A stretch of DNA of 34,196 bases from positions 1-34,196 of IMG/VR virus record IMGVR_UViG_3300043470_001261, one strand, 5' to 3'. Below, piece after piece: positions 1 through 34,196 of this stretch; position 1 is the stretch's first letter; each line of letters begins with the position of its first letter. The notes under the pieces were generated by a model. That model worked only from the letters and a program-made list of their open reading frames with translations, had not been told where the DNA came from and searched no databases. Source of the stretch: a virus. A program made the position numbers and the translations under genes.

Positions 1-452
1 GCGAGCCACACCCGATCGGCCTTCCGCCAGAGCGCCCCCTGGCTCTCCCGCGTCGCGCCGTAGATCGCGCGGGTGCGGAGGCTGCGGCCCTCCTTCAGCG
101 CGTGGGCCTCGTCGCACACCATGCTCGACCAGCGCAGCCCGAAGGCCTGGCGCCAGATGGGCGCGCTGCGGATCAGGTCATAGGAGACGATGACGACATC
201 GGCGTCGGGATCGACCGTGTCCGACTGCGAGCGGATGATCTGCACCGAGCAACGGCCGCGGGCCGCCTGGATGTCACGGGCCGCCTGCTCGCGCAGCATC
301 CCCAGCGTGATCCACAGTTGCCGGCCGCCCGCCTCCGCGCCGGCCAGGGCGAGGGGCAGCGTCTTGCCGGCGCCCGGCTCCCACCACAAAGCCGAGTGGC
401 CGAGTAGGAGATCGCGCAGCGCCTGCGCCTGGTGAGGCCAGGGGCGCAGCAT
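1..452 (-). CDS. SNF2/DEAD-like helicase, N-terminal part (cut by window edge)
   Basis: Only the first 150 or so codons are present; the gene continues beyond base 1. The ATG at 452-450 overlaps the stop of the upstream gene as TGATG, so translation is probably coupled. The protein starts MLRPWPHQAQALRDLL, the Q-motif-like entry of SNF2 helicases, then shows Walker A EPGAGKT near residue 30, a VVIVSYDLIR segment and a Walker B box CDEAHALK near residue 115. Phage proteins of this type are ATP-dependent DNA translocases or helicases in replication modules. The gene follows a small HTH gene on the minus strand and belongs to the leftward early operon. The family call is firm; the exact substrate and full length cannot be seen. 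Confidence 0.88.
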   Translation of the reverse strand, partial: MLRPWPHQAQALRDLLLGHSALWWEPGAGKTLPLALAGAEAGGRQLWITLGMLREQAARDIQAARGRCSVQIIRSQSDTVDPDADVVIVSYDLIRSAPIWRQAFGLRWSSMVCDEAHALKEGRSLRTRAIYGATRESQGALWRKADRVWL

Positions 453-688
453 CAGGACAGCGGATCGACCGGGGCGGCGGCGTGGCCGCCGCGCATCTGG
501 GCCCGGAGGTGCTGCTCCAGCGCGTCGGGCAGGAACAGCACGCGGGAGCCGAACTTGATGTGCGGCAGGCGGTCCTTGCGGCACAGGTCGTAGATCGTCC
601 GCAGCGGCAGGCCGAGGAATACAGCCGCGTCCTTCGCGTCTATGGTGCGGCGGAGCGGCGTCGTGGCGGGTGCTTGTGTGTTGTGCAT
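452..688 (-). CDS. Excisionase/MerR-like small DNA-binding protein (HTH_17 type)
   Basis: A protein of about 78 residues with a central helix-turn-helix wing module: the order IDAKDAAVFLGLPLRTIYDLCRK then a DRLPHIKFGSR hinge is typical of excisionase/HTH_17 proteins that bend or mark DNA. I start it at the ATG at 688-686. A GTG at 787 would add 33 residues, but they resemble no domain and would cover the control region. There is no clear Shine-Dalgarno before either start. It is first in the leftward operon and is coupled by TGATG to the helicase gene. It could be a true excisionase partner for the integrase at 2999 or an early transcription regulator; the sequence does not decide. Confidence 0.75.
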   Translation of the reverse strand: MHNTQAPATTPLRRTIDAKDAAVFLGLPLRTIYDLCRKDRLPHIKFGSRVLFLPDALEQHLRAQMRGGHAAAPVDPLS

Positions 689-705
689 GTGTTTACGTTC
701 AACAC
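689..705. promoter_or_regulatory. Inverted repeat abutting the leftward start codon (operator candidate)
   Basis: Arms GTGTT and AACAC flank the 7-base centre TACGTTC, directly against the ATG at 688. The sequence TTACGTTCA inside it occurs inverted as TGAACGTAA at 2384-2392. A protein bound here would block initiation or transcription of the HTH-helicase operon. The binding role is inferred from position and symmetry. Confidence 0.35.
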
Positions 706-937
706 AAAGTGATCTCGCGTCAAACCAAGGGATCATCTCACCCGCGGGCTGTAGTCGTTTGAAACGGATAGGAAACTGGACGATCACGAAATAGTTAACA
801 GGGGGGGCATCTTCTAGCCAAATGTTAATGCGTGCTTTTTTGTGGTGTGCGTGCTGGTTCGCTGTTGGTGCGCCAAGCGCAATCGGTTACGGTGAGCGCG
901 GCGCGCCCACGCGCCGGGTAAGAAGAAAGAAAACGGC
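689..937. promoter_or_regulatory. Divergent control region between leftward early operon and rightward repressor gene
   Basis: This 249-base stretch separates two divergently read HTH regulator genes and is more AT-rich than its surroundings, as expected of a lysis-lysogeny switch. It holds a 17-base dyad at 689-705, a CGTTTGAAACG palindrome near 756-766, a TCACCCGCGGG site at 739-749 that recurs at 33218, a TTGGTGCGCCAA dyad near 865-876, and a 7-bp hairpin (CGGCGCG/CGCGCCG) at 899-916 just before the rightward gene. I could not assign convincing -35/-10 pairs. The leftward longer reading from a GTG at 787 would occupy part of it. Confidence 0.55.
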
Positions 938-1333
938 ATGGTGGTGAAGGCGAAGACCGAGTGGATCAAGGACGCGCTCGTGGCCCGTGGCTACTCGCAG
1001 CGCGATGTGGCGAAATCCTGGGGCGTGAGCGAGGCCAGCGTGTCGCGCTTCCTCTCGGGGACCGAGAACCAAGACCTCCCATTCAGCCGAGCGTGTGACC
1101 TAGCGCAGATGCTCGACATGGGCCTGGACGAGTTCGCCCAGCGCGTCGGCTACCGGCGAGGCAAGACGCCGCCGCCGCCAATCGTCGCGAGCTCGGCGCC
1201 GCCGATCGGCACGACGAGCCTGGCGGTGGGCGAAGGCGGGCGGCTCCGGGTGCTGCTGCACGTCGATCTGCCGGCCACGCTGGCGGGCGAGCTCGTGACG
1301 CTGCTGGGGCGGGCGGCCGAGGCCCAGGCCTGA
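938..1333 (+). CDS. XRE/Cro-CI family transcriptional regulator
   Basis: A 131-residue protein with an N-terminal helix-turn-helix: residues 8-65 read WIKDALVARGYSQRDVAKSW, GVSEASVSRFLSG, then a helical SRACDLAQMLDMGLDEFAQR segment typical of XRE folds. The rest is a Pro/Ala linker and a short C-terminal LLHVDLPATLAGELVTLLGR helix that could dimerise. No LexA/CI peptidase domain is present. It is read divergently from the excisionase-like gene at 688, so it is the best candidate for the lysogeny repressor or Cro-like switch protein. The region before ATG 938 has only a purine run (AAGAAAGAAAA) rather than a strong Shine-Dalgarno, which may keep expression low. Confidence 0.8.
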   Translation: MVVKAKTEWIKDALVARGYSQRDVAKSWGVSEASVSRFLSGTENQDLPFSRACDLAQMLDMGLDEFAQRVGYRRGKTPPPPIVASSAPPIGTTSLAVGEGGRLRVLLHVDLPATLAGELVTLLGRAAEAQA

Positions 1334-1341
1334 TGATCTAC

Positions 1342-1368
1342 ACGCAAGGGCTTGCGTATAGCGCAAGC
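1342..1368. repeat. Overlapping palindromes built on CGCAAG/CTTGCG, shared with 7542
   Basis: ACGCAAG-GG-CTTGCGT (1342-1357) is a perfect 7+7 dyad. Its right arm also pairs with CGCAAGC downstream to give the hairpin GCTTGCG-TATAG-CGCAAGC (1350-1368). The 12-mer AAGGGCTTGCGT (1346-1357) recurs exactly at 7542-7553, again followed by a CGCAAGC arm. It lies 9 bases after the stop of the XRE gene and could act as operator, terminator or attenuator. Confidence 0.5.
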
Positions 1369-1377
1369 TCTGCGGTA

Positions 1378-1412
1378 GAACCTCCACAGGCGATCAGCCT
1401 GTTTGGAGGTTC
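1378..1412 (+). promoter_or_regulatory. Hairpin sequestering the ribosome binding site of the small membrane peptide
   Basis: GAACCTCCA (1378-1386) pairs perfectly with TGGAGGTTC (1404-1412), and CAGGC (1387-1391) pairs with GCCTG (1397-1401) around the loop GATCA, leaving only a TT bulge. The 3' arm contains the Shine-Dalgarno GGAGG of the gene starting at 1416, so in the folded RNA the site is closed. This suggests translational control. It follows directly after the 1342-1368 hairpins, so alternative folds are possible. No U-run follows, which argues against an ordinary terminator. Confidence 0.6.
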
Positions 1413-1415
1413 CAC

Positions 1416-1508
1416 ATGGTTCGCGATGTTTTCTCCGCCGTCTTCGAAGCCGCCTGTCTGGGCGCGGCTTTTATCGGCTTCGCGATGGTGCTGATCGCCT
1501 TCTCTTGA
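1416..1508 (+). CDS. Small hydrophobic peptide (30 aa), putative single-pass membrane protein
   Basis: The ATG at 1416 follows GGAGG by six bases. The 30 codons give MVRDVFSAVFEAACLGAAFI and then GFAMVLIAFS: a charged N-terminus followed by about 18 hydrophobic residues that could span a membrane once. It lies between the XRE regulator and the antirepressor-like gene, in the control region of the phage. Its ribosome site is buried in a 14-bp hairpin, an unusual investment for a chance ORF. Function is unknown; a toxin-like, superinfection-exclusion or lysogenic-conversion peptide are all possible. It is too short for family assignment. Confidence 0.5.
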   Translation: MVRDVFSAVFEAACLGAAFIGFAMVLIAFS

Positions 1509-1756
1509 CGCGGCGCCTGCGTTGCGGGCACCTTGCCGGCGGAGCCTAGAAACCTCCGAACAGCAGCGGTTGCCCCGAAACGGCGTCTCACTTCACGCAC
1601 GTCCCTCCGGGGGGCGCACGGTATGTCCGAAGGTAGCCGCGCGAGCGGCAGCCCAAAGCCATGCGCGCCCGTCTGCTGTCGGGTTTCTAGCCCCCGGAGG
1701 ACGCCGCCCTAGAAAGCGGGTCAGTGCTCCGGCAATACAACAGCAGGAGCACGCCC
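1509..1756 (+). other. Leader region before antirepressor-like gene, no clear gene
   Basis: No convincing coding region is visible. The sequence is rich in short complementary elements: CTAGAAA appears at about 1547 and 1708 and as its inverse TTTCTAG at about 1684, the last two forming arms around a GC-rich spacer. CGGAG/CTCCG arms occur near 1540-1558, and CCGCGCGAGCGG lies near 1637-1648. It is probably a structured 5' leader or a small-RNA locus. A 29-codon Cys-rich frame (1623-1712) exists but has little support. Confidence 0.35.
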
Positions 1757-2386
1757 ATGTTGGCGCTCACCGACCTCGACGCATCCCAAGACGGGACGCC
1801 CCGCATCCTCGACCTCCGCTTGGCGGAGCGCTTAGGTTTCGCCGACAGACACAAGATCCGGCTGCTGATCGAGCGCCACCGAAACGCGCTGGAGCGGTTC
1901 GGGGAGGTTTCCGCCACCGTGGCGGAAACCCTCTCGCCGCTGGGCGGCCGCCCCGCGGTGGGGCGAACCGTCGATCTCAACAAGATTTCCGCCACCCCCG
2001 TGATGGAAAACTTCCGGCCGCTCGGCGGTCGCCCCGGCCGCGCCTACTGGCTCAACCGCAAGCAGGCCCTCTACCTCTGCGCCAAAAGTGAGACGCCGCG
2101 GGCGGCCGAGGTCACGATCCAGATGGTCGAGGTGTTCGACCAGTTTCTGGGGCTGCGCGACGAGGCGAAGACGGTGAAGGTCCGCGAGCACTGGCGCCGG
2201 CCCCCAACCAGCGAGCCGACCGAAACACCCTCCCTCGTCTGGTTCTGCAACGTCGCCCCGGCGACAGCCGTCGCAGCCGGTTGGTCGCGCGTCGAGGCAA
2301 CCGTGCCGACCACCGCCGCCTACGCCATGCAGCGCGCCGCCCTCACCGCCCTCGTCACCGACAACCGGCCCTCTATTCCGCTCTGA
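1757..2386 (+). CDS. Antirepressor-like phage regulatory protein
   Basis: The start is the ATG at 1757, placed seven bases after AGGAG; an upstream in-frame start at 1724 lacks a site. The 209-residue product has the pattern LDLRLAERLGFADRHKIRLL (residues about 18-37) and, after a variable segment, GRAYWLNRKQALYLCAKSET followed by AAEVTIQMVEVFDQFLG. This combination is familiar from phage antirepressor/Rha-like DNA-binding proteins that interfere with repressors or control early genes. The C-terminal 70 residues look unrelated and could be an effector region. The gene sits between the switch and the integrase genes. Its coding sequence contains a perfect 25-base palindrome (1906-1930). The exact subfamily is uncertain. 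Confidence 0.65.
   Translation: MLALTDLDASQDGTPRILDLRLAERLGFADRHKIRLLIERHRNALERFGEVSATVAETLSPLGGRPAVGRTVDLNKISATPVMENFRPLGGRPGRAYWLNRKQALYLCAKSETPRAAEVTIQMVEVFDQFLGLRDEAKTVKVREHWRRPPTSEPTETPSLVWFCNVAPATAVAAGWSRVEATVPTTAAYAMQRAALTALVTDNRPSIPL
1906..1930. repeat. Perfect 25-base palindrome inside the antirepressor-like gene
   Basis: GGTTTCCGCCAC and its exact reverse complement GTGGCGGAAACC flank one central C. A degenerate second copy of the left arm, ATTTCCGCCAC, occurs at about 1985, followed by GTGATGGAAAA. As DNA this is a strong dimeric operator candidate; as RNA it is a 12-bp hairpin within the message. Confidence 0.55.
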
Positions 2387-2438
2387 ACGTAACTACTTGC
2401 GCTCAACGCACACCCGTGGGATGCTGCGGGTGCGCGTT
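2384..2438 (+). terminator. Dyad and hairpin after the antirepressor-like gene
   Basis: The stop codon lies in an imperfect dyad TGAACGTAA-CTAC-TTGCGCTCA (2384-2405). It is followed by a hairpin with arms AACGCACACCCG (2405-2416) and CGGGTGCGCGTT (2427-2438), one mismatch and a 10-base loop, then GCGTTTCGG. It is probably a transcription terminator or attenuator before the integrase cluster. The U-run is weak. Confidence 0.5.
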
Positions 2439-2473
2439 GCGTTTCGGACGCGCTCGTTTGGAGGAGTAGAGTG

Positions 2474-2743
2474 ATGGTCAAGTTCAATGAGTTCGATCGG
2501 TCGCCTGCTGCCCGTGAGGTGATGGGCCAAGCGACACGCGCTGGCGTCACCAAGGAGAGCGTCGGCGAGTGGATGAACCTGGCGGCGCGCTGGGAGCGGC
2601 TCGGCAAGCACGCGGACGCCGCCGAGTGCGCCTGCAAGGCGATCGAGATCCACGAGGCGTGGGGCTCGCGCCATGCCGCCTACGAGATGGCGGAGGGCAC
2701 GCTGGAGCGCGCCCGAGCCATCGCCGCCAAGGCGGAGGGCTGA
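2474..2743 (+). CDS. Small hypothetical phage protein upstream of integrase
   Basis: The ATG at 2474 is preceded by GGAGGAG at suitable distance; a GTG at 2471 is an alternative. The 89-residue product is mostly helical, with a central LAARWERLGKHADAAECACK segment resembling one TPR-like helical hairpin, and it ends ERARAIAAKAEG. It forms a compact cluster with the next small gene and the integrase (gaps of three bases). I do not recognise the family; a helical adaptor or regulator of the integration module is conceivable. Codon third positions are strongly G/C, supporting that it is real. Confidence 0.6.
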   Translation: MVKFNEFDRSPAAREVMGQATRAGVTKESVGEWMNLAARWERLGKHADAAECACKAIEIHEAWGSRHAAYEMAEGTLERARAIAAKAEG

Positions 2744-2746
2744 CCG

Positions 2747-2995
2747 ATGTCCGACCCCGGCAACAACACTGCCGACGCGCTGGAGCGCACCATCGGCAGC
2801 CTGACCACCTACCTGGCGGGCCTGGAGCGTCACCTCGATGAGGCGAGCACCCGCCGCTACGACTGCGAGATCGCGCAAAGGCTCGCCGACGGTCAGGAGG
2901 CCGACACACGCCAGGCGTGCTTCTGGCTGCGCGAGGCGATCGCGAAGCTGGAGGCCGAGCGTGCGGCGCTTCTGGCTGGCAAGGCGGAGGGCTGA
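2747..2995 (+). CDS. Small helical hypothetical protein, in integrase cluster
   Basis: It starts at the ATG at 2747, three bases after the previous stop, with GGCGGAGGG as ribosome site inside the end of the preceding gene. The 82 residues are predicted helical: TADALERTIGSLTTYLAGLE, then DCEIAQRLADGQEADTRQAC and a charged AIAKLEAERAALLAGKAEG end, suggesting a short coiled coil. The junction with the integrase repeats the junction with the previous gene almost base for base (23 of 26). The function is unknown. Confidence 0.6.
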   Translation: MSDPGNNTADALERTIGSLTTYLAGLERHLDEASTRRYDCEIAQRLADGQEADTRQACFWLREAIAKLEAERAALLAGKAEG

Positions 2996-2998
2996 CGC

Positions 2999-4168
2999 AT
3001 GTCGAACATCACTGTTCGCGAGCGCAAGCCCGGCGTCTGGACCGTCCGCGTCGAGACGCGGGGCGCCGCCGGCAAGCGGGCGTTCCAGTACGCGACCGTG
3101 AAGGGCAGCCGGAAGGACGCGGACGCGGAGCGCTCGCGCCTGATGGTCGCCCTGGCGACGACGCCAGGCGGGGAGCCTGCTGATGTGACGAACGTCCTGG
3201 CCGGGCCGACGCCCCTCGACACGCTGACGGTCGGGGCCTGGGTGGAGCAATGGCTCGACACCCAGAAGACCATGAAGGTGTACAGGCCGCAGGCGCTGCG
3301 AACCGTCATCCGCCTCTGCCACTACGTGACGGCCGCCTGGGGGCCGAAGCGGATCTCGAGCCTGACCCGCACGGACGTGCTGAACGGCTTGGTGTCACTC
3401 GCAAAGCGCGGGCTTGGGCCGCACCGGCTCCGCGGCGCCGCAGCCTACGGCAGGCGCCTCATGAAGGACGCCGCGGCGGCCGGCGCGTCGGTAAAGCTGG
3501 CGCATTGGGATGATCTGCCCCTCCCGCGGCGGCCGAAGAGCGCGGGCGTGGTGCTGACCGACGCCGACCAAGCGAAGGTGCTGGCGCATGTGGCCGGGCA
3601 CAGGAAAGGTATGTTGGTGCGTTTCGCGCTGGCGACGGGCGCCAGGCGGCAGGAGATCGCCGCGCTCCAGTGGAGGGACATCAACTGGCGCGCCGGCAGC
3701 GTCAGCATATCGCGGGCTGCGTACTACGACGAAGACGGCGCGCAGCGCGTTGGCGAGACGAAGACCGAGAGCAGCCAGCGCACAGTGAAAGTGCCGAAAT
3801 CGCTCCTCGTCGAGCTCCGCGAACAGCGCCACCGGGACGAGGTCGCCGTGCTTCGAACCGGCGGCTTGGCCGTTGAGGTCGAGGACATGGTCATCTTCCG
3901 CACGTCGCACGGCCGCCCCTGGAGCCTGGACGGGCTGTCGAGCGCAATCTCGGAGGTGCTGACCGAGGCGGGCTACCCCAGCCTGTCCCTGCACGATCTC
4001 CGCCACATGCACGCCACGGCCCTGCTGCGGGCGAAGCTGTCGCCGCGGGCGGTCCAGCGCCGCATGGGCCACAGCGACATCAGCGTGACGCTCGGCGTTT
4101 ACGGCCACGTCCTACCGGACGACGACGACACCCTGGCCGAAGCGATGGATCAGATCATCAACAGGTAG
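2999..4168 (+). CDS. int: Tyrosine recombinase/integrase
   Basis: A complete 389-residue phage integrase that catalyses site-specific recombination between phage and host attachment sites. The N-terminal arm-binding region (VRERKPGVWTVRVETRG) is followed by a core-binding SAM-like domain around residues 75-170, then the catalytic domain. All catalytic residues are visible: R216 in ATGARRQEIAAL, K255 in ETKTESSQRTV, H332 and R335 in SLHDLRHMHAT, H358 in RRMGHSDISV, and the nucleophile Y368 in GVYGHV. It is last in a three-gene cluster and is closed by a strong hairpin at 4237. The attachment core could not be identified from the window because no second copy or tRNA end is present. Confidence 0.95.
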   Translation: MSNITVRERKPGVWTVRVETRGAAGKRAFQYATVKGSRKDADAERSRLMVALATTPGGEPADVTNVLAGPTPLDTLTVGAWVEQWLDTQKTMKVYRPQALRTVIRLCHYVTAAWGPKRISSLTRTDVLNGLVSLAKRGLGPHRLRGAAAYGRRLMKDAAAAGASVKLAHWDDLPLPRRPKSAGVVLTDADQAKVLAHVAGHRKGMLVRFALATGARRQEIAALQWRDINWRAGSVSISRAAYYDEDGAQRVGETKTESSQRTVKVPKSLLVELREQRHRDEVAVLRTGGLAVEVEDMVIFRTSHGRPWSLDGLSSAISEVLTEAGYPSLSLHDLRHMHATALLRAKLSPRAVQRRMGHSDISVTLGVYGHVLPDDDDTLAEAMDQIINR

Positions 4169-4236
4169 GGGGCCGCGTGTGCGGGCGTCCCCACATCCTG
4201 TGGCTTGCGCGGACCACACAAGACCTTGCATCAATG

Positions 4237-4267
4237 TCGGCCCCGGCGGGCGAACCGCCGGGGCCGA
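4237..4267 (+). terminator. Strong terminator-like hairpin after the integrase
   Basis: TCGGCCCCGGCGG pairs perfectly over 13 bases with CCGCCGGGGCCGA around a GCGAA loop, followed by TCGTTT. It lies between the integrase stop and the primase ribosome site GGAGGTAGGAG, so it separates the lysogeny module from the replication module. The short T-run makes it a moderate intrinsic terminator by sequence; the stem itself is exceptional. Confidence 0.75.
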
Positions 4268-4285
4268 TCGTTTGGAGGTAGGAGC

Positions 4286-6832
4286 ATGGACCAGAAGTCA
4301 GCCCAGCCCGGCGCCGATAGTGAGGGCGCCGCTGGAAGAGATGCACCAGCATCCACAGCGAGTGCAAGCGCATCAACAGCAAGGCCGCTTCCCGCTGCGC
4401 TCGCGCCGCTGGCCGACCGCAGGCTGTGGGTCATCTGGCGCCTGGAGGCGCGGGCCAATGGCAAGCCGACCAAGCGGCCCTACCGGCCGACGCAGACGGG
4501 CCGCCTGGCGCGGGTGAACGACCCGCGGACCTGGGGCAGCTTGCGGGACGCGCAACAGGCCGCCGGGCTCGGGCAGGCGGATGGCATCGGCCTGGTGCTG
4601 CTCCAGGCGGAGGGGTACGGGGCCCTGGATCTGGACAAGTGCCGGCACCCCGAGACGGGCGAGCTCGACGCTTGGGCGCAGGAGATCCTTGATCGGTGCC
4701 CTGGTGCGTATGTCGAGGTGACGCCCAGCGGGGCCGGGCTGCGGGTGATCGGGCGCTGCGACCTCGACACCGGCTTCCAGTCGGTGCTGCGCGTGGACGG
4801 CAGCGTGGCGGGGGCCCAGGTCGAGATCTACCACCTTGCGCCGCGCTACATCACCGTCACCGGCCAGCAGATCGCGGGCCCGGCCAGCGCCGACGAGCTC
4901 GGCGACATCTCGGACGTAGTGCTCGACCTGGCCGTGAGGGCAGCCGAGCAGAAGCCGGTGACCGGCGACGCGCCGATCGCCCAGAACCCTGACGCGCTCG
5001 GGGAGGTGGAGGACATCGTGGCCGCCCTGGCCGCGATCCCGAATGAGGATCTCGGGTGGGACGACTGGTCGCGGATCGGCATGGCCGCCTGGCGCGCCTC
5101 CGGCGGATCACCGGATGGCTTCGACGCATGGGCCGCCTGGTCCGAGCGCAGCAGCAAGCATGACCCGGCGGCCTGCGAGGAGCGCTGGGATCACTGGGGC
5201 TCGTCCTCGCCGCCTGACCGCATCGGGATGGGCTCGCTGGTGCATGAGGCCCGCTTCCATCAGCCCAACTGGACGCACCCGTCGCGGCGGGTGAACGCCC
5301 GCGAGGCCTTCGACGACGCCGGGGACGCGGCTGGCGTGGCCGCGATGGAGGCCGCGGGGGAGAAGCAGGCGGGCGAGCGGGACGTGCTGCGCGGGGTGTT
5401 GGCGAAGGTGGCCTGGATGCCCGCCCGCGAGCAGTTCCTGCGCCTCGACAACGGGCTGATGCTGACGAAGGAGGGCTTCAACACCTCCAGCGATCTCGGC
5501 CTGGCGCTGCTCGATGTGATCCCGACGAACAAGAACGGCCGCCTCATTCAGAGGCCGGCAGACTTCGCCATCGAGGCCGGCGTGCGCCAGGTCGTCGGAA
5601 CGCTGCACCTCCCCGGCCGCGAGCGGCTCGCGCGCTTCAAGTGGGGCGAGGGCAAGGGGGCCGCGCTCTGGTTCAACACATGGACGCCGCCGGAGCGCCT
5701 GGTCGGCATGGCGCCTTCCCGCGACGATGACCCTCGCATCGCCTGGTTCATCCGCTTCGCCCAGCGCCTGATCCCCGACGAGAACGAGCTCGGCATGCTG
5801 TTCGACTACTTCGCCGATCGCATCCAGCGGCCGGAGGTGAAATGCCTCTGGGCTCCGGTGCTGTTCGGCGAGCAGGGCAACGGGAAGGACACGCTGCTCG
5901 ACTGCTGGATCCGGTACGGCATCGGGCGGCACAACGTCGCCTGGGTGGCCGGCATGAAGCTGCGCGCCGAGCAGACCGAGACGCCGTGGGTGGAGAAGCA
6001 CATCGTCTCGGTGGCCGAGCTCCCGAGCTTCCATAAGGCCGACATGTACGACTTTCTAAAGGAGAAGATCACGGGCGACAGCAGCGGGGCCCAGATCGCC
6101 CGGCGCCTCTATCGGGACACCTACATCGCGCCCGATCATGCCTGTTGGATCCTCACCACCAACAACGCCGACGCGCTGGCGCTGCCGAGCGCCGATGAGC
6201 GGCGGTTCTTCATCGTGCTCTGCGCGGGGCCGACGCTGACGGCGCCGGAGATCGAGGAGCTCCGCGGCCACATGACCGAGGAGAACCTGATGGCGGTCGC
6301 GGCCTGGCTGCGGCAGCGCCGCGTGGGCGTCACGCAGTGGGGCGATCTCGGCACCTACAGCGCGCACCGCTGCCCGGCTCCGACCGCGGCGAAGCGGATG
6401 ATGGCGGAAGCCGGCAGGCATCCGGTTCAGCGCTGGGTGGAGGAGTGGCTGGCGCAGACGGCGCAGACGGGCCGCACGGTCATCTCGGCCAATGAGGTCG
6501 AAGAGGCTTTCGAAAACGCCCAGCGCTCGGGCTTCGGCTCCGTCAAGGTGTCATGGAGCCAGCAGAAGGCCGGCGCCGGGCTGAAGGCGGCCGGCTGGTC
6601 GAACGATGGCGACACGCAGATCTGGCTGGTGCCGCGCTCGATGGGCGTCGTCGTGCGCCGCCGGGTGTGGTGGCGGAAGGAGGCTTGGGAGGGCGATGCA
6701 CTCACGGGGACGGCTCTGCGCGAGAGGCTGTTTGCCGAGGCGCCGGAAATTCGGGAGCAGGCGGAGGAAATTGAGCGGGAAATTCGGCGCGCAAAGATGG
6801 CGATCGCCGATGGCGCGGGGGGCGGGGTGTGA
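4286..6832 (+). CDS. Primase-helicase (AEP/NrS-1-like primase with PriCT-2 and SF3-type helicase)
   Basis: The start is the ATG at 4286 behind GGAGGTAGGAG; the frame is open 27 codons further upstream but would run through the terminator. The 848-residue protein has a Ser/Ala-rich tail (1-40), an archaeo-eukaryotic-type primase region (about 45-235) with the DLD metal motif at 115-117 and PSGAGLRV at 147-154, a PriCT-2-like segment (about 240-330: DLGWDDWSRIGMAAWRASGG), and a C-terminal superfamily 3 helicase region with Walker A GEQGNGKDT near residue 530, followed by WVEKHIVSVAEL and an ILTTNNADALALP sensor-like motif. It should prime and unwind DNA at the phage origin. It stands alone between a terminator and an AT-rich island. 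Confidence 0.85.
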   Translation: MDQKSAQPGADSEGAAGRDAPASTASASASTARPLPAALAPLADRRLWVIWRLEARANGKPTKRPYRPTQTGRLARVNDPRTWGSLRDAQQAAGLGQADGIGLVLLQAEGYGALDLDKCRHPETGELDAWAQEILDRCPGAYVEVTPSGAGLRVIGRCDLDTGFQSVLRVDGSVAGAQVEIYHLAPRYITVTGQQIAGPASADELGDISDVVLDLAVRAAEQKPVTGDAPIAQNPDALGEVEDIVAALAAIPNEDLGWDDWSRIGMAAWRASGGSPDGFDAWAAWSERSSKHDPAACEERWDHWGSSSPPDRIGMGSLVHEARFHQPNWTHPSRRVNAREAFDDAGDAAGVAAMEAAGEKQAGERDVLRGVLAKVAWMPAREQFLRLDNGLMLTKEGFNTSSDLGLALLDVIPTNKNGRLIQRPADFAIEAGVRQVVGTLHLPGRERLARFKWGEGKGAALWFNTWTPPERLVGMAPSRDDDPRIAWFIRFAQRLIPDENELGMLFDYFADRIQRPEVKCLWAPVLFGEQGNGKDTLLDCWIRYGIGRHNVAWVAGMKLRAEQTETPWVEKHIVSVAELPSFHKADMYDFLKEKITGDSSGAQIARRLYRDTYIAPDHACWILTTNNADALALPSADERRFFIVLCAGPTLTAPEIEELRGHMTEENLMAVAAWLRQRRVGVTQWGDLGTYSAHRCPAPTAAKRMMAEAGRHPVQRWVEEWLAQTAQTGRTVISANEVEEAFENAQRSGFGSVKVSWSQQKAGAGLKAAGWSNDGDTQIWLVPRSMGVVVRRRVWWRKEAWEGDALTGTALRERLFAEAPEIREQAEEIEREIRRAKMAIADGAGGGV

Positions 6833-7047
6833 GTGCAGTGAGTGCATGCCGGTTTGCGATGCGGTGTCGTCCCGTTGCGCGCTGTTCCGTTCAGTTCTTC
6901 GCTGTTCTCTGTCTCAGTACACTCAGCATTCTCCTTCTATAAGTTATAGAGAGAAGAGAGAGAAAATAGGCGGAAAATAGGCGATAAATACGGGGATATA
7001 TAACTATGGGTGCCTACAATAGGGAGGGTGTGAGTGCATCGAGTGCA
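6825..7047. other. AT-rich repeat-bearing island, candidate replication origin or promoter region
   Basis: Between the primase-helicase and the resolvase lies an AT-rich stretch unlike the GC-rich surroundings. It is bounded by 22-base direct repeats GGGTGTGAGTGCA-NN-GAGTGCA at 6825-6846 and 7026-7047 (20 of 22 identical). Inside are a perfect 15-base palindrome TCTATAA-G-TTATAGA (6936-6950), a purine run, two exact tandem copies of GAAAATAGGCG (6962-6972 and 6973-6983), and a TATATAAC segment. Iterons plus AT-rich DNA beside a primase-helicase gene is an origin-like arrangement; the TATAAG and TATATA boxes could equally be promoter elements. No gene is visible from 6833 to 7005. Confidence 0.5.
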
Positions 7048-7557
7048 GGCGGGCGCCCTGCCGCGGCAACCGTGCCACCCGTGACGCTCGTGCTCGGCCT
7101 CGATCCGGGGCTGTCAGGGGCGTGGGCGATCCTGCGGTGCTCGCCGGGCTGCGAATTGCCCGACTACCTGTCGAGCGACCGGCTGCCGATCACCGATGAC
7201 AAGCGGCTCGACGCGGCCTGGCTGCTGCGGACGCTCCAGCAGCACGGGCGGATCGGCCTGGCAGCCGTCGAGGATGTCGGCGCAGCGCCAGGCCAGGGGC
7301 TCGCCAGCACGTTCATGTTCGGGCGCGCCACAGGGGCCGCAGAGGCTGTTCTGAGGTGTCTGGAGGTGGATGAGCACATGACCATGCCGGCGAGCCGCTG
7401 GAAGGCGTCCTACGGGCTTCCTGGCGGCCGGGCGGGGAAGGCGGAGAGCATCCGCATGGCGGAGAGGCTGCTCGGCATCCGGCTGCCCGAAGCGGAGGCA
7501 GAAGCGAGCCTCATTGCTTGGTTTGGGTGGTTGAAGCGCGAAAGGGCTTGCGTCTGA
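7006..7557 (+). CDS. RuvC-like Holliday junction resolvase/nuclease
   Basis: The RNase H-like fold signature VTLVLGLDPGLSGAWAIL lies near residues 26-43, with the first catalytic Asp in LDPG. A second acidic residue lies in LAAVEDVGA, a RuvC-like stretch ASRWKASYGLPGGRAGKAES follows, and the C-terminal helix is EAEAEASLIAWFGWLKRE. In most relatives the last helix carries an Asp; here it is Glu/Ala-rich, so the fourth metal ligand is not obvious. It probably resolves branched DNA before packaging or in recombination. The start is uncertain: the ATG at 7006 lacks a site, a GTG at 7030 lies in the 22-base repeat just after AGGGAGG, and the conserved fold begins only at about 7080. Confidence 0.75.
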   Translation: MGAYNREGVSASSAGGRPAAATVPPVTLVLGLDPGLSGAWAILRCSPGCELPDYLSSDRLPITDDKRLDAAWLLRTLQQHGRIGLAAVEDVGAAPGQGLASTFMFGRATGAAEAVLRCLEVDEHMTMPASRWKASYGLPGGRAGKAESIRMAERLLGIRLPEAEAEASLIAWFGWLKRERACV

Positions 7558-7603
7558 CGCAAGCCTAAGTGGACTTAGGCAGGCGCGACTAAGTCGCTTA
7601 GTC
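7545..7603. repeat. Three consecutive inverted repeats before the small terminase gene
   Basis: GGCTTGCGT-CTG-ACGCAAGCC (7545-7565) contains the resolvase stop codon; GCCTAAGT-GG-ACTTAGGC (7563-7580) overlaps it; GACTAAG-TCG-CTTAGTC (7587-7603) follows. The last two share the half-site CTAAGT. The first resembles the element at 1346-1368. They precede the terminase ribosome site AAAGGAG at 7612. They could be a terminator/attenuator, an operator for a late regulator, or part of the packaging site, which in many phages lies in or next to this gene. Confidence 0.55.
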
Positions 7604-7628
7604 CAAGGCCTAAAGGAGACACAGCACC

Positions 7629-8123
7629 TTGCCGGCGCTGCGGAATGAGCGGTGGGAGCGGTTCTGCGAACTTCGGGCGCAGGGCATCCGGCAAGGCCAG
7701 GCCGCCGAGATGGTCGGCTTCGCGCACCCTCATGTCGAGGCCGCGAAGCTGATGAAGCGGGCCGACATCCAGAAGCGCCTGGCCGAGCTCCAGCCGATCG
7801 TGGACGCGAAGCGCAGCGAGCTCATGACCAGCATGGTCATGCCGACGCGCGCCGAGGTGCTCAACGAGCTCTGGGCGACGGTCAAGGAAGCGAAGACCGC
7901 GCAGGACAGACCGAGCACCCTGCGAGGGTTGGAGCTCATCGGGAAGGAACTCGGCATGTTCGTGCAGCGCGCCGACATCAAGGTCAGCAGCCCTCTCGAC
8001 GGGCTGAACGCCGAGATGCTCCGCCGCTTCCTAGCCGCGGTCGAAGACGAGGGCGACGACGGGGCGATCGAGGGCGTGGCCGAGCCGGTGCTGGCGATCG
8101 AACAGGCCACAGAAGATGCGTGA
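7629..8123 (+). CDS. terS: Terminase small subunit
   Basis: A TTG start at 7629 is chosen because AAAGGAG lies nine bases upstream and the protein begins at the conserved region. The 164-residue product has an N-terminal helix-turn-helix-like block, ERFCELRAQGIRQGQAAEMV then HVEAAKLMKRADIQKRLAEL, the layout of Terminase_2-type small subunits (RF...G...AA..VGF...A..LM....V..RI.EL). A central helical oligomerisation region includes AEVLNELWATVKEAKTA, and an acidic C-terminus (VEDEGDDGAIEG) could contact the large subunit. It recognises phage DNA for packaging. Unusually, the large subunit is 2.6 kb downstream, behind the lysis genes and ThyX. Confidence 0.75.
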   Translation: MPALRNERWERFCELRAQGIRQGQAAEMVGFAHPHVEAAKLMKRADIQKRLAELQPIVDAKRSELMTSMVMPTRAEVLNELWATVKEAKTAQDRPSTLRGLELIGKELGMFVQRADIKVSSPLDGLNAEMLRRFLAAVEDEGDDGAIEGVAEPVLAIEQATEDA

Positions 8124-8477
8124 CGCAGGCGCATCGTCTCAAAAGCTGGGACCGGTGAGACAGGCCTTCGGCCGGAATATTTCCAGGCACCCCGCGCAAA
8201 CCGGCCTGAGACGGTCTTTCGCGTGCCGCATAAGTATGATTATGGAAATCAGGCCTGCTAAGTCATTGATTTCGAATTCTGCAAATGCGTCCAATGAGAC
8301 AGGTGGGGCAGGGCGCGAGACGCAGCTTGCGCCGGCCGCGAACGCGCCGCAAGCGGCCGATCGGGCGCCTGGTGGCGCGCGGCCGGCGCGGACCCCCCGC
8401 CCCCCGGCCCCCCGCCGGGCGGGTGGAGCGGGCGAGGGTGGCCCCCTCTCAACCGAGATTGTCGGAGCCCCCACCCC
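8124..8477. other. Weakly coding gap after small terminase, with TGAGAC motifs (possible packaging site)
   Basis: The stretch has a mixed composition: a lower-GC part (about 8228-8300), then a C-rich tract near 8393-8420. TGAGAC occurs at 8156, 8207 and 8295, and its inverse GTCTCA at 8136, the first two making an inverted repeat 8136-8161. Recurrent short motifs next to the small terminase fit a pac or cos region, but this is inference. The second half is open in the frame of the doubtful gene at 8236. Confidence 0.35.
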
Positions 8478-8481
8478 ATGA
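8236..8481 (+). CDS. Doubtful Pro/Ala-rich small protein
   Basis: A frame from the ATG at 8236 (or from 8116, overlapping the terminase end) runs to a TGA at 8481 that overlaps the next start as ATGA, the coupling pattern used throughout this operon. The product is low-complexity: Ser/Asn-rich first, then Pro/Ala/Arg/Gly-rich (TPRPPAPRRAGGAGEGG). No ribosome site precedes 8236 and third-position bias is weak in the first half, so it may be a by-product of GC-rich DNA. No function can be proposed. Confidence 0.25.
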   Translation: MIMEIRPAKSLISNSANASNETGGAGRETQLAPAANAPQAADRAPGGARPARTPRPPAPRRAGGAGEGGPLSTEIVGAPTP

Positions 8482-9173
8482 CCGCCCGAACCCCCCGCCC
8501 CGGCCCCCAGGCCACCCGCGGCTACCGGAACCGGAACCCAGGGAATATCGACCACAGCCCGGCAAACAAGTGGCTCGGCCTCGCCGACCCGCCGCTTGAG
8601 CCCCCACCCCCCGGTGGGGGCAAGGCGCGCTTCGCCCGCTTCGTGTCCCACGAATACGGCATCCGGGCCCTGGCGGTGCTGCTCCAGACTTATCAGGACC
8701 GCCACGGGCTCCGCACCGCCGCGGGGATCATCAACCGCTGGGCCCCGGCGGTGGAGAACAACACCGCGGCGTACATCGGAGCGGTGTCCAGGCGTCTCGG
8801 TGTCACCCCGCACGATCGCCTCGACCTCCATGACCCGGCGACGATGCGGGGCCTCGTGGAGGCGATCATCGCGCACGAGCTCGGCGGCAATCCGTACACG
8901 CCGGAGCAGATCACCGAGGGCCTGCGGCTGGCTGGCCTGGTCGAGCCCGGCGTCACCGGCACCCGCACCGCCCGCGTCGCGGCGGGCACGGCGGCGGCGG
9001 GGGTGGCTACGGCTGGCACCGCCGAGATCCTGACCGCTGTCGCGCCCCACGCGAGCGGCCTGGCGGAGCTCGTGCAGGCGGCCGGGCCTTGGCTGGTCGC
9101 GGCTACTGTCGCGGGCATCGCGGCCTGGTTCGTGTGGCAGCGCGCTAGGCGGCTGCGGGAGATGGTCGGGTGA
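8478..9173 (+). CDS. Endolysin-like/virion lysozyme-like protein with C-terminal membrane segments
   Basis: The N-terminal 150 residues follow a widespread phage pattern: RGYRNRNPGNI, then F..FVSHEYGIRALAVLL, QTYQDRHGLRTAAGIINRWA, PAVENNTAAYIGAVSRRLGV and a final IIAHELGG. Such proteins are usually annotated as structural or lysozyme-like. Placed directly before Rz/Rz1, this one is best read as the cell-wall-degrading enzyme. The C-terminal 70 residues contain an Ala/Gly-rich hydrophobic stretch and a clear transmembrane helix WLVAATVAGIAAWFVW with positive residues after it (QRARRLR). No separate holin is visible nearby, so this tail may anchor or release the enzyme. The catalytic residue cannot be assigned with certainty. 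Confidence 0.6.
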   Translation: MTARTPRPGPQATRGYRNRNPGNIDHSPANKWLGLADPPLEPPPPGGGKARFARFVSHEYGIRALAVLLQTYQDRHGLRTAAGIINRWAPAVENNTAAYIGAVSRRLGVTPHDRLDLHDPATMRGLVEAIIAHELGGNPYTPEQITEGLRLAGLVEPGVTGTRTARVAAGTAAAGVATAGTAEILTAVAPHASGLAELVQAAGPWLVAATVAGIAAWFVWQRARRLREMVG

Positions 9174-9448
9174 TCGCGGCTGGCCTCGCCGCGATCTCGT
9201 CGGCCCTCTCGGCCACATGGGCGAGGGCCGGCTTCTATGTGGCGCTGGCGGCGGCGGCGGCCGGGACCGCGAGCATCGTGCTGGCGAGCATGTTGAACGC
9301 CGCCCGGCGACGCGGGCGGCTGGAGGCGGAGCATCGAGCCTTGGGAAGGGCGCTGGACAATGCAGAGACGCGTGCGCGTGTGGATGCTGGTGTTGGCAGG
9401 GATGGCGATCCTGCTGCCCGCTTGCGCGAGCGGTGGTCGCGTGACTGA
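9170..9448 (+). CDS. Rz-like inner-membrane spanin
   Basis: The GTG start at 9170 overlaps the previous stop as GTGA. The 92 residues carry one N-terminal transmembrane helix (FYVALAAAAAGTASIVLASM, about residues 22-41), then a charged helical periplasmic part ending AARLRERWSRD, an ending common in Rz-like proteins of alphaproteobacterial phages. The overlapping lipoprotein gene in another frame confirms the Rz/Rz1 arrangement. With its partner it would fuse inner and outer membranes in the last step of lysis. Confidence 0.75.
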   Translation: MIAAGLAAISSALSATWARAGFYVALAAAAAGTASIVLASMLNAARRRGRLEAEHRALGRALDNAETRARVDAGVGRDGDPAARLRERWSRD

Positions 9449-9572
9449 GCCGGGCTGCGCGGCCTGGCGGCCGATCTTCATTTCCCGCGCTGACGTGCTG
9501 ACGCCGGAGACGGCGCGGCAGATCCTGGCGCACAACGAGACGGGCGCAAGCATCTGCGGGTGGCGTCGATGA
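9360..9572 (+). CDS. Rz1-like outer-membrane lipoprotein spanin, embedded out of frame in Rz
   Basis: It starts at the ATG at 9360 inside the Rz gene in the +1 frame and extends 124 bases past it. Residues 1-22 are a lipoprotein signal peptide (positive MQRRVRVW, hydrophobic MLVLAGMAILLP, lipobox LLPAC). The mature part contains WRPIFISRADVLTPETARQI and ends HNETGASICGW, a pattern found in partner genes of alphaproteobacterial Rz proteins. It should be lipid-anchored in the outer membrane and bind the Rz periplasmic domain. The nested out-of-frame arrangement is classical for spanin pairs. Confidence 0.78.
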   Translation: MQRRVRVWMLVLAGMAILLPACASGGRVTEPGCAAWRPIFISRADVLTPETARQILAHNETGASICGWRR

Positions 9573-9826
9573 TGCGCCTCCGGCCACAATCGAGGGCGAT
9601 CTACGAGGCGATCGTGGATGAGCTCCAGAAGCAGGGTGTGCGGGATTTCGCGCTGACGATGCGCGCCAAGCATCCGGCGGTGCAGTTCGTCGTGGGCGGC
9701 CGGGAGCGCTTTGTCACCTTCGCCGGCAGCCCCGGCGACAGCCTGCGGGCGGCGCTGAACCAGCGCAGCCTGGTGCGCCGGGTGATCGCGGGCACCGCCG
9801 TGTACCAGCGGGGCGCCGCCCCATGA
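9569..9826 (+). CDS. Small hypothetical phage protein after the lysis genes
   Basis: The ATG at 9569 overlaps the Rz1 stop; a second ATG follows at 9572, and GGTGG lies six bases upstream. The 85-residue product has a basic N-terminus (RLRPQSRAIYEAIVDELQKQ), then a beta-rich VQFVVGGRERFVTFAGSPGD segment and a helix SLRAALNQRSLVRRVIAG. It is soluble, with no membrane segment. Small proteins of this shape are frequent beside lysis genes of alphaproteobacterial phages, but no function is known to me. Confidence 0.65.
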   Translation: MMRLRPQSRAIYEAIVDELQKQGVRDFALTMRAKHPAVQFVVGGRERFVTFAGSPGDSLRAALNQRSLVRRVIAGTAVYQRGAAP

Positions 9827-10077
9827 GCGCCCCCTTCACCCTAACCCCGACACCCCCGGCCGCCCTTCAGCCCAAGGCACACATGATCGGCGGCCTGCCG
9901 GAGACGCTCAACGTCCTGCTCGGGGCGATGGATATCCGGCGGCAGTTCATGCGCCAGGCGCACACGGACAGCCAGGAATACTGGCAGTGCCAGCGCGACC
10001 TCGCGGATCTTGAGCGGCGGTGGGCGGAGGCCGAAGCGCTGTGGGCGAAGCACATCGGGAAGGAGCGGTCGCGGTGA
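9823..10077 (+). CDS. Small hypothetical phage protein before thyX
   Basis: The ATG overlaps the preceding stop (ATGA). The 84 residues have a Pro/Thr-rich start (TLTPTPPAALQPKAH), then a helical hairpin-like region IRRQFMRQAHTDSQEYWQCQ and RDLADLERRWAEAEALWAKH. It ends by overlapping the GTG of thyX, so it belongs to the same coupled operon. Strong third-position G/C supports coding. The function is unknown. Confidence 0.65.
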   Translation: MSAPFTLTPTPPAALQPKAHMIGGLPETLNVLLGAMDIRRQFMRQAHTDSQEYWQCQRDLADLERRWAEAEALWAKHIGKERSR

Positions 10078-10712
10078 CCGTCTCCCTTGTCTGGGCCACC
10101 CCCGAGGCCGATCGGCTGGTGGCGTATATGGCGCGGGTGTCGGCCCCCCAGAACCAGGGCAATGACGCGACCGCGCCGCGGCTGATCGGGTATCTGATCC
10201 GCCACCGCCACTGGTCCCCGTTTGAGATGGTGTCCGCGTGCATGGAGATCGTCACCACGCGGGACATCGGGCGGCAGTTGCTGCGGCATCGGAGCTTCGC
10301 GTTCCAAGAGTTCAGCCAGCGCTACGCCGACACGCGCGAACTCCCCCCGGCCCCCTTGCGGGAGGCGCGGCTCAAGCACCCGACGAACCGCCAGGCCAGC
10401 ACGCCGACCACCGACGAGGTGCTGGCCGCCTGGTGGAGGGACGCCCAGGAGGATGTGCTGGCGGCGGCGGAGACGGCGTACCAGATCGCGCTGGAGTACG
10501 GCGTCGCGAAGGAGGTCGCGCGGGCAGTGCTGCCGGAGGGGCTTACCACCTCCAGGCTGTACATGGCCGGCAGCCTCCGATCGTGGCTGCATTTCTGTGA
10601 TCTCCGCCGCGGGCCGGAGACGCAGAAGGAGACGCGGGAGGTGGCGCAGGCCGCCTGGGCGGTGCTGCGCGAAGCCTGCCCCGCCATCTGCGAGGCCTGG
10701 GAGGCGGCATGA
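10074..10712 (+). CDS. thyX: Flavin-dependent thymidylate synthase
   Basis: It converts dUMP to dTMP with FAD, NADPH and methylenetetrahydrofolate. The GTG at 10074 overlaps the previous stop and follows AAGGAG. The 212-residue protein carries the ThyX signature RHRSFAFQEFSQRY at residues 71-84 (RHR, seven residues, Ser), an upstream HWSPFEMVSACMEI block matching the substrate-binding region, and C-terminal LPEGLTTSRLYMAGSLRSWL, where the Arg and Ser residues bind nucleotide. It is complete, matching the usual 210-250 residues. It sits between lysis genes and the large terminase, coupled to both, so it is expressed with late genes rather than with replication genes. Confidence 0.93.
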   Translation: MTVSLVWATPEADRLVAYMARVSAPQNQGNDATAPRLIGYLIRHRHWSPFEMVSACMEIVTTRDIGRQLLRHRSFAFQEFSQRYADTRELPPAPLREARLKHPTNRQASTPTTDEVLAAWWRDAQEDVLAAAETAYQIALEYGVAKEVARAVLPEGLTTSRLYMAGSLRSWLHFCDLRRGPETQKETREVAQAAWAVLREACPAICEAWEAA

Positions 10713-12142
10713 CCTTCCGGCGCCGTGTCGCCCTGCCGCCGGAGCTCGCAGCGCTTGCGGCTGACCCGATCGCGCGGGAGCAGATCAAGCGCGAGGTGAA
10801 GAAGCGCCTCGATGAGCGGAAGATCGAGCTCTACCGGCCGTATGCCAAGCAGGAGGCGTTCCACGCCGCGGGCAAGGCGTACCGCGAGCGGCTGCTCATG
10901 GCCGGCAACCAGTTGGGCAAGACCTACTCGGCCGCCGCGGAAACGGCGTACCACCTGACCGGCGAATATCCCTCTTGGTGGCAGGGTCGGCGCTTCGACA
11001 AGGCGGTGGCGTTCTGGGGCGCTGGCGTCACGAACGAAGCGACGCGCGACACGGTGCAGCGGCTGCTGGTCGGGCGCGCGGGGAACATCGGCACCGGGAT
11101 GATCCCGAAGGCGCGGATCAAGGAGACGACCAGCGCCCGCGGCATCGCGGATGCGCTGGACACGGTCTTCGTCCATCACGCGACCGGCGGCGTCAGCCAG
11201 ATCACGTTCAAGAGCTACGAGGAGAAGCGGGAGAAGTGGCAGGGCGAGACGCTGGACGGCGTCTGGATGGACGAGGAGCCGCCGCTGCCGCTGTACATGG
11301 AGGCGCTGACGCGCACGAACGCCACGGGCGGCATCGTGTACTGCACCTTCACGCCGCTGCTCGGCATGTCCGACATGGTGCGTCTGTTCTACCCCCGCCC
11401 GTCGAGCGTCGATCGGTGCATCGTCCAGATGACGATCATGGACGCCGACCACCTCGATGATGAGCAGAAGCAGCGGATCATCGCGAGCTACCCGGCGCAC
11501 GAGCGTGAGGCGCGGACGAGGGGCATCCCGCAGCTTGGCAGCGGGAAGGTCTTCGCGGTGCCGGAGAGCGCCTACACGATGGACGCCTTCGCGATCCCGC
11601 CGCACTGGCCGGGCATCGTCGGCATCGATCTCGGCTTCGATCACCCCTTCGGCGCCGTGCTGCTGCGGCACGATCGCGATGCGGATGCGGTCTATGTCAC
11701 GCACACGCACCGGGCGAAGGGCCAGACGGTGCTCCAGCAGGCGGAGGTTCTGCGCGCCTGGGGCAAGTACCCGGTGGCCTGGCCGCACGATGCGGCGAGC
11801 CATGACCGCACGAGCGGCGAGACGATGGCGGAGCTCTACCGGCGCCACGGGCTGAACATGCTGCACGCCCACGCGACGTTCCCGGATGGCGGGTACGGGC
11901 TGGAGGCGAGCATCGCGGACGTGACCGATCGGCTGGAGACGGGGCGGCTGAAGATCTTCGGCCACCTGGCGGATCTGCTGGAGGAGCTCCGCATGTACCA
12001 CCGGAAGGACGGGCGGGTGGTGAAGGAGCAGGACGATATCATCAGCGCGATGCGGTACGCGCTGATGATGCTGCGCTTCACCGGCCGCCCACCGAGCGCG
12101 GCTGGCAGTGGGCCGCCGCGTCGCAAGCTGCGTCTGGTCTGA
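10709..12142 (+). CDS. terL: Terminase large subunit
   Basis: The packaging motor ATPase and nuclease, 477 residues. The ATG overlaps the thyX stop (ATGA). Walker A is AGNQLGKT (65-72) and Walker B is DGVWMDEEPP (183 on), with the coupling motif in VYCTFTPLLG. The C-terminal RNase H-like nuclease begins GIVGIDLGFDHPFGAV (D307), followed by WPHDAASHDRTSGETMAELY and a late acidic DDIISAMRYALMM. The DEEP box and overall layout resemble P22/Sf6-type large terminases, which fits the P22-like portal and suggests headful packaging. It is followed within 10 bases by a small HTH gene. Confidence 0.93.
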   Translation: MTFRRRVALPPELAALAADPIAREQIKREVKKRLDERKIELYRPYAKQEAFHAAGKAYRERLLMAGNQLGKTYSAAAETAYHLTGEYPSWWQGRRFDKAVAFWGAGVTNEATRDTVQRLLVGRAGNIGTGMIPKARIKETTSARGIADALDTVFVHHATGGVSQITFKSYEEKREKWQGETLDGVWMDEEPPLPLYMEALTRTNATGGIVYCTFTPLLGMSDMVRLFYPRPSSVDRCIVQMTIMDADHLDDEQKQRIIASYPAHEREARTRGIPQLGSGKVFAVPESAYTMDAFAIPPHWPGIVGIDLGFDHPFGAVLLRHDRDADAVYVTHTHRAKGQTVLQQAEVLRAWGKYPVAWPHDAASHDRTSGETMAELYRRHGLNMLHAHATFPDGGYGLEASIADVTDRLETGRLKIFGHLADLLEELRMYHRKDGRVVKEQDDIISAMRYALMMLRFTGRPPSAAGSGPPRRKLRLV

Positions 12143-12152
12143 GGAGGAGCCC

Positions 12153-12383
12153 GTGAAGAACTACCCAACCCGCCCCGACAAGCATGTCACCGAGGCGCGC
12201 ATCGAGCGCATCCGCGAGCTCCGCGCGAAGGGTATGAGCTACGCCAAGATCGCCGACGAGCTCAACGTCAGCACGCAGAGCGTCCACCAGCTTTCGGTGC
12301 GCTACGGCATCCTCAAGGCCGTCGATCGGCCGGCGATCCCGCTTCATGAACCTACACCCCCGGCCGCGAGGAGCCCCGAATGA
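12153..12383 (+). CDS. Small helix-turn-helix protein
   Basis: The GTG at 12153 lies behind GAGGAGGAG; the frame is open earlier but within terL. The 76-residue protein contains IERIRELRAKGMSYAKIADE then LNVSTQSVHQLSVRYGI, a resolvase/Hin-like helix-turn-helix (helix, GMSY.KIAdeL turn, recognition helix). It ends in a short Pro-rich tail. It probably binds DNA, perhaps as a late-gene regulator or packaging accessory, given its place between terminase and portal. The HTH call is good; the role is inferred. Confidence 0.7.
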   Translation: MKNYPTRPDKHVTEARIERIRELRAKGMSYAKIADELNVSTQSVHQLSVRYGILKAVDRPAIPLHEPTPPAARSPE

Positions 12384-12580
12384 CCCCCGACCGCATCAAG
12401 GTGCTGATCGACTGGAACGAGCAGCGCGCGAAGCTGGCGCAGTACGAAGAGGACGCGCAGGCGCACCGCGCTTCGGCTGAAGCGCTGGGCTTGCTGCTGC
12501 CCGCGCAGCCGGCTACCCCGCCGCCCGCCGAACCGGCTCCCGCCAAGCCCACCGCCCGTGCGCGCAAGCGCGCACACTAG
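12380..12580 (+). CDS. Small hypothetical protein with Pro/Ala-rich basic tail
   Basis: The ATG overlaps the previous stop (ATGA). The 66 residues form one helix (DRIKVLIDWNEQRAKLAQYE then DAQAHRASAEALGLLL) and an unstructured tail of Pro, Ala and Lys/Arg ending ARARKRAH, which could bind nucleic acid. It is last before a terminator-like hairpin and the portal gene. No family was recognised. Confidence 0.6.
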   Translation: MTPDRIKVLIDWNEQRAKLAQYEEDAQAHRASAEALGLLLPAQPATPPPAEPAPAKPTARARKRAH

Positions 12581-12605
12581 CGTCTAGTTACGCCCAGCGC
12601 ACGCG

Positions 12606-12625
12606 CCCGAGCCTCATCGCTCGGG
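12606..12625 (+). terminator. Hairpin between small genes and the portal gene
   Basis: CCCGAGC-CTCATC-GCTCGGG is a perfect 7-bp stem with a 6-base loop. A nearly identical element, CCGAGC-GTCATC-GCTCGG, lies at 18697-18714. The flanking sequence (TTACGCCCAGCGCAC before, TGCGTTGCG after) resembles that around the hairpin at 2405-2438. It has no T-run, so it may be an attenuator or RNA-processing site rather than a full terminator. Confidence 0.5.
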
Positions 12626-12683
12626 TGCGTTGCGCCCGGCTCCTCTGCGCGCGTAACGCTGCACGCTACTCGTGGAGGGTGGC

Positions 12684-14957
12684 GTGGCTTACGATCAAGC
12701 CGAGGTGCCGGAGGGCGTGCAGGAGGCGGTTCGCGCCGCCTACAGCGACGCCGCCCAGTTCATTGACGACGAGATCGCGCCTCTTCGCGAGAAGGCGTTC
12801 AGCTACTTCGACGGCTATGTCTGGAGCCGCGCCGGCAAGCCGGAGACGCCTGACGATCTGGAGGGCCGCTCCAGCATCGTCATGCGCGAGGTGGCTGACA
12901 CGATCCAGCAGATGCTGCCTGGTCTGATCCGCGTCTTCACCTCCGGCGAACAGGTCGTCCAGTTCGTCCCCAACGGCCCCGAAGACGAGGCCCTGGCGGA
13001 GCAGCAGACGGACTACGTCAACCACGTCATGAACAGCGACGGGAACAGCTTCTTCGTGCTGCTGCACGACGCGCTGCACGACGCGCTGCTGAAGAAGACC
13101 GGCGTCCTCATGTGGTACTGGGACGAGCGCGTCACCGTTGACGAGATGACCTTCACCGGCCTGTCGCCGTTCCAGGCGGCCAGGCTGGAGCAAGACCCCG
13201 AGATCGAGGTGCTGGAGCGGACGGAGACGTTCGCGGCGCCCCTCGCTTCGCCGCCTCCGTCCGAAGCCGTTGGCGGGGTGTTCCCGCCTGCCGCACCTCC
13301 CCCGGCGGACGTGATGGCGGCGGCCCCCGGCGTTGATCCTTCCCCGGCGCCGGGGGCGCCCTTTGCCGAGCCGACGATCGAAATGCGCGTTCGCCGCCGC
13401 CGTACCCGCGGCGCGCTGCGCGTGGAGGCTGTGCCGCCGGAGGAGTTCGTCATCGCGCGCGACGCGCGGGACGTGCCGACGACGCCGTACTGCGCCCGCC
13501 GCCGGCTGCCGACCGTCTCCGAGCTCGTGGAGGCCGGCTATGACCGCGAGGCGGTCGAGCGCCACGCGCGCGAGGACATCGAGTTCGGTCTGAACGAGGA
13601 GGCCGAGCAGCGGAACCCCGGCCTCCGCGAGCGCGTCAGCGGCAGCCCGCGCGACCGCAGCCAGTGGCGCGTGCTCTATGCCGAGCACTACATCCGCTTC
13701 GACAGCGACGACGATGGCGTGGCCGAGCTCCACCGCGTCTGCACAGTCGGCGAGCAGTGCGAGGAGGTGCTGCACGACGAGATCGTGCCGGAGGCGCCGT
13801 TCGCGGTGTTCAGCCCCGTGCGTCTGCCGCATGCGGTGTTCGGCTACAGCGTCGCCGATCAGGTGATCGACTTGCAGGATCTGAAGACGCAGATCATGCG
13901 CTCGGTCCTCGACAGCCTGGCGGAGAGCCTGGACCCCAAGATGGGGGTGGTCGAGAACGCGGTGCGGATGGAGGACGTGCTCAACAACGAGCGCGGCGCC
14001 GTCATCCGCATGTCGGCGCCCGGCATGGTGCAGCCCTTTGCGATGCCGTTCGTCGGCCCGCAGGCGATGGGCGTCATGGCGTACCTCGATGAGGTCCGCG
14101 CGCAGCGCACCGGCATCACCAGGGCCAGCCAGGGCCTCGACCCCGAGATCCTCCAGAGCACGACGAAGGCGGCGGTGCAGAACACCGTCGAGGCGGCGCA
14201 GGAGCGGGTCGAGATGATCGCCCGCACGATCGCCGAGACGGGCGTGAAAGCGCTCTTCCGCGGTGTGCTGCGCGCCATCATCCGCCATCAGGACAAGCCG
14301 CGGGTGGTGCGGCTCCGCAATCAGTGGGTGGAGGTCGATCCTCGAGCCTGGGACGCGGAGATGGATGTCTCGGTGAATGTCGGCCTGGGCCGCGGCACCG
14401 AGGAGCAGAAGATGGGCTTCCTGGCCCAGATTGTTCAGAAGCAGGAGCAGATCCTCACGACGCTCGGGCCGGCGAACCCGCTCGTGGATCTCCGCCAGCT
14501 TCGCTCGACCTACGCCGAGATGCTGCGCCTGGCCGGCTACAAGGACGCGTCGCGCTTCTTCAAGGAAATCGACCAGGCGGCAATGCAGCAGATGGCCCAG
14601 GCCTCGCAGCAGCGTCAGGCGCCGATGGACCCGAACATGCTGCTCGCCCAGGTCGAGGCCCAGAAGGCGCAGATCGACATGCAGATCGCGCGCGAGAAGA
14701 TGCAGCTTGAGTGGCTGAAGGCCCAACAGGCTGACGACCGCGAGCGTGACAAGACCGAGGCCGACATCGCGCTGCGGGCCGCCGAGATGCAGGCCCGCTA
14801 CGGCGCGCAGATCAACATGGCGGAGATCAAGGCCTCGATCGACCGCGACCGGAACCTGATGCAGATGCAGGCGCAGCAGCAGCGCGACGCCATGCAGATG
14901 CAGCAGCGCCGCGAGCAGGCCGCCATGCAGAGCCAGCAGCAGGGGGCGGTGCAGTGA
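12684..14957 (+). CDS. Portal protein (P22-like)
   Basis: The dodecameric DNA gate of the capsid. The start is the GTG at 12684 preceded by GGAGGG; the GTG at 12672 is too close to that site. The 757 residues open AYDQAEVPEGVQEAVRAAYS and continue with an alpha-helical wing region including SSIVMREVADTIQQMLPGLI and a conserved GVLMWYWDER. A core contains FGYSVADQVIDLQDLKTQIM and GITRASQGLDPE. The C-terminal 100 residues form a Gln-rich helical barrel (MQARYGAQINMAEIKASIDR and on), as in P22 gp1-like portals. About 55 residues of Pro/Ala-rich sequence (around 185-235) interrupt the region after LEQDPEIEVLERTETF. Confidence 0.88.
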   Translation: MAYDQAEVPEGVQEAVRAAYSDAAQFIDDEIAPLREKAFSYFDGYVWSRAGKPETPDDLEGRSSIVMREVADTIQQMLPGLIRVFTSGEQVVQFVPNGPEDEALAEQQTDYVNHVMNSDGNSFFVLLHDALHDALLKKTGVLMWYWDERVTVDEMTFTGLSPFQAARLEQDPEIEVLERTETFAAPLASPPPSEAVGGVFPPAAPPPADVMAAAPGVDPSPAPGAPFAEPTIEMRVRRRRTRGALRVEAVPPEEFVIARDARDVPTTPYCARRRLPTVSELVEAGYDREAVERHAREDIEFGLNEEAEQRNPGLRERVSGSPRDRSQWRVLYAEHYIRFDSDDDGVAELHRVCTVGEQCEEVLHDEIVPEAPFAVFSPVRLPHAVFGYSVADQVIDLQDLKTQIMRSVLDSLAESLDPKMGVVENAVRMEDVLNNERGAVIRMSAPGMVQPFAMPFVGPQAMGVMAYLDEVRAQRTGITRASQGLDPEILQSTTKAAVQNTVEAAQERVEMIARTIAETGVKALFRGVLRAIIRHQDKPRVVRLRNQWVEVDPRAWDAEMDVSVNVGLGRGTEEQKMGFLAQIVQKQEQILTTLGPANPLVDLRQLRSTYAEMLRLAGYKDASRFFKEIDQAAMQQMAQASQQRQAPMDPNMLLAQVEAQKAQIDMQIAREKMQLEWLKAQQADDRERDKTEADIALRAAEMQARYGAQINMAEIKASIDRDRNLMQMQAQQQRDAMQMQQRREQAAMQSQQQGAVQ

Positions 14958-15637
14958 GCCGGATGCGCCGGGCGCAGCGCGCCATCGAGGGCATGCTGGA
15001 GCGCGACGAGCGCGCCCCGGTGACTGTTCCGAAGCGGACCAGCGTGCGCGGCCAGCCGCACAAGCTGGCGTACATCAACGACGAGGAGGCCGCCCTGCTG
15101 CGGTCCCGCGGCGGCGGCGTGGACCGCGACGGCGGCCAGATCATGCACCGCGGGGTGCCGGCGTACTTCGCCGGAGATAACGCGGACAGCGGCACTGCGA
15201 ACACTACCGGCGACAGCGCACCCAGCAGTCAGGGCGGCGGGTACAATGACGGCGGCGGTGACGGTGGTTATGGCGGGGGCGGTGCCCCGGCGGCGATGTC
15301 GCCGGAAGCCGCGGCTGCCGCTGACCGCCGCAAGCGTCTGAACGCGGGCGAGTACATCCCCAGCGCGACGCCGTTCGCAACACCGGCCCCGTTCTTCGCA
15401 CCGATGCCGGCTGGCCTGGGCGGGCCGCCGCCCGGCATGTCGAGCCCCTTCGCTGCCTTCCGCGACACGCTCGGCATGCCGTTCGCCATGACGCCCTACG
15501 CGCTGAACCCCGCCCCGGCCCGACCGGCGATGGACGCGTTCGCGCCGCTGCCGCCCGCGCCGACGCCCATGCCGATGCCGCGCGCGGACCAGACGACCGG
15601 CTTCTTCGACTATCTCCGCATGCTGCGAGGCTATTGA
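14954..15637 (+). CDS. Hypothetical virion-associated protein, Gly/Pro-rich
   Basis: The GTG overlaps the portal stop (GTGA). The 227 residues begin with a basic helical segment (RRAQRAIEGMLERDERAPVT), then TSVRGQPHKLAYINDEEAAL and a Gly-rich stretch. The long C-terminal part is rich in Pro, Ala, Met and Phe (APFFAPMPAGLGGPPPG), ending TTGFFDYLRMLRGY. This suggests an elongated, mostly disordered structural or assembly protein. Its position between the portal and the large unknown protein places it in head assembly, but I recognise no family. Confidence 0.65.
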   Translation: MSRMRRAQRAIEGMLERDERAPVTVPKRTSVRGQPHKLAYINDEEAALLRSRGGGVDRDGGQIMHRGVPAYFAGDNADSGTANTTGDSAPSSQGGGYNDGGGDGGYGGGGAPAAMSPEAAAAADRRKRLNAGEYIPSATPFATPAPFFAPMPAGLGGPPPGMSSPFAAFRDTLGMPFAMTPYALNPAPARPAMDAFAPLPPAPTPMPMPRADQTTGFFDYLRMLRGY

Positions 15638-18246
15638 TGAGCGGGCTTCTCGACGAGGAATATGACGCCCGCCTGGCGGGCCGCGATCCGTACGCGACGC
15701 CCGCCAGCCGTCTGGGTGTGGCCGGGGTGGCTGTGCCGCGGCAGGGCAGGGAGCGCATGTCTTTCGGCGACATGGCGCGCGGTGTTGGTCAGGGGGTGCA
15801 AGCGCTCGGCTCGCTCGTCCCGACGCCGGGGGCGATGCTGCGGGGGTACTCAAGCGCTCTCGCCGGGATGGATATCCCCGAGGGTTCGCGGGTCATCCAA
15901 ACTGATATGACCGACAGCGGCTACGCGTTTCTTCTTGCGGACGGTCGCATGGTTGACCCAGCGGGACGCCAGGGGCGGGATGTTCGCGAGTGGGCGGCAA
16001 CCGAGCGTCGCGGCTCGGTCCTTCCGCTGTCGCAGAACACCGACACGGGTGAGGTGTCGCTCGCCGTGCCCGGCCTGCTCGATGCATTGCCAATGGCCGG
16101 CATGCAGGGCGGCCCGGCCGGCGCTCTGGGCGCTGGCGCGGGACGCCGGGCGCGCCTTAACGCCGGCGGCCCTTCGACCATCCCGACATACGATGACTTC
16201 GTGCGCCGCGGCGTCATCACGCCAGAACCGACCGCGCCGGTCGGCGGCGCGGCGGCTTCGACCAGTGGTGACATCGTCAACCAGGGCGCGGCGGCGGGTC
16301 TGGGGGGCGGCGTTCGCGGCATGGCGGCTGTCCCGAACCTTCGGGTGCTGTCGGCGGCTGACGCGGCACGTGTTGCGGCCAATGAGCCGCACCTGATCCG
16401 GACGGCGGATAGCGGCTATGTCGGCGCCCCGGATTGGGTTCGGGCCCCGGAGGATCTGGCGAAGCTGCGCGCCGACCTCGATGAGCTCATCGACGCGGGC
16501 GGGCCTTACCGCGGCTGGTATCAGCGCACTCGCGACTTCATCCGCGAGGTGTCGGGCGGCGACCCGTACCGCGAGCGCCATATCTCGCAGGGCCTTGGGG
16601 TCACATCCCCGCAAGCCTCACCAGACACCAACCTCAACTTCCAGGCGCAGGCCATCACGGCTTACGAGCGCGGCCAGCCCGCCGAAATTGTCCGTACCGG
16701 CAACACGGCGCGGGCCTACAATGAAGGCCGGGCCGCGATCGAGGCCGACGCCGCAAACGTCGCGCGCCAGGCCGGCGGGCAGCCGAGCATCGGCGACAAT
16801 CGCCCGCCGATCGGCGAGCGCATTGTGGACGAAGAGCCGCCGCAGATGCGGCTGGGGCGGAAGACAGGCGTCTACGCCCAGCAGATTGACCCCAGCGCGC
16901 CCTGGGCGCCGACCGGCACGAACGACACGTGGATGGCGCGCGCGTTCGGGTTTCGTAACCCGAGCGGCGACGCCGGCCCCTTCGCCGGCAGCGTCACGCC
17001 GCAGATGCACGCCTTCATGGACTACGAAACCGTCCTGGCGGTGCAGCGCGCCAACGCGCGCCGTGCTGGTGGCTTCAACGATTGGAACGCCGCCAACATC
17101 CAAGAGGTGCCGTGGGTCGTTCTGGGCGGCCGGATGAACTCCGAGCGCCTGGGTATCCCGTTCGAAGAGGCGGTCCAGCGCATGGACCGCACCTACCCAG
17201 ACTATGCCGGCAACTACAGCGCCTATCTGCCCCACGAACAGGTGCCCGGCCGATCGACGGGCGTCCTGCCCGGCCTGCTGGACCCGGAGCAGGGAGACGC
17301 GCGCGAAGCCTTCAGCCGCGCCGCGACCTGGCGCACCCGAACCGGCAACGACGCACTCCTGCAAGATATCGGGCTGATGAACCGCTACACGCAGGAGGCG
17401 CCGGGTATCTACCGGAACAGCGAGGGTGTGCTGGAGCGCAATCCCACTGAGGTTGCGACGGCGATCGTCCCGAATGTCGAGCTCCCCCACAGCGGGCGGG
17501 GCGCCGCGCCGCGTGGCGTGGACCCGCGCGCGGGCGAGACGCTGACCGGCGTCCAGGCTGTGCGCGGTCTGGTGGACGCGCAGGAAGGCAGCCCCTGGTA
17601 CTACATCCAGGCGCCGGACCCGCAGGGTGTGGGCCGCGGCGGCGGCGCGCAGAACAACTTCCGGGTTGATCTCGGGCGGCAGCCTACGAGGGCCGAAGCC
17701 GACGCCTTGCAGGCTATCGCCGAGCGTGAGGGGTTCAGCTTCTCCAACAGCCGCGATGGCGCCGCCTTCTTGAACTTCGGTGACATGGACAACGCCCAGG
17801 CGGGCCGTGCCATGAAGCGCTTGCAGACGGAGATCAGCGCGATCAACCCGCGGGCCCGCGTCTCTCGCGGGCGGCGCGACGGCGACTATGTTGACCTGTC
17901 TGAAGAGTTGAGCGTCGAGAACCAGGGCCAGGGCCGGGCGACGCAGAAGGCGCTTTCGTACGTGGACGCCATGCCGGGCGCCGCAGGCGAGCGCCTGCTG
18001 GACAGCCCGGCAATTCGACAGAAGGCAGAGCAGAACCTCCGGCGGCTGGTCGAATATGGCGGCCAGGGGCAGCGCCCTGACTACGAGCGGATGCTGAACA
18101 TCCTCTCTGTCGGCGGCCTGCGCGGCCTGCGGGATTTCGTGCGCCGCAACGGCCCCGCCGGCCTCCCGGCTACCCTTCTGACGGCTCTTGGCCTGCAAGA
18201 GGCCACTGGTGAGCCGGCACCTTCTCGCGGGCTGCTGGCGGAATGA
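15637..18246 (+). CDS. Large conserved-type phage protein of unknown function (869 aa)
   Basis: The ATG at 15637 overlaps the previous stop; a TTG one codon earlier is in frame. N-terminal residues 1-220 are Gly/Ala-rich with a short beta-rich region (SRVIQTDMTDSGYAFLLADG RMV). The middle, about 225-470, carries the best-preserved-looking blocks: YRGWYQRTRDFIREVSGGDP, GLGVTSPQASPDTNLNFQAQ, a NTARAYNEG segment, and TNDTWMARAFGF. The C-terminal region includes EVPWVVLGGRMNSERLGIPF and a late LSYVDAMPGAAGERLLDSPA. The blocks resemble large uncharacterised proteins in podovirus head operons. It may be an internal virion protein or enzyme; no catalytic motif is convincing. A reverse-strand gene overlaps its last 77 bases. 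Confidence 0.7.
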   Translation: MSGLLDEEYDARLAGRDPYATPASRLGVAGVAVPRQGRERMSFGDMARGVGQGVQALGSLVPTPGAMLRGYSSALAGMDIPEGSRVIQTDMTDSGYAFLLADGRMVDPAGRQGRDVREWAATERRGSVLPLSQNTDTGEVSLAVPGLLDALPMAGMQGGPAGALGAGAGRRARLNAGGPSTIPTYDDFVRRGVITPEPTAPVGGAAASTSGDIVNQGAAAGLGGGVRGMAAVPNLRVLSAADAARVAANEPHLIRTADSGYVGAPDWVRAPEDLAKLRADLDELIDAGGPYRGWYQRTRDFIREVSGGDPYRERHISQGLGVTSPQASPDTNLNFQAQAITAYERGQPAEIVRTGNTARAYNEGRAAIEADAANVARQAGGQPSIGDNRPPIGERIVDEEPPQMRLGRKTGVYAQQIDPSAPWAPTGTNDTWMARAFGFRNPSGDAGPFAGSVTPQMHAFMDYETVLAVQRANARRAGGFNDWNAANIQEVPWVVLGGRMNSERLGIPFEEAVQRMDRTYPDYAGNYSAYLPHEQVPGRSTGVLPGLLDPEQGDAREAFSRAATWRTRTGNDALLQDIGLMNRYTQEAPGIYRNSEGVLERNPTEVATAIVPNVELPHSGRGAAPRGVDPRAGETLTGVQAVRGLVDAQEGSPWYYIQAPDPQGVGRGGGAQNNFRVDLGRQPTRAEADALQAIAEREGFSFSNSRDGAAFLNFGDMDNAQAGRAMKRLQTEISAINPRARVSRGRRDGDYVDLSEELSVENQGQGRATQKALSYVDAMPGAAGERLLDSPAIRQKAEQNLRRLVEYGGQGQRPDYERMLNILSVGGLRGLRDFVRRNGPAGLPATLLTALGLQEATGEPAPSRGLLAE

Positions 18247-18421
18247 GCGCCCAGAGATGAGCCGGCACCCGTTCCCCCTTCGGCCAGGAGACGACGCGCG
18301 GGTTCCCGCGAACCCACCAGCGAGCCTCGTCCATCGGCCGCGGCGCGGACTTGAGGCCCGCCAGAACCATCGCCTTCACGAGCGCCCCGGTGCTCGTGCT
18401 CGGGTTGTAGTCCTTGTCCAT
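18170..18421 (-). CDS. Reverse-strand small protein inside the late operon (accessory gene candidate)
   Basis: Read on the minus strand from the ATG at 18421, with GGAGG-TGAGAGG upstream. All 83 codons show very strong G/C at third positions, while the plus strand of 18247-18465 has no good frame. This marks it as genuine rather than a shadow. The product reads MDKDYNPSTSTGALVKAMVL, then LKSAPRPMDEARWWVRGNPR and two related motifs VPAHLWAL and VPAHQWPL around PPAAREK. No domain is recognised. It overlaps the end of the 869-residue gene by 77 bases in convergent orientation and diverges from the next gene with 44 bases between. Such isolated opposing genes are often lysogenically expressed accessory genes. 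Confidence 0.65.
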   Translation of the reverse strand: MDKDYNPSTSTGALVKAMVLAGLKSAPRPMDEARWWVRGNPRVVSWPKGERVPAHLWALIPPAAREKVPAHQWPLAGQEPSEG

Positions 18422-18465
18422 GACGCTAACGACCTCTCACCTCCAAACGGGCCAGCGTAGCACAG

Positions 18466-18741
18466 ATGGCCGCTGACCCCCAAACCCTCCTCGCCCAGGC
18501 CGAGCTCGCCGCTCGCGACGCCAGGGGCGCCCTGGAGCACCCCGGCCTCAAGGCAGCGCTTGAGCGCCTGGAGGCGCGCTATCTCGACCAGATCCGGGCC
18601 TCAAGCCCCACCGATCGCGACGCGCGGGAGGCGGCGTATTTCCGCCTGCGCGCCCTCGCGGATCTCCGCGCCGACCTCTCGGCGACGGCAGCGGCCCCGA
18701 GCGTCATCGCTCGGAATCACAGATCAGTGTTGAAATCGTAA
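18466..18741 (+). CDS. Small helical protein preceding the scaffold gene
   Basis: The ATG at 18466 has no clear ribosome site; expression may rely on a leader altered by the reverse gene nearby. The 91 residues are highly helical and charged: TLLAQAELAARDARGALEHP, GLKAALERLEARYLDQIRAS, SPTDRDAREAAYFRLRALAD, then RADLSATAAAP. This three-helix layout is familiar from small proteins just upstream of scaffold and capsid genes in podoviruses. It may assist head assembly. Third-position bias is strong. The 3' end contains a 6-bp hairpin (18697-18714) matching the one before the portal gene. Confidence 0.65.
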   Translation: MAADPQTLLAQAELAARDARGALEHPGLKAALERLEARYLDQIRASSPTDRDAREAAYFRLRALADLRADLSATAAAPSVIARNHRSVLKS

Positions 18742-18749
18742 GGGAAGCA

Positions 18750-19787
18750 ATGACAGGCTCCACGATGACGCCCGACCCCGTCAGCACCCCGGACGCCGGG
18801 ACTACGGTGGGCGATGCTGCAAGCGCGATCGAGCGCCTGCTGGCCCGCGAGAGCGGGGAACCGGCGGCCCCCGAGGAGCAAGAGCAGCTCAATGCCGAGG
18901 CCGAGCAGGCCGAGGCGCAGCAGCCTGACGACGAAGCGGATGAGACGCAGGAGGAGGCCGAGGCCGAGTCCGGTGCCGCAGAGGAAGAGGGCGCCGCGGA
19001 TGACGAAGATCAGCCGCAGCAAGAGCCTGACGCGAAGACGCTCGTCACCGTCGAGATCGACGGCAAGGCAGAGCAGATCCCGCTGGAGGAGCTCAAGCGC
19101 AGCTATCTGAGGACCGCGGACTACACGCGGAAGACGCAGGCCCTGGCCGCGGAGCGCAAGTCGCTCCAGAGCGAGGTGCAGGCGTTGAGGACGGAGCGGC
19201 AGCAATACGCGGCACTCCTGCCGGCCCTAGAGCAGCAGCTTCACACGCTGACGCCGAGGGAACCGGACTGGGACCGCCTGCTGAACGATGACCCGATCGA
19301 GTACGTGCGCCAGGTCGAGCTCAAGCGCCAGCGGGACGAAAAGCTCCGCGCGGCGCAGATGGAGCAGCAGCGCCTTGCCACCCTGCAATCGCAGGAGCAG
19401 GCCCGCGAGCTCCAGGCGAAACTGGCCGAGGAACGCGACGCGCTGACCCAGGCGATCCCCGCCTGGAAAGACAGCGCGAAATGGGCAGCCGATCGTGCTC
19501 GCATCCGCGAGTATGGGGCCAGGCTCGGATGGAGTGACGAGGAGCTTTCCGGCGTCACCGACCACCGGGCTGTCACGGTCCTGTACAAGGCGATGCAGTT
19601 CGATGAGGCGATGACCCGCCGGCCTTCCCCGGCACCCGCCCAGAAGCAGGCAGCCCCTGCTCCGGTGCGGCCGGGAAGCCAGCGAACCGCCCCGCGTACC
19701 GTCTCGGACCTCACCCGCGCGAAGCAGCGTCTCGCGAAAACCAATTCCGTCCGCGACGCCGCGGCGGTCCTTGAACGGCTTCTGTAG
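18750..19787 (+). CDS. Scaffold protein
   Basis: The ATG at 18750 follows AGGGA. The 345 residues show the typical scaffold profile: a very acidic, disordered N-terminal half (EEQEQLNAEAEQAEAQQPDD), a short folded patch VTVEIDGKAEQIPLEELKRS then YLRTADYTRKTQALAAERKS, a long coiled coil (about 125-260), a small WSDEELSGVTDHRAVTVLYK region, and a basic C-terminal tail (TVSDLTRAKQRLAKT) that would bind the coat protein. The VEIDGKAEQIPLEEL...GYL..ADYT pattern is common in scaffolds that accompany SU10-type capsid proteins. It lies directly upstream of the capsid gene with an 8-base gap. Confidence 0.85.
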   Translation: MTGSTMTPDPVSTPDAGTTVGDAASAIERLLARESGEPAAPEEQEQLNAEAEQAEAQQPDDEADETQEEAEAESGAAEEEGAADDEDQPQQEPDAKTLVTVEIDGKAEQIPLEELKRSYLRTADYTRKTQALAAERKSLQSEVQALRTERQQYAALLPALEQQLHTLTPREPDWDRLLNDDPIEYVRQVELKRQRDEKLRAAQMEQQRLATLQSQEQARELQAKLAEERDALTQAIPAWKDSAKWAADRARIREYGARLGWSDEELSGVTDHRAVTVLYKAMQFDEAMTRRPSPAPAQKQAAPAPVRPGSQRTAPRTVSDLTRAKQRLAKTNSVRDAAAVLERLL

Positions 19788-19795
19788 GGGTCACC

Positions 19796-20770
19796 ATGAG
19801 CAAAATTTCGAACTCCTTCGCGACGTACAGCGCGCGGGGCAACCGAGAGGATCTCTCGGACATCATCTACAACATCGACCCGACCGACACCCCCGTGATG
19901 TCGGCGATCGGCACCCGCAACGTCACGAACAAGCAGTTCGACTGGCAGACCGAGAGCCTGCCGGCGGTGGACGGGAACAACGCCCGCGTTGAAGGTTTCG
20001 AACTGTCCCGCTCGGCTTCCACGCCGACCGTGCGCCAGTTCAACGTGACGCAGATCTCCAGCCGCGACGCGACCGTCACCGGCTCCCAGGAGGCCGCGAA
20101 CGCCGCCGGCAAGCGTTCGGAGATGGCGCACCAGATCGCCCTCGTCGGCAAGGCGCTGAAGCGCGACATGGAGGTGATCATCTGCGGTCGCCAGCCGCGT
20201 GCGGACGGTGACGACGCCGGCTCCGGCACGGCGCGCCGCACCCGTGCGCTGGAGCACTGGATCACGACCAACGTCGCCTACGGCGCGACGGGCGCGAACG
20301 GCGCGAACGCGACGACCGCGCTGACCGACGGCACGAAGCGCGCCTTCACTGAGGCCCTGCTCGCGCAGTCCATCCAGACCGCCTACGAGAACGGCGCCGA
20401 GCCCTCGACCCTGGTGATGGGCCCGTATGCGAAGCGCAAGTTCTCGACCTTTGCCGGCCGCTCGCAGAGCCGCGTGAAGGTGGACGAGGACCAGATTGTC
20501 GCGGCGGCTGACTTCTACCTGTCCGACTTCGGCGAGGTGAAGGCGGTGCCGTCGCGCTTCTCGCGTGCGCGCACTGTGCTCGGCCTCGACCCCGAGTACG
20601 CGAAGGTGGGCTATTACCGCCGCTTCCAGCGCACCGACATCGCGAAGATCGGCGACGCCGACACGAAGATGCTTCTGGCCGAGTGGGGCCTGGAGGTGTC
20701 GAACGAGAAGGCGCACTTCAAGATCGCGGACGTGTTCGAAAGCGCGGCCGAGGAAGCCGCCGCGGCCTAA
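19796..20770 (+). CDS. Major capsid protein (SU10/DUF5309 type, HK97 fold)
   Basis: The 324-residue protein begins MSKISNSFATYSARGNREDL, then SDIIYNIDPTDTPVMSAIGT, the characteristic start of SU10-type capsid proteins. Further blocks are NVTQISSRDATVTGSQEAAN, the spine-helix-like EMAHQIALVGKALKRDMEVI, an insertion with repeated GANGAN (the region often forming a domain or loop), and C-terminal TDIAKIGDADTKMLLAEWGL. It assembles the icosahedral head with the scaffold and portal. AGGGG precedes the ATG. A strong double hairpin follows the stop, as is common after very highly expressed capsid genes. Confidence 0.93.
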   Translation: MSKISNSFATYSARGNREDLSDIIYNIDPTDTPVMSAIGTRNVTNKQFDWQTESLPAVDGNNARVEGFELSRSASTPTVRQFNVTQISSRDATVTGSQEAANAAGKRSEMAHQIALVGKALKRDMEVIICGRQPRADGDDAGSGTARRTRALEHWITTNVAYGATGANGANATTALTDGTKRAFTEALLAQSIQTAYENGAEPSTLVMGPYAKRKFSTFAGRSQSRVKVDEDQIVAAADFYLSDFGEVKAVPSRFSRARTVLGLDPEYAKVGYYRRFQRTDIAKIGDADTKMLLAEWGLEVSNEKAHFKIADVFESAAEEAAAA

Positions 20771-20779
20771 ACCGCGGCA

Positions 20780-20804
20780 GCGGCGGGCGCACTACGCCCG
20801 CCGC
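20780..20804 (+). terminator. Strong hairpin after the major capsid gene
   Basis: GCGGCGGGCG pairs over 10 perfect bases with CGCCCGCCGC around a CACTA loop, nine bases after the capsid stop, followed by CTTACG. The GC-rich stem makes it a probable partial terminator or a 3' stabiliser that raises capsid mRNA relative to downstream genes. Confidence 0.7.
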
Positions 20805-20810
20805 CTTACG

Positions 20811-20836
20811 CGCCACACACAACTGTATGTGTGGCG
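20811..20836 (+). terminator. Second hairpin in the capsid-adaptor gap
   Basis: CGCCACACA (20811-20819) and TGTGTGGCG (20828-20836) form a 9-bp perfect stem with an 8-base loop. It follows the 20780 hairpin by six bases. A weaker GAGAC-TTGC-GTCTC element lies near 20881-20894. The rest of the 152-base gap to 20923 shows no gene. Confidence 0.6.
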
Positions 20837-20922
20837 GCCCGCGCCAGGCCATTCGTGGCCCGGCGCACCCCCGGCGACGGGAGACTTGCGTCTCGGGCCT
20901 TACGTGGAGGGCACACCGGCTT

Positions 20923-21219
20923 ATGCATCGCGCAATTTACGACCAGTTCGGCGGTGTGGTGCGCTCGGTCCATGTGGACCGCTCGGAGGATCGGATGGTC
21001 TTCGCGAGCGAGCAGGATGTGGACCCGATCCTCCGCGCCAACGAGCGCGACCGAGACGTGGATCAGCGGGGGCGTGAGTTCCGCCTGGCGGCCCGCGTGC
21101 CGATCGAGGTGGTGGGCCGCGCTATGCGCGAGGGCTGGTACAACGACAAGGCGGCCTGGAAGCGCTGGATGAACGACAACGAGAACCGCGCCTTCCGCGT
21201 GTGGGAGGGCCGGGTCTGA
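20923..21219 (+). CDS. Small hypothetical head protein between capsid and adaptor
   Basis: The start is the ATG at 20923, behind GGAGG at 12 bases. Upstream codons in the same frame lie in the terminator hairpins and are unlikely. The 98-residue protein starts MHRAIYDQFGGVVRSVHVDR, continues VFASEQDVDPILRANERDRD, and ends with VPIEVVGRAMREGWYNDKAA then WKRWMNDNENRAFRVWEGRV. The last block is common in small proteins at this position in podovirus genomes. It is soluble and charged. Its exact virion role is unknown, but its place in the head operon is conserved. Confidence 0.75.
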   Translation: MHRAIYDQFGGVVRSVHVDRSEDRMVFASEQDVDPILRANERDRDVDQRGREFRLAARVPIEVVGRAMREGWYNDKAAWKRWMNDNENRAFRVWEGRV

Positions 21220-21857
21220 TGGCGCTCGCCAGCTACGCCGACCTCAAGACCAGCATCGCCGGCTGGCTGAACCGCCGGGATCTGACCGCTGTCATCCCTG
21301 ACTTCATCCGCCTGGCGGAAGACGACATCGCCAGCAAGCTGCGCGATCGGCGGATGCTGTCCCGCGTCGAGGCGACCGTTGAGGAGCAGCCGATCGCGCT
21401 GCCGACCGATTGGATCGAGGCCGCGCGTGTCGCGCCCGAAGGCGGGGCACCGCTGGAGCCGGTGACGCTGGAGCGCTTGCAGGAGCTCCGCCACGATCGC
21501 CGGCTGCCGCTGATGCTCAACGCCGAAGCGACGACCGGCGGCCCGCAGTATTTCGCCATCAACGGCACCGTCATGGAGTTCTGGCCGGTCCCGGCCAGCC
21601 CGGTGGTGCTGGAGATGACCTACTACGCCCGCGTCCCGCGCCTGACGGATGCCGCGCCGACCAACTGGCTGCTGGAGCAGGACGCCGCGGTCTACCTCTA
21701 CGGCGCCCTCGTGCAGAGCGCGCCGTATCTCAAGGACGACCAGCGCGTCGTCGTCTGGGCGGGCCTCTACAAGGACCGCATCGACACCCGCAACAACGCC
21801 AGCCGCTCGGCCGCCTTCAACGGCGGCGCGCTGAAGCGCGTGCGCCGCGGCTTCTGA
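21219..21857 (+). CDS. Head-tail adaptor protein (P22 gp4/T7 gp11-like position)
   Basis: The ATG overlaps the previous stop as TGATG. The 212-residue protein begins ASYADLKTSIAGWLNRRDLT then IPDFIRLAEDDIASKLRDRR, the helical start of adaptor proteins that dock on the portal. It continues with a beta-rich middle (IALPTDWIEAARVAPEGGAP; FAINGTVMEFWPVPAS; LEMTYYARVPRL) and a C-terminal helical part with NWLLEQDAAVYLYGALVQSA, PYLKDDQRVVVWAGLYKDRI. This combination is typical of podovirus connector/adaptor proteins. It follows the capsid genes and precedes tail genes. Confidence 0.75.
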   Translation: MALASYADLKTSIAGWLNRRDLTAVIPDFIRLAEDDIASKLRDRRMLSRVEATVEEQPIALPTDWIEAARVAPEGGAPLEPVTLERLQELRHDRRLPLMLNAEATTGGPQYFAINGTVMEFWPVPASPVVLEMTYYARVPRLTDAAPTNWLLEQDAAVYLYGALVQSAPYLKDDQRVVVWAGLYKDRIDTRNNASRSAAFNGGALKRVRRGF

Positions 21858-21867
21858 GGAGATCAAC

Positions 21868-22248
21868 ATGGCAAACCTCACCGACTACTCCGAGAACCTT
21901 CTCCTCACCTGGCTGATGACGACCAACGCCGCCACGCGGCCGACCGCTTGGTGGGTGGGTGTTGGCACGGGTCACACCGACACCGGCCTGACCGGGGAGC
22001 CGAGCGGCAACGGCTACGCGCGCCAGGCGCTGGCCTCGACTGTCACGGGCAGCACCTCCGCGAGCAACAGCGCGCTGCTCTTCGGTCCGGCGACCGCGTC
22101 CTGGGGCGCGATGGCGAGCGTCGCGATCTTCGACGCAGCAAGCGGCGGTAACGCGCTGTGGACGGGGGCGCTTCAGACGGCGCGCACGATCGACAGTGGC
22201 GACAGCCTGTCCATCGCGGCAGGCACGCTCACCGAGACGCTGGCTTAA
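21868..22248 (+). CDS. Small tail-associated structural protein
   Basis: A strong GAGGAGATC precedes the ATG. The 126-residue product is beta-rich and uncharged: NLTDYSENLLLTWLMTTNAA, RPTAWWVGVGTGHTDTGLTG, then VTGSTSASNSALLFGPATAS and ALQTARTIDSGDSLSIAAGT. Proteins with W..G.GTG..D.GL.GE and a final SGDSL.I..G.L are recurrent in tail regions next to fibre genes. It may form a fibre-base or decoration domain. The family resemblance is from pattern only. Confidence 0.65.
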   Translation: MANLTDYSENLLLTWLMTTNAATRPTAWWVGVGTGHTDTGLTGEPSGNGYARQALASTVTGSTSASNSALLFGPATASWGAMASVAIFDAASGGNALWTGALQTARTIDSGDSLSIAAGTLTETLA

Positions 22249-22263
22249 AACGAGGCGCGCGGT

Positions 22264-24057
22264 ATGACCGAGATCAAGATTAGCGATCTGCCGGCGGCGA
22301 CGCAGGCGAACGCAACCGATCAGCTTGAGACGAACCAGAGCGGCACGTCGCGCCGCCTGACCGTCGCCCAGGTCGCCGCCTACGTTTCCGGCAACCTCGC
22401 CAGCCCGGCCATCACCGGGGCCACGGTCGTCTCCGCCAACACCTCCACCGACGCCCTCCGCATCACTCAGACCGGCACCGGCAACGCTCTGGTTGTCGAG
22501 GACAGCGCGAACCCGGATGCGACGCCTTTTGTGGTCACGGCGGATGGCAACGTCGGCATCGGCACCTCGTCGCCTGCCAAGAAACTCTCGATTGACACTG
22601 GCGGCGCAGGAGACGGGGTCCAGGTTTTCGCTACCGGAGGTGGTGCAGGATCGGGGGGCAACGTCGCTGTTTTTGAGGGTATCAGCCATCGCGGAGACGG
22701 TAACCAATCATTTGGCTCTAAGTTTGCGGCGGCGTTTCGGCGCTCTGATGGGACGGCTATTGCGGCAGGCGTAAGGCTTGGCAACCTGCTTTTTGGCGGT
22801 CAGTGGGGAACTGACACCACATATCAGCCAAACAAGATCCGGTATGCCGCTTCTATCACTGGCGTTGCGGAAGGCAGCTTTACGTCCGAAACCGCCATGC
22901 CCACAGCAATTGCGTTTCGTACCGGCAGCACCGGGGAAGATGCGTACAGCATCAATACTCCCTATGGCACCGAGCGCATGCGTATCGACGCCAGCGGCAA
23001 CGTCGGCATCGGCACGTCGTCTCCGGGCTCCAAGTTTACTGTCTATACTAGCAATACTGACAGTCTCAATGGCGTTCTCGTCGCTGGCGGCGCCACGAAT
23101 AAGACCGTCATGCTTCGTCCTTCTATGGGCGCAGGCAGCAACAACAATATTGTTCAGGCCGGGGATGGCGGCATCATCTTCGATGGTGGCACGGTTGATA
23201 CCGGGGCCTTTGTCATCGCGCCTTGGGCCAACGCCACAAGCGGTATCCGCATCGTTGGATCGACAGGTAACGTCGGCATCGGTACGTCGTCGCCAGATAC
23301 AAGCCTCGGGGTTAACGGCGGTATCCGCGCTAGGGGAGGCGCGCCTGGGGCTGGAGGAATAAACAACAACGGGTATTCCTTTGGCGGCGGTGGTGGCGAC
23401 ACAGACGGGGGCATGTTTTCCTCCGCTGACGGGCAAGTGGAGTTTTACGCCAACTCTGTCGAACGCGCTCGCATTAACTCAGCCGGGAATTTTAGGATTG
23501 GGACGACCGCCTTTACGGGTGGCACCGAGAGCCGACTAGCTGTCGCGGGTACCAGCGGCGCTACTTGGTCCGAGAGGACGGTAACTCTTGAACATACCGG
23601 CGGCAATCAGCCGGGTATCGGCTTCCACGCGCCCAGTGTTGCCGCCAGTATCTTCAAGTTTTTCGGGCCGAGCAATCGCTTTGAGTGTAGGAACAACAAT
23701 GACACTGCCTTCATAGACATTGCAGCCAATTCTTGCATCAGCGTCTCGGACTACCGCCTCAAGGAAAATATCGCGCCGTTCAGTGGCGGTCTTTCTGCGG
23801 TGATGCAGCTTAACCCTGTCACCTTCAAGTGGAAGGACAAGGACCGGGCTGCTGTTGGCTTTGTCGCCCATGAGGTGCAGGCCGCAATCCCGACCGCCAT
23901 CACGGGCGTCAAGGACGAGATGCACGACGAGAAGACCCCGGCCTTCCAGGGCATCGATCCGTTGCAAATTGTCGCCGTGCTGACCAAGGCCGTTCAAGAA
24001 CTTACCGCGAAACTGGAAGCCGCGGAGGCCCGCATCGCAACTCTGGAGAACCGCTAA
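22264..24057 (+). CDS. Tail fibre with C-terminal S74 intramolecular chaperone
   Basis: The 597-residue protein starts with a short anchor MTEIKISDLPAATQANATDQ familiar from fibre attachment regions, then a beta-structured shaft with the motif GNVGIGTSSP three times (near 95, 245 and 337). The C-terminus carries the peptidase S74 chaperone: the cleavage dyad SDYRLKENI starts at residue 495, followed by LNPVTFKWK, VGFVAHEVQ and a terminal coiled coil TKAVQELTAKLEAAEARIAT. In this family the chaperone drives trimer folding and cuts itself off before the Ser. The middle of the gene has clearly lower GC and relaxed third positions compared with its neighbours, suggesting acquisition by transfer. 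It is the likely receptor-binding fibre. Confidence 0.9.
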   Translation: MTEIKISDLPAATQANATDQLETNQSGTSRRLTVAQVAAYVSGNLASPAITGATVVSANTSTDALRITQTGTGNALVVEDSANPDATPFVVTADGNVGIGTSSPAKKLSIDTGGAGDGVQVFATGGGAGSGGNVAVFEGISHRGDGNQSFGSKFAAAFRRSDGTAIAAGVRLGNLLFGGQWGTDTTYQPNKIRYAASITGVAEGSFTSETAMPTAIAFRTGSTGEDAYSINTPYGTERMRIDASGNVGIGTSSPGSKFTVYTSNTDSLNGVLVAGGATNKTVMLRPSMGAGSNNNIVQAGDGGIIFDGGTVDTGAFVIAPWANATSGIRIVGSTGNVGIGTSSPDTSLGVNGGIRARGGAPGAGGINNNGYSFGGGGGDTDGGMFSSADGQVEFYANSVERARINSAGNFRIGTTAFTGGTESRLAVAGTSGATWSERTVTLEHTGGNQPGIGFHAPSVAASIFKFFGPSNRFECRNNNDTAFIDIAANSCISVSDYRLKENIAPFSGGLSAVMQLNPVTFKWKDKDRAAVGFVAHEVQAAIPTAITGVKDEMHDEKTPAFQGIDPLQIVAVLTKAVQELTAKLEAAEARIATLENR

Positions 24058-24392
24058 TGCCTACCCACACTTGGATCATTGAGCAGCTTGACTGCTATCC
24101 CGAGCGAGACGGCCACACCGATGTGGTCTTCACGGCCCACTGGCGCCTCAATGGCACAGACGGCGCAAACGCCGCGACCGTGTATGGCAGCGTCGGCCTG
24201 ACGTATGACGCGGACCAGCCCTTCACGCCCTATGCCGAACTGACGCAGACCCAGGTGATCGCCTGGGTGCAGGCGGCTCTTGGCTCCGAGCAGGCGCAGA
24301 CGCTGACGGACAATGTGGCCGCGCAGCTTGCCGCGCTTGCCAACCCGCCGGTCGTCGTGCCTCCGCTGCCGTGGGCCGGGGCCGCGCAGTAA
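24057..24392 (+). CDS. Small fibre-associated protein (DUF7936-like)
   Basis: The ATG at 24057 overlaps the last base of the fibre stop. The 111-residue product runs MPTHTWIIEQLDCYPERDGH, DVVFTAHWRLNGTDGANAAT, VYGSVGLTYDADQPFTPYAE, LTQTQVIAWVQAALGSEQAQ, then a helix and Pro-rich end VVVPPLPWAGA. The order TW.I..L......D.V..AHWR, YG..GL, L....VI.WV...L matches a small protein family often encoded directly after phage tail fibres. It may act as a fibre assembly chaperone or minor tail protein; that role is inferred. Confidence 0.7.
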   Translation: MPTHTWIIEQLDCYPERDGHTDVVFTAHWRLNGTDGANAATVYGSVGLTYDADQPFTPYAELTQTQVIAWVQAALGSEQAQTLTDNVAAQLAALANPPVVVPPLPWAGAAQ

Positions 24393-25142
24393 GTGAACGG
24401 CTACCGCGTCACAGAGAGCGGCGTTCGCCGCGCGACCGAAGCCGGTGATGACCGCATCACCGAGCGTTTTGAGGTCGCGCGTGCTGCTCTCTCTGGCGCG
24501 GGAACCTTGATCGCCGCCGCGGGTCGCGTTAGGCCTGGTCCGGCGGCAATGGCGGGCGCGTCCACTCTCGCCGCGGCGACCACACGAGCCCGCCCCGCGG
24601 TGTCTACGTTGGTGGGCGCCGGCACCTTCACCCCGGCCGCCGAGCGCCGCCGCAACGCGTCGGCCGCGCTTGGTGGTTCCGGCGCTTTGGGCGCCAGCGC
24701 AAGCCGCACGCGCCGCGCTGTTTCTGCGCTCAACGGAGCCGGCGCCCTCGTCGGCGCGGCTATCCTGACGCGCGTTACGTCCGCCTCGCTTGCCGGAACC
24801 GGGTCGCTTTCTGCAAGCGCGCTCCGCCGTCGCGGGGTTATCGGCGCACTGACCGGCTCCGGTATCGCTGTTGCGCCGATCGCCCGCACGCGATCCGTTC
24901 GGCCCGCCCTTCTCGCATCCGGCGGCTTGGCTTGCAGCACGCGCCGCACCGCCGGGTGGCGTAGCGATGACGATCAGCCCGTGGGCACAATCTGGTTCGA
25001 CTATGACGGCTTCCGAGTAACGCAAGCAGGCCGCTACCGAACCACAGAAGATGGCGCGCGGCGTATCACCGAACAGTCGATCATCACGATCTGGACACCC
25101 TCCACACCCGCCCAGGCCCCCGCCTGGTCGAGCGCAGGATAG
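24393..25142 (+). CDS. Tandem-repeat structural protein with matching end motifs
   Basis: A GTG start at 24393 follows the previous TAA directly. The 249 residues have three parts. The N-terminus NGYRVTESGVRRATEAGDDR ITE is mirrored near the C-terminus by GFRVTQAGRYRTTEDGARRI TE. Between residues about 30 and 192 lie eight degenerate repeats of about 21 residues of the form AL.G.G.L.A.A.R.R (for example AALSGAGTLIAAAGRVR; SALNGAGALVGAAILTRV; GALTGSGIAVAPIARTR). Such regular small-residue repeats suggest an elongated, fibrous fold. It lies between two fibre genes and is probably a tail-fibre component. I know no named family for it. Confidence 0.6.
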   Translation: MNGYRVTESGVRRATEAGDDRITERFEVARAALSGAGTLIAAAGRVRPGPAAMAGASTLAAATTRARPAVSTLVGAGTFTPAAERRRNASAALGGSGALGASASRTRRAVSALNGAGALVGAAILTRVTSASLAGTGSLSASALRRRGVIGALTGSGIAVAPIARTRSVRPALLASGGLACSTRRTAGWRSDDDQPVGTIWFDYDGFRVTQAGRYRTTEDGARRITEQSIITIWTPSTPAQAPAWSSAG

Positions 25143-25148
25143 GCCGCC

Positions 25149-25889
25149 ATGCCCGATACATTCACCCCTACGCTCAACCTGACGAAGGTCGAGGTTAACG
25201 GCTCCTCCTCGACTTGGGGCCAGAAGCTCAACGCGAACAGCGACAAGACCGACACCTTCGCGACAACGACGAACGCGACACTGACCAGCCTGGACGCGCG
25301 GCTCGATGTCGTGGAGCCGCAGATCGCCGCGATGGCTGGCTTCACGGTGCCCCAGGGCGGCATCATCATTTGGTCGGGCTCCGTCGCGAGCGTTCCAGCC
25401 GGCTGGGCGCTCTGCAACGGCTCCAATGGCACGCCTGATCTCCGCGACCGCTTCGTCGTCGGCGCGGGCGGCACGCGCGCCCCCGGCACCACGGGCGGCG
25501 CCGCGAGCGGGACGACCAGCAGCGCGGGCGCGCACAGCCATAGCGGCAGCACGGGTGGGACGGCGCTCACCACCGCGCAGATGCCGAGCCACACGCACAC
25601 CGGGACCACCTCGACTGCCGGGGCGCACAGCCACACCACGGGAATCCCGTCTGGAGCCCGAGGCGCGGAGTTCGTCGACGGCGGCAACATCCCGATCGGG
25701 GTTGATGCCCAGGCCGCCACCTCGACGTATTCCTCCTCCACGGCGGGCGCCCACAACCACACCTTCACGACCGATGCGACCGGCGGCGTTCAGGTCCACA
25801 ACCACACGATCGGCAGCGACGGCGCGCACACGCACACGGTGGATACGCTGCCGCCGTTCCTCGCGCTCGCGTACATCATGAAGCTCTGA
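25149..25889 (+). CDS. Tail fibre with collar domain and His-rich tip
   Basis: The 246-residue protein begins PDTFTPTLNLTKVEVNGSSS TWGQKLNANSD, a common anchor of short tail fibres. A short coiled coil follows (TLTSLDARLDVVEPQIAAMA), then the phage tail collar domain GWALCNGSNGTPDLRDRFVV GAG. The C-terminal part contains six HxH motifs (HSH, HTH, HSH, HNH, HNH, HTH) separated by Gly/Ala/Thr, and ends LPPFLALAYIMKL. In T4-type short fibres such HxH pairs bind metal ions at the trimer axis; the same is likely here. It lies in the fibre cassette before a small membrane-protein gene. Confidence 0.82.
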   Translation: MPDTFTPTLNLTKVEVNGSSSTWGQKLNANSDKTDTFATTTNATLTSLDARLDVVEPQIAAMAGFTVPQGGIIIWSGSVASVPAGWALCNGSNGTPDLRDRFVVGAGGTRAPGTTGGAASGTTSSAGAHSHSGSTGGTALTTAQMPSHTHTGTTSTAGAHSHTTGIPSGARGAEFVDGGNIPIGVDAQAATSTYSSSTAGAHNHTFTTDATGGVQVHNHTIGSDGAHTHTVDTLPPFLALAYIMKL

Positions 25890-25898
25890 GGGGTGACG

Positions 25899-26156
25899 AT
25901 GATCGAGATCACCCCGCAACTGCTCTGGAGCCTGGTGAGCGTCGTGCTGATCGCGCCGCTCGCGTGGTTCCTCAAGGGCTCCATCGACCGCGTCAACGGC
26001 ATCGAGATCGTCCTCCGCAAGACGCGCGAAGAGATCCTGCGCGACTACGTCACAAAGGCCGAGATCGCGAAGGACACGAACCGGCTGCTCGACCGCTTCG
26101 ATCGGCTTGAGCGCAAGATCGACAACCTCATCACAAGCCGGTCGGGCGCGGACTGA
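25899..26156 (+). CDS. Small membrane protein with coiled coil
   Basis: The ATG at 25899 follows GAGGGG by seven bases. The 85 residues contain one N-terminal transmembrane helix (LLWSLVSVVLIAPLAWFL, about residues 7-24), then a soluble charged helix RKTREEILRDYVTKAEIAKD and RLLDRFDRLERKIDNLITSR that should form a coiled coil. Size and layout resemble small phage membrane proteins sometimes called holin-like or hemolysin-XhlA-like, though the membrane segment is at the opposite end from XhlA. It sits in the tail cassette, so a role in entry or tail anchoring is also possible. Function unresolved. Confidence 0.65.
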   Translation: MIEITPQLLWSLVSVVLIAPLAWFLKGSIDRVNGIEIVLRKTREEILRDYVTKAEIAKDTNRLLDRFDRLERKIDNLITSRSGAD

Positions 26157-27673
26157 TGCTCGCGCCCCTCTCCATTCCCCCCGGCGTCGTTCGCGGCAGC
26201 ACCCCGGCGCAATCGCGTGGCCGGTATTGGGACGCCAACCTCGTCCGCTGGCGCTCCGGCGTGCTCCAGCCGGTCGGCGGCTGGGACCGCATGACCGCCA
26301 CGCCGCTGACCGGCGCCCCGCGCTCCCTGCTCTGGTGGCGCGACTTGGCCGACATCCGCCGCTTGGCGATCGGGGCGGATGACGGGCTGTTCGTGTTGGA
26401 GGGTGACACCATCACGAACCGCAGCCCCACGGGCTTCGTGCCGCCTGGCGCGTACAACCCGGCGAGCGGCGGCTTCGGCATCGGTGCGTTCGGGACCGGC
26501 ACCTTCGGGTCGCCCCGGCCCGGCGGCGACGCCCGGATCTTCACGCGCCCGACCGTCTACAGCCTCGACAACTTCGGCCAGACGCTGCTGTCGATGGCGA
26601 GCAGCGACGGCCGGCTGCTGGAGCTCGTCCCCTCCGGCGGTGCTCTCCCGGCGACCGCGACCGCCGTCTCGACTGCGCCGATCTCCAACCGCGCCATGCT
26701 CGTGACCGAAGAGCGCCATGTGATGATCTTCGGGGCCGCGGGCGTGCCGTACCGCGTCGCCTGGTCCGACCGCGAGAACTACAACGACTGGAACTTCGCG
26801 AGCACGACGAACGCCGCGGGCTTCTTCGATCTGCCGATCAGCGGCTGGATCGTGAACGCGGTGCGCGTGCGCGGCGGCATCCTGATCTGGACCGACAGCG
26901 ACGCCTGGTTCGCGCGCTATGTCGGCCAGCCTTTCATCTACTCGTTCGAACGGGTGGGTGAGGCCTGCGGGCTCTACTCGCCGACCTCCTTCGCGTCCTC
27001 TCTCGGCTTCGCGGTCTGGATGGGCCGCGAGAACTTCTTCGCCTTCGACAACGGGGTGATCCGGCCGCTCGCCTGCGATGTCGGCGACTTCGTCTTCAGC
27101 GGCATCGATCCGGTCTATGGCGTCGCCCGGTCCTTCGGGATGGCGAACGGCGTGTTCCCGGAGTTCTGGTTCTATTACCCGAGCCAGGGTTCGACGGAGA
27201 ATGACCGCTACGCCTGCGTCTCCCTGGAGGAGCGCTGGTGGAGCATCGGGGCCCTGCCGCGCACGGCCGGCGTCGCCAGCGGCGTCTATCCGTACCCCGT
27301 CGCGGCCGGTGCCGACCGGCACCTGTACCAGCATGAGACGGGCTGGACGGACGCCGGCCTGCCGCGCACCGGCCAGGTGTACGCCGAGACGGGCGCGATC
27401 GACGTGCCGCGTGGCGGCGCGACGACCGTGGACGTGCTCGGCGCGCAGATGGACAGCGGGGCCGGCTACGCATCCACCCAGGTGCGCGCCTACAGCCGCT
27501 TCACTGCGGATGGGCAGGAATACACCGAGGGGCCGTTCGCGCCCCGCGACGATGGCTGGATGGACATGCGCTTCAGCGCCCGCGACTTCCGGCTCCGCAT
27601 CGAGGCAACGCAGGACCGGGACTGGAGCATCGGCGAGATGCGTCTCGACCTGGCACGAGGAGGTCAGCGGTGA
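26156..27673 (+). CDS. Tail protein, P22 gp10-like (packaged DNA stabilisation/tail nozzle)
   Basis: The ATG overlaps the previous stop (TGATG). The 505-residue protein is beta-rich throughout: SIPPGVVRGSTPAQSRGRYW, NLVRWRSGVLQPVGGWDRMT, and later propeller-like blocks such as GILIWTDSDAWFARYVGQPF, SSLGFAVWMGRENFFAFDNG and CVSLEERWWSIGALPRTAGV. The opening PPG..R..T..Q..GR..D...VR...G..Q..GGW, with the repeated WT/W.G motifs, is the pattern of P22 gp10-like tail hub proteins, whose usual length is near 470 residues. It would close the short tail below the adaptor and retain packaged DNA. Its presence supports a podovirus morphology. Confidence 0.75.
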   Translation: MLAPLSIPPGVVRGSTPAQSRGRYWDANLVRWRSGVLQPVGGWDRMTATPLTGAPRSLLWWRDLADIRRLAIGADDGLFVLEGDTITNRSPTGFVPPGAYNPASGGFGIGAFGTGTFGSPRPGGDARIFTRPTVYSLDNFGQTLLSMASSDGRLLELVPSGGALPATATAVSTAPISNRAMLVTEERHVMIFGAAGVPYRVAWSDRENYNDWNFASTTNAAGFFDLPISGWIVNAVRVRGGILIWTDSDAWFARYVGQPFIYSFERVGEACGLYSPTSFASSLGFAVWMGRENFFAFDNGVIRPLACDVGDFVFSGIDPVYGVARSFGMANGVFPEFWFYYPSQGSTENDRYACVSLEERWWSIGALPRTAGVASGVYPYPVAAGADRHLYQHETGWTDAGLPRTGQVYAETGAIDVPRGGATTVDVLGAQMDSGAGYASTQVRAYSRFTADGQEYTEGPFAPRDDGWMDMRFSARDFRLRIEATQDRDWSIGEMRLDLARGGQR

Positions 27674-27870
27674 GGGTTCAGATCCCCGACGCGGGGGACA
27701 AGTTCGAAGCCTCGCGCATGCGGCAGATGGTCGAGGCAATCCGCCGCGCCTTCGCGCCGGCGGTGTCGAGCACAGAGGCCGCCCCGGCGATCCTGCTCCA
27801 GGCCCCGGATGGGTCGGTCTGGCGCGTCACGGTGAACAGCCTGGGCGTGTTGTCGGTGGCCGCGGCGTGA
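27670..27870 (+). CDS. Small hypothetical tail-region protein
   Basis: The GTG overlaps the preceding stop and follows GAGGAGG. The 66 residues divide into a helical first half (VQIPDAGDKFEASRMRQMVE, AIRRAFAPAVSS) and a beta-rich second half (AILLQAPDGSVWRVTVNSLG, VLSVAAA). Tiny proteins with a DG..W.v.v...G.l..... ending are common just after tail genes and before ejection proteins. The function is unknown, but coupling to both neighbours argues that it is real. Confidence 0.65.
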   Translation: MRVQIPDAGDKFEASRMRQMVEAIRRAFAPAVSSTEAAPAILLQAPDGSVWRVTVNSLGVLSVAAA

Positions 27871-28229
27871 TCGTGACCCGCGAGGATCAGATCATGGAGC
27901 GCTTGCAGCGGGCGCTTGATCGCGGCGGCAACACCCACACGGTGGCCGATGTGATCGGTGCCGCGCGCCGCGGCGACGCGCAGATCTGGGAGCACGGCGA
28001 CGGGCTCGTCGCCACCGAGCTCGTGCGCTACCCGCAGCGCATGGCGCTCCGGTACTGGCTGGCGGCTGGACGGCTGGGCGATCTGCTCGACCTGGCGCCT
28101 CGCCTGGAAGATTGGGCGCGCGGACACGGCGCGACGCGGGTCGAGGCGGTCGGCCGCCGCGGTTGGACGAAATACACAGGCGCGCTTGGCTACCAGCCGG
28201 CCGGTGTCCTGTTCACGAAGGAGATCTGA
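27867..28229 (+). CDS. GNAT-fold small protein, T7 gp13-like
   Basis: The GTG overlaps the previous stop (GTGA); the long frame upstream lies inside the tail gene. The 120 residues follow the shape of small GNAT-like phage proteins: a helical start (EDQIMERLQRALDRGGNTHT), a strand pair IWEHGDGLVATELVRYPQRM, a central ALRYWLAAGRLGDLLDLAPR with a helix LEDWARGHGATRVEAVGRRG, and the end TKYTGALGYQPAGVLFTKEI. The full acetyl-CoA loop is not evident. In T7 the comparable gp13 is required for infectious particles and lies immediately before the internal virion proteins, as here. An acetyltransferase activity should not be assumed. Confidence 0.65.
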   Translation: MIVTREDQIMERLQRALDRGGNTHTVADVIGAARRGDAQIWEHGDGLVATELVRYPQRMALRYWLAAGRLGDLLDLAPRLEDWARGHGATRVEAVGRRGWTKYTGALGYQPAGVLFTKEI

Positions 28230-28231
28230 CG

Positions 28232-29227
28232 ATGCCGAGCCCTAGCGCGCCGAGCTCCGCGACGCAGACGACCGAGGTCAAGCTGCCTGCGTGGCTGGAG
28301 GACTACAGCCAGAACACGCTGAACATGGCGGGCCAGGTCGCCGATCGACCGTACAACCCCTTCACCGGCCAGACGGTGGCCGGCTTCAGCGGCGACCAGA
28401 CGCAGGCGCAGCAGGGCGTCCGCGACATGCAGGGGGCGACCGCCGGCTTCATGGGCGGGCTCGCGCAGAACGCCGCCGGCCTCGCGAGCTACCGGCCGAC
28501 CGCGGTCGCCGCCGGCACGCTGCCGGGCACCGACATGGCCCAGTACATGAACCCGTACCTCGACAACGTGGAGCGCTTCGCGCTCGACGGCATCGAGAAC
28601 CAGCGGCGGAACGCGGAGAACGCCCTCGCTGACCGGGCCATCGCGTCGCGGGCCTTCGGCGGCAGCCGCCTGGCGCTCCAGCAGAGCATGAACGACCAGA
28701 ACGCGATGGAGACGGCAGCGCGCACCAGCGCCAACCTCCGCGCCCAGGCCTTTGGCAACGCGCAGCAGATGGCGACGCAGGATCTGGGTCGGACCTTCCA
28801 GGCCGATCAGTTCAACCAGAACCTTGGGCTCCAGGGCCAGCAGGCGGCGCTCCAGGCGCTCGGCCAGGCCGGCAACCTGGCGGGCGGCGGCCAGCGCGCG
28901 GCGTACACCGACATCTCGGCCCTGTCGGCTTCCGGCGCGGAGCAGCAGGCGCTGGAGCAGGCGGGCCTCTCCGACCAGCAGGCCCGCTTCAACGAGGCCC
29001 AGAACTTCCCGCTCCAGCAGCTTCAGACGCGCCTGCTGCCGTTGGGTGGTCAGATCCCCTACGGCCAGACGCAGACAGCGACGAACCCGCTCTCGCGCGG
29101 CAACCCCGCTATGGGCGCGCTCGGCGGCGCTGCGTCGGGCGCGATGATGGGCAGCATGTTCCCCGGCATCGGCACGGGGATCGGTGCAGCCGCGGGCGGC
29201 CTGATCGGCCTGCTCGGTAGCCGGTGA
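28232..29227 (+). CDS. Putative ejection protein (first of three), glycine-zipper C-terminus
   Basis: The ATG at 28232 lies behind AAGGAGATC; the upstream continuation belongs to another gene. The 331-residue protein is rich in Gln, Ala and Asn, mainly helical: EDYSQNTLNMAGQVADRPYN, YMNPYLDNVERFALDGIENQ, NAENALADRAIASRAFGGSR, and a long Gln-rich region. It ends with a Gly/Ala/Met-rich segment GALGGAASGAMMGSMFPGIG then GTGIGAAAGGLIGLLGS that could insert into membranes. This profile, at this position, fits a protein stored in the capsid and ejected to form part of the DNA channel. Recognition is by composition and synteny. Confidence 0.65.
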   Translation: MPSPSAPSSATQTTEVKLPAWLEDYSQNTLNMAGQVADRPYNPFTGQTVAGFSGDQTQAQQGVRDMQGATAGFMGGLAQNAAGLASYRPTAVAAGTLPGTDMAQYMNPYLDNVERFALDGIENQRRNAENALADRAIASRAFGGSRLALQQSMNDQNAMETAARTSANLRAQAFGNAQQMATQDLGRTFQADQFNQNLGLQGQQAALQALGQAGNLAGGGQRAAYTDISALSASGAEQQALEQAGLSDQQARFNEAQNFPLQQLQTRLLPLGGQIPYGQTQTATNPLSRGNPAMGALGGAASGAMMGSMFPGIGTGIGAAAGGLIGLLGSR

Positions 29228-29239
29228 GGAGACAGACAC

Positions 29240-30970
29240 ATGCAGGGCCTCCTCGACTTCTTCGGGCTTGGCGGCGGCGCGAGCCCCGCGACGCCCCAGC
29301 CCCCGATGTTCGGCCTTCCCGGCATGACGCCGGAGGAGCAGGCCTTCGCGCGCCAGCGCTCGATGCAGGCGCTGCTGGGCACGCTCGGCCCGAGCCTGAT
29401 GGCGGCGGGCCAGGGCGGCATTCCGCTTGCCCAGGCCGGTGCGCTTCGCGCGCAAGCGCTTTCGCAGGCAGCGCAGGCGCCGATGGCGGCGATGCAGGCC
29501 GGCGACCAGGCCGGTCAGCAGATGCTCCAGCAGCGGGCGCTTCGCAGCCAGATCGCCCAGCGTGAGGGACAAGTGGCGTCCGGCCTGCGGATGGCGAACT
29601 TTCTCTTGGGCGGTGGTGCCGCCACCCCCACGGCTCCGGGTGCCGCCACCCCCACGGCTCCGGGTGCCGCCACCCCCACGGCTCCGGGTGCCGCCACCCC
29701 CACGGCTCCGGCTCCGGCACCGCTCATGGCCCCTGTGGCCCAGCGTGGCGAAGCGCCTCTGGCGGTCTCGCAGCGTATCGCCGCACGCAACGCGCTGGAC
29801 CCGAACGCGCCGGACTACGAAGAGCGGCTCATGGCGATCAACAACGGCGCCATCGCCGGGATGCCGGGGGGACGGCCCGCCGCCCCGCCCACGACCCCGC
29901 CCGCGCCCGCGCTAACGCCGCAGCAGGCCGCGCTCGCGGCTCCAGTGCAGGGGGCCGCGCCCCGCACGCCGGGCTTCAACGGCAATTCGCTTGCCAACAT
30001 GCCGGCCGAGCTCCGCGTCCTTGCGGCCGAGAGCTTCGCACGCGGCGACCATGAAGGGGGCCAGCGCATTGTCTCTGACTGGCTGACCCGCAACCCGCCC
30101 ACCGTGCAGACCATCACAAGTGGTGGCCGGGTGCGCGAGATGCTGCCGAGTGGCGAGCTCGGCCGCGATTACGGCCCGGCGAACGAGCGGGGCCCGGTGC
30201 TGTCGGAAACCCAGATCACCGGGCTTGGGGTGCCGGCGCAGAGCGCCCGCATGATCGCGTCGCTCGGTACGCGCGAGGAGCAGGACCAAGCCATCCGCGC
30301 CCTGGCTACGCGTGAGACGCCGCGCCTTGCTGAACAGGAAGACCCGCTGCGCGGGGAGTTCCTGCGCCAGCCCCAGGTGCAGCGCTTCACCCAGAGCGTC
30401 CCGCTTTACGGCACGATCCACACGGCCCTCGACCGCATCGAGACAGGCGCCCGCACCGGGCAATACGACCAAGTGGCGGCGCTCGACGCCGTGTTCGCCC
30501 TCGCCAACATCCTCGACCCCGGCAGCGTTGTGCGCGGCGAAGAGGTGGTCACGATCCAGCGCACGAGCGGCCTGCCTGGCTGGATGCAGGCCCAAATCGC
30601 GCGGGTCAACCAGGGCGCTGCGCTCACCACCAGCACCATCGCCCAGATGCGCTCGGTGGCCGACGACCGCATGCAAGTGTACCGCAATGAGGTCAACGAG
30701 GTGGGCGGTTTCTACACCGGCCTCGCAACGCGCCGCGGCCTCAACCCGGAGAACGTCGTCCCTGGCTTCCGCGACGTTGTGGCGGAGCGCCGGGCCGCCG
30801 CGGAAGCCGCGCGTGCGAACAGCGAAGGCGCCGCCCCCCGCGTCCCGCGCCCGCCCAACGCCTCCGAAGCGCAGATCGCCGAGCGCATCCGCACAAGGTT
30901 CCCCGGCGACATCGAAGCGCGCCGTCGCGCGGCGCGGGCCGCCAACATCAACCCCTCTCTGGTGGAGTAG
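29240..30970 (+). CDS. Putative ejection/internal virion protein (second of three)
   Basis: GAGGAGACAGACAC precedes the ATG. The 576 residues start with MQGLLDFFGLGGGASPATPQ, then a Gln/Ala/Met-rich helical part (about 35-125). A Pro/Thr/Ala linker containing GAATPTAP four times in exact tandem (residues about 126-157) follows. A large C-terminal region includes LRVLAAESFARGDHEGGQRI, TPRLAEQEDPLRGEFLRQPQ, VFALANILDPGSVVRGEEVV and MRSVADDRMQVYRNEVNEVG. The segment A.....ALANILDPgSVVRgeE is a familiar block in internal proteins of podoviruses. It is likely ejected with DNA. No lytic-enzyme motif was seen. Confidence 0.65.
   Translation: MQGLLDFFGLGGGASPATPQPPMFGLPGMTPEEQAFARQRSMQALLGTLGPSLMAAGQGGIPLAQAGALRAQALSQAAQAPMAAMQAGDQAGQQMLQQRALRSQIAQREGQVASGLRMANFLLGGGAATPTAPGAATPTAPGAATPTAPGAATPTAPAPAPLMAPVAQRGEAPLAVSQRIAARNALDPNAPDYEERLMAINNGAIAGMPGGRPAAPPTTPPAPALTPQQAALAAPVQGAAPRTPGFNGNSLANMPAELRVLAAESFARGDHEGGQRIVSDWLTRNPPTVQTITSGGRVREMLPSGELGRDYGPANERGPVLSETQITGLGVPAQSARMIASLGTREEQDQAIRALATRETPRLAEQEDPLRGEFLRQPQVQRFTQSVPLYGTIHTALDRIETGARTGQYDQVAALDAVFALANILDPGSVVRGEEVVTIQRTSGLPGWMQAQIARVNQGAALTTSTIAQMRSVADDRMQVYRNEVNEVGGFYTGLATRRGLNPENVVPGFRDVVAERRAAAEAARANSEGAAPRVPRPPNASEAQIAERIRTRFPGDIEARRRAARAANINPSLVE
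29615..29710 (+). repeat. Four exact tandem copies of a 24-base unit
   Basis: The unit GGTGCCGCCACCCCCACGGC + TCCG occurs four times without a mismatch and is in frame, encoding GAATPTAP each time. Exact identity implies recent slippage expansion, so copy number should vary among relatives. It makes a flexible Pro/Thr linker between helical regions of the ejection protein. Confidence 0.95.
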
Positions 30971-30976
30971 TCGATC

Positions 30977-32992
30977 ATGGCGACCAACGACGAGATCGAC
31001 CGCTTCCTCGATGAGGTGCTGCGTGTTTCCGGGCGCCGTGAGCAGGCCTCTCGTGCCGCGCTGCCCGGTAGCGTTGCGACCGCCGCGCAGGGGCTCACCT
31101 TCGGCTTCGGCGACGAGATCACGGCCGGTGTCCGCAGCCTGTTCGGGACGCCGTACCGCCAGGCGCTTGCGGAAGAGCGGGCCAACGTCGAGCGCTACAG
31201 GTCAGAGCGCCCGGTGCTGGCGACCGGCCTGGAGGTGGCCGGCAGCCTGCCCACGCTGCTGATCCCCGGCCTGGGCGTCACGGGCCAAGCCGCACGGGCC
31301 GCCACCACCGGCAGCCGCGTGACCCAGGCCGCGACGGCTGGGGCCAACGCTGGCATGCGCCAGGGCGCCCTCCAGGGCGTCGGTGACGCCGAGGGCGGTG
31401 TCGGCGCTATGGCAGCAGGCGCTGCTGTCGGCGCGGGCGTAGGCGCAGGCGTGGGCGCTCTGGGCGGGGCCGCCGTTGAGGGCGCCCGGCCGCTGGCGCA
31501 GAGGACCGCTCAGTCCTTCCGGGACTTTGCTAACCCGCAGGGCGCCGCGGATCGCCTTCTGGCGCAACAGGTGGCGCGCGACCAACCGGCGCCAGGGGCC
31601 GCGCTGCGGGCGGTCGAGGCGTCGGCCGACGATCGGGCCGAGCGCGCCGCCGCCGGGCTTCCCGACACCGGCACGACGCTGGCGGAGGCGATGGGGCCGA
31701 ACAGCCGCACCGCGCTGGAAGCCCTCGCGCAGCAGCCCGGCGAGGCGATGGCGAACCTGACGCGCCAGCTTGAGACGCGCCAGGGCGGCCGAATGGACCG
31801 CATCCTTGAGGCGCTCAAGACGACCTTCGGCGATGCCGAAGACGCATATATCCGCAAGCAGGCGCTGTTCACGCAGCGCAGCCAGGACGCGGGGCCGCTC
31901 TACACCGCCGTGCGCTCCAACAACGCGCCGCTCCAGACCGACCTTGATGTCTCGCTCTGGCGCCGCGCACAGCCGGCAGCCGGTGACGCCCGCACCATCT
32001 CGACGCTGGAAGGGCGCCCCGCAACCGCGAACAGCCAGCCCACGATCGCGGATCTGATGTCGGCGAAGGAAGGCCTGGACCAACTGATCGAGCGCGAGCT
32101 CCGCGGCTCCGGCCGAGGCAGCCCGGTGTCGGTTTCCGCCCGCCGGCTGCGCGATCAGATCGTTGATCGGCTGGACGAGCTCACTGTGCAGCCCGATGGC
32201 ACGAGCCTTTACCGGCAGGCGCGGCTTCTGTGGGCAGGCCCGAGCGCGCACAACGACGCCCTCGATCTCGGCCAGAATATCTTCCGAACCCGCCCGACCG
32301 AACTGCGGACGACGATCGAGCGCATGACCGACACCGAGCGCATGCACTTTGTTGAAGGCGGCATGAACGCGCTCCGCGACCGGCTCCGTACCGTCCCAAG
32401 GACCGGCACGGCGAACCCTGTGCGCGCGGTCTTCGACACCGACATGGAGCGCGACCAGATCCGCGTGCTCACCGACGCCCTGGGCTTGGCACCCGGCGAC
32501 GCGGCTCGCCGGTTCGATCTGCTGGCCCGTTACCTTGGGACGAGCCCGACAGCACTGGGCAGCGAAACCGCGGGTGCCGCTTTCGAGAACACGGTGCTGC
32601 GGAACAGCGCAACGGCCCGGCGCCAGGCCGCGATGCAGGAGCTCGCGACCGGGGCCGCGGGTGGCGGGGCGGCCGGTGGCCTGAGCGAGTACTGGCTCGG
32701 CGGCGGCGGCTTCGGCCCCGGCGCGGCCTTGGGCGCTACGGCTGGCCTGGCGGGGGCCGGGGCACGCCGGGTGATGCAAGGCTCGGCCGAACGGCGCAAC
32801 GACGCCCTCGCCCGTCTCCTTTCCACCACCGACCCCGCCCAGCAGGCAGCCGCCGCGCGCAGGGTGGACGCCGCCCTGGCTGCGGAGGCGGCCCGGCGGG
32901 GAGGCATCAACCCCATGCTGGCCGCTCGCGCTGGCTCCCTCCTGGGCACCAGCGTCCCGGCCGACGAGCTCCGCCGCGGGCTCCTCGACTAG
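30977..32992 (+). CDS. Putative ejection/internal virion protein (third of three)
   Basis: The 671-residue protein begins with a charged helix NDEIDRFLDEVLRVSGRREQ, then GSVATAAQGLTFGFGDEITA GVRS, a recurring block in phage internal proteins, followed by YRSERPVLATGLEVAGSLPT and a long Gly/Ala/Val-rich stretch (about 105-165: GAMAAGAAVGAGVGAGVGAL) able to pack as membrane-inserting helices. The C-terminal two thirds are helical, with a second Gly/Ala-rich region (ATGAAGGGAAGGLSEYWLGG). It lies last in the late operon. It probably helps to form the ejection channel; the role is inferred from composition and position. The stop is followed by a repeat-rich gap. Confidence 0.65.
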   Translation: MATNDEIDRFLDEVLRVSGRREQASRAALPGSVATAAQGLTFGFGDEITAGVRSLFGTPYRQALAEERANVERYRSERPVLATGLEVAGSLPTLLIPGLGVTGQAARAATTGSRVTQAATAGANAGMRQGALQGVGDAEGGVGAMAAGAAVGAGVGAGVGALGGAAVEGARPLAQRTAQSFRDFANPQGAADRLLAQQVARDQPAPGAALRAVEASADDRAERAAAGLPDTGTTLAEAMGPNSRTALEALAQQPGEAMANLTRQLETRQGGRMDRILEALKTTFGDAEDAYIRKQALFTQRSQDAGPLYTAVRSNNAPLQTDLDVSLWRRAQPAAGDARTISTLEGRPATANSQPTIADLMSAKEGLDQLIERELRGSGRGSPVSVSARRLRDQIVDRLDELTVQPDGTSLYRQARLLWAGPSAHNDALDLGQNIFRTRPTELRTTIERMTDTERMHFVEGGMNALRDRLRTVPRTGTANPVRAVFDTDMERDQIRVLTDALGLAPGDAARRFDLLARYLGTSPTALGSETAGAAFENTVLRNSATARRQAAMQELATGAAGGGAAGGLSEYWLGGGGFGPGAALGATAGLAGAGARRVMQGSAERRNDALARLLSTTDPAQQAAAARRVDAALAAEAARRGGINPMLAARAGSLLGTSVPADELRRGLLD

Positions 32993-33206
32993 CCCGAATT
33001 GCAGGGGGCTAAGGGATGCGATTCCGTCACCCGCCGACCCCCGCAATGGGTGCAAAATCGGGTCGGCGGGTGAAATCACCCGCGCCTAAAGCATTGGTTT
33101 GCAATGTACGCAACGACACCGAGAGAAATGGGGCATCCCTTGTTTTTCATGTAAGTCTAGGCTTTCCGGCCAATCTGTCACCCGCCTTCACCCGCCCGTC
33201 ACCCCG
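32993..33206. other. Convergent intergenic region with repeated TCACCCG motifs
   Basis: This gap lies between the rightward late operon and the leftward polymerase-regulator operon. It contains a perfect 14-base inverted repeat, TCACCCGCCGACCC at 33027-33040 and GGGTCGGCGGGTGA at 33060-33073. Further TCACCCG copies lie at 33076, 33178 and 33188, with a variant at 33199 and more at 33207 and 33218 inside the regulator gene's end. The central part (about 33084-33177) is AT-richer without a gene. It could be a bidirectional terminator, a protein-binding array, or both. Confidence 0.6.
33066..33083. terminator. Hairpin at the end of the late operon
   Basis: GCGGGTGA and TCACCCGC flank AA, giving in RNA a 7-bp stem with an AAAT loop on the plus strand. 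The alternative long stem uses the same right-hand copy with 33027-33040. Both lie 70-90 bases past the last late gene, between converging operons, where termination in both directions would be useful. T-runs are absent. Confidence 0.45.
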
Positions 33207-33491
33207 TCACCCGTTTTCACCCGCGGGTGCCGGGGCCGCGACGGCGCGGCGCTCGGCGCGGAACAGCAGCACCAGGGCGGTGGTCCCGAGCTCGACCGCC
33301 ACCCGCCGCAGCAGACTGAGGTGCGGGATACCCCGCCCATCTTCCCAGCGTAAGATCGTGCTCTCCGCCAGGCCGAGGCGCCGGGCGAGCTCGGCCTTCG
33401 ACAGCCCGGCCGCCCGGCGCTGCTCTTCCAGCGCGGCCCCGAGAGCGTGGGCGAAGACGCGCTCGGCGGGGTTCAGAATGGTCCGGTGCAT
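33207..33491 (-). CDS. XRE-family helix-turn-helix regulator
   Basis: The ATG at 33491 overlaps the stop of the preceding gene (TGATG). The 94 residues contain a full helix-turn-helix: VFAHALGAALEEQRRAAGLS, KAELARRLGLAESTILRWED, GRGIPHLSLLRRVAVELGTT, then ALVLLFRAE and an Ala/Pro tail. It resembles one-domain Cro-like regulators. It is last in the leftward polymerase operon. Its final codons run into the TCACCCG/CGGGTGA repeat array, so the array is adjacent to, and partly inside, this gene. A self-regulatory link is an attractive guess only. Confidence 0.75.
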   Translation of the reverse strand: MHRTILNPAERVFAHALGAALEEQRRAAGLSKAELARRLGLAESTILRWEDGRGIPHLSLLRRVAVELGTTALVLLFRAERRAVAAPAPAGENG

Positions 33492-33769
33492 CACCACCAC
33501 TCCGGCTTGATGATCCACACCGCGGCCTGGCGACCGCTCTTCGCGCGACGACGCGCGCCGCTGTCCACGACGCGCCCGGCCTCGCAGAGCTCGACACGCC
33601 GCGGGCGCTGCGTGTTGCCCGCCAGGCCGAGCGCGGCCTGGATCTCCTCGTCGGTCGCCCCGCCGGTCGCGGCGATGACGCCGAGCACCGCCATGCGGAG
33701 CGTTGCCGCGGCGGGCTCGATCGCCTCCGCCGCCGCGGCGCTGGTGTCGCTGTGCTCCTGGGCCTTCAT
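33491..33769 (-). CDS. Winged-helix-like small phage protein
   Basis: The start is the ATG at 33769, overlapping the polymerase stop as ATGA. A longer reading to 33838 lies in the polymerase gene. The 92 residues have an Ala-rich helical start, then RMAVLGVIAATGGATDEEIQ, AALGLAGNTQRPRRVELCEA and GRVVDSGARRRAKSGRQAAV W. The arrangement helix, TD.EI, recognition helix with NTQRPRRVEL, then a wing with SG..R...SGR.A.VW is typical of winged-helix proteins found beside phage polymerases. DNA binding is likely; the target is unknown. Confidence 0.7.
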   Translation of the reverse strand: MKAQEHSDTSAAAAEAIEPAAATLRMAVLGVIAATGGATDEEIQAALGLAGNTQRPRRVELCEAGRVVDSGARRRAKSGRQAAVWIIKPEWW

Positions 33770-34196
33770 CCGTAGCGCTCCCCCTTCCAGCCCTCCGCCG
33801 AGAGGGGGAAGCCGGCGGCCCAGTCGGGGAGTTCGCACATGAGACGGACGACCTCGTCCACGTCGCCCTGCCCGATCGGCTTCTCGACCACGATCTCATC
33901 GTGGACGGTGGTGATGATCGTGTAGCCGGCGGCGCGCAGGCGCTGCATGCCGAGGATCATCAGGTCGCGGCAGAGCGCCTGCACCGCGTTCTCGGCCCAC
34001 CGGCCGCCAAACATGCGGATCTTCGACCAGCGCCGGGTGCGGCTATCGACGCCCCAGTAGGTGACGCCGTCGCGGCCGAACTTCTCGTCGCGCTCGACCT
34101 CCGGCCGCCGGTAGCGGAGGTATCGGCCGCTCGGCAGGCGCATCCGCAGCATGTCGCCGTCGCGGCGAAAGGCGATGCGCCCGCCGGCCGCGTCCA
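33766..34196 (-). CDS. DNA polymerase family A, C-terminal part (cut by window edge)
   Basis: The frame is open to the right edge; about 142 codons are present. They include RYRRPEVERDEKFGRDGVTY WGVD, then RMFGGRWAENAVQALCRDLM, the motif-B-downstream O-helix region of polymerase I palm/fingers, ILGMQRLRAAGYTIITTVHD E with the catalytic motif C HDE, and a GFPLSAEGWKGERYG ending typical of phage PolA proteins. It would replicate phage DNA together with the primase-helicase and SNF2 helicase. It starts the visible leftward operon, followed by the winged-helix and XRE genes. Confidence 0.92.
   Translation of the reverse strand, partial: DAAGGRIAFRRDGDMLRMRLPSGRYLRYRRPEVERDEKFGRDGVTYWGVDSRTRRWSKIRMFGGRWAENAVQALCRDLMILGMQRLRAAGYTIITTVHDEIVVEKPIGQGDVDEVVRLMCELPDWAAGFPLSAEGWKGERYG

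What the first reader, a model, noticed from the sequence alone, without database searches (positions are those of the whole stretch)
18170..18465. Reverse-strand gene embedded in the late operon
The minus-strand frame 18421-18170 has strong third-position G/C and a ribosome site, while the plus strand there has none. It overlaps the end of the large unknown gene and diverges from the next gene. Isolated opposing genes in late operons are often expressed from the prophage and alter the host (morons). This one has no recognised family.
Basis: partly seen in the sequence, partly recalled or inferred. Interest (0 to 1): 0.58.

Follow-up and report, generated by a model that had tools for sequence, protein, structure and literature searches.

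The report
Opposite-strand accessory gene in temperate phage
A small gene running against the direction of a temperate phage's virion genes is a real, selected protein gene that travels with its large neighbour as a swappable two-gene block, and it is most likely an accessory gene used while the phage lies dormant in its host.

Summary
The minus-strand ORF 18421-18170 (ATG, 83 aa) is real. Its codon usage is coding-like in that frame only. Its one divergent homologue (L003; 67% identical, same length and start) shows purifying selection: pN/pS 0.26 in the non-overlapping part, 0 of 5000 permutations as low. No Pfam, NCBIfam, PHROG, PADLOC or PDB family was found.

It is not isolated. It and the 870-aa gene whose 3' end it overlaps form a two-gene block. 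That block recurs in a phage with a terminase of another PHROG, and it is replaced as a whole in a sister phage 98.6-98.8% identical on either side. The same portal-scaffold interval holds other opposite-strand genes in close relatives: DUF3597 plus CsbD, a 71-aa phage gene, a patatin-like frame. More distant relatives rarely have one.

The moron reading is partly supported: an accessory, exchangeable gene in an integrase-bearing phage. Promoter, lysogen expression and phenotype remain unshown. The closest working analogue is Tab of phage JBD26 (83 aa, minus strand, convergent with its antidote), without sequence homology. A helix-turn-helix reading failed its test.

The parts
18170..18421 (-). 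83-aa protein-coding gene (9.1 kDa, pI 9.7), the finding itself
   Evidence: ORF; codon usage; selection against L003; no known family
18433..18444 (-). Possible ribosome binding site: GAGAGG at 18438-18433 (11 nt before the ATG), GGAGG at 18444-18440 (18 nt before it)
   Evidence: Read by eye and the upstream string printed; spacing longer than usual
18454..18483 (-). Weak promoter candidate: TTGGGG (18483-18478), 18 nt, TACGCT (18459-18454), inside the start of the 91-aa gene
   Evidence: By eye only; it falls below the 9-of-12 consensus threshold and the scan found no promoter. L003 has TTGCGA-16-TAAACT about 31 nt before its ATG (by eye)
15634..18246 (+). 870-aa large late gene, second member of the two-gene block; its last 77 nt overlap the 83-aa gene. 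Polyvalent-type virion-region protein by inference
   Evidence: No family for the window protein; homologue in L003 68.8% identical over 868 aa, fused at its N-terminus to an SLT domain; AlphaFold2 model of one segment unusable, pLDDT 36
18466..18741 (+). 91-aa late gene next to the 83-aa gene, divergent from it; marks the downstream edge of the interval in relatives
   Evidence: Homologues in L005, L006, L008, L011, L012
14954..15637 (+). 227-aa gene between portal and large gene (upstream context)
   Evidence: Homologues in L005, L006, L011 and, for one stretch, within the 1025-aa protein of L003
18750..19787 (+). Head scaffolding protein (context)
   Evidence: PHROG 3927, E 1e-65
2999..4168 (+). 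Integrase: the phage can probably lysogenise (context)
   Evidence: PHROG 1, E 2.4e-55; PF00589, E 7.5e-24

Best explanation
The ORF is a genuine accessory (moron) gene of a temperate podovirus-type phage. Shown: it encodes an 83-aa protein under purifying selection; it moves together with the convergent 870-aa late gene as a two-gene block; the block sits in a portal-to-scaffold interval that also holds other opposite-strand genes in close relatives. Inferred: it is transcribed on its own from the prophage, when the late genes on the other strand are silent, and acts in the lysogen. Most likely action, held at about 0.3 within this reading: a small protein-binding exclusion or defence factor that works like Tab of phage JBD26, blocking a step of competing phages. 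In that picture its late-expressed convergent partner, or the late transcript that runs against it, keeps it from harming the phage's own lytic cycle, which would explain why the two genes are inherited as a pair.
For: Coding and selection. Integrase in the same phage. Sister phage L005, 98.8% and 98.6% identical on the two sides, lacks the pair. The pair recurs in a phage whose terminase belongs to another PHROG and whose portal is related only at profile level. In the same interval close relatives carry opposite-strand DUF3597 and CsbD genes, a 71-aa gene with a homologue in Salinivibrio phage SMHB1 and a long frame with a sub-threshold patatin match. Layout as for tab: 83 aa, minus strand, 3' overlap with the upstream plus-strand gene (77 nt here, 47 nt in JBD26), short gap to the next late gene (44 and 30 nt); Tab is reported to be made constitutively from the prophage and to be always accompanied by its antidote gene (PMC10884400). 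Genes antisense to prophage lytic genes are described as typical of moron loci (PMC7067206, passages).
Against: No promoter or terminator consensus. No expression data exist. No sequence similarity to Tab, and the partner is 870 aa, not about 83 as anti-Tab. L003's contig shows no integrase, though it is a fragment. Co-inheritance rests on two independent sequences and one replacement. Rare families are also what neutral or chance-retained genes would give, although the selection test speaks against that.
Confidence: 0.55

Rival explanations
1. Dedicated partner of the large gene: the 83-aa protein binds the 870-aa protein (or its C-terminal part) as antidote, chaperone or packaging factor, so that a packaged polyvalent-type effector does not act in the cell that makes it.
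For: The two genes are found together in 2 of 2 independent contigs and missing together in L005. L005 repeats the arrangement: a 71-aa opposite-strand gene overlaps the end of its ART-PolyVal-like gene. Polyvalent proteins are proposed to be injected with the DNA (PMC5512222, abstract and passages).
Against: A partner would normally be co-transcribed with the large gene, not opposed to it. DUF3597, CsbD and the patatin-like frame in the same interval do not look like partners of such genes. The window's large protein has no recognised effector domain.
Confidence: 0.22
2. A small DNA-binding regulator (helix-turn-helix of the YdaS or carph-isopro type) that controls the phage's own or host genes.
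For: By eye the stretch VVSWPKGERVPAHLWALI keeps the spacing of the third helix and the following turn in such proteins; the window protein is basic (pI 9.7).
Against: No match to the NCBIfam or Pfam models even at E 10. Against profiles built from 12 YdaS and 30 carph-isopro sequences, 27 to 436 of about 1000 shuffled copies scored as well. The L003 homologue is not basic (pI 6.7). The AlphaFold2 model is too poor to judge (pLDDT 52).
Confidence: 0.1
3. The main product is an antisense RNA to the end of the large gene, and the ORF is secondary.
For: 77 nt of convergent overlap; an antisense RNA of a prophage can mediate superinfection exclusion (STnc6030 of BTP1, PMC7067206, passages).
Against: 58 of the 83 codons lie outside the overlap and are under protein-level selection; the DNA upstream of the start codon is not conserved between window and L003.
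Confidence: 0.04
4. Chance ORF on the opposite strand of a G+C-rich phage.
For: Many minus-strand ORFs of this length exist in this window.
Against: 58 of the 83 codons have no gene on the other strand; codon usage and selection both favour this frame; frame, start and length are kept in L003, whose locus is only 60% G+C.
Confidence: 0.03

Closest known systems
Tab / anti-Tab of Pseudomonas phage JBD26 (gp31 / gp30; PMC10884400, passages and part of one section read; record JN811560)
   Same: 83 aa, minus strand within the late genes, 3' end overlaps the upstream plus-strand gene, short gap to the next late gene, always accompanied by that plus-strand gene, absent from close relatives
   Different: No sequence similarity; position is portal-scaffold, not between the terminase genes; the convergent partner is 870 aa; promoter, defence and antidote activity untested
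Prophage genes antisense to the lytic genes, e.g. STMMW_20121 of ST64B (PMC7067206, passages)
   Same: Encoded against the lytic genes in a prophage-forming phage; accessory distribution
   Different: Those are shown by RNA-seq to have their own promoter; here there are no expression data
Polyvalent proteins of phages (PMC5512222, abstract and passages), for the large neighbour only
   Same: Large exchangeable protein among virion genes; the L003 homologue is fused to a lysozyme-type (SLT) domain; ART-PolyVal-like genes lie nearby in L003 and L005, below the curated cut-off
   Different: The window's large protein itself matched no polyvalent domain
olg1/olg2 exclusion genes of phage Fc02 (PMC9936078, passages)
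   Same: Small exclusion gene on the reverse strand, overlapping a gene of the other strand, possibly transcribed in lysogeny
   Different: Lies in the regulatory region, extensively overlapped; no sequence comparison was made here

Membership tests
Moron (prophage accessory gene) | Extra gene, absent from otherwise similar phages | tested here: met
   Absent from L005 (98.6-98.8% identical flanks) and from MJing1, L006 and 11 of 11 annotated relatives viewed; but in L005 it is lost with its large neighbour, never alone
Moron (prophage accessory gene) | Carried by a temperate phage | tested here: met
   Integrase in the window; none on the L003 fragment
Moron (prophage accessory gene) | Own promoter and terminator | tested here: inconclusive
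   Consensus scan found neither; weak candidates by eye only; host promoters unknown
Moron (prophage accessory gene) | Expressed from the prophage and useful to the lysogen | not testable with these tools
   No transcript or phenotype data
Tab (tail assembly blocker) | Sequence similarity to Tab | tested here: not met
   BLASTP 8 residues, E 0.85; hhalign probability 0.5
Tab (tail assembly blocker) | Located between small and large terminase genes | tested here: not met
   Portal-scaffold interval in the window; between terminase and portal in L003
Tab (tail assembly blocker) | Accompanied by a plus-strand antidote gene next to it | tested here: inconclusive
   Accompanied by the large gene in 2 of 2 independent contigs; antidote function untested
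YdaS / carph-isopro helix-turn-helix | Match to the family profile | tested here: not met
   No match at E up to 10 in NCBIfam or Pfam; not better than shuffles
Polyvalent proteins (the 870-aa neighbour) | Several effector-type domains in one virion-region protein | tested here: inconclusive
   No Pfam or PHROG hit for the window protein; SLT domain in the L003 homologue

The most novel reading that the evidence does not exclude
The 83-aa gene and the convergent 870-aa gene are one functional two-gene weapon: a small protein made in the lysogen against rivals (or against the large protein), paired with a large virion-region protein that is its counterpart. The pair spreads as a unit between distantly related phages, in an arrangement that recurs (window, L003, and the 71-aa gene overlapping the ART-type gene in L005): a small gene convergent with the end of a large polyvalent-type gene.
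Probability: 0.2. Interest if true: 0.68.

Novelty: new member of a known kind. Interest (0 to 1): 0.42.

Why it matters
It adds an orphan protein family, and an apparent hot spot for opposite-strand cargo, to an under-described lineage of temperate podovirus-type phages (the host is unknown; a Plastoroseomonas contig carries a 71%-identical capsid gene). If the pair works like Tab and anti-Tab, or as effector and antidote, its inheritance as a unit would give a simple genomic signature (a small gene convergent with the end of a large late gene) for finding prophage defence or effector modules that homology searches miss.

Tried and rejected
Homology to Tab: rejected. More homologues: none by tblastn in 50,697 phage records at E up to 10; two sub-threshold plasmid matches, E 4 and 7; none in IMG/VR by four scans apart from the two contigs already known; none in GTDB contigs by two peptide patterns. 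In 395 genomes of the order of the Plastoroseomonas genome 52 had a profile match at E up to 0.05 per genome, best 5.9e-4; none covers the whole protein and none was accepted as a homologue, but they were not examined one by one. AlphaFold2 of the 83-aa protein (pLDDT 52) and of a segment of the large gene (pLDDT 36): too poor to search. PDB by sequence: only E 0.82 and 1.1 for the small protein, none for the large. Literature on MJing1: no paper held. CsbD as a moron: the listing shows 8 of 552 papers; one of those listed mentions CsbD and it was not read. No claim is made that the gene or hot spot is unpublished beyond the searches. Failed scripts: (missing files, time limit, strand and option errors); redone in 30, 50 and 71.

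Rows dropped before counts: L002/L004 (one 6-kb contig; the 5,428 bases compared are 100% identical to the window) not counted as independent; the selection test leaves out the 25 overlapping codons in its main figure (reported separately); L035 begins at the scaffold gene and is not among the 11 annotated intervals; L011 lacks the portal and is not among the 69 intervals; of 338 IMG/VR relatives by capsid only the best 80 were returned.

Full report
Observation. The window is a virus record of 34,196 bases, 69.3% G+C. Its late genes run on the plus strand: terminase 10709, portal 12672, a 227-aa gene 14954, an 870-aa gene 15634-18246, a 91-aa gene 18466, scaffold 18750, major head protein 19796. 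The minus-strand ORF 18421-18170 starts with ATG and encodes 83 aa. It overlaps the last 77 nt of the 870-aa gene and lies 44 nt from the 91-aa gene. ORF length proves nothing here (one search lists many longer minus-strand ORFs), so coding was tested in two ways. Codon usage trained on 13 genes of the window gives +0.378 bits per codon for the 58 non-overlapping codons; the other five frames give -0.24 to -1.29, and at most 0.9% of random antisense or shifted windows reach it. Against the homologue in L003 those 58 codons carry 50 substitutions, 31 at position 3, with pS 0.659 and pN 0.173; none of 5000 column permutations gave so low a ratio. One opposite-strand phase gives a ratio of 0.32, but it mirrors the same third positions and contains stops. 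In the 25 overlapping codons the ratio is 0.79, so the tail is loosely held. The gene is real. Its ribosome site is fair at best, and no promoter or terminator consensus was found.

Homologues. Patterns and tblastn in IMG/VR found two contigs: a 6-kb piece identical to the window over the part compared, and IMGVR_UViG_3300032296_001974 (L003; 67% identity over 83 aa). Two further pattern scans added none. Phage records gave none, plasmids only E 4 and 7, GTDB contigs none by two patterns. A profile search of 395 genomes of the order of the Plastoroseomonas genome gave weak, partial matches only. No Pfam, NCBIfam, PHROG or PADLOC family matched; PDB sequences gave nothing below E 0.8.

The pair moves together. 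L003 belongs to a phage with a terminase of another PHROG (phrog_38; the window has phrog_2 and others) and a portal related only at profile level. Apart from the pair, a short stretch of the 227-aa gene and a RuvC-like gene, window proteins find nothing there; a few further rows of that search are spurious frames overlapping the pair. Its order is terminase, large gene (1105 aa, fused to an SLT transglycosylase domain), the 83-aa gene on the opposite strand, a 1025-aa gene, portal. The large gene is 68.8% identical, and DNA similarity to the window ends at 18409, 12 nt inside the 83-aa gene's start. Conversely L005, 98.8% identical at 12154-14966 and 98.6% at 18487-22702, has another set in between: an ART-PolyVal-like 253-aa gene, a 73%-identical 227-aa gene and a 584-aa gene weakly like DUF7178 that runs straight into the 91-aa gene, without the 83-aa gene. 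The 83-aa gene and the 870-aa gene therefore behave as one exchangeable block, on the evidence of two independent sequences and one replacement.

The interval holds other opposite-strand genes. The window, the 80 IMG/VR loci and L008, L009, L011-L013 were offered to a survey (86 in all); 69 had portal and capsid matches from which a portal-scaffold interval could be drawn. Minus-strand ORFs with coding-like codon usage and at least 90 nt free of plus-strand genes were flagged in 5 of 7 loci with capsid identity of 67% or more and in 2 of 62 with less. Independent support exists for 3 of those 7: the window (L003 homologue), L125 (the same contig as L005; a 71-aa ORF overlapping the end of the ART-like gene, with a homologue in Salinivibrio phage SMHB1, E 2e-11) and L128 (DUF3597, E 2.7e-50, and CsbD, E 1.6e-14). 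The flags in L126 and L189 are short; L126's matched nothing in Pfam and L189's was not searched. L011 (a Plastoroseomonas contig whose portal lies outside the locus, so not among the 69) has a long minus-strand frame with a sub-threshold patatin match between a 419-aa gene and the 91-aa-like gene. Close relatives also have longer intervals, so more sequence was available to be flagged. In 11 annotated relatives whose portal-scaffold stretch was viewed none has a minus-strand CDS there.

Mechanism. Shown: protein-level selection, accessory distribution, co-inheritance with the convergent large gene, an integrase in the phage. Inferred: expression from the prophage. The closest precedent found is Tab of JBD26: 83 aa, minus strand, own promoter, always accompanied by a plus-strand late gene whose product neutralises it (PMC10884400; passages and part of one section). 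In JN811560 tab (13582-13833) overlaps that gene (13377-13628) by 47 nt and lies 30 nt from the next gene. The layout matches closely; the sequences do not. I therefore propose that it works like such a prophage exclusion factor (about 0.3 within the moron reading) but do not file it as a Tab. A partner or antidote role towards the large protein is the main rival. A helix-turn-helix was suspected by eye and failed its test.

Verdict. It is a new orphan member of a known kind, made more interesting by its linkage to a large exchangeable gene and by the interval's recurring opposite-strand cargo.

Noticed in passing
L128:3521-4351 (IMGVR_UViG_3300036781_000579): Two minus-strand genes, DUF3597 and CsbD (a stress-protein family, as recalled), lie between large plus-strand genes in the portal-scaffold interval of a relative with a 70%-identical capsid protein.
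   Followed up: partly
L005:3965-4180 (-), same as L125:4965-5180 (-): A 71-aa minus-strand gene overlaps the end of an ART-PolyVal-like gene and has a homologue (53% over 51 aa) in Salinivibrio phage SMHB1, in the stretch between replication and portal genes.
   Followed up: partly
L011:3949-6522 (-), Plastoroseomonas hellenica contig: A long minus-strand frame with a sub-threshold patatin match sits where the 83-aa gene sits in the window; by eye its coding frame seems to change near the 3' part, so the gene may be broken or the sequence faulty.
   Followed up: partly
L003:1861-8493 (-): Two very large neighbouring genes: one joins an SLT transglycosylase domain to the homologue of the window's 870-aa protein, the other joins an ART-PolyVal-like domain to a stretch like the window's 227-aa protein.
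   Followed up: partly
window 15634-18246, L005:4926-6680, L008:9888-11402: The gene between the 227-aa-type gene and the 91-aa gene differs entirely between close relatives; two of them match DUF7178, MJing1's above and L005's below the cut-off. By eye the window protein may share that domain; not shown.
   Followed up: partly
L015, L017-L019 and other frames listed: Residues 25-66 of the 83-aa profile give weak repeated matches to frames of about 450-580 aa in many Roseomonas-like genomes (E 0.006-0.3 per genome); whether this is one family was not looked into.
   Followed up: no
L162:7060-7488 (-): A minus-strand ORF of 142 aa with a weak coding signal in the portal-scaffold interval of a distant relative; the part after an internal Met looks protein-like by eye, and no family was found.
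   Followed up: partly
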